In this document: in pieces, positions 1 to 64,000 of the stretch
How the letters are laid out: each line of letters starts with the position of its first letter
Position numbering within the stretch: the stretch's first letter is position 1
Assembly: GCA_032355985.1 (NCBI GenBank)
Contig: JAUKVZ010000001.1
Coordinates: 834,344-898,343, forward strand
DNA length: 64,000 nt
DNA from: Sarcodiotheca gaudichaudii
Lineage: Eukaryota; Rhodophyta; Florideophyceae; Gigartinales; Solieriaceae
Direction: 5' to 3'
Made by a program: the position numbers and the translations under genes
The notes under the pieces: generated by a model
Databases searched by the model: none
What the model saw: the letters and a program-made list of their open reading frames with translations, nothing else
Told to the model about the DNA's origin: nothing

Positions 1-381
1 GATGCACGCGCCCTGGGTCACCCGCCTGTTGCGCGGCTTGATCTGGATCGGTTCATGGAACCGGTTGGTCGTGAAGGCGAGCGAGTGGAAAAAGCCGTTG
101 TCCCCTTTGGTCACCCATTTGCCGACGAAGTCATGGGGAAGGTGGCAGTCGTTGCAGGTGGCGACGCGCCGATGGCTGGACTTTGCCCAGGTGTCATAGT
201 GAGACTGCATGATGTGGCAGTTGGCGCATGAGGCTGGATCGTTGGAGAGGTATGCCGCCCCTTCGCCATAGCCGAACGTAAAGACGCCCAGCCCGGCAAG
301 GATGCCGATGGACGCGATGGCCAGCATGGGCAGCCAACGAGCCGTCGATGTGGTGACGCTTGTGGTGGGCTCGGCGCTCAC
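1..381 (-). CDS. nrfH: Cytochrome c nitrite reductase small subunit NrfH (partial, runs off left edge)
   Basis: NrfH-family membrane-anchored multiheme cytochromes pass electrons from menaquinol to the periplasmic nitrite reductase NrfA. The frame opens with GTG at 381 behind a GGAGGT ribosome site (387-392) and stays open for 127 codons to the window edge, so the 3' part is missing. Residues 16-36 form one membrane anchor. Two heme-binding motifs follow, CANCH (52-56) and CNDCH (76-80), with the family-typical spacing and a proline-histidine pair after the second. Two further hemes would be expected beyond the edge. The next gene off the left edge would be expected to be nrfA, but it cannot be seen. 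A NapC/NirT-type quinol dehydrogenase is the alternative. Confidence 0.88.
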   Translation of the reverse strand, partial: MSAEPTTSVTTSTARWLPMLAIASIGILAGLGVFTFGYGEGAAYLSNDPASCANCHIMQSHYDTWAKSSHRRVATCNDCHLPHDFVGKWVTKGDNGFFHSLAFTTNRFHEPIQIKPRNRRVTQGACI

Positions 382-631
382 GGCTGACCTCCGAGAGGCG
401 CCTTCTCGCGTGTCCGGGACGATGTTTGATCCATCGCCCGGCAACCAGATGTGATCACTGACTGCGTCGGTGAAGGTCGATCTATTGTCAGTCGATCGAT
501 CATCCGGTCGCGTCTGTCTGTGAACGTGGAACACATCATGGGACTGAGAGCAGCATACTTTCCGATTGCGATTCTCGCGGCAAGTCGAATCACAGTCAAT
601 GCGTCCGTTCCAGGTACGGCGAAGCCCCAGT

Positions 632-637
632 TACAAT
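632..637 (+). promoter_or_regulatory. Possible -10 element upstream of the lipocalin-like lipoprotein gene
   Basis: TACAAT lies 35 bases before the start codon at 673 and resembles a sigma-70 -10 box. The -35 region is poor (TTCCAG at 608-613, 18 bases upstream), so this is only a weak candidate. The remainder of the 382-672 gap shows no gene. Confidence 0.25.
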
Positions 638-672
638 CGCGCTGATCAGCAATCAGTCGAAAGGAAGCGCGT

Positions 673-1221
673 ATGCGACAGATTCACATAGCCCTCTTTG
701 TTTCGATGTGCGTCAGCATCCTTGCAGGTTGTGCGACGAGCTCCGACGCGCGTGCGATCGATGCCGCCGGTCCTGCGCCAAACGGCGAGCGTCCGGCCCA
801 GCCCGAAAGCCCGAGCGTCAGCGGCGTGTGGCGACTGGTCGAATATCGTGACTGGGATGCGGATGGCGTGGAAAGGGAAACACTGGGCGTCAGTGCGCCG
901 GGCCTGTTCGTCTATACGCCGCAGGGGCATATGTCGCTGCACATCATGACTTCGCATGAACGTTCGACCGTCAATCGCGAGACGAGCGATGCGGAGCTTG
1001 GCCGGATTTACAAGCCTTACATTGGTTACTTCGGAACGTACAGCGTGGACTACGACCAGCAGACGATCACGCATCACATCGAAGGGGCGAAGCTGCCGAA
1101 CCGGATCGGACGTTCAGCCGAGCGCGCCTTCTACTTTGAGGATGGCGACCTGGTGCTCGATTTCAAGAGTCCCGATGGAAGTCGTTTCTATCGGCGTCTT
1201 GAACTGGTCGAGGATTTCTGA
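673..1221 (+). CDS. Lipocalin-like domain lipoprotein
   Basis: This 182-residue protein has a lipoprotein signal peptide with lipobox LAGC at residues 17-20, so it should be lipid-anchored at Cys20. The mature part begins with a low-complexity Pro/Ala linker. It continues with a domain starting at SGVWRLVEY and containing GLFVYTPQGHMSLHIM, the pattern of the small lipocalin-like family in which a beta barrel follows an initial GxW. The ATG is preceded by AAGGAAG at a suitable distance. The gene stands alone between the divergent nrfH and tRNA-Ser. Ligand and function are unknown. Confidence 0.75.
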   Translation: MRQIHIALFVSMCVSILAGCATSSDARAIDAAGPAPNGERPAQPESPSVSGVWRLVEYRDWDADGVERETLGVSAPGLFVYTPQGHMSLHIMTSHERSTVNRETSDAELGRIYKPYIGYFGTYSVDYDQQTITHHIEGAKLPNRIGRSAERAFYFEDGDLVLDFKSPDGSRFYRRLELVEDF

Positions 1222-1356
1222 CCAACACCACGAGCGCGTCGGCGAAGGGCGCCGTTCGAATCTGATACAACTGGGCTCGATATCGGGCGGCGCCTGCGAC
1301 TATCCGCGACGCTCTGGCGGCCTGGCGTAGCACTCGCCGGGCGCGACATCAGAAAG

Positions 1357-1443
1357 CGGAGAGGAAGGGATTCGAACCCTTGATACCCCGAAGGGCATAC
1401 TGGTTTTCGAGACCAGCGCATTCAACCGCTCTGCCACCTCTCC
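1357..1443 (-). tRNA. tRNA-Ser(CGA)
   Basis: The minus strand folds into an 87-base cloverleaf. The acceptor arm GGAGAGG pairs with CCTCTCC and is followed by a G discriminator. The anticodon stem CTGGT/ACCAG encloses loop CTCGAAA, giving anticodon CGA for UCG codons. A long variable arm of the serine type and the T loop TTCGAAT are present. CCA is not encoded. Confidence 0.95.
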
Positions 1444-1682
1444 CGATGGGGGCGGAATACTCGCACAGGCGCCGGCCAGCGTCAACTGGAGCGAGCGATT
1501 GGAGTGGTTGAAATCTGCCTTCATCGCCCTGAATCGCCGGTTTCGCGCAGTCGGCGCGAACATTTGTAGCCCGGCCTGCGAATGAGAGGTAGACATAGGG
1601 AAGGGACTCGCCGACCGATATGACGCGATCGGGCACTTGATCGCAGAAATCGCTCCCGGCGGCTCTCGTGAGAGAACAGCGC

Positions 1683-2936
1683 ATGATCACGGAAATGACA
1701 TCTCGAGGGCTGTGCGTCCTGGCTCTTGCGGCCGCCGCCTCCGGCGCGACGGCCGGAGAGACTGTTAATTGGACCAATGCAGCAGGCGGCGCCTTCGCGG
1801 ATGGGATGAACTGGTCCACCGGATCGCCCCCGACGATCGCCGATCAGGCCCGGTTCAATATGTTCGGCGAGTACAGCGTGACGTTTGACTCAGCGAAGAC
1901 GCTGGATCAGATCCGCATGGAGGCGGGCGACGTGACGCTTGATCTGGATGGCGCCACGGTGGTGCTCTTCAATCCGATTCTTACTTTGCTTATGTCCCCT
2001 TCCGCGGGCCAGTCGTCCGACCTGACCATCTCCGGCGGCACACTGATCACTGAGGACGCCATGCTGGCGTTCAGCAGTCTGACCGAAGCTTCAATCACTG
2101 TGGATGGTCCTGCATCCGTTTTTACTGTGCAGGATGAGTTGATCCTCGGCCGCTCGGGCGAAGCGGGTCTGCTTGTCTCCGGTGGCGGAACCGTCAACTA
2201 CACCACTGAAGCGCGGATCGGCAGCATGGCCGGCGCTATATCGAATGTGACTGTGACCGGCGATGGCTCTTCCATCGTCGGCAGTGGACCGCTTCATATC
2301 GGCGAAGAGTTCGGCGCCAGTTTCGCGACGCTGCATCTGACGGACTCAGGCGCGTGCACGGCGCCAAGCGCGATCGTTGGGCGTAATGGGATCATTCAGG
2401 GCGATTCCACGCTGACGACAACCGTGACGAACAACGGCGGAATCTCGCCTGGCAATGCCGCGGCCGATTTCAATGAACTGACGATCGACGGATCGCTCGT
2501 GCAGAATTCCACGTCGGAGTTGCTCATCGAGATCAATGCTTTCGATGAGGACGTCCTGCATGTCACCGGAGATGTCGTGCTCGGCGGCGAACTTCGGGTG
2601 GAGTTGTTCTTCAACTACATGCCCGTCGGCGGCGAATCACGCACGATCATGACCTGTGACGGCGTGATCAGTGGAAGCTTTGCGGATCTCACGCTCGTCA
2701 ACGGATCTCCGGATCTTGACTTGAGTATTCAGGTGCAGGGCTCTTCCGTGAATGTCGTGTTCATCGGAGATTCGGGCATCCTCGGTGACGTGACGGGCGA
2801 CGGCGTGGTCAACGCTCTGGATCTGGCGAACGTGCTGAGCTACTGGGGCACTGATAATCCTGTGGCTGATCTCAACGGCAGCGGTGAGGTGACGGCGGCG
2901 GACCTGGCCATCGTGCTGGGCAACTGGACGCTCTAA
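1683..2936 (+). CDS. Secreted beta-strand-rich protein with C-terminal dockerin-like repeats
   Basis: A 417-residue exported protein. Residues 1-24 form a signal peptide ending near ATAG. The central 330 residues are rich in Gly, Thr, Ser and Val with recurrent short beta-strand patterns (LTISGGTLIT, LLVSGGGTVNY), like the solenoid passenger proteins common in planctomycetes. The last ~50 residues hold two calcium-loop repeats, DVTGDGVVNALDLANVL and DLNGSGEVTAADLAIVL, of the dockerin type. I chose ATG 1683 because GAGAG lies just upstream; an in-frame GTG at 1668 is possible. It is followed by a hairpin terminator and another dockerin protein. Probably surface-exposed; the function of the beta region is unknown. 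Confidence 0.8.
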   Translation: MITEMTSRGLCVLALAAAASGATAGETVNWTNAAGGAFADGMNWSTGSPPTIADQARFNMFGEYSVTFDSAKTLDQIRMEAGDVTLDLDGATVVLFNPILTLLMSPSAGQSSDLTISGGTLITEDAMLAFSSLTEASITVDGPASVFTVQDELILGRSGEAGLLVSGGGTVNYTTEARIGSMAGAISNVTVTGDGSSIVGSGPLHIGEEFGASFATLHLTDSGACTAPSAIVGRNGIIQGDSTLTTTVTNNGGISPGNAAADFNELTIDGSLVQNSTSELLIEINAFDEDVLHVTGDVVLGGELRVELFFNYMPVGGESRTIMTCDGVISGSFADLTLVNGSPDLDLSIQVQGSSVNVVFIGDSGILGDVTGDGVVNALDLANVLSYWGTDNPVADLNGSGEVTAADLAIVLGNWTL

Positions 2937-2968
2937 CTTCCCAGGCGACCCCGAAACAACTCCAAATT

Positions 2969-2998
2969 GCGGCTGAACTGCTCCTGCAGGCCGCTTTT
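2969..2998 (+). terminator. Candidate intrinsic terminator after the first dockerin protein
   Basis: GCGGC (2969-2973) pairs with GCCGC (2990-2994). A smaller CTGC-TCCT-GCAG hairpin nests inside, and TTTT follows at 2995-2998. It lies 32 bases after the stop codon at 2936. Confidence 0.5.
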
Positions 2999-3054
2999 CC
3001 TCATTGCCTCACGCCGGTCCACTGCTACGCTTCCCGTACGTTTCAGAGGGGCCA

Positions 3055-4671
3055 ATGGCGCGTCATTCCAGTCAGACATTTCGGACGTTTCTCGTTTCCG
3101 TGTGCACTGCGGTCGCGGCGTGCTGTCTGTCCGTTTCAGCGATCAGCGGCACGGCGGGCTTCACTGATGTGACGATGGGCCCCCTGGGCAACACCTCCAA
3201 CGGTCGGGGAGGCGCCTGGGTGGACTTCGACGGGGACGGAGATCTCGATCTTTCCTTCACCAACTGGGAAGGCCCGAACGTTCTTCTGCGAAATGATGGC
3301 GGTGTGTTCGTAGACGTGAGCGCTCCGCCCATGAATGACGCCGGCGCCAGCCAGTCCATCGCATGGGCGGATTACGACAATGATGGCGATATCGATGCGT
3401 TCATGACCGCCAGCGGATCAAACAAGCTCTTCCGAAATGATGGCGCCGGCGTGTTCACCGATGCCACGACTCCCCTGCTCGATCATCGCGGGCTCGGTCG
3501 AGGCGGAAGCTGGGGCGACTACGACGGCAATGGCTGGGTCGATCTGTATCTCTCGACGGAAGCCGCCGGAAGTTTCTCGGCGGAGAACGTGCTCTACAGA
3601 AATGTGATGGGCGTCTTCGTGGATGAGACGTCGGCGCCGCTGGACAATGCGGGCGTCGGGCGCGGCGTGATCTGGTGCGATCTGGATAACGACGGGCTGC
3701 TCGACATCTATCTCGTCAACGGCGGGCCTCCCGGCGGCGCCATCAATTACAACTGTCTCTTTGAAGGCCTCGGGCACAACACGTTTCAGGATGTCACAGC
3801 GCCTCCGGCGAATGGGCTGCTTGATGGCCGCGGCGTGACGGCCGGTGATTACGACAACGACGGCGATATGGATCTGTACATCTCACATCGCGGAGCGGCG
3901 CCGAATCGGCTCTTGCGCAACGAGGGCGGATTCGTATTTACGAATATCACACCGACGCCGCTGGGCGACGCACTGCTCGGACGCGGCGTGGCGTGGGCCG
4001 ATTACGACAACGATGGCGATCTTGATCTGTATCTGGGCAACGTCGGCGAGAACAAGCTGTGGCGAAATGATGGTCCCGACATGATGGGCGACATCGTGTT
4101 CACGGATGTGACGGATGAGATCGTCGGTGATCTGGGCAACGCGCGAGCCGTCACATGGGGCGATTACGACGGCGATGGCGATCTTGATCTGTACGTCGTC
4201 AACGAGGCTGAGAACAAGCTGTTCCGCAATGATCTTGCCAATGGAAATCACTGGATCCATTTTGATCTGGTCGGGACGGAGTCCAATCGAAGCTCCATTA
4301 ATGCTCGAGTTCGCGTGACGGCCGGCGGCGTGACGCAACTGCGTGAGGTCTCCGGCGGCTCGGGATATCTGAGCCAGGAGTCGCTGATCCTGGAGTTCGG
4401 GCTGGGAACAGAAAGCGTCGTCACGAGTGTGGAAATCGAGTGGCCCTCGGGGCTTACGCAGTCCCTTTCGCTCGGTGCAATCGATCGCAAGATGCGCGTT
4501 GTTGAGCGAGCGAATGCGGGCGATGTCACGCTCGACGGCATGGTCAATGCGCTGGATCTGGCTGAACTCCTCAGCCGCTGGGGCACGGATGAGGCGCTTG
4601 CCGATCTGAACGGGGACTACGTCGTCGATGCGCTGGATCTGGCCGAGCTGCTGGGTTACTGGGGCTCGTAA
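3055..4671 (+). CDS. Secreted FG-GAP/VCBS and ASPIC/UnbV repeat protein with dockerin-like C-terminus
   Basis: This 538-residue exported protein starts at ATG 3055, preceded by GAGGGG; an upstream TTG at 3004 is less likely. Residues 1-34 resemble a signal peptide. Seven calcium-loop repeats of the form W-x-D-Y/F-D-x-D-G-D-x-D-L follow at roughly 50-60 residue spacing, the pattern of a seven-bladed FG-GAP/VCBS propeller. An ASPIC/UnbV domain (NHWIHFDLVG through VEIEWPSG) comes next. The end has two dockerin-type loops (DVTLDGMVNALDLAELL and DLNGDYVVDALDLAELL). CRTAC1-like proteins have the same propeller plus ASPIC order. A surface adhesion or polymer-binding role is inference. Confidence 0.88.
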   Translation: MARHSSQTFRTFLVSVCTAVAACCLSVSAISGTAGFTDVTMGPLGNTSNGRGGAWVDFDGDGDLDLSFTNWEGPNVLLRNDGGVFVDVSAPPMNDAGASQSIAWADYDNDGDIDAFMTASGSNKLFRNDGAGVFTDATTPLLDHRGLGRGGSWGDYDGNGWVDLYLSTEAAGSFSAENVLYRNVMGVFVDETSAPLDNAGVGRGVIWCDLDNDGLLDIYLVNGGPPGGAINYNCLFEGLGHNTFQDVTAPPANGLLDGRGVTAGDYDNDGDMDLYISHRGAAPNRLLRNEGGFVFTNITPTPLGDALLGRGVAWADYDNDGDLDLYLGNVGENKLWRNDGPDMMGDIVFTDVTDEIVGDLGNARAVTWGDYDGDGDLDLYVVNEAENKLFRNDLANGNHWIHFDLVGTESNRSSINARVRVTAGGVTQLREVSGGSGYLSQESLILEFGLGTESVVTSVEIEWPSGLTQSLSLGAIDRKMRVVERANAGDVTLDGMVNALDLAELLSRWGTDEALADLNGDYVVDALDLAELLGYWGS

Positions 4672-4710
4672 CGCGAGACCCCGGATCCCGCGAGCGCGGC
4701 TCTGCGCCTC

Positions 4711-4716
4711 TACAAT
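4711..4716 (+). promoter_or_regulatory. Possible -10 element placing the thiS start codon at +1
   Basis: TACAAT ends six bases before the thiS ATG (4723), so transcription from it would give a leaderless message. No convincing -35 is visible, and no ribosome site other than CAGG precedes the ATG. Confidence 0.3.
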
Positions 4717-4722
4717 GCAGGC

Positions 4723-4923
4723 ATGCGAATTGTCGTCAACGGCAAGCCGGAAGAGCGACCGGACGGACTGACGGTCGCCGCGTTGATTGCGCTGATGAAT
4801 CTCGGCGAGATGGCATGCGCCGTGGAAGTCAATCGCGCGCTGGTTCCCAAGGCGCAGCACGATTCGCATCATCTGGAAGAAGGCGACATCGTCGAGATCG
4901 TCACGCTCGTCGGCGGTGGCTGA
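4723..4923 (+). CDS. thiS: Sulfur carrier protein ThiS
   Basis: ThiS is a 66-residue ubiquitin-fold carrier. Its C-terminal glycine is converted to a thiocarboxylate that donates sulfur to the thiazole of thiamine. The sequence starts [11 protein letters not shown], has the family pattern VAVEVN-like [10 protein letters not shown], and ends VTLVGGG with the essential terminal Gly-Gly. Length matches the family. The stop overlaps the long form of the downstream thiG frame, and thiS-thiG is a standard thiamine gene pair. No TPP riboswitch was recognised upstream. Confidence 0.93.
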
Positions 4924-4960
4924 ACAAAGAAACACTTCACGCGCACAGGAGATCGCGCAC

Positions 4961-5812
4961 GTGGATCAGACAATCGAAGCAAAGGGACTTGCGACGGAGG
5001 CGCTTGCCATCGGAGGCAGGCGATTCACCAGCAGACTCGTCGTCGGCACCGGGAAATACCCCGATTTTGAGATCATGAAACAGGCGCTCGTCGCCAGCGG
5101 GGCGGAGGCCGTCACGGTGGCCGTGCGCCGCGATCGGCTGATCAATGAGCAGGGACAGAATCTGCTCGACTTCATGGACACCTCGCGCTACACGGTGCTG
5201 CCGAATACGGCTGGATGCTTCAGCGCTGAGGACGCCGTGCGCGTGGCTCGCCTGGGCCGTGAGATTCTTGATCAGCTGGACAATCCCGGGCGTGACTGGG
5301 TGAAGCTCGAGGTGCTTGGCGATCGCAAGACGTTGCTGCCGGATCCGATGGGGACGCTGGAGGCCTGCCGCGAACTGGTGGCTGATGGCTTCGACGTGCT
5401 GTGCTACTCGAGTGACGATCCAATCTCGGCCTTGCGGCTGAAGGAAGCGGGCGCCACAAGCGTCATGCCCGCCGGTTCACCGATTGGCTCAGGTCAGGGC
5501 GTGCTCAATCCCGCCAATATCGCGCTGTGCCTGGAGCTCTTGAAAGAGAACGATCCGAGTTACCCAGTCATCGTCGATGCGGGCGTCGGCACGGCCAGCG
5601 ATGTGGCTATTGCGATGGAGCTGGGCGCCGACGGTGTGCTTCTCAATACTGGCATCGCTCACGCGAAGGAACCGGTCCTTATGGCCAGCGCCATGCGCAA
5701 GGCGATCGAAGCGGGACGCGAGTCTTATCTTGCCGGTCGGATCGAAAAGCGCAAGTATGCGACGGCAAGCTCTCCCTGGGAGGGCGTGATCTCGTACATC
5801 CCGGGCGAGTGA
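4961..5812 (+). CDS. thiG: Thiazole synthase ThiG
   Basis: ThiG is a TIM-barrel enzyme. It condenses 1-deoxy-D-xylulose-5-phosphate, dehydroglycine and ThiS thiocarboxylate to the thiazole phosphate of thiamine. Hallmarks are [13 protein letters not shown] with the Schiff-base lysine region, [16 protein letters not shown], and the phosphate-binding end [27 protein letters not shown] prefer GTG 4961, which has AGGAGA at 4947-4952 and gives 283 residues. An in-frame ATG at 4916 would overlap thiS and give 298. ThiF, ThiH or ThiO partners are not in the window. Confidence 0.93.
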
Positions 5813-5822
5813 GGTGACGCGA

Positions 5823-7409
5823 TCAGGCCGGGCGAACGCCGCGGTAAAGCTCCTGCACGCGATCGGCCTGTTGCTTGCGCACCGTTTCAAGGATCAGGCG
5901 CGGGATCTTCCACGCGGCCTGCTCTTCCGTCACGTTCGAGCAGTGCTCCTGAATGCACTGGTACATGAACTTGAACGCATCACGCGGCTGGTGCATCTGG
6001 TTGAGCGCATCGACGATGTCCTGCCTGGACACATCATCATCAAAGAGCTGGGCAAGTCCAAACTTGGATTGCGCTTCGTCGGATTGATCCGCCATGCATG
6101 CGCGAAGGCGCGCATTGCACAGGTCATAGAGCGTGGCGCCTGTCCATGTGAGGCGATCGATGAGATTCTGCTTGTCCAGCCGCGCTTCCTGGAAGAAGGC
6201 GCTGGATTCGCGAAAGAGCGAGTGGCGAAGCTCGATGGGCAGCAGCAGCTTGAACCCGACATGCTCCTGCTGAAGGAACTTGCTGTTGAGCATGGGCCAG
6301 ATGATGGCGCGCATGCGTTCGGGATCGCCTGAAACGAGCGTGGGCTCATCGATGCGATCGAGCACGACGACGATGTTGGCGTAGCCGAGGCGCTCGAGCA
6401 CGCGCTGAAATCGCTCCAGTTGAGCAATGCGTGATTCGGAGGAATTCTCCAGGGGCATATCTGCACGGGAGCGTCTGCGAACGGGCACATACGCCAGCGA
6501 AGCGGCGAAGGACGCCGGATCACGATGCATCACGCGAAGGCGACTGGACAGCTTCTTTCCGAGGCGCAAACGCCGGATGCGATCCCAGACGAATCGCTTC
6601 AGCAGGAATGCGGCGCACAGCGCCAGGGCCGCGACCAGCGCCTCCGGCCATGGCCAGTTGGGCTTCGCCTCCCCCCACTTCCACCAGAAAATCAGCACAC
6701 CGATGGGCAGCATGCATCCGACCCACACAAGCGCGCCCCAGACAAGCGCATCGCCGGCGCGCGGCGCGCGAATGCGGCGGCGCAGCAGCGCCGTGCGATC
6801 CTGCGCGTGGGACGGGCGGTCGTACAGCGCTTGCAACAGCATCATGTCCGCCCGGGTATCGGGATTGCTCTTGCGCAGGCCCTTCAGCGCGCGATGATCC
6901 AGCGCCAGGGAGCTATCTGCGCGCGGGTCGCCGAGCAGAGCGTCGACGAGGCGGCTGACACCGACATGAAGGATGCCGTCGAAGTGATCGCGCAGGCGCA
7001 ATCGCTCCAGCAGTTCGAGCGTCTCATCCGGCGACTTGGACTTCGGCTTGATTCGGGATCGTTTCTTTGATCGACGATCCTGATCGCCTCCCGTGGCCGC
7101 CTGGAATCGATCAAGCAGCGGATTGAGATCGTCATATGGAAGCAGGAACGCCTTGTGATCGGCATGTTCGGTGTTGTAGGCCCCGATGCGCATGGCCATC
7201 TGCAGTCGGATGGCCGTCTTGCCGCTGCCCTTTTCGCCGAAGACGATGGACGTGGACGGATCGGCAAGGTCGCCAAGGATCTTCTCGAAGTCGGGATGGG
7301 CGGTCTTGCCCGCGCCGAGGCGATCGAAGACGGCGTCCTGCCGCGCCTCTTCAGCTCGGAAGGGATTCTCCCTGACTCCGTAGTGCGAGAAGAAACTGTC
7401 GATATTCAT
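5823..7409 (-). CDS. KAP-like membrane P-loop NTPase
   Basis: A 528-residue ATPase of uncertain role. The N-terminus YGVRENPF resembles ExeA-type ATPases. Walker A is GEKGSGKT (58-65) and Walker B is NIVVVLDRIDEP (345-356). Between them lie a Lys/Arg-rich stretch (113-126) and two hydrophobic segments (about 221-243 and 255-271) forming a membrane hairpin. Insertion of transmembrane segments inside the P-loop domain is the defining layout of the KAP NTPase group, so KAP-like is my inference. The C-terminal ~150 residues look helical. It lies convergent to thiG and just downstream of the phosphohexomutase, with no partner that reveals its job. Confidence 0.65.
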   Translation of the reverse strand: MNIDSFFSHYGVRENPFRAEEARQDAVFDRLGAGKTAHPDFEKILGDLADPSTSIVFGEKGSGKTAIRLQMAMRIGAYNTEHADHKAFLLPYDDLNPLLDRFQAATGGDQDRRSKKRSRIKPKSKSPDETLELLERLRLRDHFDGILHVGVSRLVDALLGDPRADSSLALDHRALKGLRKSNPDTRADMMLLQALYDRPSHAQDRTALLRRRIRAPRAGDALVWGALVWVGCMLPIGVLIFWWKWGEAKPNWPWPEALVAALALCAAFLLKRFVWDRIRRLRLGKKLSSRLRVMHRDPASFAASLAYVPVRRRSRADMPLENSSESRIAQLERFQRVLERLGYANIVVVLDRIDEPTLVSGDPERMRAIIWPMLNSKFLQQEHVGFKLLLPIELRHSLFRESSAFFQEARLDKQNLIDRLTWTGATLYDLCNARLRACMADQSDEAQSKFGLAQLFDDDVSRQDIVDALNQMHQPRDAFKFMYQCIQEHCSNVTEEQAAWKIPRLILETVRKQQADRVQELYRGVRPA

Positions 7410-7472
7410 GCGGCTGCTCGATCCATCCGTGTGCAGTTCCCCGACGCCATCATAGAGCGCCGCCGATCGACT

Positions 7473-8891
7473 TTAGTGAACGACTATCTCTCCGAGCATC
7501 GGCGAAATGTCATTCACGATCGAGTCCAGTTGCTCCTGCGTTCGCGCCTCGGCGTTGAGGCGAAGCAGCGGCTCGGTGTTGCTCTTGCGCACGTTGCACC
7601 ACCAGCCTTCCCTCTCGAAGCAGTCGATCGTCAGGCCATCCAGATCGTCGACCTCGCCGCGCTCGCCGTATGTCTCTTCCAGAGCCGCCAGCGCGCCATC
7701 CTTGTCTTCGACGTTGAAGTTGATCTCGCCGGATTGCGGATACACGGCCATCGGGGCGATGACCTCGCTCATCTTTTTCCCCGATGCCGCCAGCGCCGTC
7801 AGGGTCGTCGCCATGGCGATCAGGCCGGAGTCGCAGTTGAAGTTGTCCCGGAAGTAGAAATGACCGGACAGTTCGCCGCCGAACACCGCGCCGGTCTTCG
7901 CCAGCGCCGCCTTCATAAAGACGTGTCCCACGCGGCTGCGCACCGGCTTGCCGCCTGCCTTGCGGATGGCTTCTTCGACGGACTTGCTTGAACGCAGGTC
8001 ATACGCGATCGCCGAGCCGGGATCCTTCTCCATGAAGTAAGACGCCAGCCACGCGGTGAGATGATCGCATCCGACAATCTCGCCCCGTTCATCAACGATC
8101 ATGCAGCGATCGCCATCGCCGTCAAAGCACAAACCCAGATCCGCCTTTTCTTTACGCACGGCGTCCTGCAGATCCCGCAGGTTCGCCTTCACGAGCGGAT
8201 CAGGCGGATGCACGAACTCTCCCTTGTCGTTCTCGAAGTAGAGCTCGACGATTTCGAGGCCTTCGATGCGATCGCCGCCGCGGCCGAAGACCTTCGGGAC
8301 TGACGTGCCCGCCATGCCATTGGAGGCGTCGACAACGACCTTCAGCGAGCGGCCGCCGAGATCGAGGAACGAAAGCACATGCTGGGCGTAGGCATCCCAG
8401 AGATCGCGCTCTTCGACGCGGCCCTGCTTTTCCGAGATGGGAGTCTTGCGCGTCTTGTCAGCCATCGCGGAGCGCCGTCGGATCTCATCGAGACCTGTGT
8501 CGGCGCCGGCCGGCTTGGCGTAGCGCTTGGAGATCTTGAACCCGTTGTAGTTCGGAGGATTGTGGCTTGCGGTCGTCATGACGCCGCCGGCGCAATCCAG
8601 GTGATTGACGGCGAAGTAGACGAAGGGCGTATCGACGATGCCGACATCGATCACGCTGGCGCCCGCATCATTGATGCCTTCGATGAGGCTCTCGGCGAGG
8701 CCGGGGCTGGAGAGGCGCATATCCCGCCCCACGATCAGGTTCTGCAGCATGGGGGTGCGATCACCATCGCCGGCCGCCTCTTCGAGCAGGTACAGCGCGC
8801 AGCCGGCGCCGATGCGCCAGGCGAGCGCCTCATTGAGCGGATCGGGGTAGGTGCTTCGGACGTCGTAGGCCTTGAAGACATTGCCAAGCAT
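7473..8891 (-). CDS. Phosphomannomutase/phosphoglucomutase family phosphohexomutase
   Basis: Alpha-D-phosphohexomutases interconvert hexose 1- and 6-phosphates for polysaccharide and sugar-nucleotide synthesis. The protein has the phosphoserine loop TTASHNPP, the metal loop DGDGDRC, the sugar-binding loop GGELSGHF, and the phosphate-binding loop VRKSNTEPLLRLN, in the usual four-domain order. I start at ATG 8891 (MLGNVFKAYDVR), giving 472 residues. The longer in-frame opening to 8993 adds a tail that does not resemble the family. The exact substrate (mannose or glucose) cannot be fixed from sequence alone. Confidence 0.88.
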   Translation of the reverse strand: MLGNVFKAYDVRSTYPDPLNEALAWRIGAGCALYLLEEAAGDGDRTPMLQNLIVGRDMRLSSPGLAESLIEGINDAGASVIDVGIVDTPFVYFAVNHLDCAGGVMTTASHNPPNYNGFKISKRYAKPAGADTGLDEIRRRSAMADKTRKTPISEKQGRVEERDLWDAYAQHVLSFLDLGGRSLKVVVDASNGMAGTSVPKVFGRGGDRIEGLEIVELYFENDKGEFVHPPDPLVKANLRDLQDAVRKEKADLGLCFDGDGDRCMIVDERGEIVGCDHLTAWLASYFMEKDPGSAIAYDLRSSKSVEEAIRKAGGKPVRSRVGHVFMKAALAKTGAVFGGELSGHFYFRDNFNCDSGLIAMATTLTALAASGKKMSEVIAPMAVYPQSGEINFNVEDKDGALAALEETYGERGEVDDLDGLTIDCFEREGWWCNVRKSNTEPLLRLNAEARTQEQLDSIVNDISPMLGEIVVH

Positions 8892-9236
8892 GGCGCGGGG
8901 TTCACTCCTCGTTGCAGTGTTTATCGGGTGGGTGAAGGGCAAGGATAACGGCGCGTCCGGCAAGGCGTGCCCGAGAGCGATGCGTCGCCCCATTGGTCAT
9001 CCCGGCAGGTCCGAAAGCATTCTCAAAGGTCCGCAAAACGCTCGGCGGAATCATCGCCAGAGCGTTCATAAGTCTTTCATACGAAAGCACTTGCATACAT
9101 TCCCCAGTGTGGCACATCTAAGACAGCGACGCCCTTCTCCGCACAGGGGGGCACAGCGCCTCAACAAGGAACAAGTGGATGTGACGCATTCATGCCGATC
9201 GCCAGTGCGCGCCGTCGGCATGGGGAATGGAGAGAG
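8892..9236. other. Intergenic region between divergent phosphohexomutase and P-domain genes
   Basis: No coding frame with family character is seen on either strand. It should contain the promoters of both divergent genes, but no confident -35/-10 pair was recognised. Confidence 0.5.
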
Positions 9237-9905
9237 ATGATGAAGCTGTCTACAGCAATTGCAGGCGTCGCCGGTCTGGCGATCGCCATGAGCGCCAGCG
9301 CCGGGTCGGTCGACATGACCGGAACGGGCGGCCTGCTTCCTCCCGTCGGCAGCGGCGGATCGGATACGGACGACGACATTTTCTGCAGTTCGATCACGGT
9401 GACCGAGGACTTCTCGATCTCGGACATCGTTGTGGAGCTCAGTGGGTTCGAACACACGTGGGCAGGCGACCTGATCGTGACGCTCACGCATGAGGACACC
9501 GGCACTGCCGTTGATCTCATCAATCGTATTGGGCGCGTTGGCGGCACCGGCTTTGGTGACTCCAGCAACTACATCGGCGACTATCGCTTCAATGACGCCT
9601 TCACCGGCGATCTCTGGGCCGCGGCTGCTGGTCCTGGAGGCGGTGACCCGATCCCCGACGGCGACTATTTCCCGACCACAGTCGACGGCGCCACCTCCAT
9701 GCTCTCCGCATTTGATGGCGAGTCGTCGATGGGCGTGTGGAAGCTGACGATCAGCGACAATGCCGCCGGCGACTCCGGTTCGCTTCGCGAATGGAGCCTT
9801 TCGCTTCGCGGCGACACACCGATGGTTCCGCTGCCCACGGGTGTGGGACTGGGCTTTGCCGGTCTGTGCGGCCTCGGCGCGATTCGTCGTCGCCGCAGCG
9901 TCTGA
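9237..9905 (+). CDS. Secreted P-domain (proprotein convertase P) protein with PEP-CTERM-like tail
   Basis: A 222-residue exported protein starting at tandem ATGs behind GGAGAGAG. Residues 1-22 form a signal peptide (ATAIAG...SASA). The body is a single jelly-roll P domain: HTWAGDLIVTLTHEDTG, GVWKLTISDNAAGDSGSLREWSLSL. In other proteins this domain accompanies subtilisin-like proteases, but no protease domain is present. The tail has MVPLPTG, a hydrophobic stretch and RRRR, matching the motif-helix-basic pattern of PEP-CTERM/VPLP-type sorting signals processed by exosortases. No exosortase is in the window. Surface role unknown. Confidence 0.8.
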   Translation: MMKLSTAIAGVAGLAIAMSASAGSVDMTGTGGLLPPVGSGGSDTDDDIFCSSITVTEDFSISDIVVELSGFEHTWAGDLIVTLTHEDTGTAVDLINRIGRVGGTGFGDSSNYIGDYRFNDAFTGDLWAAAAGPGGGDPIPDGDYFPTTVDGATSMLSAFDGESSMGVWKLTISDNAAGDSGSLREWSLSLRGDTPMVPLPTGVGLGFAGLCGLGAIRRRRSV

Positions 9906-9934
9906 TACGACTGACAACGCAGCACTGAACGCAT

Positions 9935-9967
9935 CACAACCCTCGGCGCTCGGCGTCGGGGGTTGTG
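9935..9967. terminator. Inverted repeat between convergent genes, probable bidirectional terminator
   Basis: CACAACCC (9935-9942) pairs with GGGTTGTG (9960-9967), extended by a few inner pairs. It sits between the stop of the P-domain gene (9905) and the stop of dinG (9973). T-runs are poor on both strands. Confidence 0.55.
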
Positions 9968-9972
9968 TCATG

Positions 9973-11994
9973 TCAGGATGAAGCGAACTCATCCGCCCGT
10001 TCATCGCCGGCGCGGATGATGGGCAGCCCCTCCGGCAAGGCGCTGATGAACCGGCGCCCGTAGGGCTTGGTGACGATGCGCGGGTCGAGCACGACGACGC
10101 GACCGAAGTCCTCGGCGCTTCGGATCAGTCGTCCGAATCCCTGCTTGAAACGGATGACGGCGCGAGGGAGCGAATCATCCATGAATGGATGTCCCCCCTG
10201 CTCTTTCACGCGCTCGAGGCGCGCTTCTGTCAGCGGTCGTCCGGGCGGTTCAAAAGGCAGGCGCGTGATGATGACATTGCGCAGGCCGCGGCCGCGCACA
10301 TCGACACCCTGCCAGAATGTCGAGACACCGAAAAGCACGCTGCGATCATCCTGAAGGAATCGCTCAAGCAACGCAGCCCGTTCGCCGTCACGGCCCTGCA
10401 CGAGTAATGGATGCATGGCTTCAGCGAGTGATGATTCGACCAACTCTGCGACTCTTCGCATGGTCGCCAAACTGGTGAAGAGCACAAAGGCGCCGCCATC
10501 GGTGTCCTCGACGCTGCGCACGATGCTTCGAGCCAGCGCTTCGGGGTACTTCGGGTCGCGCGGATCGGGCATCGTGTCATCGACGATCAACTCGGCCTGG
10601 CGCGGATGATCGAAGGGGCTGCCGACGGCGAGCGTCTCGGGCTCGTCGCAGCCAAGGCGGCTTGCGATGTGCTCGAAGGAATCGGCGCCCGTCGTCATGG
10701 TCGCGGAGGTCAGAATGACGCCGCACTCCGTGCCGAAGAGTGACTCTTTGAGAATGGGCGCCACGTCGATGGGCGAACACGCAAGGCGAACGCGCCGGTT
10801 GCGCGATCGAGCGGCGCCTGCTTCGGCCCAGTACACGCAACCTTCGATTGTCTGATCCACCAGCGCTTCGGCGGCTGCGGCAAGCGCTGCGGCGCGCTCG
10901 GCGTAGGCGTTGAGCTCGAAGCGATCCTCCTCAAAAGCGGCGCGCTCGCGCAGTCGCTTCAGACGCAATCCCAGTTCCTTGAGCTTCGGCGTCAGGTTGT
11001 TTTCCATCGCGCCTGCTTCGGCGATGCGCACCGTCTGCTCGTACTCGCCCTGACGGCGCACGAGATCCACGACATCCTGAAAGAAGGTGTCGGAAGCGTC
11101 CTGAGCGGCGAGGGTCATGCGGATCGTCTGATCGACGGGCTCCGTTTCCCCTTCCTGAAGCTGAAGCTGATCGAGAAAGCCCCTGTGCCGCCGGGCGTGA
11201 TGCAGCGCGTTGAGCAGCGCCCGCACGGCGCCTTCGGAGATCGCGGCGCCGAAGTAATCGCTCGCGACATCCTCTGCCGCGTGCGCTTCATCGAGAATCA
11301 CATGGGCATACGGCGGAATGAATCCGACATCAGCACGGCGAAGCGCCAGATCCGCGAAGAAGATCGCGTGATTGCAGATAAGCAGATTCGCCTGATCCAT
11401 CTCGCGCCGGGCGGATTGATAGAAGCACTGCTCGTAGCGCGGACAGCGCCGGCCCATGCAATTGCCGGAGTCGGACTGCACGCGATCCCAGACGGCCGGG
11501 CGCTCCAGTTGCGGAAGCGTTGAGAGTGTGCCGTCGTCCGTGGAATACGCCCAGTCTTCGACCTGCTGCAGGGATCGTCTTGCCGCATCGTCAGCGAAGA
11601 GGCGATCTCGTTTGCGCGACGCCATTTCGAGGCGGCGGACGGAGAGGTAGTTGCCGCGGCCTTTGACGAGGGCGACGCGCAATTCTTCATCGTCGAGCCC
11701 AAGCGCCTGTCGCAGCAGCGGCACATCCTTGTTGAGAAGCTGTTCCTGCAGCGCGATCGTGTTCGTCGCGATGACGATGCGCTCACCCTGCCTGGCCGCT
11801 CGCAGCATCGCGGGAGCGAGATATGCAAAGGACTTGCCGACGCCGGTGCCCGCTTCGACAAGCAGATGCCGCCGCTTGTCCAGCGCCTGTTCCACGGCAT
11901 GCGCCATGGCGTTCTGCTGTGGACGCGATTCGTACGCATCGCCGACGATCTTTGCGATCGGGCCATCTGTCGCAAATATGTCGTCGATATTCAT
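9973..11994 (-). CDS. dinG: DinG/YoaA-type ATP-dependent DNA helicase (XPD-like)
   Basis: DinG-family superfamily 2 helicases unwind DNA 5' to 3' and act on repair intermediates, R-loops and forks. The protein has Walker A EAGTGVGKS and DEAH box ILDEAHAAED. An Fe-S cluster region has cysteines in GNCMGRRCPRYEQCFY plus LLICNHA, and the C-terminal motifs include WQGVDVRGRGL and KQGFGRLIR. ATG 11994 gives 673 residues; a GTG two codons upstream is possible. It is the last gene of a leftward block after mrdA, rodA and rsmG, with an 18-base gap to the rsmG stop. No exonuclease domain is present. Confidence 0.88.
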   Translation of the reverse strand: MNIDDIFATDGPIAKIVGDAYESRPQQNAMAHAVEQALDKRRHLLVEAGTGVGKSFAYLAPAMLRAARQGERIVIATNTIALQEQLLNKDVPLLRQALGLDDEELRVALVKGRGNYLSVRRLEMASRKRDRLFADDAARRSLQQVEDWAYSTDDGTLSTLPQLERPAVWDRVQSDSGNCMGRRCPRYEQCFYQSARREMDQANLLICNHAIFFADLALRRADVGFIPPYAHVILDEAHAAEDVASDYFGAAISEGAVRALLNALHHARRHRGFLDQLQLQEGETEPVDQTIRMTLAAQDASDTFFQDVVDLVRRQGEYEQTVRIAEAGAMENNLTPKLKELGLRLKRLRERAAFEEDRFELNAYAERAAALAAAAEALVDQTIEGCVYWAEAGAARSRNRRVRLACSPIDVAPILKESLFGTECGVILTSATMTTGADSFEHIASRLGCDEPETLAVGSPFDHPRQAELIVDDTMPDPRDPKYPEALARSIVRSVEDTDGGAFVLFTSLATMRRVAELVESSLAEAMHPLLVQGRDGERAALLERFLQDDRSVLFGVSTFWQGVDVRGRGLRNVIITRLPFEPPGRPLTEARLERVKEQGGHPFMDDSLPRAVIRFKQGFGRLIRSAEDFGRVVVLDPRIVTKPYGRRFISALPEGLPIIRAGDERADEFASS

Positions 11995-12018
11995 GGACAC
12001 GCGCCGGCGCCGGGCATT

Positions 12019-12774
12019 CTAGCGAGCGCTTTCGGCGCCCAGCGGGGAGCGCTTGGGCTCTCCCGGGCGTCTCGGATAGGAACGCGGCGTCGAACGAAGC
12101 TTTTCGAGAACGACGATGCGGCCCGTCGGCGTATCCACGATGCCCGAGCATGCCGCGTGCAGAAGGTGCAGCGCTTTCTTCGCCTGCTCGAGCTCTTCCT
12201 CAGCCTTGCGCCCCTTGATGAGCAGGGCCAGTGAGCCGACTTTGATCAGCGGAATAAGAAGCTCGGCTGCGACGCGAAGCGGTCCGAGCGCTCGCGCCGT
12301 GGCTGCGTCGTACTGCTCGCGATGATCCTTGTGCATCTGGCCGAGCGTTTCGACACGATCGTTGATCACGCGCACATTGGGCAGCTCCAGCGCCATGGAA
12401 GCCTGCAGAAGAAACTCCGCCTTCTTGCCCGTCGATTCGACGAGCGTGAAGTTTAACTGCGGCATGGCGATCGCCAACGGCAGCGCCGGCGCGCCTCCCC
12501 CACTGCCCACATCGATGACTCTTGAATCGGTCGGCAGCTCCGCGAGCAGGCTCATCAGCGTGAGCGAATCGAAGATGTGCTTTGTCCACGCCTCGTCGGG
12601 ATCGTCGATGGAGGTGAGGTTGCAGACCTCGTTGCCGGCGCGAAGCAGTCCGAGATACCGACCAAATCGCTCCACGTCGTCAGGCTCGAGCTCGATGCCG
12701 AGCGCCGCGATGTGTTCGAGAAAGCTTTCGGGCGGCGGCGGAAAGGTGAGATCAGCCGACTGTATCTGCCTCAT
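12019..12774 (-). CDS. rsmG: 16S rRNA (guanine-N7) methyltransferase RsmG
   Basis: RsmG (GidB) methylates N7 of G527 in 16S rRNA using S-adenosylmethionine. The protein has the family opening around RAGNEVCNLTSIDDPDE and KHIFDSL, the SAM-binding loop VIDVGSGGGAPALPLAI, and DAATARALGPLRVAAELLIPL. Start ATG 12774 overlaps the rodA end by 23 bases and places the conserved domain a few residues inside; upstream starts at 12825 (ATG) and 12834 (TTG) would add a Ser-rich tail. The C-terminal tail after VVLEKLRSTP is basic and longer than usual. Confidence 0.92.
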   Translation of the reverse strand: MRQIQSADLTFPPPPESFLEHIAALGIELEPDDVERFGRYLGLLRAGNEVCNLTSIDDPDEAWTKHIFDSLTLMSLLAELPTDSRVIDVGSGGGAPALPLAIAMPQLNFTLVESTGKKAEFLLQASMALELPNVRVINDRVETLGQMHKDHREQYDAATARALGPLRVAAELLIPLIKVGSLALLIKGRKAEEELEQAKKALHLLHAACSGIVDTPTGRIVVLEKLRSTPRSYPRRPGEPKRSPLGAESAR

Positions 12775-13999
12775 CGAACTCGAAGGACTTGCGCTGGAGG
12801 TAGTCGGGTCGTCGGATTGCGACATTGAAGACAAGTCCCGTCATGAGGAAAGCTGAAAGCAGGCTGGAGCCACCGGCGCTGACGAAGGGCAGCGTCATGC
12901 CCGTGATCGGCAGCAGGCCGATCGTCATGCCCACGTTAATCGTCATTTGAGTCGCGATCATCGCGGTCAGACCGACAATCAGCAAGCGGCCGAATGGATC
13001 CTTGCACAAGGCCGCCGACCAGAGTGCGCCGAGGATCCAGAGGAAATAGAAGCCGAGCGTCCCCACGCCGCCGATCAGGCCGAATCGATTGACGATGACG
13101 GCGAAGATCATGTCGTTGTGATCCTCAGGCAGCGCGTTGAAATGGACGACCGCGCGGCTCTTGGCCGGATCCATGCCGGAGACCTCGCCGGCGCCGACGA
13201 GCGTCATGGCGCGATAGCCCTGATAGTTGATGCCATCCGCCTGACTCTTGTCCCCTTGCAGCTGGTGGATCATCGCCTGGATGCGATCCTTCTGGTGAGG
13301 CTGGAGCAACGGATACATCGCCGGCGCCATCATGCCGGCGATGATGACGACGAAGATCAGATGCTTGAGCTTGGCGCCTGCCGCGATGAGCATCGCAAAG
13401 AGCGTGGGCAGAAAGAGCAGCGCCGTGCCGAGATCGGGCTCGACGAGGATCAGGCCCATGGGGACGAAGGTGATGATCGCCGGCGGCGCCAGACCGAGGA
13501 AGAGTCGATGGTTCTTGCGGAATCGCAGGTAGCGCGCCACCGCAAGCACATACACGATCTTGGCGAGTTCACTGGGCTGGAAGTCCGTCACGACCAGATT
13601 GATCCAGCGCCGGGCGCCATTGCGCGGCGTGACGAGAAACTCAGGCACGAATGGAATCAGCAGAAAGACGAGCAGCCCGAGCACCACGATCGCCAACTGT
13701 GGCGTCAGCGCGCCGATCAGTTTGAAATGCGGCAGCGCGATCATCGCGCCGGCAAACAACCCGACGGTCAGCAGAATAATCTGCTTGACGGCCATCGTGC
13801 TCATCACGCCGGGATCGAGCCCTTCCGTCAGATTGATGCAATACACGCCAAGCGACGCCAGCGACAGCGCGCTCAGCACGCACAGCCATGCAGGTGTGCG
13901 CAGCGCGACCTTTGGAATGCGCTTCGCGGGCGCAGCGCTGAACAGTTCGGACGTGTACGCCCGTTGTTTCGGCTCCGGCGGCGTGACAAGCTGCGTCAT
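12752..13999 (-). CDS. rodA: Rod-shape SEDS glycosyltransferase RodA
   Basis: SEDS proteins polymerise glycan strands from lipid II in the inner membrane, each with a cognate class B penicillin-binding protein. The 415-residue protein has about ten hydrophobic segments, NGARRWINL, QPSELAKI, VEPDLGTALLFLP, the catalytic-region aspartate in LPEDHNDMIFAVI, and PFVSAGGSSLL. The start ATG at 13999 overlaps the mrdA stop as ATGA, showing translational coupling to PBP2 and supporting RodA over FtsW. In-frame sequence up to 14155 is Arg-rich shadow of mrdA. MreB, MreC and MreD are not adjacent. Confidence 0.92.
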   Translation of the reverse strand: MTQLVTPPEPKQRAYTSELFSAAPAKRIPKVALRTPAWLCVLSALSLASLGVYCINLTEGLDPGVMSTMAVKQIILLTVGLFAGAMIALPHFKLIGALTPQLAIVVLGLLVFLLIPFVPEFLVTPRNGARRWINLVVTDFQPSELAKIVYVLAVARYLRFRKNHRLFLGLAPPAIITFVPMGLILVEPDLGTALLFLPTLFAMLIAAGAKLKHLIFVVIIAGMMAPAMYPLLQPHQKDRIQAMIHQLQGDKSQADGINYQGYRAMTLVGAGEVSGMDPAKSRAVVHFNALPEDHNDMIFAVIVNRFGLIGGVGTLGFYFLWILGALWSAALCKDPFGRLLIVGLTAMIATQMTINVGMTIGLLPITGMTLPFVSAGGSSLLSAFLMTGLVFNVAIRRPDYLQRKSFEFDEADTVG

Positions 14000-16263
14000 G
14001 GCGTCGCCTCGAGCAGATTCAGATCGACAAGGGCGCGGATCACCTGATTGACGACGGGTCCGGCGACGCGTCCGCCGCTGCCGCCATGTTCGACGACGAC
14101 GGCGATCGTGTGCGTCGGCGCTTCGCCCTCCGGGCCGACGATGGCGACGGTCCATGCATGGTCGCCCATGCGCACGATGTTCGGGTTGCTATGACTGACC
14201 GTGAGATCGCCTTCGAGATCGAAGAACGTCGGCGACGCCTGTGCGGTGCCCGTCTTGCCGCGCACGCGGACGCCCGGCACGTTGAAGATGGACTCGCGCG
14301 AATAATCCTCGTGCGTGATGTGATGCGCCGTGCCTTCCTCGGAGTTCACGGCGCCGTCCAGGCCATCGAGGCCCTGCTTCACGGCCGTCTGATTGAGCTG
14401 CAGGTCGACGATATCCCGCGGCATGTCATCAAGGACGAGTCGTGGCGGCAGTCGTTTGCCATTGCGAACGAATGTGGCATACGCATCGGCGGCATGCAGC
14501 GGCGTCCAACTGACGGGGCCCTGGCCAATGGCCATCATGATCGCTTCGGAGTTGGTGAAGGGCGAGCCGTCGAGTCTTCCGAGAAAGCCCGGAGCGCCGC
14601 CGGACAGGCCGACGTCGTAGGCGAGCCCGACGCCGTACTTTCGATACATATCGACCATGCCCTTGATGCCGAGCGCGCGGCCAAGGGTGTAGAAGTAGAT
14701 GTTGCAGGATCGCTTCACGGCTTCCGTGGCGGAGAGGGCGCCGCCGATTTGCGCTGAATGCGTGTTCATGCCGTAGCGCGGGCGATAGATCCAGCAGCGA
14801 TAGATGCCGGGCTTGCCCGGAATGAAATGACCATTGCAGGTGATGTGGCGCCCGAGCGACTGAGGGCTCTGCGTGACCATCTCCGCGTACACGAGCGGCT
14901 TGACGATGGAGCCGGGCTGGTAGGGTCTTTGCAGCGGCCGGTTCACCCATGCCTGATCGACGGGATCGCGGAAGATGGCGTCGGGATCATCATTGATCTG
15001 ATCGCGCGTGAATGTCGGATGTGTGGCCATCGCCAGGACATCGCCGGTGGCGATTTCGATCACGACAACCGCGGAGTTGAGGCGATGGCCGACGGGAAGA
15101 TCCTGATGCAGATGCCACGGCTGAACCTGCGTCAGGCCAAGTTCAGGATCGATCAGCGCCTGAACGCGCGCCTGCAGTTCAATATCGATGGCAAGCTGAA
15201 CATCTTCGCCTCTGAGCTCTTCCGTGACGCTGGACTCTCCGGTGTCCAGTCGCTTGATGACATGGCCGCACAAGCCGCGCAGGCGATCTTCGAGTGAGCC
15301 TTCCAGTCCTGCGGCGCCGACGGAATCGCCTTCGCGATAGAAGCCCCGATCGATCAGGCCGGTGGCGGGATCGCGTCGCGGACGGCGTTTGAGATCCTCG
15401 GCGTACACGCGACTGCGCATCCATCCGAGCAGATGCGTTGCGACACCATCGACCTGCACCGTGGCGAGTTCATCGGTCTTGAGCGTTCCCGGGAATGTCG
15501 ATCGATCGATCGTCACACTCATGGATTCGTACGGATAGGCGCGTTCGCCGGCGTCGATGACATCCATGTCGCCGCGTGTGAGATCGCCGAGCGTGTTGAT
15601 CAGTGCACGAAGGCGAAAGGCACGGCGATCATCGAGGCCGCGGGCGATGACGTGCGTCGTCTTTTGCTCACGGATGGGCCGCGCGACATCTTCGAGTTCG
15701 ACGAGCACTTCGCGTGATGCAGCGGCGCGGCGCTCGCGTTCGAGCCGACGCGCCCAGATGGATGTCGCCATGCGCTCGACATTGGCGCGAATGCGGTTCT
15801 TTCGATTCTCCAGTTCGAGCGGATCGATTTCCGCGACATCAGCGACGGCCGCCCATACGGCTTCGAGCTGTTCGCGATACTTCGGCAGCGTCGCCTGAAT
15901 CAACTGCTCGCGCGCCGCGGGGCTGAGTTCAGCCCACTGGTTTCGATTCTCGCGCCGAGCTTCGCTGGCGGCGCGGTTGTATGCCCACTCGCCTGTGATC
16001 AGGCGATAGTCCGCGACGAGGTTGAAGCTGGGCTGATCCAGCGCCAGCACACGCCCGGCGCGATCGACGATCTGGCCGCGGAAGGTCGGCGTCCAGCGCT
16101 CGTTGATCAGGCGGCTCTCCGCCTCCTCGCGAAGCACTGCTCCTTCGACCACGGTGAGGCGCCCGATCTGCCCGGCGAGCAGCAGCATCCCGATGGACAT
16201 GAGGGACAGGAGCAGCAGCAGCCGCCTGTGGTACATGCTCGGGATGAGGGCGCCGTGCTTCAC
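13996..16263 (-). CDS. mrdA: Penicillin-binding protein 2 (class B transpeptidase)
   Basis: PBP2 cross-links peptidoglycan during side-wall elongation and partners with RodA. A single N-terminal anchor (about residues 13-33) is followed by RGQIVDRAGRVLA, typical of the class B pedestal. The transpeptidase domain carries the serine motif SIVK in QPGSIVKPLVYAEM, the SCN triad in KRSCNIYFYTLG, and KTGTAQ. The pedestal region (residues ~110-200) holds a charged helical insertion, so at 755 residues it is longer than the E. coli enzyme. GTG 16263 is used here, and ATG 16236 is an alternative. It begins the mrdA-rodA-rsmG-dinG block. Confidence 0.92.
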   Translation of the reverse strand: MKHGALIPSMYHRRLLLLLSLMSIGMLLLAGQIGRLTVVEGAVLREEAESRLINERWTPTFRGQIVDRAGRVLALDQPSFNLVADYRLITGEWAYNRAASEARRENRNQWAELSPAAREQLIQATLPKYREQLEAVWAAVADVAEIDPLELENRKNRIRANVERMATSIWARRLERERRAAASREVLVELEDVARPIREQKTTHVIARGLDDRRAFRLRALINTLGDLTRGDMDVIDAGERAYPYESMSVTIDRSTFPGTLKTDELATVQVDGVATHLLGWMRSRVYAEDLKRRPRRDPATGLIDRGFYREGDSVGAAGLEGSLEDRLRGLCGHVIKRLDTGESSVTEELRGEDVQLAIDIELQARVQALIDPELGLTQVQPWHLHQDLPVGHRLNSAVVVIEIATGDVLAMATHPTFTRDQINDDPDAIFRDPVDQAWVNRPLQRPYQPGSIVKPLVYAEMVTQSPQSLGRHITCNGHFIPGKPGIYRCWIYRPRYGMNTHSAQIGGALSATEAVKRSCNIYFYTLGRALGIKGMVDMYRKYGVGLAYDVGLSGGAPGFLGRLDGSPFTNSEAIMMAIGQGPVSWTPLHAADAYATFVRNGKRLPPRLVLDDMPRDIVDLQLNQTAVKQGLDGLDGAVNSEEGTAHHITHEDYSRESIFNVPGVRVRGKTGTAQASPTFFDLEGDLTVSHSNPNIVRMGDHAWTVAIVGPEGEAPTHTIAVVVEHGGSGGRVAGPVVNQVIRALVDLNLLEATP

Positions 16264-16390
16264 CGGTCAGGGATCTCCGCATCGATGTCCGCGCGCAGGC
16301 GCCACCGGGCCCTGCGCGGGCGATCCGTAAGCTTATCGGTCGATGGGCGTCTTCGATCCTGCCCGAGATTCGGGGAATCGCGGGCGATGC

Positions 16391-17227
16391 TCAATCTTCG
16401 AGGCGTTTGTCCCTGACGAGCTGTGCGTAGGCGTTGTGGCTGTGGATCGATTCGAAGTTTTCCGAGTCGATGGAGTACCACGTCACGCGATCGTCGGCGT
16501 CGAGGCGGATCGCCAGATCACGCACGATGTCCTCGACGAACTTCGGATTGTCGAAGGCCGCCTCAGTGACGTACTTCTCGTCAGGTCGCTTGAGGACTGC
16601 GTAGACCTCGGCGCTGGCGGACTCTTCCAGATGCCGGGCGAGGCACTCGATCCACATGCTCTCCTTGAAGCGCACCTTGGCGGTGATGAGGCAGCGCTGG
16701 TTGTGGGCGCCGTAGGCGGAGATTTCCTTCGAGCAGGGGCAGAGGCTGGTCGCCGGGGCGGTCACCCCCATGACGAAATCCTCATGAGAGTTGCTCGTGC
16801 ATTCGAACGTCACGCGATAGTCCATCAGACCGGCGGACTTGGTGACGGGCGCCAGCTTCCGGATGAAGTAGGTGAAGTCGAGTTCCAGATGGCCCTCATC
16901 GGCCTCCAGTCGCTCCCGCATCGCCTTCGTGATCTCGGGGATCCGCTCGGGCGTGATGGAGTCCGCGTTCTGGTTGAGAACCTCCAGGAAGCGGCTCATG
17001 TGGGTGCCCTTCTGGTGATGGGGCAGACCGACATACATGTTGATCTTCGCGACGGTCGTCTGAGAGCCGCCACAAGGCATGTGAAGCGTGATCGGATAGG
17101 TGACGTTCTTGACGCCCACGCGATCGATCGCGATCTGCCGCTTGTCCGACTTGGCCTGGACATCGGGCATGGGAGCGTCAACAACAACCGGAGCCGCGCT
17201 GGCGACATCTGTCTTGGAACGAGCCAT
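16391..17227 (-). CDS. folE2: GTP cyclohydrolase FolE2 (type IB)
   Basis: FolE2 converts GTP to dihydroneopterin triphosphate, the first step of folate and queuosine-type pterin synthesis, and replaces FolE1. Hallmarks include DRVGVKNVTYPI, GTHMSRFLEVLN, and the metal and substrate region TSLCPCSKEISAYGAHNQR with the metal-ligand Cys and His. Start ATG 17227 has AGGAA six bases upstream and gives 278 residues; the open frame continues to 17284 without family character. The N-terminal ~25 residues are Ala/Pro/Val-rich. It stands alone in its immediate context. Confidence 0.94.
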   Translation of the reverse strand: MARSKTDVASAAPVVVDAPMPDVQAKSDKRQIAIDRVGVKNVTYPITLHMPCGGSQTTVAKINMYVGLPHHQKGTHMSRFLEVLNQNADSITPERIPEITKAMRERLEADEGHLELDFTYFIRKLAPVTKSAGLMDYRVTFECTSNSHEDFVMGVTAPATSLCPCSKEISAYGAHNQRCLITAKVRFKESMWIECLARHLEESASAEVYAVLKRPDEKYVTEAAFDNPKFVEDIVRDLAIRLDADDRVTWYSIDSENFESIHSHNAYAQLVRDKRLED

Positions 17228-17344
17228 GTGGGTTCCTGGGGGTTTCAGGAGCGTGTGAGCCGCCACCTGCGGCATCGGCCCCATGCTAGGAGGCCGGGGC
17301 GTCTCTCGCCCGCGATCCAGCGGGAGAATCGCGAATCAGGCGAT

Positions 17345-18172
17345 TCAGTGGTGCGACTTCTTCTCGAGCATCGAGGCGCCCCACGCCAGCCCGATCGGCG
17401 CTCCGAGGAAGGCGCCGGCGATCCAGTCCAGCGGGGCGAGCCTCGCCAGCGGGAAGAGATCGTTGCGATACATGTGCTCAAGCGCGTCCGATCCATCGAT
17501 CGTCGCGCCCAGTGCGGGGCTGGCAGTCGCCAACAAAGCGATCGCGGCAATGAAGATGGCGACCGGGGCACGACCGGCGACGACGCGTCCGACAGTGCAG
17601 GCCGCGATCGCTGCGATCACACCTGCTGCAAGCGTCTGGCCCTTAAGGCCTTCCCGGGCGATGAACCAGGCGGCGACGCCTCCGACGACGATGGCCGCGA
17701 CGAAGCCGACGGCGGCTTCCGGCGCCAGCAGTTTGCCATCTCCGGCGGCCTTCGCCTCATCCTCGGAGGGCGTTCGGGCGGCCATCGAGATGGCGATGCA
17801 GATCACAACCGCGAAGGCGCCGAGGATGAGTCCCTCGGCGGCAAGCGGAATGAAGGGATCACCCGATTGGGCGGTGCGAAGGAGGCCCTCGACCTTCGCG
17901 GATGTCCAGGCCGGCCAGACCAGTACGGCGCCCGTCGCGAGCAGGCCCGCACGCGTGGATGAGGCCCGGGAGGTCACAACGCCCATCAGCCCGGCGAGGA
18001 TCATCGCGATCATCGTCCGAAGGACGCCGGAGGCAATCGCATCATTGACCAGCATGGTCGCATTGGGGCCGCCATCGTCGGCCGGCACTCCGCCCGCGAG
18101 GCGGCCTGCGATCGGTCCGACGACCAGCGCCGAAACGGCGATCAGTGACCAGGTTGCCAGTGTCTTCTTCAT
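17345..18172 (-). CDS. Hypothetical polytopic membrane protein
   Basis: A 275-residue protein starting MKKTLATWS, with about six hydrophobic segments separated by short loops. A Glu/Asp/Lys-rich cytoplasmic loop near residue 145-160 (TPSEDEAKAAGDGK) lies between two halves. The tail ends LEKKSHH. No recognisable catalytic motif or transporter signature was found, and I do not recognise a family. The frame extends far upstream to 18424, but that part overlaps the hutH region and is Arg-rich. No clear ribosome site precedes ATG 18172. Confidence 0.6.
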   Translation of the reverse strand: MKKTLATWSLIAVSALVVGPIAGRLAGGVPADDGGPNATMLVNDAIASGVLRTMIAMILAGLMGVVTSRASSTRAGLLATGAVLVWPAWTSAKVEGLLRTAQSGDPFIPLAAEGLILGAFAVVICIAISMAARTPSEDEAKAAGDGKLLAPEAAVGFVAAIVVGGVAAWFIAREGLKGQTLAAGVIAAIAACTVGRVVAGRAPVAIFIAAIALLATASPALGATIDGSDALEHMYRNDLFPLARLAPLDWIAGAFLGAPIGLAWGASMLEKKSHH

Positions 18173-18340
18173 GCGTTGATTCGGGAACGAAGGGCGCCCC
18201 TCAGAGGGACGAAGTCTTATACCGGCGCCGGCGGATTGGCGCCGCTGACGCCGCCGCAGTTGCATCGGCTCAGCGGCGGGCCTGCGGCCACCGGCAATGG
18301 CGGATTGCTCCATTGCGTCGACGTCGCGACACTGGCGCGT

Positions 18341-19873
18341 ATGAGTACAGCCGCAGCCAATGGCGCCCTGATTCTGACGGGCGCCCCCCTTTCGATCGCA
18401 GATGTTCATGATGTGGCGCGCCAACGCCGCGCTATCGAAATCGATGACGCCACACGCTCGCGCATCGAGCGTTCACAGGCGGCGCTTGCGAGCGCAATCG
18501 GCGGCGGGCGAGCGATCTACGGCGTGAACACCGGCTTTGGGACGCTTGCTCACAAACGCGTCGCGGACGATCAACTCGAGATGCTGCAGGTGAATCTGCT
18601 TCGTTCGCACGCATCCGGCGTGGGCGATCCGCTGCCTGAGGAAGTGGTGCGGGCGACGATGACGCTGCTGACGGCGTCGCTGAGCCGCGGCCACTCCGGC
18701 GTACAGATCGGCATCGTCGACACCCTGCTCGCGCTTCTGAATAAGGGCGTCACGCCAATCGTGCCGGAGATCGGTTCAGTGGGCGCGTCGGGTGATCTGG
18801 CGCCGCTGGCGCATGTTGCGCTGCTGCTGATCGGTGAGGGTGAAGCGACGTACGACGGCGAAGTGATCGACGGCGCCGAAGCGCTTCGCGTGTGCGGCAG
18901 AGAGCGAATCATGCTGGGGCCGAAAGAAGGTCTGGCGCTGATCAATGGCACGCATCTGATGGCGGGGTGGGCGGCGCTGACGATGTTTGACTTGAAGCGA
19001 GTCTTCGACGCCTCCCTCGTCGCGACGGCGATGTCCTGCGATGCGAGCAAGACAACGGACTCCTTTCTCGATCCGCGCGTGCATGAAGTGCGCAGGCAGG
19101 TCGGGCAGATTGAAGTCGCCGCACGACTGCGCGCGCTGCTTGATGGCAGTGAGATCCTTCCCAGCCACATCGAGAATGATCCGCGCGTGCAGGATCCGTA
19201 TTCGTTCAGATGCGCGCCCGTCGTGCTCGGCGCGGCGCTCGATTTGATGAACCGGGTGCACTCGGTCGTCGAGGCTGAGATGGGTGCCGTGACGGACAAC
19301 CCGCTCGTCTTTGAAAATGACGCCGGGCGCGGTCAAGTCGTATCGGCGGGCAATTTTCACGGCATGCCCATCGCGCTGCACATGGATGCGCTCACACTTG
19401 CGATCGCGCAGATTGCAGGCATCGCCGAGCGGCGCGTCTTTCACATGCTCTCGGCGCATGATCTGGTCGCCGGCCTGACGCCGCAGCTCAGCCCCGATCC
19501 GGGCCTGCAGTCGGGCTACATGATCACGCAGTACGCCGCGGCTGCCTGCTGCAATGAACTGGCGACGCTCTCGACGCCGGCCTGTGTGACGAACATCAGC
19601 ACATGCGCGGGGATGGAGGATTACAACTCGTGGGGCCCGCGCTCGTGTGCGAAAGCGTCGCGAGCGGTGGATCTGGCCCGTTCGGTTGTCGCGATTGAGT
19701 TGCTGTGCGCGTGTGAAGCGCTGGAGTGCGCCAGGCCGCTGCGATCGGGTGAGGCCGTCGAGCGATGCCACAGTGTCATCCGACAGGTCGTGCCGCCGCT
19801 GACGCAGGATCGAACGCCGGCGCCTGATATCCGCGCGATCGAGGATTTCATTGCCGCGGATGCATTCTCATAA
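18341..19873 (+). CDS. hutH: Histidine ammonia-lyase HutH
   Basis: HutH removes ammonia from L-histidine to give urocanate, the first step of histidine degradation. The signature GSVGASGDLAPLAH holds the Ala-Ser-Gly that cyclises to the MIO electrophile. VNTGFG, NFHGMP and the tyrosine/glutamine-rich LQSGYMITQYAAAA region are also present. ATG 18341 gives 510 residues, the normal family length; the frame is open to 18176, but that stretch is not homologous in character. It leads the hut cluster, separated from hutU and hutI by two thioredoxin-fold lipoproteins. Confidence 0.95.
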   Translation: MSTAAANGALILTGAPLSIADVHDVARQRRAIEIDDATRSRIERSQAALASAIGGGRAIYGVNTGFGTLAHKRVADDQLEMLQVNLLRSHASGVGDPLPEEVVRATMTLLTASLSRGHSGVQIGIVDTLLALLNKGVTPIVPEIGSVGASGDLAPLAHVALLLIGEGEATYDGEVIDGAEALRVCGRERIMLGPKEGLALINGTHLMAGWAALTMFDLKRVFDASLVATAMSCDASKTTDSFLDPRVHEVRRQVGQIEVAARLRALLDGSEILPSHIENDPRVQDPYSFRCAPVVLGAALDLMNRVHSVVEAEMGAVTDNPLVFENDAGRGQVVSAGNFHGMPIALHMDALTLAIAQIAGIAERRVFHMLSAHDLVAGLTPQLSPDPGLQSGYMITQYAAAACCNELATLSTPACVTNISTCAGMEDYNSWGPRSCAKASRAVDLARSVVAIELLCACEALECARPLRSGEAVERCHSVIRQVVPPLTQDRTPAPDIRAIEDFIAADAFS

Positions 19874-20031
19874 TCCTGAGGCCTGCTCTCCCCTGCGATA
19901 CACTTGTGTGAAACCTCGCATTCACAATCCTGCGGGTGGGCGGATTTCGGGAATGAATCTCGGATCGGAGTGATTCGTACCCGGAACGGACCGTGAGCAC
20001 ATTGCGAGTTATTTCGAAGGAGTCACGCAAC

Positions 20032-20727
20032 ATGAATATTCGATGCGCCAGCGCCGTCACATTGACGCTTGTTCCGGCGATCCTGATCGGCTGCGCAAAG
20101 AACTACGGCCACGAGGCTGATCTCGGCAATGAAGAGCCTGCGCCGATGGCGGCGAGTATGGATCATCTGCCGCCGACGCTTGATCCGGATTCGCAGAAGC
20201 CCGGCCTGACTCCCGGTGAAACGGCGCCGGACGCCACGCTGGTGACTGCTGAAGGCGAAGAGGTTCATCTGGAGGATCTTTGGGCTGACGGGCCGACGGT
20301 TGTGACGTTCTACCGTGGATCGTGGTGTCCCTTCTGCACGAAGGCGCTGTCGAGCTGGCAGGACCGGATCGATGATCTTGAAGCCGCCGGCGGCCAGTTC
20401 GTGGCGATCAGTCCCGAGACGACGGATCACGTCGCCGAGACGATCAGTGAAACGGATGCGACGTATCTCGTCCTTTCAGATCAGACGGGCGAAGCGATCC
20501 GCAAGTATCGCGTCGCGTTCGAACTGGATGATGACACGCAGACGAGGTACCGGCGCTACGACATCGATCTGAACAAGCACAACGAGATTCATCGCTGGGA
20601 GCTGCCAGCGCCGGCGACCTTTGTTGTCGATCGTGACGGCGTGGTCCGCTGGGCATTTGCTGACTGGGATTACAAGAAGCGCGCCCGCCCGCGCGATGTG
20701 ATCGAGTTCGTTCAGGCCATGGATTGA
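20032..20727 (+). CDS. Peroxiredoxin/AhpC-TSA-like lipoprotein with CxxC
   Basis: A 231-residue lipoprotein with lipobox LIGC at 18-21 and start ATG 20032 behind AAGGAG. After a linker it has a thioredoxin-fold AhpC/TSA domain. In this domain FYRGSWCPFCTKAL carries Cys99 and Cys102, resembling the WCPxC motif of Prx-like proteins, and ISPE and LVLSDQTG follow. It should reduce peroxides or exchange disulfides in the periplasm. Its stop overlaps the start of the next gene, a paralogue, by one base (TGATG). Both lie between hutH and hutU. Exact substrate unknown. Confidence 0.8.
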   Translation: MNIRCASAVTLTLVPAILIGCAKNYGHEADLGNEEPAPMAASMDHLPPTLDPDSQKPGLTPGETAPDATLVTAEGEEVHLEDLWADGPTVVTFYRGSWCPFCTKALSSWQDRIDDLEAAGGQFVAISPETTDHVAETISETDATYLVLSDQTGEAIRKYRVAFELDDDTQTRYRRYDIDLNKHNEIHRWELPAPATFVVDRDGVVRWAFADWDYKKRARPRDVIEFVQAMD

Positions 20728-21452
20728 TGCGCAGGACGCCGCCACTGGCTCTGAGCCTTGTCGCCTGCTCCGCCCTTGCGCTCGCTGCAGGATGTGGCAC
20801 AGAGGCAGACGATCATGCGCACGCAGATGGTGCGCACGATCACGCCCATGATCATGTGCAGGCCCAGCCGTCCGCGCCACAGGAGCGCCAGCCGAAGACG
20901 CTTGATCCGCGGACGGAGTTTCCGGGGCTGAGCGTCAGCGATATCGCGCCCAACGCCACGCTCGTGCAGCGCGGCGAGCGCGATGTCAACCTGAGCACGA
21001 TTTACTCGAATGGCCCGACCGTCCTGATTTTCATCCAGGGAAGCTGGCGCAAGGAGGATCGCGCCTTTCTCAGCGCCGTGCAGACGGAGCTTGATGCGAT
21101 TCGAAGCGCTGGCGGGCAGGTCTTCGCGATTTCACCCGAGCCGATTGAAGCGCTGCAGGAGATGTCCGAAGAGCTCGGGCTGCAGTTCTACGTACTCAGT
21201 GATGCGCAGGATGAGGCGATGCGAGCGTTTCATGTGGCGTACGACGCCTCGCAGGAACTCAACGGCGAGGAGTTTGACCTCGGCGGCGTCGAGCCATCGC
21301 AGGTGAACGCCTCCGGCAGCACCCTGCTTCCGGGCCCGAGCCTCTTCATCATCGGGCGCGAGGGGCTCGTGCGATTCGCCTACTGCAACTGGAAGCCGGC
21401 GGACCGGCCGCTGGCCTCCGAGATCCCCGGATTCGTGCAGGTTCATCGCTGA
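20727..21452 (+). CDS. His-rich AhpC/TSA-like lipoprotein lacking the CxxC pair
   Basis: This is a paralogue of the preceding gene. Its 241 residues carry lipobox AAGC ending at Cys23, then a stretch with six histidines in 14 residues (30-43), then the same AhpC/TSA-like domain ([44 protein letters not shown]). Where the partner has WCPFC, this protein has WRKED, so both catalytic cysteines are gone (R108 and D111). A lone Cys sits late in the fold (FAYCNWKP). ATG 20727 overlaps the upstream stop, implying coupled translation. A metal-binding or non-redox partner role is inference. Confidence 0.75.
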
Positions 21453-21526
21453 GAATTGGCTGCGAGCGCCCCCCACTTCTGACACAATGGCCGTCCGTCC
21501 AGAAGGCCCAATCGGGGAGGCGATCG

Positions 21527-23206
21527 ATGACCGTGGCAGAGACAGGCACACATACCGGCCAGCGCACGATTCGGGCGCCCAGGGGCTCGGAACTCAGTTG
21601 CCGCACATGGCAGGCGGAAGCCGCCATGCGCATGCTCATGAACAACCTCGATCCGGAAGTCGCCGAAGCGCCGGAGAAGCTGGTGGTCTACGGAGGCCGG
21701 GGTCAGGCCGCCCGCTCATGGCCCGCCTTCGACGCGATCGTCGATGCGCTGAAACGGCTGGAGCCGGATGAGACCCTCCTTGTGCAGTCGGGCAAGCCGG
21801 TCGGCATCATTCGCACAACCGAGGACTCGCCTCGCGTGATGATCGCCAACAGCAATCTGGTCCCCTACTGGGCGACGCAGGAGCACTTCGATGAGCTCGC
21901 CGCCAAGGGCCTGATCATGTACGGCCAGATGACGGCCGGCTCGTGGATCTACATCGGCACGCAGGGCATTCTTCAGGGCACGTACGAAACATTCGCCGAG
22001 TGCGCACGGCAGCACTTTGGCGGCGATCTGGCAGGCCGTTTGGGCGTGACAGCCGGCTGCGGCGGCATGGGCGGCGCTCAGCCACTGGCCGTCACCATGA
22101 ATGGCGGCACGTGCCTCATTGCTGACATCGATCATTCCCGGCTTGATCGGCGCTGTCACGACGGATACCTCGACGAGATCATCGAGGATGTCGACAAGGC
22201 GATCGATGCGGCGCTGGATTACACAAAGAAAAAGGAAGCGGTGTCCGTCGGCGTGCCTGTGAACGCCGTGACGCTGCTGGGGCGCATGCTGGAGCGCGAT
22301 GTGACGCCCGATGCGCTGACCGATCAGACGTCGGCGCACGATGCGCTTTCCTATGTGCCGGAAGGGCTGAGCGTCGAGGACGCCGAGGAGCTGCGATCGC
22401 AGTATCCCGAGGATTACGAAAAGCGATCACTCGCGACGATGCGTAAGCATGTCGAGCAGATGGTCGAGCTGAAGCGCCGCGGCGCGATCACCTTCGACTA
22501 CGGCAACAACATTCGTCAGCGCGCACTGGAAGAAGGCTTCAAGGACGCGTTTGAGTTTCCCGGATTTGTGCCGGCGTACATTCGGCCGCAGTTCTGCCGC
22601 GGACGCGGGCCCTTCCGATGGGTGGCCCTTTCAGGTGATCCGGAGGACATCTTCGCGACGGATCGAGCGTTGATGGAGGCGTTCCCGAAGGATGAGGCGC
22701 TGCATCGCTGGCTGAAGCTGGCGGGCGAGCGCGTGCACTTCCAGGGATTGCCCTCGCGCATCTGCTGGTTCGGGCTCGGCGAGCGCGAGAAGGCGGGATT
22801 GCTGTTCAACGACATGGTCAAGCGAGGCGATGTCTCGGCGCCGATCGTCATCGGGCGCGATCATCTGGATTGCGGCTCTGTCGCATCGCCGAATCGCGAA
22901 ACGGAAGGCATGAAGGATGGCTCCGACGCGATCAGCGACTGGGCGATCCTCAACGCGATGGTCAATGTCGCCAGCGGCGCCAGCTGGGTGAGCTTTCATC
23001 ACGGCGGCGGCGTCGGCATCGGCTACTCACAGCATGCCGGACAGGTCATCGTGGCTGACGGCACGCCGGAGGCGGCTGAGCGCCTGAGCCGCGTGCTGAC
23101 CAATGATCCGGCGATGGGCGTCCTGCGGCATTGCGACGCCGGCTACGAAGAGGCGCAGCGGTGCGCCGACGAGCACGAAGTCGACATTCCGATGCGAAAC
23201 TGGTGA
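21527..23206 (+). CDS. hutU: Urocanate hydratase HutU
   Basis: HutU adds water to urocanate to give imidazolone propionate, using tightly bound NAD+. Present are the NAD-binding [45 protein letters not shown] and the active-site cysteine region [10 protein letters not shown], plus the C-terminal [17 protein letters not shown]. Length 559 matches the family. A GGGAGG site lies eight bases before ATG 21527. The hutI start follows its stop by ten bases, so the two are probably co-transcribed. Confidence 0.96.
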
Positions 23207-23216
23207 TCGACTGACC

Positions 23217-24455
23217 ATGACGATCATCATTCAGAATGCGCGGGCGATCACGCTGGAAGCGGGCGAGACGCCACGACGCGGACTTCATCTCGGACTCCTT
23301 GCCCAGAGCGATCCGGCGGACATCGTGATCGAAGGCGATCGCATCGCCGGGATCATTCCTTCGATCCTGCGCGATGATCCACGCGCGCCAAGCTTCGTCA
23401 CGGGCGAGGATGATGTGATCGTTCTCGACGCCGAAGGCCGCGTCGTCATGCCCGGTTTTGTCGATGCCCACACCCACGCCATCTGGGCGGGCGATCGGCT
23501 GGATGAATTCGACCAGAAACAGGCCGGCGCGACGTATCTGGAAATCCTCGAAGCCGGCGGCGGGATCATGTCCACTGTCCGCGCCGTGCGGGACACATCC
23601 AAACGTCAGCTCATGCGCTTTCTCTTGGCGCGGCTCGAATCCATGTTGAACGAGGGCACGACGACTGTTGAAGTCAAGAGCGGATACGGCCTGACGACGC
23701 GCGACGAGATGAAGATGCTGCAGGCGATTCATGATGCGCAGAAGCGCACGCGCGTCACGATCTCACCCACAGCGCTCATCGGGCATGCGATCGATCCGGA
23801 TCAGCCGGACTTCGTCAACACGACGATCAATGAGACGCTTCCGGCGGTCAGCGCCGAATTTCCCGGCATCACGATTGATGCGTACTGCGAACAGGGCGCG
23901 TGGTCGCTGGAGGACACAAAGCGCCTCTTTGATCGCGCGATGGAGCTCGGACATCCGATCCGCGTCCATGCCGATCAGTTCAATGCGCTGGGCATGACGA
24001 CATACGCCATCGAGATGGGCGCCCTGAGTGTTGATCATCTGGAAGCGACGACGCCGGGTGAGCTGAAGCTGCTCGCCAACTCAGATACTTACGGCGTCAT
24101 GCTTCCCTGCTCCGGCTTCCAGGTGGATGATCGCTACGCGGATGGGCGAGGCTTCATCGACGCCGGCGGCGCGCTGGTCATCGCGACGAACTGCAATCCC
24201 GGCTCGGCGCCGACGAGTTCGATGCCGCTGGCGATCGCGCTGGCGGTGCGCAAACTGGGGCTGACGCCATCGGAAGCGATCTGCGCGTGCACGGCCAACG
24301 CCGCGGCGCTGCTGGGCATGGAGGATCGAGGCGTGCTCGCCGAGGGTCGGCGCGCGGATCTGATCATGCTCAGGCATACGGATGAGCGCATGCTTGCGTA
24401 TGAGTTTGGTGGGAATCCGGTCGAGCTGGTGATCTGCGCCGGGGAGATCGTGTAG
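23217..24455 (+). CDS. hutI: Imidazolonepropionase HutI
   Basis: HutI is an amidohydrolase that opens the imidazolone ring to N-formimino-L-glutamate. The protein has the metal-binding FVDAHTHAIWAG, TTVEVKSGYGL, a conserved HADQFNALG and the DHLEATT and NCNPGSAPTSSMPLAI regions. Start ATG 23217 lies ten bases after the hutU stop and gives 412 residues, the normal length. A longer open frame overlaps hutU and is ignored. No hutG or hutF is found downstream; a terminator follows. Confidence 0.95.
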   Translation: MTIIIQNARAITLEAGETPRRGLHLGLLAQSDPADIVIEGDRIAGIIPSILRDDPRAPSFVTGEDDVIVLDAEGRVVMPGFVDAHTHAIWAGDRLDEFDQKQAGATYLEILEAGGGIMSTVRAVRDTSKRQLMRFLLARLESMLNEGTTTVEVKSGYGLTTRDEMKMLQAIHDAQKRTRVTISPTALIGHAIDPDQPDFVNTTINETLPAVSAEFPGITIDAYCEQGAWSLEDTKRLFDRAMELGHPIRVHADQFNALGMTTYAIEMGALSVDHLEATTPGELKLLANSDTYGVMLPCSGFQVDDRYADGRGFIDAGGALVIATNCNPGSAPTSSMPLAIALAVRKLGLTPSEAICACTANAAALLGMEDRGVLAEGRRADLIMLRHTDERMLAYEFGGNPVELVICAGEIV

Positions 24456-24559
24456 GAGGCGGCGATGTCGTCCCGATCGGTGTTGATCGGGCGCCGCGTC
24501 GATGTCTCTGGCAGCGTGAGACGCATATCATGCCGCGCTGGATTGCAGTAACCTGAGCG

Positions 24560-24606
24560 CAGTCGCATCGGATCTCCGATGGAGCGACTGTGCTTTGTTT
24601 TCTTTC
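24560..24606 (+). terminator. Intrinsic terminator of the hut cluster
   Basis: CAGTCGC (24560-24566) pairs with GCGACTG (24584-24590). The stem continues with ATCGG/CCGAT around loop ATCT, with a GGA bulge. A T-rich run follows (24594-24605), about 100 bases after the hutI stop. Confidence 0.75.
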
Positions 24607-24627
24607 GCGAGCCCCTGAAGAGACGCC

Positions 24628-25449
24628 ATGATTCGACGAGCGCAGCAATCCATTGATGTCGACGCCGCCTATGTGTCCGCGCAGAAGGTTGTCGAGACGC
24701 ACCAGGCGCTGGTCGGATTTCTCGCGCATGGCCAGACGCTGGCGCAGATCGATGCGTTTGTCGGCAAGACGCTTGAGGATCTGGGATGCAAGTCGGCCTT
24801 CCTGCATTACAAGCAGGGCCGGTCGCCGGCGTTTCCTTCCTTTTCGTGCGTCAGTGTCAACGACTGCATCGTTCACGGCACCGCTGGTTACTACACCGAG
24901 CCGTTGAAGGAAGGCGATGTGCTGAAGGTCGATATTGGCGTGACGCATCACGGCTGGATCGGCGACGCCGCGTGGACATATGTGTTCGGCGCCAAGACGG
25001 ATCTTGTGGAGCGGTTGACCGCGTGCGGCAAGGAGTCACTTCGTCGCGGGATCACGCAGCTTCGTCCCGGCTATACGTACATGGAGTATGCGCGTGCGGT
25101 GCAGGAGCATGTCGAAAGCGAATGCGGCTTCCACTGCGTGCGCGGGCTGGGTGGTCATGGATACGGGAAGAAGCTGCACGGGCCGCCCTTCGTGGCGAAC
25201 AACATCCCCAGCTATCCCGCCGAATGGCCCGATGCGCACACGACCATCAAGCCGGGCACACTGATCGCCGTCGAGCCCATGATCGGCGTTGGCACCGGCG
25301 AGATGCGCCAGCGCGGGCATGAGTGGCCCATCTTCACAGCCGATGGCTCACTTGCCGTGCATTACGAGCATGACATTTACATCGATGAAGATGGCCCGCG
25401 TGTGCTGACCGAGGGGCTGGATGATCTGCCCGATGTCGTGACGCGATAG
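24628..25449 (+). CDS. map: Methionine aminopeptidase, type I
   Basis: MetAP removes the initiator methionine from new proteins. Metal ligands appear in order: Asp in LKVDIGVTHHGW, Asp in GDAAWTYVFG, His in RGLGGHGYGKKLH, Glu in IAVEPMIGVG, and Glu in LAVHYEHDIYI. FPSFSCVSVNDCIVHG gives the substrate-pocket region. Length 273 is typical, with no N-terminal SH3 or zinc-binding extension. It stands alone after the hut terminator and is convergent with the asparaginase-like gene, leaving three bases between stops. Confidence 0.95.
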   Translation: MIRRAQQSIDVDAAYVSAQKVVETHQALVGFLAHGQTLAQIDAFVGKTLEDLGCKSAFLHYKQGRSPAFPSFSCVSVNDCIVHGTAGYYTEPLKEGDVLKVDIGVTHHGWIGDAAWTYVFGAKTDLVERLTACGKESLRRGITQLRPGYTYMEYARAVQEHVESECGFHCVRGLGGHGYGKKLHGPPFVANNIPSYPAEWPDAHTTIKPGTLIAVEPMIGVGTGEMRQRGHEWPIFTADGSLAVHYEHDIYIDEDGPRVLTEGLDDLPDVVTR

Positions 25450-25452
25450 CCG

Positions 25453-26415
25453 TCAGGACAGCATGATGAATGTCGGATCCTCGACGCGGGAGCCGTCCAT
25501 ATCCGTGATGGTGTGATGGAAGCCGGACTTGAGGGCGCCGCTGGCCCAGGCGCCTTCCTTGTCAGCCGCGATGAACGCGACCTGATGCTCATCCATGAGG
25601 TCGTAGCTGTCGATCACGCGCTGCAGCGCGATGCGGACGGCCTCTTCCGGCGTGGCGCCTTCGCGCATTTTTTCGACGACGAGGAAGCTGCCGCAGATGC
25701 CGGTGATCAGTTCGCCTGTGCCCGTGGCGGCCGCGGCTCCGACATTCTGATCGCAATACAGGCCCTGCCCGAAAATCGGGGAGTCTCCCACGCGGCCCGG
25801 CACCTTGAAGGCCATGCCGCTGGTGGAGCATGTCGTGGCGAGTTTGCCCTCTGCATCACGCACGATGACGGACACGGTGTCATGGGAGCGCGCCGGATCG
25901 GGCGCCAGATCGGAGTGGCGATGGCGCGAGGTGTCGACGCCCTTGAGCTCCTCGACGTTGATGGGCGGCAACCAGCCGCGGTAGCGCTCGCGATCGATAT
26001 TTCGCGGATCGGCGCGCCAGTCCTCCCACACCTTGCGAGCCTCATCCGTCAGCAGTGGCTTGCGCTCGAAGCCCTCGCGAAGCGCAAAGTCCTCAGCGCC
26101 CATGCCGGCGAGCGTCGTATGGATGGTCTTGTCCATCACGCGGCGAGCGATCTGCACCGGGTTTGGATAGTGCCGGATGAAACAGACGGCGCCGCACTTG
26201 TTCGGATCCGTCATCAGGGCGCCATCGAGCGACAGTTCGCCGTCAGCGTCAGGCAAACCGCCGATGCCGACGGAGTCGATCGAGGGATCATCCTCAAAGA
26301 CTGTGGAGGCGGCGATGGCGGCGTCGAGCGCGGAGCCGCCTTCGAGAAGAATCGGCATGGCGGCGTCATTGCCAACGGGACCGAACGACCAGGTGGTGAG
26401 GATGAACGGATGCAT
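25453..26415 (-). CDS. N4-(beta-N-acetylglucosaminyl)-L-asparaginase-like Ntn hydrolase
   Basis: Aspartylglucosaminidase-family enzymes cleave the GlcNAc-Asn bond or isoaspartyl/beta-aspartyl peptides after self-processing at a threonine. The nucleophile region is HDTVSVIVRD (Thr becomes the new N-terminus), with GGSALDAAIAA, DSVGIGGLPD, GRVGDSPIFGQGLYCD and the GTGELI glycine loop. No signal peptide is visible, so it is probably cytoplasmic. At 320 residues it matches the family. The role here may be turnover of modified asparagine peptides; a link to the nearby hut genes is not shown. Confidence 0.88.
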   Translation of the reverse strand: MHPFILTTWSFGPVGNDAAMPILLEGGSALDAAIAASTVFEDDPSIDSVGIGGLPDADGELSLDGALMTDPNKCGAVCFIRHYPNPVQIARRVMDKTIHTTLAGMGAEDFALREGFERKPLLTDEARKVWEDWRADPRNIDRERYRGWLPPINVEELKGVDTSRHRHSDLAPDPARSHDTVSVIVRDAEGKLATTCSTSGMAFKVPGRVGDSPIFGQGLYCDQNVGAAAATGTGELITGICGSFLVVEKMREGATPEEAVRIALQRVIDSYDLMDEHQVAFIAADKEGAWASGALKSGFHHTITDMDGSRVEDPTFIMLS

Positions 26416-26465
26416 GCGGAGAGTCTAGCGAGAGCGCCCGCTTCGCATGCGTTTCTGACCGGCCC

Positions 26466-27968
26466 TTAAATCGGGCGATACACCTCGACAACGAGCATGT
26501 CATCCTGCGCCGGGCCGAATCTGAACTCCCAAACGCGCCGGGCGATCTCTCGAGCCCAGCCTCCTCGCGCCGGCGCTTTCGAGGGATAGCTGCCAGTGAC
26601 CAGCGACCGCATGCCTTCGACGCGCATCATGGAGCCCGTCTCGGAGCGCGCCTCCGTGGCGCCATCCGTATATGCGATCAGCGCGTCGCCCTTGGCGAAC
26701 TGCATCGATCGCTGGTGTGGATCGAAGTCCGCGCCATGGCAGGCGCCCAGCACGAAGGCTGTGGAATCGAGTTGATCAAGCTTGCCGTCGATCGTCCGCA
26801 CGAAGGCCGGCGGATGTCCGCCGTTGGCCCACTCGAGCAGGTTGAGTTCGGGCGCGACGCGCAGGCAGAGCGCCGTCGCGTACACCGAGTGCGTCGCAAG
26901 CGTCAGGTGCACATAGCGGTTGAGCGAGCGCAGCACCTCACCCGGTGAGATATCCGGCTCTTCGGCGAAGATGCGTTCGAGTTCACCATGCAGTCGATTG
27001 ACGGTGAGCGCTGCGGGAATGCCGTGCCCGGTGACGTCGATGATCACGATGGACAGCGGCTCTTCGCCAAGCTCTCCATCGTCGATGCCGGGGAAGGTGT
27101 GGGTGAAGAGAAAATCGCCGCCGATCTGGCGCATGGGTTCGTATTCAAACTCGAATCGCACGGGCCCTTCCTCGATTTCATCGGGAAAGAGCGACTCGTG
27201 GATGCGCCGGGCGTCGGTGAGTTCCTGGCGCATCTCTTTGTAGCGCCCGCGCAGCATGCGCATCTGGAAGTGATCGCGGAATCGCCCATGGCGCCACCAG
27301 CAGATCGTCACGCCCGGCAGGCCGATGAACGGGCAGAGCGCGATCGTCACGATCCGCGGCAGCCAGCCTCCGGGACCAACGAAGAGCGCTGCGATGATGA
27401 ATCCGACGAGCAGCGGCGCCAGCGGCTTGATCGCCTCGCGCGGCGTCCAGGGCATGAAGCTCGCCGCGACGACGTGGGTGAGGAAGATCGTCAATGCCCA
27501 CGATGGCAGGAATGCCAGAGGGCCCCCGGCCAGGGTGTCGGGCGGAATGAACTTCGGAAAGTTGGCGCTGACGATGATCGGAACAAACTTGCCGACTGCG
27601 CTGACGACGCCCTGGACAATGAAGATCCAGAACACCAGTCGGAGCACATCCTCTCGGGATCGCGATAGCGTCGTTCGATGAACGTACACAACCGGTCCGA
27701 TGTACAGAACAATCAGCACGATGCCGGAGGACAGGTACCCTGCGAATCGAACAATATCTGCAGTGCCCAGATCGGATACTGAAAACTCGATCATGCGTCG
27801 AATCAGCATGATCGCCTGAAACGCCGCCATCACACAGCCGAACCAGATGAACCGGCGCTTCAGCCATCGGCCCCGCTCGGCTTCGAACTCGTGGCGAAAC
27901 TCCTGTGTAAATGGAGCGCTGGGCGTACGCGACGAGAGGGATGTCGAACGCTTGCGGGACACGTCCAC
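26466..27968 (-). CDS. Membrane RsbU/SpoIIE-type PP2C serine phosphatase
   Basis: RsbU-like phosphatases dephosphorylate anti-anti-sigma factors in partner-switching pathways. The first ~240 residues contain about six hydrophobic segments. A coiled linker (RGRYKEMRQELTDARRIHESLFP) follows, then a SpoIIE domain with metal-binding MRQIGGDFLF, IIDVTGHGIPAAL, GGHPPAF, AYTDGATEA and AQDDMLVVEV. The membrane portion may sense an envelope signal, but no named sensor domain is visible. Start GTG 27968 is used, and no strong ribosome site is seen. Neither its STAS target nor a sigma factor is in the window. Confidence 0.87.
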   Translation of the reverse strand: MDVSRKRSTSLSSRTPSAPFTQEFRHEFEAERGRWLKRRFIWFGCVMAAFQAIMLIRRMIEFSVSDLGTADIVRFAGYLSSGIVLIVLYIGPVVYVHRTTLSRSREDVLRLVFWIFIVQGVVSAVGKFVPIIVSANFPKFIPPDTLAGGPLAFLPSWALTIFLTHVVAASFMPWTPREAIKPLAPLLVGFIIAALFVGPGGWLPRIVTIALCPFIGLPGVTICWWRHGRFRDHFQMRMLRGRYKEMRQELTDARRIHESLFPDEIEEGPVRFEFEYEPMRQIGGDFLFTHTFPGIDDGELGEEPLSIVIIDVTGHGIPAALTVNRLHGELERIFAEEPDISPGEVLRSLNRYVHLTLATHSVYATALCLRVAPELNLLEWANGGHPPAFVRTIDGKLDQLDSTAFVLGACHGADFDPHQRSMQFAKGDALIAYTDGATEARSETGSMMRVEGMRSLVTGSYPSKAPARGGWAREIARRVWEFRFGPAQDDMLVVEVYRPI

Positions 27969-28011
27969 AGCCTACCGCACTTGGGGGATCCGCGGCGTCG
28001 CCGAGAGTTCG

Positions 28012-28602
28012 TCAATCCTTGCTGCGTTGTGCGCCGGGAACCCACAAAACATCGGCGGCGCCGCCATCATTGGCCACCCGAGCGAGCACGAAGAGCAGAT
28101 CGCTGAGCCGATTGAGATAGCGAAGCGTGATGGGATTTGTCGTATCCGGCGCGTCCGCCAGCAGCGCTGAGACGGATCGCTCGGCCCGGCGAACCACCGT
28201 TCGCGCCAAATGAAGCCTTGCGGACAACTCACTGCCGCCGGGAAGGATGAATGATGTCAACGCCCCAAGCGGCTTGTTGTACTGATCAATCAAAGTCTCG
28301 AGGCGCACGACCTGCTCATCGATGATGCGCAGTCGCTCCTGGGGCTTCTCATCATCAGTCTGCGGCACACACAGATCGGCGCCCACGTCAAAGAGCTCGT
28401 TCTGAATAGTCTTGAGCGCCGGCGCCAGGGCATGGTTCGCTCGATCCGCTTCGGCCACGGCGAGTCCGATGGCCGCATTCGCCTCATCCACATCGCCATA
28501 GGCCGCGACGCGCAACGACGCCTTCGGTGTCTCGGCGCCATCGCCAAGCTGCGTCATGCCGGCGTCGCCCCGGCGCGTATAGATCTTCGTGAGTTTGACC
28601 AC
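28012..28602 (-). CDS. Cob(I)yrinic acid a,c-diamide adenosyltransferase (PduO type)
   Basis: PduO-type adenosyltransferases attach the adenosyl group of ATP to cob(I)alamin, making coenzyme B12. The hallmark N-terminus KLTKIYTRRGDAGMTQL binds ATP, and RTVVRRAERSV and LRYLNRLSDLLFVLAR belong to the five-helix bundle active site. I start at GTG 28602, with AAGGAT six bases upstream, which puts the ATP motif at the N-terminus as usual (196 residues). The frame is open to 28656. No cobalamin riboswitch was recognised nearby. Confidence 0.92.
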   Translation of the reverse strand: MVKLTKIYTRRGDAGMTQLGDGAETPKASLRVAAYGDVDEANAAIGLAVAEADRANHALAPALKTIQNELFDVGADLCVPQTDDEKPQERLRIIDEQVVRLETLIDQYNKPLGALTSFILPGGSELSARLHLARTVVRRAERSVSALLADAPDTTNPITLRYLNRLSDLLFVLARVANDGGAADVLWVPGAQRSKD

Positions 28603-28666
28603 GGCATCCTTCCGAGATGGGCCCTTTCGGGCGCTGGCGTGCGACAGCATGACCATATCAAAAGCA

Positions 28667-28692
28667 GAAGCCGCCTCGATTGAGACGGCTTC
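28667..28692 (-). terminator. Second hairpin downstream of fusA
   Basis: GAAGCCG (28667-28673) pairs with CGGCTTC (28686-28692), with an inner CTC/GAG pair around loop GATT. In the leftward direction the stem is followed by a short T-rich stretch. Confidence 0.55.
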
Positions 28693-28706
28693 AGCGGAGG
28701 ATCGAA

Positions 28707-28731
28707 AACTGAACTCGTTTGGGATTCAGTT
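28707..28731 (-). terminator. First hairpin downstream of fusA
   Basis: AACTGAA (28707-28713) and TTCAGTT (28725-28731) form a seven-base stem with an 11-base loop, 24 bases after the fusA stop. In the leftward direction the message continues TTC, so the U-run is short. Confidence 0.45.
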
Positions 28732-28754
28732 CCCGGAAGATTGGCTTGTGGGCG

Positions 28755-30599
28755 TCAGACCGCCTCGATGACTTCCTTGGCGAGGTTCGGAGGCAGCGGG
28801 CGGTACTCCAGCGGCTCCATGACGGAACTGGCCCGTCCCTGCGTCAGGCTTCGAAGGGTCGTGACGTATCCGAACATCTCGGACAACGGAACCTCGGACG
28901 TGATGATGTGCGTCACGCCGCGCTCTTCCGTGCCCATGATGAGGCCGCGACGGCTGCTCAGATCGCCCGTGACGGCGCCGACAAAGTCGGAGGGTGTCGT
29001 GACGACGACCTTCATGATCGGCTCCAGCAGCGTCGGCTTGGCCTTCTGACAGGCGTCCAGCAGGGCAAGACGTCCCGCCTGCTCGAATGCGACCTGCGAG
29101 GAGTCAACCGGGTGGTAGGAGCCGTCGACCAGCGTCACCTTGACGTTGATCAGCGGATAGCCCGCCATGACACCGGAGAGCGCCGTCTGACGCACACCGA
29201 CTTCGACTGAGGGGATGAACTCCTTGGGAATCGCGCCGCCGACGATCTTGCTCTCGAAGGCGAGGGAGTCCTGGAACTTGACTTCATCCTCTTCGGCCTG
29301 GGCCGCGGTGTAGGGCTCGATGTTGATGGTGACGTCGCCGAACTGACCGCGACCGCCCGTCTGCTTGACGAACTTGCCGCGAACTTCGTTAGCGGCGCCG
29401 GCGATCGTTTCGCGATAGGAGACGCGCGGCTTGCCGACTTCGACATCAACCTTCATGTCGCGGACGAGCTTGTTCTTGATGATTTCGAGATGAAGCTCAC
29501 CCATGCCGGCGATGATCGTCTGTCCGGTCTCATCGTCGTACTGCGCCCGGAAGGAGGGATCCTCGCGACGAATCGTCGTCAGGGCCTCACCAAGCTTGCG
29601 CTTGTCGTCTGATGTACGCGGCTCGATGGACATCGAGATCACCGGCTCGGGGAAGGTCATCTGCTCGAGAATGACCGGCTGATCGGAGTCGCAGAGCGTG
29701 TCGCCGGTGCCCGAGTTCTTCAGGCCGACAATCGCGACGATGGCGCCCGCGGTCGCCTTCTCCAGCGGAATCCGCTCCTTGGCGTGCATCTCGAAGATGC
29801 GGCTGATGATTTCGCGCTTGCCGTTGGAGGAGTTGAGGACGCGCGAGCCCTTCTCAAGCGTGCCGGAGTAAATGCGGCAGTAGCTCAGGTCGCCGTGCGA
29901 ATCGCTGACAACCTTGAAGACCAGCGCCGAGAACGGCGTGTCCGGCTTGTTGTCTCGTGCGATTTCGACTTCCGGATCCTTCGGATCAATGCCGACGACC
30001 GGAGGCACGTCATGCGGCGAAGGCAGGTAATCGATGACGCCGTTGAGCAGGCGCTGCACGCCGATGTTCTTCAGGGCTGAGCCGCAGAAGACGGCGACGC
30101 ACTCATGCGTCAGGACGCCGGCGCGGATCGCACGGCGGATGTCCGCGTCGTTCACGCTGCTCTCGTCCTCGAGGTACTTCTCCATCAGCTCTTCGTCGAG
30201 CTCGGCGGCCTTCTCGATGAGCTCATGCCGCCAGAGTTCGGCCGTCTCGACCATCTCTGCGGGGATGTCGCGCTCTTCGACCTTGGCGCCGAGTTCGGAG
30301 GAGTCGAAGTAGTACGCCCGCATGTTCACGAGGTCGACGAGACCCTCGAAGGTTTCACCCTCGCCGATCGGATACTGCACGGCGATGGGATTGGCGCCGA
30401 GGCGCTCCTTGATCGTGCGGAAGCTGAACTCGAAGTTGGCGCCGAGCTTGTCCATCTTGTTGATGAAGCACAGTCTCGGAACCTCGTAGCGATCGGCCTG
30501 TCTCCAGACGGTTTCGGACTGGGCTTCCACGCCCTCCTTGCCGTCGAAGACCGCCACGGCGCCATCGAGGACGCGAAGCGAACGCTCGACCTCGACGGT

Positions 30600-30632
<33 letters not shown>

Positions 30633-30863
30633 GACCATGTAGTCGACGCCGTCGTAGATCCACGGACAGGTCGTCGCGGCAGACTGGATGGTGATGCCGC
30701 GCTGCTGCTCCTCTTCGAGGAAGTCCATGGTCGCGGTGCCTTCGTGGACCTCGCCCATCTTGTAGTTCTTACCTGTGTAGTACAGGATGCGCTCTGTGAC
30801 GGTGGTCTTTCCGGCGTCGATGTGAGCACAGACGCCGATGTTGCGAAGTTTGGCAAGGTCCAT
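28755..30863 (-). CDS. fusA: Translation elongation factor G
   Basis: EF-G is the GTPase that translocates tRNAs and mRNA on the ribosome. G motifs are [17 protein letters not shown] and NKMDK. The domain order continues with [22 protein letters not shown] and the C-terminal [18 protein letters not shown] typical of EF-G. Start ATG 30863 ([10 protein letters not shown]) gives 702 residues; the frame is open to 30941 without homology. It is not in a str operon: no rpsL, rpsG or tuf lies beside it. A long leader lies upstream and two hairpins lie downstream. Confidence 0.96.
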
Positions 30864-31317
30864 GGTTCGAGTCCTGAACGTTTCGGGGCGAATGGAGGTG
30901 GTCCTGGGGCGGCGATGCTCTGACGCCATCACCGCCATCACGAATGCTGAAGGCTTGATCTCGGGAAGGTCCGGACCGATGACATCAGCCGCGGCGCTTC
31001 ACTCGATTCTGGTTCTTTTCTTTCGACTTCCCGGACGCGGAACATGTGTTCCTGAGGAAAGAGTCCGGTGAGTTCTTCGGTTCCGCTCCGGCCTGCGACG
31101 TCGCCGTCGCCAGCGGGCGGATCGGCTCAGTGCGGGCCGGAGTCGTCGTCTGATTCGATCGACTCCATGGCGACGCTCCTCAACTGATTGGCTCATGCGG
31201 CGGCGGGCTCATCTGCCCTGGACGCACCACATGCGAACAACCCCCGACCGGGGTTGAGGCGACATGCTAGCCGTTTCCTGCCGCTGGTCAAGCGCCGAGC
31301 CGGATCTGGAATTAAGA
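30864..31317. other. Long non-coding region upstream of fusA
   Basis: No family-like gene is seen. On the leftward strand there is a 13-residue ORF (31127-31168) with GAGGAG at a good distance, and a GAAC-N4-GTTC palindrome (31039-31052). Both lie in what would be the fusA leader or promoter. Their roles are uncertain. Confidence 0.4.
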
Positions 31318-31345
31318 AAGCCCCACCCGATATCGGGCAGGGCTT
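31318..31345 (-). terminator. Intrinsic terminator of the prolyl oligopeptidase gene
   Basis: AAGCCC (31318-31323) pairs with GGGCTT (31340-31345), enclosing the perfect palindrome CCCGATATCGGG (31326-31337). A T-rich run (TTTCTTAATT) follows in the leftward direction, 34 bases after the stop at 31379. Confidence 0.75.
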
Positions 31346-31378
31346 CGTGAAATCTTTCCCGGTCCGTGGGCCGGTTCG

Positions 31379-33556
31379 TCAGTTGTTCTCGCCCATTCTC
31401 AGGACGTGATACATGAAGGCCATCTCGTCCGTGGCCTCCTCGATCTTCTTCGTGATGGGCTTGCCGGCGCCGTGGCCCGCCTTGGTCTCGATCCGGATCA
31501 GGATCGGATTGTCGCAGCTCTGGGCCGCCTGGAGCGTCGCGGCGTACTTGAAGCTGTGGGCGGGCACGACTCGATCGTCGTGGTCCGCCGTCACGATGAA
31601 CGTGGGCGGATAGCACGTGTCAGGCTTGATGTTGTGGATGGGCGAGTAGCTGAGCAGGTTGCGGAAGTGATCTTCCTCGTCCGGCGAGCCGTAGTCGCTC
31701 GTCCAGGCCCAGCCGATCGTGAACTTGTGGAACCTGAGCATGTCCATGACGCCCACGCCCGGCAGGCAGGCGCCGAAGAGATCGGGTCGCTGATTCATCA
31801 CCGCGCCGACCAGCAGGCCGCCGTTGGAGCGGCCTCCGATCGCCAGCTTGGGCGTGCTGGTGTAGCCCTCGTCGATGAGATACTCACCGGCGGCGATGAA
31901 GTCATCGAAGACGTTCTGCTTGTTGAGCAGCTTCCCGTCGTCGTGCCAGGCCTTGCCGTACTCGCCGCCGCCGCGAAGGTTGGCGACCGCATGGATCCCC
32001 CCCATTTCCATCCAGACGAGCGATCGGACGCTGAAGCTTGGCGTGAGCGCGATATTGAATCCGCCGTAGCCGTAGAGGTACGTCGGATTGGAACCATCCA
32101 TCTTCAGCCCGCGCTTGTGCGTGATGAACATGGGAATGCGCGTGCCATCTTTGGACGTGTAGAAGACCTGCTTCGTCACGTAGTCACTTGGGTTGAACTC
32201 AACCTCGGGCTCGCGAATCAACTCGACGTCCTGCTCATCGATATCGAATCGATAGATCGTGGAGGGCGTCGTGTAGCCGGTGAAGCTGAAGAATGTCTCG
32301 TCATACTCCCGCTCGCCGCGGAATCCGTAAACGGAACCCACACCCGGCAGATCCACCTCACTGATGAGATCGCCATCAAGGTCGAACATGCGAACCTTCG
32401 TGTGCGCATCTTCCAGATACGAGGCAAAGAACCGATTTCCCACGATGTCCACGCTTCGCAGGGCAAACTCGGACTCGGGGATCACATCGCGCCAGGCGCT
32501 TCTGTGCGGCTCGTTGATATCGATCGCAATGACGCGGCTGTTGGGCGCATCCAGATCAGTCTCGAAATAAAACACATCCCCGACGTTGTCGATGAATGAA
32601 TACTGAGCGTCAAACTCATCGAGCAGACGCACGGGCGAGGCGCCCGCATCATCAAGCGGCAGGTAGTACACGCCATTCTTACGCGACGTTCCTTCCCAGA
32701 CGCCGATCACGAGGTGCTCGCCGTCGTCCGTCACCTCACCGGCGAATCCGCGCGTCTTGTTCTGCGGATCGCGGAAGATCAGTTCGTCGCTTGATTGCGG
32801 CGTGCCAAGCTCGTGATACATCAGCTGATGATTGAAGTTCGCATCTTCGTGCTTGGCGCCGGGCTCGGGCTCCGGGTAGCGGCTGTAGTAGAACCCCTCG
32901 CCATCCGGCGACCATGATGCCCCGGTGAACTTCGCCCACTCGATGCGATCGGGCAGATCGCGCCCCGTGCGCAGATCACGCACACGAAACTCCACCCAGT
33001 CCGAGCCGGCGCTCTGAACGCCGTATGCGATGTAGCGACCATCTTCGCTGACGGAATAGCTGCTCAGCGCATCGGTGCCATCCAATGAGAACTTGTTCGG
33101 ATCGAGCGCGACGACGGGCGTCGATTCAAGTGAATCGGTCGCATAAATGACGCTCTGATTCTGCAGGCCGTCGTTGCGGCTGAAGAAGTACCGTCCGCCT
33201 TCCTTGAAGGGAACGCCCTGGCGCTCGTAGTTCCAGAGTTCCGTCAGGCGATCCTTGATCATCTGACGCTGCGGAATCTCATCGAGGTAACCGAAGGTGA
33301 TCCGATTCTCGCGCTCGATCCAGATACGCGTCGCCGCGCCATCCGGATCCTCGAGCCAGCGGTAGGGATCGTCGATGACGACGCCAAACATCTCGTCCTT
33401 CTGGTCGACGGTCATCGCGCGCGGATATTCGATGTGCTCGCCGATCGGCTTTGCATTCCGATCGTGCTTCGAAGCGGTCGCCGCACCAGATGAGGCGCAC
33501 GACGCGAGCGTCATGGCGCACAGCGTGAGGCCGGAAAGCGTCAGGGTCATTCGCAT
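31379..33556 (-). CDS. Prolyl oligopeptidase (S9A) lipoprotein
   Basis: S9A serine peptidases cut short proline-containing peptides, with access gated by a seven-bladed propeller. The catalytic Ser is in GGRSNGGLLVG, the Asp in TADHDDRVVP, and the His in KAGHGAG. The N-terminal DDPYRWLED motif is diagnostic of prolyl endopeptidases. Start ATG 33556 has AAGGAG seven bases upstream and yields 725 residues with lipobox LASC at 17-20, so the enzyme is a periplasmic lipoprotein rather than cytoplasmic. It ends in its own terminator and probably serves extracellular peptide use. Confidence 0.92.
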   Translation of the reverse strand: MRMTLTLSGLTLCAMTLASCASSGAATASKHDRNAKPIGEHIEYPRAMTVDQKDEMFGVVIDDPYRWLEDPDGAATRIWIERENRITFGYLDEIPQRQMIKDRLTELWNYERQGVPFKEGGRYFFSRNDGLQNQSVIYATDSLESTPVVALDPNKFSLDGTDALSSYSVSEDGRYIAYGVQSAGSDWVEFRVRDLRTGRDLPDRIEWAKFTGASWSPDGEGFYYSRYPEPEPGAKHEDANFNHQLMYHELGTPQSSDELIFRDPQNKTRGFAGEVTDDGEHLVIGVWEGTSRKNGVYYLPLDDAGASPVRLLDEFDAQYSFIDNVGDVFYFETDLDAPNSRVIAIDINEPHRSAWRDVIPESEFALRSVDIVGNRFFASYLEDAHTKVRMFDLDGDLISEVDLPGVGSVYGFRGEREYDETFFSFTGYTTPSTIYRFDIDEQDVELIREPEVEFNPSDYVTKQVFYTSKDGTRIPMFITHKRGLKMDGSNPTYLYGYGGFNIALTPSFSVRSLVWMEMGGIHAVANLRGGGEYGKAWHDDGKLLNKQNVFDDFIAAGEYLIDEGYTSTPKLAIGGRSNGGLLVGAVMNQRPDLFGACLPGVGVMDMLRFHKFTIGWAWTSDYGSPDEEDHFRNLLSYSPIHNIKPDTCYPPTFIVTADHDDRVVPAHSFKYAATLQAAQSCDNPILIRIETKAGHGAGKPITKKIEEATDEMAFMYHVLRMGENN

Positions 33557-33669
33557 GGTCTTCTCCTTCGAGATTTTTCGCAGGCGCACGACGACGCCAG
33601 GACGCCATGCGAGGGGAATCCAGTGTAGCAGGACAAGGCGAATTGCAGGGAATCGGCGGCCGGTGCGCG

Positions 33670-34647
33670 CTACTGCACGAGGCCCTTGGTAAGCCGCATG
33701 AACGCCGTTTCGAGATTGACGGCCTCTTCGGCGAAGTGCGTGATGCGGAAGCCGGCGTTGACCAGTCGATTGGGAATATCCATGTGCGACTCGCCGGCGC
33801 TTTCATCCAGCGCGACATGAATGACCTTGTCCGCCGCGTAGGAAGCATGGCCGTTGCTTGCGTCATCCTCGGCGCCGATGGTCACGCTCGCCACGCCCGG
33901 CGCTTGTTCGAGCAGCCGTGCCGCATCACCCGTGCGATCGCTGACGGCGATCTGATACACGCGTCCCATCTGGGCTCGCCTGAGCACATCGCGGACGGAT
34001 CCCTGGAAGAGCAGCTCGCCGCGTTCGATGATGCCGACGCTGCTGCACAGCTCCGCAAGCTCATGCAGGATGTGACTCGAAATGAGAATCGTCTTGCCCA
34101 TCCGGCGAAGCTCTTTCAGCAGCTCTCGAATCTCAATACGCGCTCGCGGATCAAGCCCTGAAGCGGGCTCATCCATCAGCAGAACTTTGGGATCGTGGAG
34201 AAGCACGCGCGCGACGCTCAGGCGCTGCTGCATGCCGCGGCTCAGCGAGTTCACCTCCGCATCATGCTTGTACGCAAGATCGGTCAGCTCGAGCACATCG
34301 GAGACCACGCGCTTGCGCTGGGCGCCATGGATATTGAACGCCGCGGCGAAGAACTCCAGGTATTCCGTCACGACCATGTCTTCATACGCGCCCATGAAAT
34401 CGGGCACGTAGCCGATGATCGGACGAATCTGACGATTCTGATAGCCGACCGTCAGGCCGTTGATCATCGCCTGGCCCGACGATGGGCGGAGCAACGTGGC
34501 GAGGATCTTGATGGTTGTGGTCTTGCCGGCGCCATTGGGGCCAATGAAGCCGAAGCACTCCCCCTCCTCAATCTTGAGGTTGAGACTCTTGAGCGCCTCA
34601 AAGGAGTCGTACCGCTTCGTCAGATTAATCGTTTCAATCATCGCCAT
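33670..34647 (-). CDS. ABC transporter ATP-binding protein (NatA/CcmA type)
   Basis: A 325-residue ATPase subunit with Walker A GFIGPNGAGKTT, signature LSRGMQQRLSVARVL, Walker B VLLMDEPASGLDP and switch histidine ILISSHIL. A C-terminal ~100-residue domain is typical of the NatA/GldA group. Its start overlaps the end of the upstream 790-residue protein (stop at 34634), so the two are translationally coupled. A second in-frame ATG lies at 34641. No permease gene is adjacent: the next leftward gene is the peptidase. The transported substrate is unknown. Confidence 0.88.
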   Translation of the reverse strand: MAMIETINLTKRYDSFEALKSLNLKIEEGECFGFIGPNGAGKTTTIKILATLLRPSSGQAMINGLTVGYQNRQIRPIIGYVPDFMGAYEDMVVTEYLEFFAAAFNIHGAQRKRVVSDVLELTDLAYKHDAEVNSLSRGMQQRLSVARVLLHDPKVLLMDEPASGLDPRARIEIRELLKELRRMGKTILISSHILHELAELCSSVGIIERGELLFQGSVRDVLRRAQMGRVYQIAVSDRTGDAARLLEQAPGVASVTIGAEDDASNGHASYAADKVIHVALDESAGESHMDIPNRLVNAGFRITHFAEEAVNLETAFMRLTKGLVQ

Positions 34648-37006
34648 CGGCGGGCAATGTACCTTGCTCGTCGCGCGGCGGCGTCAATGGGCGCGGCGCC
34701 AACGGATAGACCCAGCGAATGATGGTTCGCCCGCTCGTGTCGAGCGCTTCACCATCAACGAAGAAGGGCGTCGGCGTCGGCGCATTTTCGACCTGCCCGA
34801 CGATGATCAGACAGGGTTCCGTGAACCATCGTCCCAGATCCCAGCCGTGCGAAACGCGTCGCTGCAGCAGCACCTTGGCGCCTTCGTGGGACGTCCAGTC
34901 CGGCTGCGCAAGCATGGATGCCCAGGCGAGGGACTGGAAGTTCCGGGGCGCATCACTCATGTCGAATGACTGCTGGGTGATATCCACGCCGCCGATACGC
35001 GATGTGCGCCGTCCGAGGCCGTCGAAAAATCGCTCGCCGAGCGTCTGCCGTGAGGTCTCGCTGAGATCATCGAGCTTCAGCACTGAGCCCGGCGCCCAGG
35101 TGCGCACGCCCCATGCATAAGACTCTGCCAGCATCGGGCCGCCATGACGAAGCTTCGTATACGGCTTGAGACGTTTGACGAGCACGATCTCGACGTTCTT
35201 CAGATCATCAGGCAGTTCGTGCATCACCTCGCCGTGCAATCTGCCGGCGTCGTCGATCCAGATGTCGCCATTGATGGCTCGCGGCAAGCGCCATCGAGCG
35301 CCGCCCAGCCAGTCCGCCTGGAACTGCTTCGCCGTTGAGCGCGTCGGCACGATGATGCGATCAGGCTTGACCGCCGACACGACATACTCGCGCGGATCGG
35401 GGAAGCGGCGACTGACAGTGTTGGTCGGATCCTCCCAGCTGCTTAGCGCATTGGTCCAGTCATCGACGGCGCTGTCCCCGCCAACCTGCACCTCCTGCTC
35501 ACCATACGTCGGCAGCAGAATGCTGATCCACGTGCGCGTGCGCACGAGATCCTGTCCGGCGACTGCATCGAGGAATGTGAGATGGCGGCCATCGGTCGAA
35601 GCCGGCTTGAGCGCAGTCGCGCCGCCCCAGGCCAGCGCGGTGAAGACTCCGGTGATGGCGACGAAGACGACCCACGCGTGCTGCTGCTTGCCGCGAAGTT
35701 TGAGAAGGCTGAAGCTTCCCGGCCCGGCCAGCGCCCAGTAGGCGATGAACACGATCAGCGCCAGCAACACGCCGACGCCGGCCTTGCCCTTCATGCTGAT
35801 CGCGCCGGGCACGCTGACATCCAGAATGTTTGCGATGCGCGATCGAAAATCAGCGCCTTCATTCTGTGCGAGATCCTGCATCTCCGGTAGCGAAAGCACA
35901 TCAAATCGCTTGCCGAGGATGCGATGCCAGAACTCCTGCGCATCGATGCGGCCGGTCAATCTCGGATCGGCAAGATCGAATCCGACGAGCGTCACCGCGC
36001 CACTGCCAAGCAGCCGGCGAACGACCAGATCCTCAAAGCCCGGGCCCTGCAGGATGACGCGCGCCGCATCCGGCGCAGCGTCCGGCTTCGGCTCGAGCAC
36101 ATGTATGACCGCTTCATCGGGAAGCCGGCGCAGCTCAGAATCCATCAGCATGCGCCTGTAGTTCGCGATATCCACGCCTTCGACGCGCCTGGCGTTCACT
36201 TCCGGCAGCAGATCGGCGATCGGATTGCCACGTACGGCAAACCAGGATCCACCCGTCGGAGGCACGCTGATCACCAGATGCCCGCCGCGCAGCACCCACT
36301 CGCGCAAGGCAGCCGCGGCGTCCGATGTCAGATTCGTCGGCTGCCCGCCGGACCAGAAGATCGTCTCGAACTGGGCAAGCCCGAGCCAGGTGTCAGGGAG
36401 CGTCTCCGGCGCCAGATCAGAGATGACGCGGATCAACTCGTGCGATGTCGGGGACCAGTCGTATCCCTTGGCGCGCGTTGAGTATGAATCCAGCCCAGCT
36501 TCCTGCCGCCCGATCACGCCGATCATCGGTTCGATCGAACGCACGAGATTCACGGGCTGAATCCACGCGGTGCTGATGCGCCGGCCGACGCGCAGCCCCG
36601 TTCCGCCTTCCGATGCTTCAAAGAGCGCGAACTCGTATGTGCTGTTGACATCCGCATTGTGCGGCAGGCGGAAGTACATCCACACAAGCTGCCGCCGACC
36701 CGGATTGAGCGTCACCGCCCGCTCCACCATGGCCAGATCGCCATCGGCGTCCGGCAGAAGAAGCCGGATGATCGCGGCTCGGACGCGGCTGCCTCGATCG
36801 ATCAAGGCCAGTCGCACACCCACCCACTCCCCGGGTCGGGCGTGATTGCCCACGCCAAACTGCTCGACGCCAATTTCGACTTCGCCGGCGGAAATCGAGT
36901 CCGGCGCACGATCAGCCTGCGCCAAAGCCCCTGAGGCCCCGAAAAGGCTCCAGATCAGGACGGCGGCCAGCAATCGAAGGGTGGAGGGAATCGCTCGTGC
37001 GGGCAT
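34634..37006 (-). CDS. Large exported membrane protein with GATase-like domain, partner of ABC ATPase
   Basis: I do not recognise a named family. The 790-residue protein has a signal peptide (1-30, ending GALAQA) and a beta-sandwich-like N-terminal region. Residues ~160-350 resemble the class I glutamine-amidotransferase-like fold seen in exported auxiliary proteins (ETIFWSGGQPTNLT, REWVLRGGHLVISVPPTG). Two membrane segments follow (about 409-427 and 443-465), then a ~320-residue C-terminal domain. Coupling to the ATPase suggests an accessory or atypical membrane subunit of an export system, comparable in outline to gliding-type GldG auxiliary proteins. That comparison is inference. Confidence 0.6.
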   Translation of the reverse strand: MPARAIPSTLRLLAAVLIWSLFGASGALAQADRAPDSISAGEVEIGVEQFGVGNHARPGEWVGVRLALIDRGSRVRAAIIRLLLPDADGDLAMVERAVTLNPGRRQLVWMYFRLPHNADVNSTYEFALFEASEGGTGLRVGRRISTAWIQPVNLVRSIEPMIGVIGRQEAGLDSYSTRAKGYDWSPTSHELIRVISDLAPETLPDTWLGLAQFETIFWSGGQPTNLTSDAAAALREWVLRGGHLVISVPPTGGSWFAVRGNPIADLLPEVNARRVEGVDIANYRRMLMDSELRRLPDEAVIHVLEPKPDAAPDAARVILQGPGFEDLVVRRLLGSGAVTLVGFDLADPRLTGRIDAQEFWHRILGKRFDVLSLPEMQDLAQNEGADFRSRIANILDVSVPGAISMKGKAGVGVLLALIVFIAYWALAGPGSFSLLKLRGKQQHAWVVFVAITGVFTALAWGGATALKPASTDGRHLTFLDAVAGQDLVRTRTWISILLPTYGEQEVQVGGDSAVDDWTNALSSWEDPTNTVSRRFPDPREYVVSAVKPDRIIVPTRSTAKQFQADWLGGARWRLPRAINGDIWIDDAGRLHGEVMHELPDDLKNVEIVLVKRLKPYTKLRHGGPMLAESYAWGVRTWAPGSVLKLDDLSETSRQTLGERFFDGLGRRTSRIGGVDITQQSFDMSDAPRNFQSLAWASMLAQPDWTSHEGAKVLLQRRVSHGWDLGRWFTEPCLIIVGQVENAPTPTPFFVDGEALDTSGRTIIRWVYPLAPRPLTPPRDEQGTLPADGDD

Positions 37007-37069
37007 CGGGACATTCTAGACCCAAGCGGGCCCCTCAAGTCGCCCCGGCTCCGGGCCGATCCGCCATGC

Positions 37070-37366
37070 GTGAGCGCACTTCCCCTACTGGCACTGTGGA
37101 CTATTGCCGGCCTGATGGCCCTCGGCGCGATCTGTGTGCTGTATCCGCTGGCGATCCTCGTCCGCAATGTGACGGCCATCGCCGAGCTGCGCCGGGATGC
37201 TCAGAAACTGAGGGAACGCTACGAGGCGCACGTTCGCGCCCTTCGCGGCGAGTACGACGATGCCGTGCCCGCCGAAGATTGCCAGTTCGATGATGGCTTC
37301 GACGTCGACATCATTGATGACGATGGCCTGGTCGTGCCGAACCGCCCGCTCATCAACGCGAACTAA
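37070..37366 (+). CDS. Small single-pass membrane protein with acidic tail
   Basis: A 98-residue protein starting at GTG 37070. Residues 3-31 form a hydrophobic anchor. A charged helical stretch follows (LRRDAQKLRERYEAHVRALR), then a very acidic tail rich in Asp (DDAVPAEDCQFDDGFDVDIIDDDG). It resembles unrecognised planctomycete membrane-linked small proteins rather than a known family. It is divergent from the 790-residue exported protein, with 63 bases between them. Confidence comes from its composition and anchored-coil layout. Confidence 0.5.
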   Translation: MSALPLLALWTIAGLMALGAICVLYPLAILVRNVTAIAELRRDAQKLRERYEAHVRALRGEYDDAVPAEDCQFDDGFDVDIIDDDGLVVPNRPLINAN

Positions 37367-37413
37367 GAACCACTGGTATCCGAAGATCCACCGCTGGTGG
37401 TCGTGCGGCCTGA

Positions 37414-38313
37414 TCAGGCGTTGGCCTGACGCCGCAGTTGCTCGCGCTGCACTTCCGTGACGTACCTGCAGATGCGATCAACGATGAAGCGTTTGTGACT
37501 GGATGCCGGCGAAAACTCGAACGCCACACCGAGGTAACCGCGCTGTTCGCTATCGCGATGCGTATGCACGATGCGCCCCGCCACGCCGATGGGCGCCGGC
37601 ACCTGCGGCTGCAGATCGATGTTCATCCAGACAAGTGACTGATCATGCGCCGAAACCTGTTCGGTCGGCTCGACGACCAGTCCGACGCCGCCGCCGCCGA
37701 TATTGACCATCGCGCTCCAGAACGAAGGCCCCACCTCGGGCGTGACGAGTGTGTCCTCAGGCTCTCCGATGCGCGCGATGACATGGCCCTCTTCGAGCAT
37801 CTGAATGCGTGTCTGCACGCCGCGTTCGGCGGCCGAGATCGTCATCGGATCGAGCACGGGCCAGCACAGCACGCGCGGAAGGATCAGGCCCGCTGTCGAG
37901 ATTCGATAGAAGGATCGTCGCTGGCAGCGCTCCACCTTCTTCGGCGCTGCGATGCGAATCGCGCGAACCGACTTGTTTCGATTGAGCTGCTTCAGCGTGT
38001 CCCCAAGCTTGCGCGTGTGGAACATCCAGCGATTCTGTCCGACCGACATGACGCCGATGAGTTCGACGTTGTCCTGGATGGTCATTGGCTCGCCGAGCGT
38101 CGTGGGGCGCTCGATGATGATCTCGTCCTCAGTCAGGTCGAGGATGCGCACGCGCCAGATCAGATTCTTGGCGACGACATCTTCCGCACCGCTCGCGCTG
38201 GCGCCGCCCTCTTCGAACGCGCACGCCATCGCAATCTCCAGCGCGCCGTTTCGATCGGCGATCTGCTGCAGGCTGCGGCGCCAATGTTCGGTTCTGCTTC
38301 TGGCTGCAGGCAC
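37414..38313 (-). CDS. PilZ-domain protein, YcgR-like
   Basis: PilZ domains bind cyclic di-GMP; YcgR-like proteins couple it to motility or surface behaviour. The N-terminal ~110 residues fit a YcgR-type beta domain (MTIQDNVELIGVMSVGQNRWMF). The PilZ part starts with RRSFYR (132-137), the RxxxR arginine motif, followed by NIGGGGVG (204-211) in place of the usual D/NxSxxG. GTG 38313 with GGGTGGG upstream is the likely start (299 residues). Unlike classical YcgR there is a ~40-residue insertion between the two motifs. No flagellar genes are nearby. Confidence 0.75.
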   Translation of the reverse strand: MPAARSRTEHWRRSLQQIADRNGALEIAMACAFEEGGASASGAEDVVAKNLIWRVRILDLTEDEIIIERPTTLGEPMTIQDNVELIGVMSVGQNRWMFHTRKLGDTLKQLNRNKSVRAIRIAAPKKVERCQRRSFYRISTAGLILPRVLCWPVLDPMTISAAERGVQTRIQMLEEGHVIARIGEPEDTLVTPEVGPSFWSAMVNIGGGGVGLVVEPTEQVSAHDQSLVWMNIDLQPQVPAPIGVAGRIVHTHRDSEQRGYLGVAFEFSPASSHKRFIVDRICRYVTEVQREQLRRQANA

Positions 38314-38453
38314 GTCCCACCCCGATTGAGTCGACCAGATTCGAATGAATCGCTCTGGTGCTCATCGGTCGGCGCCTTGCGAGCCTTGATGCCCCTTGTC
38401 AGCGCGATCGACGTCCGAAAAGCGCATAGCCCGCGCAGACCGCGCCGTTGGGC

Positions 38454-39158
38454 TCACTTCGCAGCCAATGCCGCGTTGTGGAAGACCAGCAGGGCGCCGC
38501 CTGCTGATATCTCAGGAGGGCGCCAGCCCGAAGCTCTCGCCAACAGGGTCAGTTCGCCCATGGACCAGAGCCGATGCCGCGTGTCGGAAGGTCCGAGAGT
38601 CCAGTCGGATGCGTCGACATCCTCCCCCTCTCGCAGAGCGAACACATTGTCGCCCGGCGCCCAAATGAGTTGCTGTCCCCCATCATCAGACACGCCCGTC
38701 TGCCATGCGCCTTCGGCGACGTCGCGCCAGCAGGACTCGCAGAACGCATCGATCGCGAACCAGCCCGTGCAGGCCACCATCTGGCGGAGCCTTGTCATCA
38801 ACTCGACGGCCTGATCAACATCATGGACGAGCATGAATGTGTGCCCGAGACACCACGCGCCATGAAAGCTCTCACCATTGGGCGCGGGGTGAAACGCAGG
38901 ATCCAGGAAGTCCGCAGTGACTGCTTCCAGCCCCGCTTCTTCGCAACGCCGCACCGCGCGCGGATCGGAGTCGACACACACAATGCGACGGCCGTCGCCT
39001 GCCACCGGCGCGGCGATCCTTCCATCTCCACAACCAAGATCCAGCAGGCGCGCCTCCTTCGGACACGTCGACTGGATGAGATTCTGAAGATCCGCAAGTT
39101 GTGCCGCATGCTCGTCAGGATCAAGCGGATCCCAGCCGGCATCACGCTCGTCGCTCAC
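38454..39158 (-). CDS. SAM-dependent methyltransferase
   Basis: A 234-residue class I methyltransferase. Motif I is ARLLDLGCGDGRIAAPV with the acidic end of strand 2 in VCVDSDPRAV. The post-motif region is GAWCLGHTFMLV, and a Cys-rich stretch follows (CTGWFAIDAFCESCW). The substrate is unknown. The start overlaps the stop of the upstream GAF gene as ATGA, so these are coupled. It is the last gene of a three-gene leftward set (VOC, GAF, methyltransferase). Confidence 0.8.
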   Translation of the reverse strand: MSDERDAGWDPLDPDEHAAQLADLQNLIQSTCPKEARLLDLGCGDGRIAAPVAGDGRRIVCVDSDPRAVRRCEEAGLEAVTADFLDPAFHPAPNGESFHGAWCLGHTFMLVHDVDQAVELMTRLRQMVACTGWFAIDAFCESCWRDVAEGAWQTGVSDDGGQQLIWAPGDNVFALREGEDVDASDWTLGPSDTRHRLWSMGELTLLARASGWRPPEISAGGALLVFHNAALAAK

Positions 39159-39685
39159 GATGCCTCCGCCTGACGCGACACTGGCTCGCAGCGAAGTCCC
39201 GCGGCATTGAGCACTCGCTTGAGTCCCTTCATGTCGCCGATCGAAAACGCAGCGGTCGCATGCGAATCGATATCAAGCACACCGAAGCATTCATCAACGC
39301 CATCGCGCTCGCGGAAGAGTGGAATGACGATCTCGGAGAGATTTCGTGGATCACATTCGATGTGAGCGTCACCCAGGGCGCGCACATCATCGACAATCTG
39401 TGTGCGTCCCGTGCGCGCCGCCAGGCCACACTGGCCGTGCAGGCCGATGGGCGAGCAAGCGGGGGCGTCGCGGCAGCACTGGAGGATCATTTCGTCCGCC
39501 GCCGGATCATCATCTCGAAAGGTGTACATGCCGACCCAATCGAATCCGTGATCGCTCAGCGCCTCCCACAGCGCATCGACCACGGCGCGGCCGCGAGCCT
39601 CGAGGTCCTGCGTGGCGCTCAACTCTGACGCGAGTTCGATCGCGATGGATGTGTAGTTTCGTCCCATGTTTGGCTGCGCTGTCAC
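39155..39685 (-). CDS. GAF-domain protein, free methionine-(R)-sulfoxide reductase-like
   Basis: Free methionine-R-sulfoxide reductases are single GAF-domain enzymes using three cysteines. This 176-residue protein has YTFRDDDPAADEMIL, GQCGLAARTGRTQIVDDV and IECDPRNLSEIVIPLF, with DIDS near the end as in that family. Cys77, Cys86 and Cys111 have nearly the spacing of the three catalytic cysteines known in the E. coli enzyme, which supports activity. GTG 39685 directly follows the VOC stop; ATG 39667 is an alternative. Thioredoxin recycling is expected but not visible here. Confidence 0.78.
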   Translation of the reverse strand: MTAQPNMGRNYTSIAIELASELSATQDLEARGRAVVDALWEALSDHGFDWVGMYTFRDDDPAADEMILQCCRDAPACSPIGLHGQCGLAARTGRTQIVDDVRALGDAHIECDPRNLSEIVIPLFRERDGVDECFGVLDIDSHATAAFSIGDMKGLKRVLNAAGLRCEPVSRQAEAS

Positions 39686-40120
39686 TCAGTCCTCATCCGG
39701 CGACCAGAACTCCACCTGATTGTCATCTGGATCGAAGAAGTAATACGACTCGGCGGACATCCAGTCGAATCGCATGGGGCCGTACACCTCCACACCTGCT
39801 TCGCGCACGATGGCGACGGCCTCCGCCAGCCGCTCCCGTGGCATGCGAAGAGCGAAGTGCACGGGTCCCCATCGATGGCCCTCCGGCCGCGGCGAATGCT
39901 CCTCGAAGAGCAACTCGCCTCGATGCAGCCCGAGCAGTTGTTTGCCATCCGGCGCCCCGACATCAAACCACGCCCAGTCATCTTTCCATTTCTCTTCCGG
40001 CGTACGCGGATTGAGCCCGACGACATCGCGATAGAAGGCGGCCGCCTTCGGCACATCCCGGACGACCAGCACGAGCTCGCTGAATCCGGTCGTCAGCACT
40101 TTGCGTCTGTCGAGCGTCAT
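39686..40120 (-). CDS. VOC/glyoxalase-fold family protein
   Basis: A 144-residue vicinal oxygen chelate protein. Two beta-alpha-beta-beta-beta modules are visible, the first with LVLVVRDVPKAAAFYRDVVGL and the second with HFALRMPRERLAEAVAIVREAG and YFFDPDDNQVEFW. The metal ligands typical of the fold can be placed at His and Glu positions (VHFAL, VEFW). The reaction cannot be named. It begins the VOC-GAF-methyltransferase set, with the next gene starting directly after its stop. Confidence 0.82.
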   Translation of the reverse strand: MTLDRRKVLTTGFSELVLVVRDVPKAAAFYRDVVGLNPRTPEEKWKDDWAWFDVGAPDGKQLLGLHRGELLFEEHSPRPEGHRWGPVHFALRMPRERLAEAVAIVREAGVEVYGPMRFDWMSAESYYFFDPDDNQVEFWSPDED

Positions 40121-40170
40121 GCGTAAATCATAGTGTCTGCCGGACGGGCATTGAGTAAGCTCAACCGGTG

Positions 40171-41004
40171 ATGTCCGAATCGAAAAAACCGAGTCCGCGT
40201 CAGGATCCGAATGTTGATCGCAGTGAAGACTGGGGTCTGCTGTCGGGCCAGAATGGCGACAGTGAACTTCTTGTCGGGCCCGGCTCTCGATTCGAGGAGC
40301 TCCGGCGCGCGTTCCGCATCTTCTTTGAATCGATCCGCGGCTTCCGAAGACTTCACTTCGTCGGCCCCTGCGTCACGGTCTTCGGATCAGCGCGATTCAA
40401 GGAAGATCATGAGTACTACGAACTCGCCCGGCGCACGGGGCGCAAACTGGCCGAGCGCGGATTTACAGTGATGACCGGCGGCGGGCCCGGCGTCATGGAG
40501 GCGGCCAATCGCGGCGCCAAGGATGTCGGCGGCGTCTCCATCGGATGCAACATCAAACTTCCGCACGAGCAGCATCCGAATCCCTATCTCGATCACTGGA
40601 TCGACTTTCGATACTTCTTCATTCGAAAGGTGATGCTGGTCAAATACTCTTACGCCTTCATCGCGTTGCCTGGCGGGTTCGGCACGCTCGATGAAGTGTT
40701 CGAGACGGTCACGCTGATTCAGACGGAGAAGATCAAGGACTTTCCCATCATTCTCATGGGCTCGAAATTCTGGGAGCCGATGATGGACTTCATTCGCGAC
40801 ACGCTCGTGACGCAGGGCACCATCGATCCGGAGGATTTCGATCGCATCGTCCTCACCGATTCTCCCAGCGCCGCCGCGCAGCACGTCATGGAGACCGGCA
40901 TGAGTCGATTCGGACTCACGTACGGTCCGCGCACCAGAAAGCGCTGGTGGCTCTTCGAGCAGTCGCCGAAGCGCATCTCGGACGGAAAACGCGTCTCCGA
41001 CTAG
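40171..41004 (+). CDS. LOG/TIGR00730-family nucleotide monophosphate phosphoribohydrolase-like protein
   Basis: LOG-family Rossmann proteins cleave nucleotide monophosphates, or cytokinin nucleotides in plants, to base plus ribose phosphate. The signatures are VTVFGSARF, MTGGGPGVMEAANRGA and the catalytic PGGFGTLDEVFE. Length is 277 with a ~55-residue N-terminal extension. ATG 40171 is used, and a GTG one codon upstream is possible. The stop shares the palindrome CTAG with the convergent fumC stop. A second, more divergent LOG protein lies at 53295-54416. Confidence 0.85.
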   Translation: MSESKKPSPRQDPNVDRSEDWGLLSGQNGDSELLVGPGSRFEELRRAFRIFFESIRGFRRLHFVGPCVTVFGSARFKEDHEYYELARRTGRKLAERGFTVMTGGGPGVMEAANRGAKDVGGVSIGCNIKLPHEQHPNPYLDHWIDFRYFFIRKVMLVKYSYAFIALPGGFGTLDEVFETVTLIQTEKIKDFPIILMGSKFWEPMMDFIRDTLVTQGTIDPEDFDRIVLTDSPSAAAQHVMETGMSRFGLTYGPRTRKRWWLFEQSPKRISDGKRVSD

Positions 41005-41409
41005 CCGGGTTTGGTCATCGAATGCGGATCAAGCAGGGCGTTGAGCTGCGCCTCGGGCAAGACACCCGTCTCCAGCGCGACCTGCCGCACCGTCTTGCCT
41101 TCGGTGAACGCCTGCTTCGCCAGCGCGGCCGCCTTGTCGTAGCCGATGACGGGCGCCAGCGATGTGCACATCGCCAGACTTCCTTCGATCAGCTCCGCGC
41201 AGCGTTCGCGATTTGGCTCCAGACCTTCGAGCAGGCGATCGACGAGAATCGTGCACGCACCGGAGAGAATGTCGATCGACTCGATCAGATTGCTTGCCAT
41301 CATCGGCATCGCGACATTCAGATCCAGCAGCGATCCGACGCCGCCATAGGCGCCCAGCGTAATGGCAGTGTCATTGCCGATGACCTGGCAGGACACCATG
41401 ACGACTGCT

Positions 41410-41447
<38 letters not shown>

Positions 41448-42443
41448 GGAACCCGGCTGCACGGCGGGCAGGTTCAACTCACCGATGCCGCAGCGCGGGC
41501 CGCAGCCCATCAGCCGGATATCACCGGCGATTTTCGAAAGCGAGACGGCGATCGTCTTGAGATGCCCGGATGCCTCGCACACACCATCCTTGGCATGCTG
41601 CGCCTCAAAGTGGTTCGGCGCTTCGATGAACCCGATGCCCGTTCGGCGCGAGAGCTCATCGGCGACGAGTCGGCCGAACTCCCGATTTGTGTTCACGCCG
41701 GTGCCCACGGCCGTGCCGCCGATCGGCAGCTCCGCAAGCGTGTCAATCGCATGCTCGAGGCGCTCCTCGGCATGATTCATCTGCGAAGCGAATCCCGAGA
41801 ACTCCTGCCCCAGCCGAATCGGCGTCGCGTCCTGAAGATGCGTTCGCCCGATCTTGATGACGTCATCCCACTCCTTCGCCAGGTATTCGAGCTTCTCCGC
41901 AAGCCTGCGGACGGCGGGCAGCAGCTTGCATGAAATCTGCATGGCCGCGGCGATGTGCATGGCCGTCGGGAACGTGTCGTTGGACGACTGCCCCATATTC
42001 ACGTGATCGTTCGGATGGACGCCGCCCTGCGTGAGGTAGTCAGTGTCCTTTGAGCTTCCGATCGGGGCGCCGCGCTTCTGGCAGACCAGATTCGCGATCA
42101 CCTCGTTGGCGTTCATGTTCGTCGAGGTGCCGGAGCCGGTCTGGAAGATGTCGACGGGGAAATGCTCGTCGTGCTGCCCAGCCGCGACTTCCTCGGCCGC
42201 CTCGATGATCGCTTCGGCCCGAGGTGGATCGAGCAGGCCGATCTCGCGATTGACGGCCGCACAGGATGCCTTCAGCAGCCCGTACGCCTGAATGATCGGA
42301 GGAGGCACCGGCTGACCGGAGACGGGGAAGTTGATCACCGCTCGCTGCGTGGATGCGCCGTAAAGAGCGTCCGCGGGCACTTTCATCTCGCCCATGGAGT
42401 CTTTTTCGATTCGCGTGGATTCACTCTGCTGCATCGTGGTCAT
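41001..42443 (-). CDS. fumC: Class II fumarate hydratase FumC
   Basis: Fumarase interconverts fumarate and malate in the TCA cycle; class II is a homotetramer without an Fe-S cluster. The protein has SGTSTNMNANEV, HPNDHVNMGQSSND, the catalytic His in KIGRTHLQDATPI and the signature GSSIMPGKVNPVICE. At 480 residues it matches FumC and is close to aspartase, but the active-site context favours fumarase. ATG 42443 is used; a second ATG lies three codons in. It is convergent with the LOG gene, and a 470-base gap separates it from the efflux operon. Confidence 0.93.
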
Positions 42444-42913
42444 CTCGGACGCTCAAACCTCGATCTGAATGTTCATTCTGCAATTGTGGAAGGACGGCAT
42501 TCGCATGAACCTTCGCGCCGCTTCCGGCGACCCATTCATGGTCAATGCCATTCTAGAGGCGGCGACATCGCCTGCAGGAATCGCCGCCCAACTCACAGCC
42601 TTTTCGCACAATCTCGCGGCTGATGGTCCATTTCAAGCGTGTCAGACGCGAGATGCATGACGCAGGGTGCATTTCGCAACTCTCGGAGGCCGAACGCAGA
42701 TGACGATCTCGCGGCTACCATGAGCATGTGTGCGTGCCCTTCCGGGGGCCATCGAGAATGAAATCCCACCGCGCCAACGCCTTATAAGACAGCGCCGGCG
42801 ACGGTATGAGCCTGCAACTCGCTCTGGGATCGAAGGTAGGCGACAATACAAGTCTCTCGTGGGCTGAGATTGGGTCGAGAGAACTCCAACGTCCGTATAA
42901 GACAGGTCTTTGC
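42444..42913. other. Intergenic region between fumC and the efflux operon
   Basis: No gene is supported. A ten-base direct repeat TATAAGACAG occurs at 42783-42792 and 42896-42905; the second copy ends eight bases before the first efflux gene's start. TATAAG could serve as a -10 box, but no good -35 accompanies it. Confidence 0.4.
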
Positions 42914-44284
42914 ATGAGCACCCTCTGGTCGGTTCTGAAGTGGTTTTTTTGGATCGGTCTCGTCATCGTGATCCTGGGCGCCGGCGCCGGGGCATTCCTG
43001 TATCCGAAGATCAAGACGGTCCTCGAACAGAGCCAGGGCGGGCCGGTCGGTCCTGAGGTTCACACGATTGCCGCCGAACAGGGTCGCCTGGTGCGGCGAG
43101 TCAGCGCTCCGGGCGTGCTCGAACCGCCCCAGCGCGTCGTGATCTCCCCGCGCGTCTCGGCTGAGATCGTCGAACTGCCTTTTGATGATGGCGATCCCGT
43201 CAAAGCCGGCGATGTCGTCGTTCGCCTCGATGACGCAGAACAGCTTGCATCCCTCGCTTCAGCCGAAGCTCGACTGAAGGGTGATGAGGCACGGCTTCAG
43301 GGCGCCGAATCCAGCTACAAGGACGCCGTGATCGACTGGGAGCGACTCGACTCGCTCTACAAGAGCGCGGATGTCAGCAAGTCCGAACTGGATGACGCTG
43401 AGAACATGATGTACAACGCCGAGGCCAATCTTCGCGCCGCCGAACAGGCGGTTGAAGTGGGCCGGGCGCTCGTTCAGCAGCAGCTTGAAAACGTTCGTTA
43501 CACCGTCATCAAGTCGCCGATCAATGGCTGGGTGACGCGCCGGCGCTCCGAAGTGGGTGAGGTTGTCACGGGCTCAGTCGGCGCGCAGGGCACGGTGATC
43601 ATGGAGATCGCCGACCTCACTGAAATGAACGTTCGCACCGAAGTGGATGAATCAGACATCGCCGAAGTCCAGATCGGCCAGAGCGCACATATCTATATCA
43701 ACGCCTTTTCCGAAGAACTGTTCGAGGGCACCGTCAAGCGCATCGCGCTGGAGCGCACGCAGTCGCGCACCGGCGCCGACATCTTCGAAGTGGAAGTGAA
43801 GCTTCACAAGGAAGCCGATCGACGCCTGTACGCCGGCCTGACGGCGAGCGTGGAGATCGCGGTCGAAACACTCGAAGATGCGCTGCTCGTGCCCAGCCAG
43901 GCCGTCGCCGATGTGCGCGTGGATGAGCTTCCTCGCGAGATCAGTCAGGACAATGAACTGGTCGATCGAAACAAGACCTTCGCGCGCGTCGTCTACCAGC
44001 TTGTGGACAACAAGGCGATCGCCACGCCGGTGCAGGTCGGCCCGAGCAATGTCCAGCAGACGGCGATTAATGCAGGTCTTGAGCCCGGCGCCCGCATCAT
44101 CATCGGTCCCTATCGCGAGCTTGCGGGCCTTTCGCACGAGAAGCTCGTGCATGATCCGGAGCTGAACAAGGAAGAAGAGCCCGCGACGGACGTGGCGCAG
44201 GACGAAGATGGCGCCGAGGCGGACGAGCAGACGTCCGGCGAGCCGGAGACCGCGCTCGTTTCAGATACGAGCGCCACTTCATGA
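42914..44284 (+). CDS. Periplasmic adaptor (MacA/HlyD-type membrane fusion protein)
   Basis: Membrane fusion proteins bridge an inner-membrane transporter to an outer-membrane TolC channel. The 456-residue protein has one N-terminal anchor (about 8-31), the lipoyl-like half motif [21 protein letters not shown], a long alpha-hairpin (Ala/Glu/Lys-rich, about 110-190), the second half [16 protein letters not shown], a beta-barrel, and an acidic C-terminal tail. ATG 42914 is used; the upstream frame to 42806 is not homologous. The stop overlaps the ATPase start as ATGA. First gene of the operon. Confidence 0.9.
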
Positions 44285-45081
44285 CGATTTCGATCCGCAA
44301 ACTCGTCAAGACCTACAAGGTCGGCGTCGAGCGCGTCCACGCGCTGCGCGGTGTCGATATCGAAATCGGCCGCAACGAGTTCGTCGCGATCATGGGATCA
44401 TCCGGCTCCGGCAAGTCCACGCTGATGAACATCCTCGGCTGTCTCGATCGACCGACCAAGGGCCGATACATCCTCAATGGCAAGCCGACGCACAAGATGG
44501 GCTCGCGCGAGCTGGCCAAGGTGCGGAATAACGAGATCGGATTCGTCTTTCAGTCCTTCGAGCTGCTGCCCAGAGCGTCGGCGCTGAAGAACGTCATGCT
44601 GCCGCTGATCTATTCCAAGAAGCACTGGTGGGGCGCACGCGGCGCCGCCAAGCGCGCTCTGCAGCGTGTCGGGCTCGAAGATCGCATCAGCCACAAGCCG
44701 AACCAACTCTCCGGCGGCCAGAAGCAGCGCGTGGCAGTCGCCCGAGCGCTCGTCGCGCAGCCCAGCATTCTGCTTGCCGATGAACCGACGGGAAACCTGG
44801 ACTCGAAGACGACCGAAGAGATCATCCAGCTCTTCACGGAGCTTCACGAAGAAGGGCAGACGATCATCATCGTCACGCACGAAGAGGATGTCGCCGGTCA
44901 TGCCGAGCGGATCATCCGGCTTCGCGACGGTGAAGTGATGTCCGACAAGCCCACCGCTGAGGATGACATTCATCGCGAGTGGCTCGAGCATTCCGCCGCC
45001 GCCCTCAAGAAGCATCAGGAATCGCAGGAAGGCAAGGCGCCCGTCGTCACGAGCGCCGTGAATCAGGCGCCCACATGCTGA
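44281..45081 (+). CDS. MacB-type ABC transporter ATP-binding protein
   Basis: A 266-residue ATPase with Walker [11 protein letters not shown]-loop [11 protein letters not shown], signature [15 protein letters not shown], Walker [13 protein letters not shown] and switch His in IIVTHEED, all of the MacB/LolD subgroup. It starts four bases inside the adaptor gene and its stop lies within the start of the first permease, showing tight coupling. MacB usually fuses this domain to the permease; here they are separate. The C-terminal ~45 residues form a charged extension. Confidence 0.93.
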
Positions 45082-46313
45082 TCTTCAGGATCCTGGCGCA
45101 GACGATCCTCACCGCGGCCGAGCAGATTCGGGCTAACAAGTTTCGGGCCGCGCTGACCGCGCTGGGCATCATCATCGGCGTCGCCTCCGTCACCGCGGTG
45201 ATCGCAGCCATGACGGGCATGAAACAGGGCGTGCTCGCTGAGTTCGAGGGATTCGGCGCGCGCAAGGCATGGATCTGGGGTCAGGTGCCTCGCGAGCTGC
45301 GCGGCACAATGCACTGGGACAAGGTGCGCATGGATATCGAAGAGATATCCGCGCTGCAGACGCGATGCGAAGCCATCACGCTCGTCACGCCGCTCACTCA
45401 CTCCCGCTACACCGTTCGCAACGGTGATTTCATTCAGACGGCCGTCGAAACAACAGGCATTTGGCCGAGCTGGCATGACATCGAAGGCCGCGCCGTCACC
45501 TACGGACGCCCATTCACCACGCTGGACAACGAGTCGCGCAGTCAGGTCTGCCTGATCAATCCCAAGGGCATCGAAGAGCTGCGCCTCGACACCGATCCCA
45601 CGGGCGACTACGTCCTCGTCAACGGGCGCCGCTTCCTCATCATCGGCGTCGTCGAGGAACGCACCGGCGGCGGGATGTTCGGCGAGGGTGAAAGCCGCAC
45701 CGAACTCTTCATCCCCTACGGCACTGCCGAGAAACTCGATCGCTGGCGCTGGCCCTACGCCATGGCGCAGATCAGCTCCCCCGACAAGGCCGATGAAGCG
45801 CGCGAGCAGATGCGATTCGTCCTTCGCAAGATGCGACGGCTGGATCCGGAGACGCCGGACACCTTCGGCGTCGAGATTCTGCAGTCGCATATCGATCGAT
45901 TCAACAACGTCGCCGCGGTCATGACCATGATCGCCGGAGGCATCGTGAGTGTGTCCCTCCTCGTCGGCGGCATCGGCATCATGAACATCATGCTGGTGTC
46001 GGTGAGCGAGCGCACACGTGAGATCGGCCTGCGCAAGGCCGTGGGCGCTCAGCCCGCGATTATTCTGATGCAGTTTCTGACGGAGGCGATTGTGCTCTGC
46101 CTGGTCGGCGGCCTGATCGGCGTGATCGCCGGTCAGTATCTGACGCTGGCGCTGCGCGCCATACCCGGCGCCGATCTACAGCATGCATCCATCCCCATGT
46201 GGGCGATCCTCTTCGCCTTTGGCTTCAGTGCGAGCGTCGGTCTCATCTTCGGCATGTTCCCCGCATTCAAAGCCGCCCGGCTCAACCCCATCGATGCGCT
46301 TCGGCGCGAATAG
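45075..46313 (+). CDS. MacB/FtsX-type ABC permease, first copy
   Basis: A 412-residue permease. The N-terminal segment [21 protein letters not shown] is followed by a ~230-residue periplasmic MacB_PCD domain. Three C-terminal membrane helices carry the FtsX-family loop [20 protein letters not shown], and the protein ends [17 protein letters not shown] 45075 overlaps the ATPase stop. Export of a lipophilic or peptide substrate through the adaptor is expected but not identified. It is about equal in length to the next gene, its paralogue. Confidence 0.92.
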
Positions 46314-46333
46314 GAACGGCTTCCCCCTCGCCC

Positions 46334-47575
46334 ATGTTTCTCATTCGATTCATCATGCAGACGCTCGGCCTGGCTTTCGGCCAGCTTCGCGCCAACAAGG
46401 CGCGGGCGCTGCTGACGGCGCTGGGCATTATCGTCGGCATTGCGTCCGTCACATCGGTGATCGGCGCCATGACGGGCCTGCGCGGCTTCGTGCTCTCAGA
46501 GTTTGAGAAGTTCGGCTCCAACCGCTTCTTCGTCGATGGCACACTCCCGGCGAGCATGGCGGACAAGATCCACTGGCTCGACACACAGCTCACGCTCGAT
46601 GAAGTCAATCTCATCCGCGACCAGGTCGACACGATCGAACTCATCACGCCCGCATGGTGGGACGCCTTCGAGGTCAGCTACGGCGAGAACCTCGTCACCG
46701 GCGTTCGTGTCACCGGCGTATGGCCGACCTGGCACAAGATCTCGGGTCAGACCGTTCTTCGCGGCCGCGAGTTCACCTCCCTCGATGACGAGCACAAACG
46801 ACACGTCTGCCTCATCAACGAGCGGGCGATCGAAGAGCTCGGCCTCAATCGCGATCCAGTCGGCGATTACCTCTTCGTCGGCGGCCGCCGCTTCCTGATC
46901 ATCGGCGTGCTCGAATCCAAGGAAATGAGCGCCATGTTCGGCGGCGGCGATCCGCAGACCGAGGTGTACGTGCCCTTCGAGACCTGCCGCAAGATGGCGC
47001 CGCATCGCTGGATTCGCCACGCCGAAGGACTCGTCAACTCCACCGAGGACGCGGAAGAGACCAAGGCGCATGTGACGCATCTGCTGCGCCGCTCCCGCGG
47101 GCTTGAGCCCTCCGAGGAAAGCACGTTCTTCTTCGAAGTGGTGCAGCGCTTCATCGATGGCTTCAACCAACTCGCCAATACGATGACGGCCATCGCCGCG
47201 GGTGTGGTGGCGATTTCGCTGCTCGTCGGCGGCGTGGGCATCATGAACATCATGCTCGTGTCGGTGAGCGAGCGCACGCGCGAGATCGGCCTGCGCAAGG
47301 CCGTCGGCGCCCAGCCCATTGTCATTCTGCTCCAGTTTCTGATCGAGGCGATCGTTCTGTGCGTCGCCGGCGGCATCGTCGGCGTCGTGCTCGGACAGAT
47401 CTTTGTGCTCGCCATGCAGAATCTTCCCGATGTAAACCTCTCGAACGCTGCGATCCCGCCATCGGCGATCATCCTTGCCCTCGGTTTCTGCACCGCGGTC
47501 GGCGTTCTCTTCGGCATGTTCCCGGCGATCAAAGCCGCTCGACTGAATCCAATCGACGCATTGCGACATGAATAA
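46334..47575 (+). CDS. MacB/FtsX-type ABC permease, second copy
   Basis: A 413-residue paralogue of the preceding permease with the same layout: LLTALGIIVGIASVTSVIGAM, a periplasmic domain with [11 protein letters not shown], and the identical loop [20 protein letters not shown]. The ending is also similar. Two permeases beside one ATPase suggest a heterodimeric membrane part, as in LolCE-type systems. ATG 46334 lies 20 bases after the first permease. Its stop overlaps the start of the TolC-like gene. Confidence 0.91.
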   Translation: MFLIRFIMQTLGLAFGQLRANKARALLTALGIIVGIASVTSVIGAMTGLRGFVLSEFEKFGSNRFFVDGTLPASMADKIHWLDTQLTLDEVNLIRDQVDTIELITPAWWDAFEVSYGENLVTGVRVTGVWPTWHKISGQTVLRGREFTSLDDEHKRHVCLINERAIEELGLNRDPVGDYLFVGGRRFLIIGVLESKEMSAMFGGGDPQTEVYVPFETCRKMAPHRWIRHAEGLVNSTEDAEETKAHVTHLLRRSRGLEPSEESTFFFEVVQRFIDGFNQLANTMTAIAAGVVAISLLVGGVGIMNIMLVSVSERTREIGLRKAVGAQPIVILLQFLIEAIVLCVAGGIVGVVLGQIFVLAMQNLPDVNLSNAAIPPSAIILALGFCTAVGVLFGMFPAIKAARLNPIDALRHE

Positions 47576-49331
47576 GAATCAACTCCGCCTCGGCGCAGGC
47601 TTGTGCGCCGTCGTCGTCCTGCTCGCCGGCTGCAGCAATCCATTCGGCCCCGACCCGAGCGATTACGGGCGCAAGCTGCCGCTCCAGAAGATGCACAACA
47701 TCGACACGCTTCCGCTTGACGAGTGGGCGATCGATGAAGACACATCGGAGCTCGCCGAGGCATACATCGATCAGCCGCCGCGAAACCGTTTTGAGGGCAT
47801 GACGGCGTTCGATCTGGATATCCAGCAGGCGCGCGCCTGGACGCTGGCGAACAACGTCGATGTTCGCGTGGCGCTGACCGAGCCCACCATTGCGTCTCAA
47901 CGCCTGGCACAGGAAGAAGGCAAATTCGAAACCGTCTTCTTCGCCAACGGCCGGCGCACCGATCTTGATCAGCCGACATCCAGCGATCTGGAAGGTTCGC
48001 AGGTCGAGCAGACCAACTTCAACGCCGGATTCCGTGTCCCCATGCGAACCGGCGGCACGATCACACTGACGGCCCCCTTCTCGCGCACGAAGACGGACAA
48101 CGCGTTCACCTTCCTCAATCCGAACTACACATCCGCGCCCCGCTTTTCGATCTCCCAGCCGCTGCTGCGAAACGCCGGCCGCGAGACGAACACGCACTCG
48201 ATCCGCGTCGCTTCGCTGGAATCCGGCATCAGCCAGTCAGCCGCGAAGCTGGAGGTCATCCGCCAGCTTGCCAATGTTGATCGCGCGTACTGGCAGCTCT
48301 ATTCGGCTCGCCGCGCACTGGAAGTCGCGCTGCAGCAATACGACCTGGCCATGGAGCAGCTCGAGCGCGCTCGAAGACGATTCCGCGCCGGTATGGTTCC
48401 GGATGTTGAGGTGACACGCGCCGAAGAGGGCGTCGCCCAGCGACTTCAGGCGATCATCACCGAGCAGAATCGCGTTGTGCAGTTCCAGCGCAATCTCAAG
48501 CGAATCATGAACGTCTCGGATATTGAGATGCTCAGTGATGTGCTCATCGTGCCGGCGACCGATCCGAATCCGATGAACTTCGATCTCGATCCCCGGTTCC
48601 TCGCTCAGCAGGCCGTCGACAATCGCATGGAAATGCTCGAACTCGAGCTGCGACTTGCCATCGACGAAAGCGTGATTGACTTCAGCAAGAATCAGGCGCT
48701 TCCGCTCTTCACGCTCGACTATGCGTACAACGTCAACGGTCTCGGCAGCAGTTACAACGATGCGCTCGGCCAGGCGCGACGAGGCGACTTTGCCGATTGG
48801 TCCCTTGGATTCAACGCTGAGATACCCATCGCAGGCAACGAATCCGCTCAGGCGCGCGTGCAGGAATCGATCCTTCGCAGGTTGCAAAGACTCGGCACGC
48901 GCGAGGCGCGCCGCCTTGCGATCATTCAGGAAACGCTCGATGCGATCGATGCGCTTGAGACCAACTGGCAGCGCATCCTCGCGTCCCGGCAGACGACCAT
49001 CCTCGCCGAGCGAACACTCGCCGGAGAGCAGCGACAGTTTGATGTCGGCCGAAGCACATCCAACGATGTGCTGGACGCTGCAACGAGACTTGCGCTCGCG
49101 CAGCTGACCGAGATTCAGGCGCTGCGCGATTATCAGATCGCTCAGGTCGATCTGGCGTTCGCGACCGGCACGATGCTCGGCGCTTCACGCGTCGCATGGG
49201 ACGAGGTCGACCCGCGCTCCGAACCTGCCCCCTATCAGGAGGATTACATGCCCGATGCATGGCCCTACCTGCCGGGTGAGGATCCAAACGAGAAGAAGAA
49301 TCGCGCGCCGGATATCTACGGCCTGCCCTGA
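47568..49331 (+). CDS. TolC/NodT-like outer-membrane efflux lipoprotein
   Basis: A 587-residue outer-membrane factor. Lipobox LAGC at 19-22 gives a lipidated N-terminus, as in OprM/NodT proteins. Two repeats of long amphipathic helices with beta strands between them follow (e.g. SQPLLRNAGRETNTHSIRVA and VDRAYWQLYSARRALEVALQ), the channel-forming OEP layout. The start overlaps the second permease by eight bases, so it completes an adaptor-ATPase-permease-permease-channel operon. The C-terminal ~60 residues are Pro/Glu-rich and longer than usual. Confidence 0.9.
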   Translation: MNKNQLRLGAGLCAVVVLLAGCSNPFGPDPSDYGRKLPLQKMHNIDTLPLDEWAIDEDTSELAEAYIDQPPRNRFEGMTAFDLDIQQARAWTLANNVDVRVALTEPTIASQRLAQEEGKFETVFFANGRRTDLDQPTSSDLEGSQVEQTNFNAGFRVPMRTGGTITLTAPFSRTKTDNAFTFLNPNYTSAPRFSISQPLLRNAGRETNTHSIRVASLESGISQSAAKLEVIRQLANVDRAYWQLYSARRALEVALQQYDLAMEQLERARRRFRAGMVPDVEVTRAEEGVAQRLQAIITEQNRVVQFQRNLKRIMNVSDIEMLSDVLIVPATDPNPMNFDLDPRFLAQQAVDNRMEMLELELRLAIDESVIDFSKNQALPLFTLDYAYNVNGLGSSYNDALGQARRGDFADWSLGFNAEIPIAGNESAQARVQESILRRLQRLGTREARRLAIIQETLDAIDALETNWQRILASRQTTILAERTLAGEQRQFDVGRSTSNDVLDAATRLALAQLTEIQALRDYQIAQVDLAFATGTMLGASRVAWDEVDPRSEPAPYQEDYMPDAWPYLPGEDPNEKKNRAPDIYGLP

Positions 49332-49349
49332 GCCGCAGCGCCGTCGCCA

Positions 49350-50294
49350 TCACTCTTCAGCGAAGAGCGCCTCGATGTAGGAATCGGGATCAAATGGCTC
49401 GACATCGTCCGGCGTTTCGCCGACGCCGATGAACTTGACCGGGATATCCAGCGCTTCGCGAATCGCAAGCACGCTGCCGCCCTTGGCCGTGCCGTCGAGC
49501 TTGGCCAGGAACAGACCAGTCACGCCGATCGCCTGCGTGAACTCCTCCGCCTGACGCACGGCGTTTTGACCGGTCGTCGCATCAAGGACGAGGATCACCT
49601 CATGCGGCGCCCCTTCGATCTTCCTCGCCGCCACGTCACGAATCTTCGTGAGCTGGCGCATCAGCGGATCCTGCGTATGCAGCCGACCCGCTGTATCGAT
49701 GATCAACGTGTCAATGCCGCGATTGATGGCGGCTTCGCACGCGTCAAACGCCACGGCCGCAGGATCGCCTCCCTGCTGCCCCTTGACGATTTCTACACCC
49801 AGCCGCTCCGACCAGATCTCAAGCTGCCTGACAGCGCCGGCGCGAAAGGTGTCGCATGCCGCGAGCATCACTGATCGATTTTCGTCCCGAAGCGCTTTCG
49901 AAAGCTTGGCGATGCTCGTCGTCTTGCCCGCGCCATTGACGCCGGCGACGAGGATCACTGTGGGTGTGCCTGCAGCGCATCCGAGTTCGCCGGCGAAATG
50001 AAGCCGCCGATCGGACTCGGGCCACATCGCCTTCAGCTCGCGCTTGAGATAATCAAGCGCATCCTCGCCCTTGGTCAGCTCGCCCGCCTGAAAGTCCTTG
50101 CGAAGCCCCTCGATGAGACGGCGCGTCGTCACGACGCCCACATCGGATTGAATCAGCCGCGCCTCGATCTCATCGATCAGCGCGCTGTCCAGCGTGCGGC
50201 CGCTGAGCATGGAGCGCAGACCGCCCACGAACGAAGCGCGCGTGCGCGCCAGCCCCTTACTTACCTTCGAAAGCACACTCTTGAACAGAGCCAT
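49350..50294 (-). CDS. ftsY: Signal recognition particle receptor FtsY
   Basis: FtsY is the membrane-associated GTPase that docks SRP-ribosome complexes at the Sec translocon. The NG domain is complete: GVNGAGKTTS, DTFRAGAVRQLEIW, DTAGRLHT, AKLDGTAKGG and a C-terminal FIGVGETPDD. At 314 residues it lacks the long acidic A domain of E. coli FtsY. It is the last gene of a leftward ribH-nusB-ftsY set, 10 bases from nusB, and is convergent with the efflux operon. Confidence 0.95.
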   Translation of the reverse strand: MALFKSVLSKVSKGLARTRASFVGGLRSMLSGRTLDSALIDEIEARLIQSDVGVVTTRRLIEGLRKDFQAGELTKGEDALDYLKRELKAMWPESDRRLHFAGELGCAAGTPTVILVAGVNGAGKTTSIAKLSKALRDENRSVMLAACDTFRAGAVRQLEIWSERLGVEIVKGQQGGDPAAVAFDACEAAINRGIDTLIIDTAGRLHTQDPLMRQLTKIRDVAARKIEGAPHEVILVLDATTGQNAVRQAEEFTQAIGVTGLFLAKLDGTAKGGSVLAIREALDIPVKFIGVGETPDDVEPFDPDSYIEALFAEE

Positions 50295-50304
50295 CGACGC
50301 TCAC

Positions 50305-50775
50305 TCACTCCTTTTCAGCCGGCGTTTCTTCAGCCGACTGTTTCGGCGCATCAGAGGCGCTCCGGGCAAGCACATCCTTGAGCACCTTGTCCAGCACACC
50401 GTTGACGAACGCCGGTGAACGCTCCGTGCTGTATTTCTTCGCGATCTCGATCGCTTCGTTGACGGCGATCTTGGGCTGAGCGGCGCCCGAGGTCATTTCG
50501 TAGTGCGCAAGCCGCAAGATCGCGCGATCAACGGCAGGCTGACGATGCGCCGGCCATCCCGGCGCAAGCTCGGTGATCACGTCGTCCGCCTGCTTTCGAT
50601 CCTTGAACGCCGCCAGAGCAAGATCGAACGCCTTCACGCGATCGCTCTCTGAAAACTCTTCCTCAAGCGTCTGCTCGATGTCAGCGCGCACGATGTCAAT
50701 ATCCTCGTCGCCTCGGGCATCGAGCTGGTACAGCGCCTGAAAGGCGAGTCTTCGAATCTCTCTCGGTGTGGCCAT
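50305..50775 (-). CDS. nusB: Transcription antitermination factor NusB
   Basis: NusB with NusE (S10) binds boxA of rRNA leaders for antitermination. The 156-residue protein starts PREIRRLAFQALYQLD, has RAILRLAHYEM and AVNEAIEIAKKYSTERSPAFVNGVLDKV, all standard NusB helices. A Ser/Ala/Glu-rich tail of ~20 residues ends the protein. ribH lies nine bases upstream; the ribH-nusB pair is a common bacterial arrangement. Confidence 0.95.
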   Translation of the reverse strand: MATPREIRRLAFQALYQLDARGDEDIDIVRADIEQTLEEEFSESDRVKAFDLALAAFKDRKQADDVITELAPGWPAHRQPAVDRAILRLAHYEMTSGAAQPKIAVNEAIEIAKKYSTERSPAFVNGVLDKVLKDVLARSASDAPKQSAEETPAEKE

Positions 50776-50784
50776 ACGCGGCTC

Positions 50785-51327
50785 TTACTGTCCCTTCTTT
50801 CGTCCGGGCGCGGCCCGAATCAGGCGGATTGCCTGGACCGCGTCGATCGCGGCCGCCATCGCTTCCACACCCTTGTTGTCCACGTCCGCCTTGCCCTCGT
50901 AGGAAGCGCCCGATCCCGACGCCGAACGCACCGGCTGCGAACGAGCCTGCGCCTGTTCGAACGTCTTCGTCGTCAAGACGCCGAAGAGCGTCGGCGTGCC
51001 CGTATCCAGAGCGACACGCGTCAGACCGGAGGCAATCGCGTCAGCGATCACTTCATCATGACGAGTCTCGCCCTGAATCACACAACCAAGAGCGACGACG
51101 GCGTCATGCGTCCTGGCCGCCTCCTGAGCGAGCACCGGCAGTTCGAACGCGCCGGGCGCCTGGACGATCAGCACGTCCTTCTCATCGCCGCCACGCCTAA
51201 CGAACTCGTGCAGCGCCCCTTCCTGGAGGGGTTCGGTGATCGCCGGGTTGTAGCGGCTGACGATGATCGCGACGCGCAGCCCTTCCGCATCACGAGCGTC
51301 TCTGGTTGGCGATTCATCCGGCGGCAC
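50785..51327 (-). CDS. ribH: 6,7-dimethyl-8-ribityllumazine synthase RibH
   Basis: RibH condenses 5-amino-6-ribitylaminouracil with dihydroxybutanone phosphate, the penultimate riboflavin step. The sequence has VSRYNPAITEPLQEGAL, VQAPGAFELPVLA, GCVIQGETRHDEVIA with the catalytic His region, and GVLTTKTFEQA. A ~10-residue insertion near VRSASGSGASYEG precedes NKGVEAMAAAI. Start GTG 51327 gives 180 residues, with a short extra N-terminus. ribD lies 4 kb away at 55596. Confidence 0.93.
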   Translation of the reverse strand: MPPDESPTRDARDAEGLRVAIIVSRYNPAITEPLQEGALHEFVRRGGDEKDVLIVQAPGAFELPVLAQEAARTHDAVVALGCVIQGETRHDEVIADAIASGLTRVALDTGTPTLFGVLTTKTFEQAQARSQPVRSASGSGASYEGKADVDNKGVEAMAAAIDAVQAIRLIRAAPGRKKGQ

Positions 51328-51413
51328 GGCGAGGATGGTAGGACCGGGCGCTCTTTCGGGCTAGTGCGCGAGGTCATCGGGTCTTTTCGTGTCCTGCGAG
51401 TACCATCACGAGC

Positions 51414-52391
51414 GTGCCTCCCCTGCTCGCCCGATTGCTGCCGGCCCTTCGATTGACACGCGTCGCCACTGCGCTGGCCGCCGTCTCCAATCTCTGGTTC
51501 GTGATCCTCTGGACACGCGCCTCCGCCGAAGAGCCCGGCCCGGCCTCGCAGATCGATATGCCGCTCTGGATCCTGCTCGTGACCGGCGCCATCGTCGCTG
51601 TGAGCGTCTTCGCATACGGCGCCGCTCTGAACGATCTCTTCGATGTGCGGCGAGACAAGGCGTTGCATCCCGAGCGTCCCCTGCCGTCAGGACAGATCTC
51701 GATGGAGGGCGCCGTCGGCATCATCGCCGGCATGCTGCTGGCCGCCACGCTTGCCTCCACGGCCATGGGGCTGGGCGCCGTGATGCTCACCCTGCTGACC
51801 TGCTCGGCCATCCTGTTCTTCAATGGCGTCGCCAAGCATGTGCCATCGATCGGCGTCGTCTCGCTCAGCCTGATCTACGGCGCCCACATGATCATCCCCA
51901 ACATCCGGCTGGAGTTCGTCTGGCCAGTGTGGCTCGTGATGTCGCACAGCATGATGATCGCCATCGTCATTCACATCGTGGGCGGCAGGCGGCCGAAGCT
52001 CTCGCGCCGTGCGCTGCTCTCTGCAATCGCCGGATGGATCTTCTGGTCCGGCGTGCTGCTCTATGTCGGCTGGCGGCGCACCGGCGCCATCTGGCCAGAC
52101 TGGGTGTCGCCTGTCGCCGCGCTCGGACCGGCAGCCGGCGCGATCGCGTTCATCGTCTATCTGATCATGACGACCACGCGCGGCTCCGGCGCCCGCCCGC
52201 GCACCGCCGCCCGTGTCGGACGCACAGGCTCATGCTGGCTCGCCGTCTACAACTGCGGCTGGCTCATCGGGCAGGGATACGAACGCGAAGGACTGCTGCT
52301 CGGCGTCTTCGCGGCCGCTGGTTGGCTGTTGATCGAATCGGCCCATGCGATCATCGATCGAAAGCGCCAGCCGCTCGAATATCGCATGTGA
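51414..52391 (+). CDS. UbiA-family prenyltransferase-like membrane protein
   Basis: UbiA proteins move prenyl groups onto aromatic or lipid acceptors. The 325-residue protein has about eight to nine hydrophobic segments and the first Asp-rich motif N73-LFD77-VRRD81 followed by HPERPLPSG. The second Asp motif expected in the later cytoplasmic loop is not apparent, leaving the catalytic activity in doubt. Start GTG 51414 is used. The acceptor cannot be predicted. The gene lies alone, convergent with the lipoprotein gene at 52397. Confidence 0.78.
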   Translation: MPPLLARLLPALRLTRVATALAAVSNLWFVILWTRASAEEPGPASQIDMPLWILLVTGAIVAVSVFAYGAALNDLFDVRRDKALHPERPLPSGQISMEGAVGIIAGMLLAATLASTAMGLGAVMLTLLTCSAILFFNGVAKHVPSIGVVSLSLIYGAHMIIPNIRLEFVWPVWLVMSHSMMIAIVIHIVGGRRPKLSRRALLSAIAGWIFWSGVLLYVGWRRTGAIWPDWVSPVAALGPAAGAIAFIVYLIMTTTRGSGARPRTAARVGRTGSCWLAVYNCGWLIGQGYEREGLLLGVFAAAGWLLIESAHAIIDRKRQPLEYRM

Positions 52392-52396
52392 TCTGA

Positions 52397-53314
52397 CTAT
52401 TCGATCAGTCGGAACTGATTCGGCAGGCGCGGCGTCAGCACGATGACCTGCCGGTAACGCGTGACGCCCGCATCGGACTCCACAGTTTCCGAAAGCATCA
52501 ACTCCCCCACTGTCGGCGTAGGGCTGGCGACGGGGCCGAACCCGCCAGCGGCGTCTGCTTCCGTATCGCTCGCAAAGAACGCCGCTTCTTCGCCCCACGG
52601 CACATCCGGCCGCTCCGAAGCGATGAGATACGCATATCCCGGCTCAAGAAGCGCGCTGACGCTCAGCGCGTCGTACACAGGCCCGGCCTCGCCGATCGAC
52701 GTGCGCTTCTTCGCCTCGAACGCTGTCGGCTTCGGCTCAAATGCGAGCTGTAACGCAAGATCGACATGCAGGCGCGGGCCGCGATCGGTGGGCGTCGTCC
52801 AGGCGCGCGTCAGGAGTCGAAAACGGCCGCCATCAATCTCCGCGGCGCCCGCCGAGCTTTGCACGACAGCGCTTTCGCGAAGATTCAAACCGACCATCAT
52901 GTCCGTCCACTTCGGCGCCTGCCCGAACCAGTGTCGATCGATGCGTCCGGTCAATGTCAGCGATTCGCGCACTTCGGGAAGTGATGTCAGCGGCACGCGC
53001 GCCACGCGAAAACCGTTCGCCTGCAGATGGCGACGATCCTCGACGCTGATTTCATCAATTGACGTCGCATATGGCTGCAGCGCTGTCGCAAGCTCCTCGC
53101 CGCGATCCTGCACGATCCATCGGCGCATCTCCAGCCCGCTGTATCCGCCATGAATAACGGGCTCGACGATATCGTCCGCGTCATCGGGCGCCGGCGGCTT
53201 GATCGTGATCGACTGCTCGGTTGCGCAACCGAAGGCGCCGCAGAGCATCGCAAGCGTCGCGATGAATCGGCGGCGTCCGTTCAGCAACGGACTGTCATTC
53301 TTCTGCAGGCTCAA
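52397..53314 (-). CDS. Hypothetical lipoprotein or exported protein
   Basis: A ~305-residue protein of unknown family. The N-terminus has RRRFIATLAMLCGAFGC, a basic region plus hydrophobic stretch ending in a cysteine, fitting a lipoprotein signal. The rest is a mixed soluble domain with recurrent beta strands and no recognisable catalytic motif; the C-terminus has a strand-rich VIVLTPRLPNQFRL. TTG 53314 is used as start because it is in frame and overlaps the LOG gene end. Other starts inside the first 30 codons are possible, so the N-terminus is uncertain. Confidence 0.55.
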   Translation of the reverse strand: MSLQKNDSPLLNGRRRFIATLAMLCGAFGCATEQSITIKPPAPDDADDIVEPVIHGGYSGLEMRRWIVQDRGEELATALQPYATSIDEISVEDRRHLQANGFRVARVPLTSLPEVRESLTLTGRIDRHWFGQAPKWTDMMVGLNLRESAVVQSSAGAAEIDGGRFRLLTRAWTTPTDRGPRLHVDLALQLAFEPKPTAFEAKKRTSIGEAGPVYDALSVSALLEPGYAYLIASERPDVPWGEEAAFFASDTEADAAGGFGPVASPTPTVGELMLSETVESDAGVTRYRQVIVLTPRLPNQFRLIE

Positions 53315-54416
53315 AGTCGTTGATTCGATCGATCAGCTTTCGCACGATTCCGTAGTTGCGGCGCGTGTGCGTAAACGCGATGCGAGGCAGATCAAGATGA
53401 TCCTCCTCGATTTCATACGGCCCGCGCTGCACGATGGATCCGCTCTTGACGAGGAAATCGAACTCGTGATTGAGGCGGGCCACATCCTCTTCGGTCAGCT
53501 TCTGACGAATGCGGATGACCAGATCATCACGCACGTAACGCGAGGAATGGTAGTTGCGATAGAAACGCGTGATGTGCTGTGCGGCGTCCTCGGAGTCCTC
53601 GGCGATGTAATAGATCGAGTAATCCTCCGGGCTGATGAATCGCGTCTTCATCAGCGCCTCGGAGATGTAGTCGTTCCAGTCTCGCCAGTAGGTGCCGCCC
53701 TTGCCCTCCATCATCACCACGGGCACGATGGCCGACTTGCCCGTCTGGATGAGCGTGAGCACTTCAAACGCTTCATCGTTCGTGCCGAAACCGCCCGGGA
53801 AGCAGACCACGGCGTCAGCCTGGCTGACGAACATCAGCTTGCGCGTGAAGAAGTAGCGGAAGTTAATCAGCTTCGAATCGCCGGCGATGATCTCGTTGGC
53901 CGTCGTCTCGAAGGGCAGACGGATGGAAAGGCCGAACGAGGAATCGCGCCCCGGGCCTTCGTGACCGGCCTTCATGATGCCGTCGCCAGCGCCGGTGATG
54001 ACCAGCCATCCCAGTTCAGCCATCATGCGTGAGAAATCGACGGCGCTGATGTAATCCGGATGCTCCGACGGCGTGCGCGCTGAGCCGAAGATGCTGACCT
54101 TCGGCGCATGCGGATACTCGGCGAAGACGCGATACGCGTGCCGAATCTCCTTGAGCGTCGACGCCATGAGCTTCAGCTCGCCGGAGTCACGCCCGTCTTT
54201 GATCACCTTCAGGCTCGTCAGCAGCAGGTCGCGGATGTAACGGCTCTCTGATGAGCTGGCGTCGCCGCCGGCGAATGCGATCAGATCATCGATTTTCGCA
54301 TTGGCCTCGGGACTGGCGAGATTGGCGGCAATGCGATTGGCAAGACCCTCCGCCTCTTCCGCCTGCTGAATCTGCGCGTCGTGCGCGTCGTTGTTGTTCT
54401 TTTTGATTTGCGTCAT
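53295..54416 (-). CDS. LOG-family (lysine decarboxylase-like) protein, divergent copy
   Basis: A 373-residue Rossmann-fold LOG relative with a ~95-residue N-terminal helical extension. The core has KVSIFGSARTP, VITGAGDGIMKAGHEGPGR and PGGFGTNDEAFEVLTLIQTGK. The glycine loop reads GAGDGIMK where the other copy has GGGPGVME, while the catalytic Arg/Glu region is kept. A C-terminal ~100-residue extension completes it. Substrate may differ from the 40171 copy. It overlaps the downstream lipoprotein gene by 20 bases. Confidence 0.82.
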   Translation of the reverse strand: MTQIKKNNNDAHDAQIQQAEEAEGLANRIAANLASPEANAKIDDLIAFAGGDASSSESRYIRDLLLTSLKVIKDGRDSGELKLMASTLKEIRHAYRVFAEYPHAPKVSIFGSARTPSEHPDYISAVDFSRMMAELGWLVITGAGDGIMKAGHEGPGRDSSFGLSIRLPFETTANEIIAGDSKLINFRYFFTRKLMFVSQADAVVCFPGGFGTNDEAFEVLTLIQTGKSAIVPVVMMEGKGGTYWRDWNDYISEALMKTRFISPEDYSIYYIAEDSEDAAQHITRFYRNYHSSRYVRDDLVIRIRQKLTEEDVARLNHEFDFLVKSGSIVQRGPYEIEEDHLDLPRIAFTHTRRNYGIVRKLIDRINDFEPAEE

Positions 54417-54485
54417 TGTCTGTGTGTTGATTCGTCTGTATCCGGCGCGTTGGCGCAGCCGGTCGTGTTGTTTCAGTCTCTCGCG

Positions 54486-54935
54486 TCAGGCGCCGGTTTC
54501 CGCAGCCGCCCTCAGCTCCTCCATATCCTTGAGCATCGCCTTCTTCATGGGACCGGCGAATACCCATCCGACGGGCGCCATCAGCTTCGACATCAGCGTG
54601 AGGGGCTTGCCGACGCCCGTGAGTTCGACATGCGTCGCTTGTCCATTGTCCTCAAACGTGTACCGAAAGCGATAGTCGACCCCGCAGGATTCACATCGGA
54701 TGCCCACCGCGTTCGGCGGCGCGAACTCGATGATCTCAAGCTCCTCCGTGTGCTCCTTGCCGAACATCTTCCTGGTCTCCGCCCAGCGCGTTCCCTGACC
54801 GACGCCGCCATCCGTCAGGATCTCGATATTCGTGATGGCGCTTGTGCGCTCAGTGGCTCGCTCCAGGTCTGTGAAGACATCGAACGCCTTGTCCTTTGAC
54901 GCCTGCACATCGACTGCAAGTGGTCCAATTCTCAT
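54486..54935 (-). CDS. SRPBCC (polyketide cyclase/START-like) family protein
   Basis: A 149-residue single-domain protein. The opening VDVQASKDKAFDVFTDLERATE, a central GVGQGTRWAETRKMFGKEHTEELEI and CGVDYRFRYTFEDNGQATHVELTGVG match the helix-grip SRPBCC fold with a hydrophobic pocket. The ligand is unknown. The gene precedes the promoter region of tRNA-Arg and is read away from it. Confidence 0.75.
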   Translation of the reverse strand: MRIGPLAVDVQASKDKAFDVFTDLERATERTSAITNIEILTDGGVGQGTRWAETRKMFGKEHTEELEIIEFAPPNAVGIRCESCGVDYRFRYTFEDNGQATHVELTGVGKPLTLMSKLMAPVGWVFAGPMKKAMLKDMEELRAAAETGA

Positions 54936-55110
54936 CCGGGCCCTCTCCAGCGGTGGATCGAGTGGTCTCGCGAGGCGCCGGGCTGCATGGGCCGGGCGAC
55001 TGCCGCCCGCAGCATGACGCAGGCGGCGTCTCGCGAATCCCCTAGTCTATCGACACTTCGCCCCGGGCGGACGAGCCCGGGAAACAGACTGGGACGTCCC
55101 TTTCCCCGGC

Positions 55111-55116
55111 TATACT
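55111..55116 (+). promoter_or_regulatory. Possible -10 element for tRNA-Arg
   Basis: TATACT sits 78 bases before the tRNA 5' end in the otherwise featureless 55018-55193 spacer. A clear -35 was not found, so this is a weak candidate. Confidence 0.3.
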
Positions 55117-55193
55117 GGCGACGCTCGACACGCAGGCCAGTCGCCTTCGATCGTGCGACAATCAGGATTGACAGGACGCAAGTCGCGTCTTGT

Positions 55194-55198
55194 GCGCT

Positions 55199-55230
<32 letters not shown>

Positions 55231-55581
55231 TCGAAAGAGGGGCCCGGTCCGGTGACGGATCGAGGCGAACCGGGTGAATTCGGGGAAGCCCTCCCTCGTG
55301 ATGTGGATCGCGAGCGGGTAATCCCGAGCCAAGCTGTCGGCGGGGCCGGTCACATTCGAATCGAAGTGGCCGCGGCCGGCAGAAGGTGTAGAGGCCAGCG
55401 GGTGAGCCGCCCCGGCAATACCCCCGCGTAGGGATGACTCGCGCCGAGTCATTCCGAAGCGCCCGGCGACCTTCATCTGGCGTGTATGCGCCGATGAAGG
55501 CCGATGAGATGGTCCAGCCCGCCGGGAAACCGGTGTGATCGCTGAAACCGTAGGTCGGAGGTTCGAGTCCTCCCGGGCGCG
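55194..55581 (+). tRNA. tRNA-Arg(CCU) interrupted by a group I intron
   Basis: Exons 55194-55230 and 55545-55581 (37 bases each) join to a 74-base cloverleaf. The acceptor GCGCTCG pairs with CGGGCGC, one U-G wobble included, with a G discriminator. The D arm is present. The anticodon stem ACGGT/ACCGT holds loop TTCCTAA with anticodon CCT, and the T stem GGAGG/CCTCC holds TTCGAGT. The intron enters directly after the third anticodon base, the site known for the Agrobacterium tRNA-Arg(CCU) intron. CCA is not encoded. Confidence 0.95.
55231..55544 (+). ncRNA. Group I self-splicing intron (IC3-like) in tRNA-Arg
   Basis: The 314-base intron shows the group I conserved core. P1 forms from exon TCCT plus intron TC, a GAAA tetraloop and GAGGGG (55237-55242), giving a U-G pair at the 5' splice site. 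P2 pairs CCCGGT (55243-55248) with ACCGGG (55269-55274). P4 pairs TTCGGG (55279-55284) with CCCGAG in the Q element AATCCCGAGCC (55320-55330). R is GTGTAGAGGCCA (55386-55397) and S ends TGGTCC (55510-55515); together they form P7 with a bulged A, the guanosine-binding site. A long P6 stem and a GAAA-capped hairpin (55522-55533) follow the usual order. The intron ends in G. No homing endonuclease ORF is seen. Confidence 0.93.
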
Positions 55582-55595
55582 TTTTTCGGATCCGC

Positions 55596-56768
55596 TCAGG
55601 CGCCCGCGTTCTCGGGCCGCATGTGGGTCAGGCGGATGTCATCACCGAATCGACGTGTGTTGATGAGCGCCCAGCGCGACAAATCCTTCATGGATGCGAT
55701 GCCGGCGTCGTGCGCAATCGCGGCGCCTGCCGTATCGCCCAGCATCATCGGCGCGACGTAAATCCGCGTCTCATCGACGAGTTGCGCATCGAAGAGCGCC
55801 GCGAGCAGGCCGGGGCCGCACTCGGTCATGACATAGCTCGCATCGAGTTCAGTGGACATCCACGCAAGCGCCGCTCGCAGATCAATGCGATCGTTCAATG
55901 CCGGCAGCGCCACCACTGACGCACCCACTGCTTTCAGCGCCTTCGCACGTTTTGCGCCTTCGGCTGAAGCGAGATTCGTCTCCGTGCACAGAATCGTCAG
56001 GGGCGCGGCGCTCGCGCTGTGGCACAACTTTGAATCTACGGGTGTTCGAAGCGATGAATCGATCACGACGCGATGCGCCACTCGTCGCACTCTGCGCACG
56101 CCGCGCGCTGTCAGGAGTGGATCATCGGCGAGGACTGTGCCGGCGCCGGTCAGGATGGCGTCCACGCGGGCACGCAGCCGGTGTACATCGAGGCGCGAGC
56201 GTTCGTTGGAGATCCATTTGGAATCGCCTGTGCGTGTCGCCAGGCGCCCATCGATCGTCTGAGCCCATTTGGCGATCAGCCAGGGCTTTCCCGTCTCGAC
56301 CCGCTGCCGCCAGGGAAGGGAGAGCCGCAGGGCGTTTGGGGAGGCGTTGCTGAACTCCACGGCCACGCCTGCCGCTCTCAATCGCTCGGCGCCGCCACCG
56401 GAGGTTTCATGCGGGTCTGGCGTCGCGATCACCACGCGGGCCAGCCCGGCCTCGAGAATCGCTTCGGCGCAAGGCCCCGTCTTGCCAGTGTGATTGCATG
56501 GCTCGAGCGTGACCCACATCGTCGCGCCCTTCGGATCGACACCTTGCCTGCGGCAGGACGCGAGCGCCTCGACTTCTGCATGAGCCCCGCCAAAACGGCG
56601 ATGATGGCCCGCGCCGATGATCTCGACCCGACCGGCGCCTTGCCGTCCGATGATGCAGCCGACGAGCGGATTGGGTTCAACATCGCCGGCGGCGCGAGTG
56701 GCGAGTCTGGCCGCCAGATCGAGCATTCGTCTATTCAATCGCGCATCGGGCGCCGCAGCATTGCTCAT
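55596..56768 (-). CDS. ribD: Bifunctional riboflavin deaminase/reductase RibD
   Basis: RibD carries out deamination and reduction of the pyrimidine intermediate in riboflavin synthesis. The N-terminal deaminase has zinc ligands in GGAHAEVEAL and LEPCNHTGKTGPC. The C-terminal reductase has KWAQTIDGRLATRTGDSKWIS and a late TECGPGLLAALF. Length 390 is standard. Start ATG 56768 overlaps the stop of the RNase HII-like gene as ATGA, suggesting coupling. The gene ends 14 bases beyond the tRNA-Arg 3' end, on the opposite strand. Confidence 0.93.
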   Translation of the reverse strand: MSNAAAPDARLNRRMLDLAARLATRAAGDVEPNPLVGCIIGRQGAGRVEIIGAGHHRRFGGAHAEVEALASCRRQGVDPKGATMWVTLEPCNHTGKTGPCAEAILEAGLARVVIATPDPHETSGGGAERLRAAGVAVEFSNASPNALRLSLPWRQRVETGKPWLIAKWAQTIDGRLATRTGDSKWISNERSRLDVHRLRARVDAILTGAGTVLADDPLLTARGVRRVRRVAHRVVIDSSLRTPVDSKLCHSASAAPLTILCTETNLASAEGAKRAKALKAVGASVVALPALNDRIDLRAALAWMSTELDASYVMTECGPGLLAALFDAQLVDETRIYVAPMMLGDTAGAAIAHDAGIASMKDLSRWALINTRRFGDDIRLTHMRPENAGA

Positions 56769-57772
56769 GCCCTGCGCACCAGCGCGCGGCGTTCATCGGG
56801 CGTCAGCGCGGCGCCCATATCGTCAAGCCATCGCCGCGCATCCGTTCCGTAGCCGGCCGTCGGTTTGATCTCCGGCAGGCGCGCCGCCCAGTGCTTGTTG
56901 AATCGCGCCATCAACAGCTCGCGCACATACTTGGCGCACATGGACGCCAGCGCGACGGGGAAGTGACGCGCATCGGCCTCCACCTCGAATCGCACGGCAA
57001 TCGTTCGCCCATTGGGATCCGCCGAACCGGCCTCGCGCAGGGCGTAGAAACTGGTTTCTCTCGATTCGGCGCTGGAATCAACTTTGGATCCAGCCAGCGC
57101 CGCTTCCAAACGGGATTCGTAGAACCGCCGACCGCCCTGGCGATCGATCACCACACGCGGCCGATCTTCGCCCCAGCGGCGCCAGACGCGATCGAGCAGT
57201 TGCCCGACGCAATCGAAGCTGACGTTCGCCTTGCTTCCCGATTGCTTCAGTCCCTGGTTGAACTCGCATTCATCAAGCGCCACGCATCGAAGCTCAAGCG
57301 CTGCGAGGGCGGCGTCCTTGACTGCTGAACGCAATCGGTTGATGCGGATGGAAAGCGCTTCGTTCGTTGTCGCGACAGGGAGGCGCTGCGGCTGATCGCC
57401 GTACCACGCCGGCAAATCCGCCGTGACGCCAAGCGTTTCGAAGAGCTCAGCATCCGTCTCCGGCTGAGCGCCCATGATGGCCAGGAAGGCGAGGACGCCC
57501 GTTTCCAGATGCAGAAGCGGATGGCGCGTGCGGCTTTGATTGGACAGCTTGATCGCCTTGGAGTCATTGACGGCGATCAGGCCGCGCTGCGCATCCTTGA
57601 CCGTGCGGCCGACACCGGAGGCAAGCAGCGCCCACAGATCCGGCGGCGCATCGCCCTCTTCCCATGATTCGACTGCAAATGTCGCGGAAGCCACGCACAA
57701 CGGGCCCAGGCGCGGTCCATAGCCCGCTTCATCGATGCCGGTGTAGATCAATCCCTGCGCGCGCGCATTCAT
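56765..57772 (-). CDS. Divergent RNase HII/HIII-like protein
   Basis: This 335-residue protein matches RNase HII motifs without being a standard RnhB. It has GIDEAGYGPRLGPL (12-25; D14 and E15), NDSK (69-72), VVIDRQGG with D210, SMCAKYVREL (277-286, E285 in place of the usual D) and GYGT (307-310). Standard RNase HII is about 200-220 residues; the extra length is mostly an insertion at ~85-190. Cleavage of RNA in RNA-DNA hybrids is likely but not certain. It is coupled to ribD. Confidence 0.7.
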   Translation of the reverse strand: MNARAQGLIYTGIDEAGYGPRLGPLCVASATFAVESWEEGDAPPDLWALLASGVGRTVKDAQRGLIAVNDSKAIKLSNQSRTRHPLLHLETGVLAFLAIMGAQPETDAELFETLGVTADLPAWYGDQPQRLPVATTNEALSIRINRLRSAVKDAALAALELRCVALDECEFNQGLKQSGSKANVSFDCVGQLLDRVWRRWGEDRPRVVIDRQGGRRFYESRLEAALAGSKVDSSAESRETSFYALREAGSADPNGRTIAVRFEVEADARHFPVALASMCAKYVRELLMARFNKHWAARLPEIKPTAGYGTDARRWLDDMGAALTPDERRALVRRA

Positions 57773-57841
57773 CGGCCTCGGCGTCTCCTTCTCATCCTTC
57801 CGACAAGGCGAGCGCGCGATTGATCGGCGCGGGCGTGCGCG

Positions 57842-58000
57842 TCAGGGCGTCGGCGCCCGAAGCGGCACGGACTGGCCGTCATCGTTCGTCGTCGACGGAC
57901 CACCGCCGGAAGCCGGCATGAGCTGCATAGCGATAAGGACCACCGCGCCGATCAGACAAATGGCGATGATGATGACCTTGATGAGCTGACCCTTCTCCAC
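57842..58000 (-). CDS. Small single-pass membrane protein, 52 residues
   Basis: A short frame starts at GTG 58000 behind a well-placed AGGAG. It encodes VEKGQLIK, a hydrophobic helix of about 20 residues and a Gly/Pro/Thr-rich tail ending LRAPTP. The strong ribosome site and the clean anchor support a real gene. It lies between the RNase HII-like gene and the pseudopilin terminator. Function unknown. Confidence 0.55.
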   Translation of the reverse strand: MEKGQLIKVIIIAICLIGAVVLIAMQLMPASGGGPSTTNDDGQSVPLRAPTP

Positions 58001-58120
58001 GTCGCAATCTCCTGCATGCCTGGGCGATCCGCTTCACCTTTCGGCGGATCGGTCTTGATGTGAGGATTGTACCTGATCATCGCCGGCGCCGCGAAGCCAC
58101 ACGCATGGTCGTCGACCCGC

Positions 58121-58179
58121 CAAAAGAAAACGACGCCCGGAACTGTGCGGCCGCTGTGGCTGCTGTTCCGGGCGTCGTT
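58121..58179 (-). terminator. Strong intrinsic terminator of the pseudopilin gene
   Basis: A perfect 15-base stem forms between 58129-58143 (starting AACGACG) and 58165-58179 (ending GTCGTT) around a 21-base loop. In the leftward direction it is followed by TTTTCTTTTG. It lies 51 bases after the stop at 58230. Confidence 0.85.
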
Positions 58180-58229
58180 ATTCAGATGCTGATGTGCTTC
58201 AACCGGCAGAGGCCCGGCCGAAGTGTCAC

Positions 58230-59321
58230 TTACTGGAAGTCGCGACCGAGCGGGCCGCCGACGCAGGCGCCGAACCACGCCATGCCGCCGCCGCCGATCG
58301 ACGGATCATTCCACTGGTAGTCCAGCGTGCAGGCGTATCGCTCGCCATTGGCGATCGACTGCCGGTAGGCCTGATCGTTGGGATCGGGCATGACATCGAA
58401 GGGCTTGACCTGCTGGGCCGAGCCGTCGCAGAGCGACACAGCGACGGTCGCGCCGGGGCTGTTGTAGAGGAACGAGTTACGGTTATGCGCGGCGAAGACG
58501 CCGTAGAACATGACCTTCTTCGAAGGATGCACGATCGCGCTTGACTGCACGAAGGAGCGGAAGGGCCACCACTCGCGCTGTGTCCAACCGGCCTGCGCGG
58601 TGTCGCCGCCGAACGGATTGGAAGTGTCCGTGACGCCGCCCCAGAAGCTGCCTTCCTGACGATCCCACTTGCTCTCACCCATGATGCCGACGTTGGTGTA
58701 GCGGTAGCTGGGATTGAGAATCCAGGCGCCGCCTTCGTCGATCGAGCTGGGAATTTCGGAGGAGAAGAAGGCATTGGTCGTCTGACCGCCGCCACCGTCT
58801 GCCGAGAAATCATCGGGGAACTCAAGGCCGTAGCTGCGGCTCTTGAGGCCGGCCCAGTAGCCGCCCATCGGCAGCCACTCAGAGAAACCCGAGGAGGTGA
58901 ACATCTCATCGAGCAGTTCAAAGCGGGTGCCGTCAACTGCGTAATGACCGAATGCGATGTGGTAGGCGCGCTGCACGTCCTGATGCTTGAAACCACCGCT
59001 GATTTCGTAGCCGTTCCAGGGGTACTGCGGGAGGCCCCAAATGATGGCGGGATGTGCACGGGAGCCCGTGTTGGCTTCCGAACTCTGAGCGCGTGTGCCA
59101 GCCGCCGTTCCAGGAGGCGAGTTGGGCATGCGTCCCTTGTTGTCTGCGGCGTAGGTCTCCTTCAGCTTGCCGTGCTGATTCATGTCAGCGACATCAAGCA
59201 AAACACGGGTCGAGCGGCGAGCTTCGCCGAGAGCCGGGAGAACCATGCCGATGAGCAGGGCGATGATGCTGATCACCACCAACAGCTCAACGAGCGTGAA
59301 TCCTTGGCGACGCTTGTTCAT
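58230..59321 (-). CDS. Prepilin-type N-terminal cleavage/methylation domain protein (pseudopilin-like)
   Basis: Planctomycete genomes carry many such proteins. The N-terminus MNKRRQGFTLVELLVVISIIALLIGMVLPAL is the type IV prepilin signal: a basic leader, a Gly|Phe cleavage site, Glu at mature position 5 and a hydrophobic helix. The remaining ~330 residues are a soluble domain with many aromatics and a glycine-rich C-terminus (GGGGMAWFGACVGGPLGRDFQ). The start has AGGAGATT upstream. It would be cleaved by PilD and assembled into or anchored at a pseudopilus; its role is unknown. It ends in a strong terminator. Confidence 0.85.
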   Translation of the reverse strand: MNKRRQGFTLVELLVVISIIALLIGMVLPALGEARRSTRVLLDVADMNQHGKLKETYAADNKGRMPNSPPGTAAGTRAQSSEANTGSRAHPAIIWGLPQYPWNGYEISGGFKHQDVQRAYHIAFGHYAVDGTRFELLDEMFTSSGFSEWLPMGGYWAGLKSRSYGLEFPDDFSADGGGGQTTNAFFSSEIPSSIDEGGAWILNPSYRYTNVGIMGESKWDRQEGSFWGGVTDTSNPFGGDTAQAGWTQREWWPFRSFVQSSAIVHPSKKVMFYGVFAAHNRNSFLYNSPGATVAVSLCDGSAQQVKPFDVMPDPNDQAYRQSIANGERYACTLDYQWNDPSIGGGGMAWFGACVGGPLGRDFQ

Positions 59322-59577
59322 GCGAGGAATCTCCTAATGGGTGGCTGCTCGGCTCAACGCCGGCCAGCGCTTTCTTAATCTAGCACGATCGACACTTGAA
59401 CGGCCGACCAAGGCTTTTCCCAACCACATCGTACGGTCACGCACGCGTTCAGGCGCCAATTGACGCCTTTTCGCAGGCGCTGACTACCTCTCACGAGGGC
59501 CGCGGGAACGAATGTCGCCATTCACAGGCCGACGCCAAGCGCCAACAGGCGCCGGAGTCCGGAATCGCGAAATCCAA

Positions 59578-59663
59578 TGCGGCTGAGAGGAGTCGAACCT
59601 CCACGGGGTTTTACCCCCACTAGGACCTGAACCTAGCGCGTCTGCCAATTCCGCCACAGCCGC
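59578..59663 (-). tRNA. tRNA-Leu(CAG)
   Basis: The minus strand folds into an 86-base cloverleaf. Acceptor GCGGCTG pairs with CAGCCGC, followed by an A discriminator. The anticodon stem CTAGG/CCTAG holds loop TTCAGGT with anticodon CAG for CUG codons. A long leucine-type variable arm and T stem GGAGG/CTCCT are present. CCA is not encoded. Confidence 0.95.
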
Positions 59664-59939
59664 GACGAATGACGCGGCAGCATATCCAGCGCGCTCGAAA
59701 AGGCAAACCCAGAAAAATGGGCGCCGGCGCACGTCGGACGGACCAGACGGGGAGGCCGAAACAATGCAATCAGAATGGACCTTGTGCCGGAACATTCATC
59801 CAATCCTTCGCAGGACGTGAAGATTCGGTTTCCGGAAGTCAGGAAGAATCTGCTTTCTAAACGGCGATTCCGCCCGTTGATGGGGTGTTTCGCCCGCGGA
59901 GAACGCTCTGTTACCCCCGGTTTGGAGGAGCGCACACGA
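59664..59939. other. Intergenic region between tRNA-Leu and recA
   Basis: No gene is supported on either strand; short frames here have no family character. No clear promoter for tRNA-Leu was recognised. Confidence 0.4.
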
Positions 59940-59976
59940 CACCGGCCCTCCCCGGAATGAACGGGCAGGGCCGGTG
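59940..59976 (-). terminator. Probable recA terminator hairpin
   Basis: CACCGGCCCT (59940-59949) pairs with AGGGCCGGTG (59967-59976), and an inner CCCG/CGGG can extend the stem. It lies 34 bases after the recA stop, read leftward. The following U-run is weak. Confidence 0.55.
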
Positions 59977-60010
59977 ATATTCTCGGACCACATTCTCAGG
60001 ACGACGTCGA

Positions 60011-61099
60011 TCAGGCGCCGGCGCCGGCTTTGGAAGTCTTGCCTGTGGTCTCGACCACGGCTTCCGTCTTCTCGGCCGGCTTGTCGGCCGCCGGGCTGAT
60101 GACGCCTCGATGAATCAGCACCTTGCGACGAATCTCATCGAAGAGCTTGGGCTCGTCGGCGAGGAACTTCTTGGAGTTTTCCCGTCCCTGACCCAGGCGA
60201 ACCTCGCCATAGCTGAACCACGCGCCGGACTTATCCACCACGCCATCCTTGACGGCCAGATCAAGAAGATCGCCCGTCTTCGAGATGCCTTCGTTGAACA
60301 TGATGTCGAACTCGGCGTCGCGGAAAGGCGGCGCAACCTTGTTCTTCACCACGCGGGCGCGCACATGATTGCCGACGTTGTTTTCGCCATCCTTGATGGC
60401 GCCCGTGCGGCGAATGTCGATGCGGACGGAGGAGTAGAACTTCAATGCGCGGCCGCCGGGCGTCGTTTCGGGCGAGCCGAACATCACACCGATCTTCTCG
60501 CGAATCTGGTTGATGAAGACGACGGTGCAGCTGCTCTTGGCGATGGCGCCGGTGAGTTTGCGCATCGCCTGACTCATCAGGCGCGCCTGCAGACCGACGT
60601 GTGTATCGCCCATTTCTCCGTCAATTTCAGCCTTGGGGATCAACGCTGCGACGGAGTCGACCACGATGATGTCGACTGCGTTTGAACGAACGAGCAGTTC
60701 GCAGATTTCCAGCGCCTGCTCGCCGGTGTCCGGCTGGGACACAAGCAGATCATCAATGTTGACGCCGATGCGCCGCGCCCATGAGGGATCGAGCGCGTGT
60801 TCGGCGTCGATGAATGCGGCGACGCCGCCATCCATCTGCGCGTGCGCTGCGACGGTGAGCGCGAGCGTTGTTTTACCGGAGGATTCAGGGCCGAAGATTT
60901 CGATGATGCGTCCGCGCGGCAGGCCACGGCCTCCCAGCGCCAGATCGAGCGAGAGCGCCCCGGTGGAGATGCCGGGAATCGCCATGTGAGCTTCCTCGTC
61001 CAGGCGCATGATCGAGCCTTTGCCGAAGGATTTCTCGATCTGACTGAGCGCGCGATCCAGCGCCTGCGCTCTTCCCTTGTCCTCGATGGCGGAGGCCAT
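60011..61099 (-). CDS. recA: Recombinase RecA
   Basis: RecA forms filaments on single-stranded DNA for homologous pairing and SOS induction. Hallmarks are the N-terminal helix [21 protein letters not shown], Walker [34 protein letters not shown] and loop regions around [12 protein letters not shown] and [26 protein letters not shown] 61099 (AAGGAAGG upstream) gives 362 residues. An in-frame ATG at 61267, also with GGAG upstream, would add 56 Ala/Lys/Arg-rich residues. The C-terminal tail after [11 protein letters not shown] is acidic and Thr-rich as usual. Confidence 0.95.
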
Positions 61100-61292
61100 T
61101 GGCGATTCCTTCCTTGAAGATGGTGCTGTCTGATTCTTGGCCGCAGCCCCGCCCCTGTCCGCGCCGTTGGGAGTGGCGCCGCGTCGCCCTCGAGCCTTCG
61201 CCCGATCCCTGTTCGACGCCTTTTCGGCGCTTGCTGCGGGTGATTTCTGCACTGCGGTCGCGACCATATCCGTGTCTCCATCGAGGGTCAAT

Positions 61293-61360
61293 GTTCGGTG
61301 AACGTCAGGATATGGTTCTCTTCCCGGACGTCAAGCCTGTTAGGGAACTATTCCCCTAAC
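61293..61360 (-). promoter_or_regulatory. recA promoter with two palindromes (candidate LexA-type control)
   Basis: Read leftward, a -35 TTGACG (61329-61334) and -10 TATCCT (61307-61312) lie 16 bases apart. Just upstream of the -35 sits a near-palindrome, arms GTTAGGG (61339-61345) and CCCTAAC (61354-61360), which overlaps the murD stop codon. Just downstream of the -10 is GTTCggtGAAC (61293-61303). recA control by LexA is general knowledge; assigning either repeat to LexA is inference. Confidence 0.5.
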
Positions 61361-62771
61361 TTTTTGCGGCTCTCATCCGGGCGGAGGCGGCTTCCTGCGC
61401 CAGGCGGGCGAATTCGGCCCCACGCACCTCGAAGCTCTCGAACTGATCCCAGGAGGCGCATCCCGGGCTGAGGAGGATGGTGTCGCCCGGCTTCGCCCGG
61501 TCGATCGCCGTCCTCATCGCCTGCTTCAGCGTGCCTGATGCGAACACCGACGCATCCGCATTGCATGCGCGGGCGATGGCCGACGCCGTCGCCCCAATCG
61601 CGTACAACCCGCCGAGCTGTGGCGCCAGATCGCTAATCGCCGCGAGATCGGCGCCCTTGTCGTAGCCGCCGGCAATGAGATGGACGCTCCCCCCTGCTCC
61701 GCTCTCGGCGACAGCCTCGACGGCGCGAAGCGTCGCCTCGGGCGTGGTCGCCTTGGAGTCGTTGATGCATCGGATGGGATCTGCGTCGTCGCAGGAGAAC
61801 GAAGCGACGAGCTCCAGCCGATGGGGAAGACCCTGAAAGTCAGCGAGATCCGAGATCAGCAGTTCGGGATCGGATCTGTCGAGAACCTGCGCGGCCGTCA
61901 TGGCGGCGACGCGCGCGTTGTGCTGATTGTGAGCGCCGGGGATCGCGAGTTGGGCGCGCTTCGTGCCGGGCTGCTGTTCGACTTGAAGCACTTTGACGCC
62001 TTCGGCGATCCAGGGGTCACACGTCTGCCGCGCGTCTGCACTGCCGAAGATGGCGATATCACCCTCGCGTTGATGCGCGAGGATCTGCGCTTTGCTCTTG
62101 ACGTAATGCTCCATCGAGCGATGCCAGTTCAGATGATTCGGCGCAAGATTGGTGACGACCGCGATTGATGGCGACCATGCGTCGGTAGCCGCGAGGGACT
62201 CGTCGCCGAGCCAGTGCAGCATGAAGCTGGACAGTTCGAGCACGATCCAGTCCTGCGGATCGATGGTCGGCAGATCGGCAAGCAGAGAGCCTCCGATGTT
62301 GCCCCCCAGATGCGCTCGCCCGGCCCCGAGGCGCTTCTGAAGCACACGGGCGATCATCGCACTGGTCGTCGATTTTCCGGCCGATCCTGTGATGCCGATC
62401 ACGCGGCGATCATTGGGAAGATTGTCGATCAGCAGTCCGATCTCAGTCGTCAGTCGGGCGCCGGCGTCGCGCGCAGCCTGCAGGTGCGGGTTGTTCCAGG
62501 GCGCCGGCACGGCAGGGCTTACGACGACGAGGTCGGCGCTGGTGAAGTCCGCTTCGCGATGCTGTCCGAGTCTGAGCTCAATCTGGCTGCGGCCAACGAG
62601 TTGAAAGAGTTGATCGAGCGGCCCCTGCAGCGTTTTGGCGGACGCCTGATCCGTGAGAAGAACATCGGCGCCGGCGTCGGCAAGCCAGCGCGTTACACCG
62701 ACACCTCCGCCGAATCGACCGAGCCCCATCACCACGACCCGGGCGCCTTCGAGTTGTCTGGCCTTTGTCAT
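61356..62771 (-). CDS. murD: UDP-N-acetylmuramoyl-L-alanine--D-glutamate ligase MurD
   Basis: MurD adds D-glutamate to the peptidoglycan precursor in the cytoplasm. Motifs are VVVMGLGRFGGG, ATP-binding GITGSAGKSTTS, HLGGNIGGSLL, LELSSFML, the central NHLNWHRSMEHYVKSK, INDSKATTPEA and the C-terminal LLSPGCASWDQFESFEVRG. Length 471 is typical. The C-terminal Ala/Arg tail (ARMRAAKS) overlaps the palindrome upstream of recA. Other mur genes are not next to it; with mrdA-rodA it indicates a peptidoglycan-based wall. Confidence 0.93.
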   Translation of the reverse strand: MTKARQLEGARVVVMGLGRFGGGVGVTRWLADAGADVLLTDQASAKTLQGPLDQLFQLVGRSQIELRLGQHREADFTSADLVVVSPAVPAPWNNPHLQAARDAGARLTTEIGLLIDNLPNDRRVIGITGSAGKSTTSAMIARVLQKRLGAGRAHLGGNIGGSLLADLPTIDPQDWIVLELSSFMLHWLGDESLAATDAWSPSIAVVTNLAPNHLNWHRSMEHYVKSKAQILAHQREGDIAIFGSADARQTCDPWIAEGVKVLQVEQQPGTKRAQLAIPGAHNQHNARVAAMTAAQVLDRSDPELLISDLADFQGLPHRLELVASFSCDDADPIRCINDSKATTPEATLRAVEAVAESGAGGSVHLIAGGYDKGADLAAISDLAPQLGGLYAIGATASAIARACNADASVFASGTLKQAMRTAIDRAKPGDTILLSPGCASWDQFESFEVRGAEFARLAQEAASARMRAAKS

Positions 62772-62831
62772 GAGCGAAGCAGTGTACGTCCGGGCGCTAC
62801 GATTGAAGTGGACCTGATCCGCGGCGTCACC

Positions 62832-63638
62832 ATGATTCGATTCCCTGCAGCCATTCTGTCAGCGCTGGCCTCTGCTGCGCCGCCCAGCGCCATCCCGGCG
62901 GACTGTTCCACGGATATTCCTCCCATCGTCGGCGGACTTGTCATTGACGAGACTGGCGACGGCATCGGGGATCTCGTGCTCGCGCACCCACCCGGGGAGG
63001 TTTTTCAGGCGTCGTACGAGACGCAGATCACCGGCGAATTTGTGATCAGGCAGCGCATTCATCTGGAATGGAGCATTCATCAGATCGCAGATCCGCGCGA
63101 TATTCGCGAAGCGAGGCTTTCGTTGAGCTTTGAGTCTGCGGACGAAGGCGCCGCATCGACGGATCTGCTGCATGTGACCTCGAATACTGATGGCCTGCTT
63201 CGCGCGCTGGACTTTGATGTGGCGGTGGATTCGACTCCTTTGTGGACGATTGACGGGGCCGATCCGGGCGGGCGAATTGAGATTGACGTGACGGCGTTGG
63301 TTCGCGCGGATCGCGCAGAGGGGAAGCGGTTTTTCGCTGTGCAAGCCAGAGTCGCCGCAGAGGATCCGGCGCCGCTGGCAGCGGCCGGGGCCCGAATCCA
63401 CACGAGCGCGTACACGAACCCAATCGCCATACGGCCCACGCTGCACATCGATATTCAGCGCTTCTGCCCGGATCTGAATGATGATGGCGTGATCAACGTC
63501 GCTGATGTGAGCGTGCTGCTGGGCGTGTGGGGCGGCCATCACGACGAATCGGACGTTGACTGCTCAGGCCGCGTCGGAGCTGTGGACCTGGCGGCCCTCC
63601 TTGGGGCGTGGGGCCCCTGCGACGTGACCGGCTCCTGA
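62832..63638 (+). CDS. Secreted protein with C-terminal dockerin-like repeats
   Basis: A 268-residue exported protein starting at ATG 62832, chosen because the preceding in-frame ~200 codons overlap murD on the other strand. The short signal peptide ends near SAAPPSA. The middle domain is beta-rich with pairs such as EARLSLSFESADEG and RIEIDVTALVRADR. The end has a DLNDDGVINVADVSVLL and VDCSGRVGAVDLAALL pair, dockerin-type calcium loops with the GxWG spacing seen in the genes at 1683 and 3055. Function unknown. Confidence 0.72.
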   Translation: MIRFPAAILSALASAAPPSAIPADCSTDIPPIVGGLVIDETGDGIGDLVLAHPPGEVFQASYETQITGEFVIRQRIHLEWSIHQIADPRDIREARLSLSFESADEGAASTDLLHVTSNTDGLLRALDFDVAVDSTPLWTIDGADPGGRIEIDVTALVRADRAEGKRFFAVQARVAAEDPAPLAAAGARIHTSAYTNPIAIRPTLHIDIQRFCPDLNDDGVINVADVSVLLGVWGGHHDESDVDCSGRVGAVDLAALLGAWGPCDVTGS

Positions 63639-63872
63639 CGGCGGCCCCTGTGCGGCTACCGAGCGGCGATTCAGACATTTGGCGGTCGCGTGAAAAAGAT
63701 TCACAAAGTTTGATTTTGAAGGCTGGGGCAAGCGCGGTTAATCTCTCTTACTGCGGGAAAAGGAACGCGCGGATCCGAGGGGGTCCGATAGCTGGTTTTG
63801 ACATTTCAACAGCCGTTCGTGGCAGTTCCTCGTTCGAATGCGCCCCGATCGACTTCCTCAGGAGCGGCTGAC

Positions 63873-64000
63873 ATGCAGATCGTGAATGGAGCGAGGTGCG
63901 CATTATGCGCCTCGACCGTACTCTTCGTCGCCGGACAGACCTTGGCCCAGCCGGCTTTCACAGACCAATCACTTTCGTCGCGCGTCGGGACGACCCACTC
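63873..64000 (+). CDS. Start of a secreted protein (partial, runs off right edge)
   Basis: ATG 63873 has AGGAG nine bases upstream and the frame is open to the window end (42 codons). The N-terminus is a signal peptide (MQIVNGARCALCASTVLFVAG... ending around LAQPA), followed by FTDQSLSSRVGTTH, the kind of opening that precedes FG-GAP propeller repeats. That family assignment is inference from the few residues visible. Confidence 0.55.
   Translation, partial: MQIVNGARCALCASTVLFVAGQTLAQPAFTDQSLSSRVGTTH

Follow-up and report, generated by a model that had tools for sequence, protein, structure and literature searches.

The question raised by this locus is why a tRNA-Arg(CCU) gene in the 64,000-nucleotide stretch of DNA analysed here (the window) is split in its anticodon loop, what the intervening sequence is, and how it came to be there. 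Our preferred answer, to which we give a probability of roughly 0.9, is that the gene carries a group I ribozyme with an IC3-like core and a P7.1/P7.2 extension, which would have been handed down chiefly by vertical descent in a single planctomycete family, being lost several times and probably transferred once.

A split tRNA-Arg(CCU) gene and its recognition

Read from the sequence, positions 55194-55581 of the window form a tRNA-Arg(CCU) gene interrupted by 314 nt:

55194..55230, + strand: 5' exon of tRNA-Arg(CCU), 37 nt, through position 36, ending in ..TTTCCT
55231..55544, + strand: group I intron by RF00028 match and covariation, 314 nt, with a final G
55545..55581, + strand: 3' exon of tRNA-Arg(CCU), 37 nt

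The joined exons comprise 74 nt, which ARAGORN folds as tRNA-Arg(cct), placing the insertion point between positions 36 and 37 of the anticodon loop. In 23 relatives identified below, the 5' exon has the same length (38 nt in one) and an identical end. When the unspliced window was searched with ARAGORN, and with Rfam at curated cut-offs, only other tRNAs were reported and nothing at 55194-55581. A permissive Rfam search of 55100-55700 (601 bases), by contrast with those cut-offs, aligned the intron to RF00028 from end to end (model positions 1-253; 45.0 bits, E 2.9e-10), and this was the sole RF00028 match in its own genome (4.54 Mb) among the 27 of 50 candidates scored.

The curated Rfam cut-off for RF00028 is 50 bits, a threshold for searching and not a property of the RNA. 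It is reached by 0 of 24 introns (the window and its 23 relatives), and a permissive search of 20 relatives gave a match at E<=0.01 in just three. Since these homologous introns all fall below the cut-off and yet covary strongly, we hold that, for sequences of this family, it is set too strictly. The original prediction of a group I intron inside tRNA-Arg(CCU) is therefore upheld by the whole-length alignment, the rejoining of the exons and the covariation in 24 sequences, even though the outcome that it named as a refutation, a covariance score under the threshold, did literally occur (45.0 against 50 bits). Judged by its fold, 55231-55544 is a group I intron. The longest internal frame with an ATG, GTG or TTG start encodes 59 amino acids, which by length excludes an endonuclease-sized frame. 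A promoter and terminator scan found no promoter, and none was expected.

The fold is conserved across an intron family

To score the secondary structure we used an alignment of 24 rows, the window and 23 relatives; a further carrier, G732 (L096), is left out since its split gene ends at a contig end. The introns are 283-349 nt long, all following TTTCCT and all ending in G. In the window the core elements lie as follows:

55227-55232 with 55237-55242, + strand: P1, loop GAAA, splice-site U55230.G55239
55243..55265, + strand: P2, with a GNRA loop (GTGA)
55270-55276 with 55460-55466, + strand: P3
55279-55284 with 55323-55328, + strand: P4, nearly invariant, from the RF00028 alignment
55289-55291 with 55316-55318, + strand: P5, nearly invariant, from the RF00028 alignment
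55329..55386, + strand: P6 and P6a
55393-55397 with 55510-55514, + strand: P7
55470..55500, + strand: P8
55520..55535, + strand: P9, with a GAAA loop

Over the 64 named pairs that were scored, 96.7% of cells were paired, against 32-51% for slid versions of the structure, a comparison that favours the true register because the structure was derived from the window sequence. Double-sided changes were found at 22 pairs and in 74 cells, compared with 8.8 and 18.8 in shuffles (0/500). Such compensatory changes, seen throughout the intron family, show that the fold is under selection. They include 6 of 9 pairs in P2, 7 of 8 in P6a, and the two pairs next to the splice-site U.G on the intron side of P1. 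The U.G itself is present in all 24 rows, as is a GNRA loop on P2; P9 ends in a GNRA tetraloop in 18 rows, in a pentaloop in five and in a larger loop in one.

The P3-P7 pseudoknot and the P4-P6 core have their pairs in nearly all 24 rows. None of these rows has a double-sided change in P3, P4, P5, P6, P7 or the base of P8, so the changes say little about pairing there: six of the seven P3 pairs are invariant in 24/24, P7 is paired in 99.2% of cells, and the two basal pairs of P8 are unchanged throughout. P7 is the guanosine-binding helix of group I introns. One relative, L082 (G283), has G-G in place of a G-C pair in P7, a result that speaks against uniform function. The elements first proposed are all there: P1 with its U.G (U37.G46 in split-gene numbering), P2, P4, P7 and a G at the 3' end of the intron.

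Were the intron to act as this fold suggests, the transcript would adopt the P1-P9 core, P1 would present the 5' splice site as U.G, and P7 would hold guanosine and later the terminal G. Two transesterifications would then remove the intron, leaving a 74-nt tRNA reading AGG, and the P7.1/P7.2 extension would probably pack on P7-P3-P8 and stabilise the core.

Carriers, empty sites and the history of the intron

Comparison of the neighbouring RibD with genome contigs yielded six loci, four of which are named Planctomycetaceae or Planctomycetota; five RibD loci (L056-L060) had no Rfam match at E<=0.01. Taking the phylum to which one RibD relative belongs, we then scanned 392 genomes with RF00028, using strict filters and scoring five candidates per genome, and obtained matches in 11 genomes (12 loci), of which G177 and G100 have the same tRNA-Arg(CCU) intron. 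A BLAST search with the whole split gene across 400 genomes of G100's order found 24 with a match extending into the intron, and 23 of these belong to the same family as G417, represented by 163 genomes. Introns of the tRNA-Arg(CCU) family served to build a covariance model of the P7-P8 domain, which recovered the same 23 of 163 family genomes and no further ones. In the 23 readable carriers the tRNA, the site after TTTCCT and the final G are the same. The suggestion of a probable planctomycete host thus agrees with the RibD relatives and with the carriers, which belong to the phylum of one of them.

Empty sites are also common: among the matches listed, at least 27 genomes have adjoining exon matches and no intron, and ARAGORN called an intact tRNA-Arg(cct) in 34 of the 40 loci examined. 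Six more family genomes with longer 5' exon matches were considered as sources of divergent introns and rejected, as the loci concerned (L131-L136) proved to be tRNA-Arg(tcg) genes, with a tRNA-Arg(tct) close by in four cases. An order that offers 24 carriers alongside many empty sites makes it possible to trace how such a ribozyme evolves, is lost and is transferred.

The host tree was built from RecA. Of 52 genomes queried, 46 matched; G438, G399, G645, G477 and G488 matched and were left out, and G541, G513, G679, G467, G524 and G752 had no match. The tree holds 41 genomes (40 and the window), 22 carriers and 19 empty, the latter confirmed by ARAGORN in 15 cases and by adjoining exon matches only in G741, G705, G190 and G626. 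The sample is non-random, empty genomes having been picked for clear exon matches. On this tree carriers are clustered, requiring 5 changes compared with 14.0 for shuffled labels (0/500), and the window pairs with G417 (100/99).

Could this clustering reflect the recent spread of a mobile intron, transferred horizontally time and again within the order? Several results lean that way: at least four of the five changes are forced by well-supported branches, a single carrier clade is rejected (p-AU 1.8e-46), and G473 is a carrier outside the main group. Moreover, the window gene order (RNase HII-like, RibD, tRNA, SRPBCC-like and LOG-like, names assigned by eye) recurs beside the tRNA in L074 (G417) only, among 42 loci with ~1.5 kb flanks, and with just one match synteny was set aside as a guide. 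At depth, intron and RecA distances agree only weakly (for 21 genomes, Mantel r 0.28, p 0.006; for the 16 left after thinning of near copies, r 0.22, p 0.03), and in the intron tree 3 of 21 forks are starred and most are weak. Against repeated mobility, the window intron has no endonuclease-sized frame, intron and RecA point to the same nearest neighbour for 12 of 21 genomes, and neither blastn of the split gene in phage and plasmid collections nor one exact 22-base pattern in viral contigs gave a match. On balance we regard repeated transfer as unlikely. We read the data, with moderate support, as mainly descent with losses, together with a probable transfer involving G473. The matter of inheritance or acquisition, left open in the original prediction, is partly answered in this way by the RecA tree and by the weak agreement between the two trees.

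When the same 392 genomes were searched with the P7-P8 domain model, ten were positive: seven carriers, G382, G193 and G096. The strict RF00028 scan had found two of those seven carriers, a comparison in which the domain model has the advantage of having been built from them. Since no copy reaches the Rfam cut-off and RF00028 is positive in 2 of 7, surveys of tRNAs and introns may overlook this family and conclude that the CCU tRNA is lacking. In G096 the match to P7-P7.1-P8 lies at C139:2531-2626 (50.0 bits).

Hosts were read for the 12 RF00028 loci except L065, L073 and L068. By this reading, L062, L063, L064 and L066 are, like the window intron, group I introns of the anticodon loop. L062 (G227) and L063 (G070) score 64.1 and 56.1 bits with RF00028, above the Rfam cut-off; their host reads as tRNA-Arg(UCU), with the same site after position 36. 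The host of L066 (G193) is probably tRNA-Asn(GUU), with the intron seemingly inserted after position 35 and before position 36; between P7 and P3 this intron reads as having two hairpins, one capped by GAAA and the other long. Two further loci, L069 (G089) and L070 (G205), seem from their flanks to be group I introns in 23S rRNA genes; the L069 match spans 657 nt and may include an endonuclease gene. Plasmids gave no blastn match to L063 or L064.

An extension between P7 and P3

After the 5' strand of P7 and before P3 closes with its 3' strand, the window intron has an insert of 60 nt, containing three helices:

55398-55402 with 55423-55427, + strand: P7.1, conserved outer stem between P7 and P3
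55406-55409 with 55413-55416, + strand: P7.1a, inner stem, separated from P7.1 by an internal loop UGA / AAUACC
55431..55455, + strand: P7.2, hairpin of 11 pairs, from single-sequence folding

The locus had at first been described as having a P8 expanded by two extra hairpins. Both stems exist; the ten-pair stem, however, is P7.2, and the other is P8 itself. As the insert precedes the 3' strand of P3, an expanded P8 is ruled out in favour of a P7.1/P7.2 extension. That description also passed over a second conserved hairpin beside P7.2, namely P7.1 at 55398-55427.

Across the 24 introns the insert measures 32-96 nt (median 58), and in every one its folding energy is lower than the average for shuffled versions (z -1.2 to -3.9, median -2.5). 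P7.1 and P7.1a are paired in 99.1% of cells, against 22.9-60.9% for slid controls, with one pair broken in two rows. Three of their nine pairs have double-sided changes, amounting to eight cells versus 1.0 in shuffles (0/500); the count of further pair types does not exceed that in shuffles (331/500). At the position of P7.2, single-sequence folding gives a hairpin in every intron except L094 (23 of 24), with a sequence that varies among them.

Where does this place the intron among the group I subclasses? Bacterial IC3 tRNA introns are found in Azoarcus tRNA-Ile, cyanobacterial tRNA-Leu and Agrobacterium tRNA-Arg(CCU), and the site of the last is presumably identical to that in the window. 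From what is generally known of these IC3 introns, the present family has in common with them an anticodon-loop site, small size, the P1-P9 order, a GNRA L2 and a mostly GNRA L9. In IC3 introns, GNRA L2 and L9 contact P8 and P5, and both loops are GNRA in the window. The family differs from them in the 32-96 nt between P7 and P3, mostly forming P7.1/P7.2, where a plain IC3 intron has no such extension.

A 2015 paper (PMC4498298) describes the IA2 ribozyme Td as resembling two IC3 ribozymes, Syn and Azo (Synechococcus, Azoarcus), and as differing from them in a P7.1/7.2 extension located between P7 and P3. Because this extension is what separates Td from IC3 ribozymes in that paper, by the same criterion the tRNA-Arg(CCU) intron would combine an IC3-like core with an IA-like extension, with its covarying P7.1, and would not be a plain IC3 member. 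Of the original subclass assignment, the resemblance of the core to IC3 holds and plain membership does not. The likeness to group IA2 introns such as T4 td (PMC4498298) is in P7.1/P7.2; a difference is that the host here is a tRNA gene.

It is improbable, in our judgement, that this is simply an IC3 intron of the Agrobacterium/Azoarcus type, with extra hairpins that serve no function and reflect drift at the periphery. Such drift would accord with the variability of P7.2 and its absence in L094, and, by reading, with the likeness in core and site to L063, which has no extension; L062 and L067 likewise read as having no P7.1, and L063 and L067 have weak domain-model scores (21.0 and 23.6 bits). 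Drift fits poorly with the strong conservation and double-sided changes of P7.1, and with the domain-model matches of introns in other tRNAs, L064 (in a tRNA with CAU; 48.3 bits) and L066 (44.7 bits), which by reading also have an extension between P7 and P3. With its IC3-like core and its extension, the intron makes the line between IC3 and IA less sharp. A bolder version, which we put forward tentatively and at somewhat less than even odds, is a distinct group I subgroup bridging IC3 and IA: an IC3-like core with a fixed P7.1 architecture (outer and inner stems separated by a UGA/RAUA internal loop, and a C-rich loop) that makes a specific contact, tertiary or with a protein, retained through vertical inheritance for as long as one bacterial family has existed and occurring also in other planctomycete tRNA genes.

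In the open-licence literature searched, among the papers listed, titles and the beginnings of abstracts name no planctomycete tRNA group I intron, and words beginning planctomycet or planctomyc do not occur in the main text, as searched, of PMC3984707, PMC8450103, PMC11915505, PMC4390854 and PMC5733544. In the portions available, PMC5733544 mentions tRNA-Arg(CCU) introns and PMC11915505 reports tmRNA introns in 21 phyla. Within that literature, the present family adds a host phylum for tRNA group I introns.

Decoding of AGG

It had been supposed that AGG decoding may depend on splicing. This is weakened by a tRNA-Arg(UCU) gene (L017) in the same genome, where tRNA-Arg genes ACG, CCG, TCG and TCT are also found on large contigs (63 of 245 candidates scored). 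A tRNA-Arg(UCU) could read AGG by wobble, and since the gene is present, the reading of AGG need not depend on splicing. One pattern match on contig C56, around 8523-8556, is a candidate second CCU tRNA. AGG is rare in ten window genes selected by eye, accounting for 10 of 3002 codons overall and for 10 of the 234 that encode arginine.

The rarity of AGG, the tRNA-Arg(UCU) gene, the RF00028 score below the cut-off and the relative without the P7 G-C pair (L082) could together be taken to mean that the intron is degraded, splicing lost and the tRNA a pseudogene with AGG read by tRNA-Arg(UCU), yet we consider this very improbable, given that the window intron retains its core elements, the joined exons make a good tRNA and compensatory changes across the family indicate selection on the fold.

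Other DNA in the window and the assembly

At 38197-38283 of the window, on the - strand, ARAGORN calls a second tRNA-Ser(cga), absent from Rfam results at cut-off and a possible pseudogene.

The bin that contains the window (G000) also includes organellar DNA. Contig C21 (L054, L046, L049) is mitochondrial, with cob-, cox1-, cox2-, cox3-, sdhB- and rps3-like frames (named by eye) when TGA is read as W; C18 (L043, L047) is assigned to mitochondria from its tRNA set alone. On both contigs, what is called 'tRNA-SeC(tca)' is probably mitochondrial tRNA-Trp(UCA), and the two mitochondrial tRNA sets suggest two algae. Contig C10 (L039) is plastid-like, with rbcL-like and cbbX-like frames (by eye) and a tmRNA; C16 (L050) has a tmRNA and a tRNA set similar to that of C10, and C13 (L040) and C43 (L041) were judged by tRNA sets alone. 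The planctomycete was probably sampled together with red algae.
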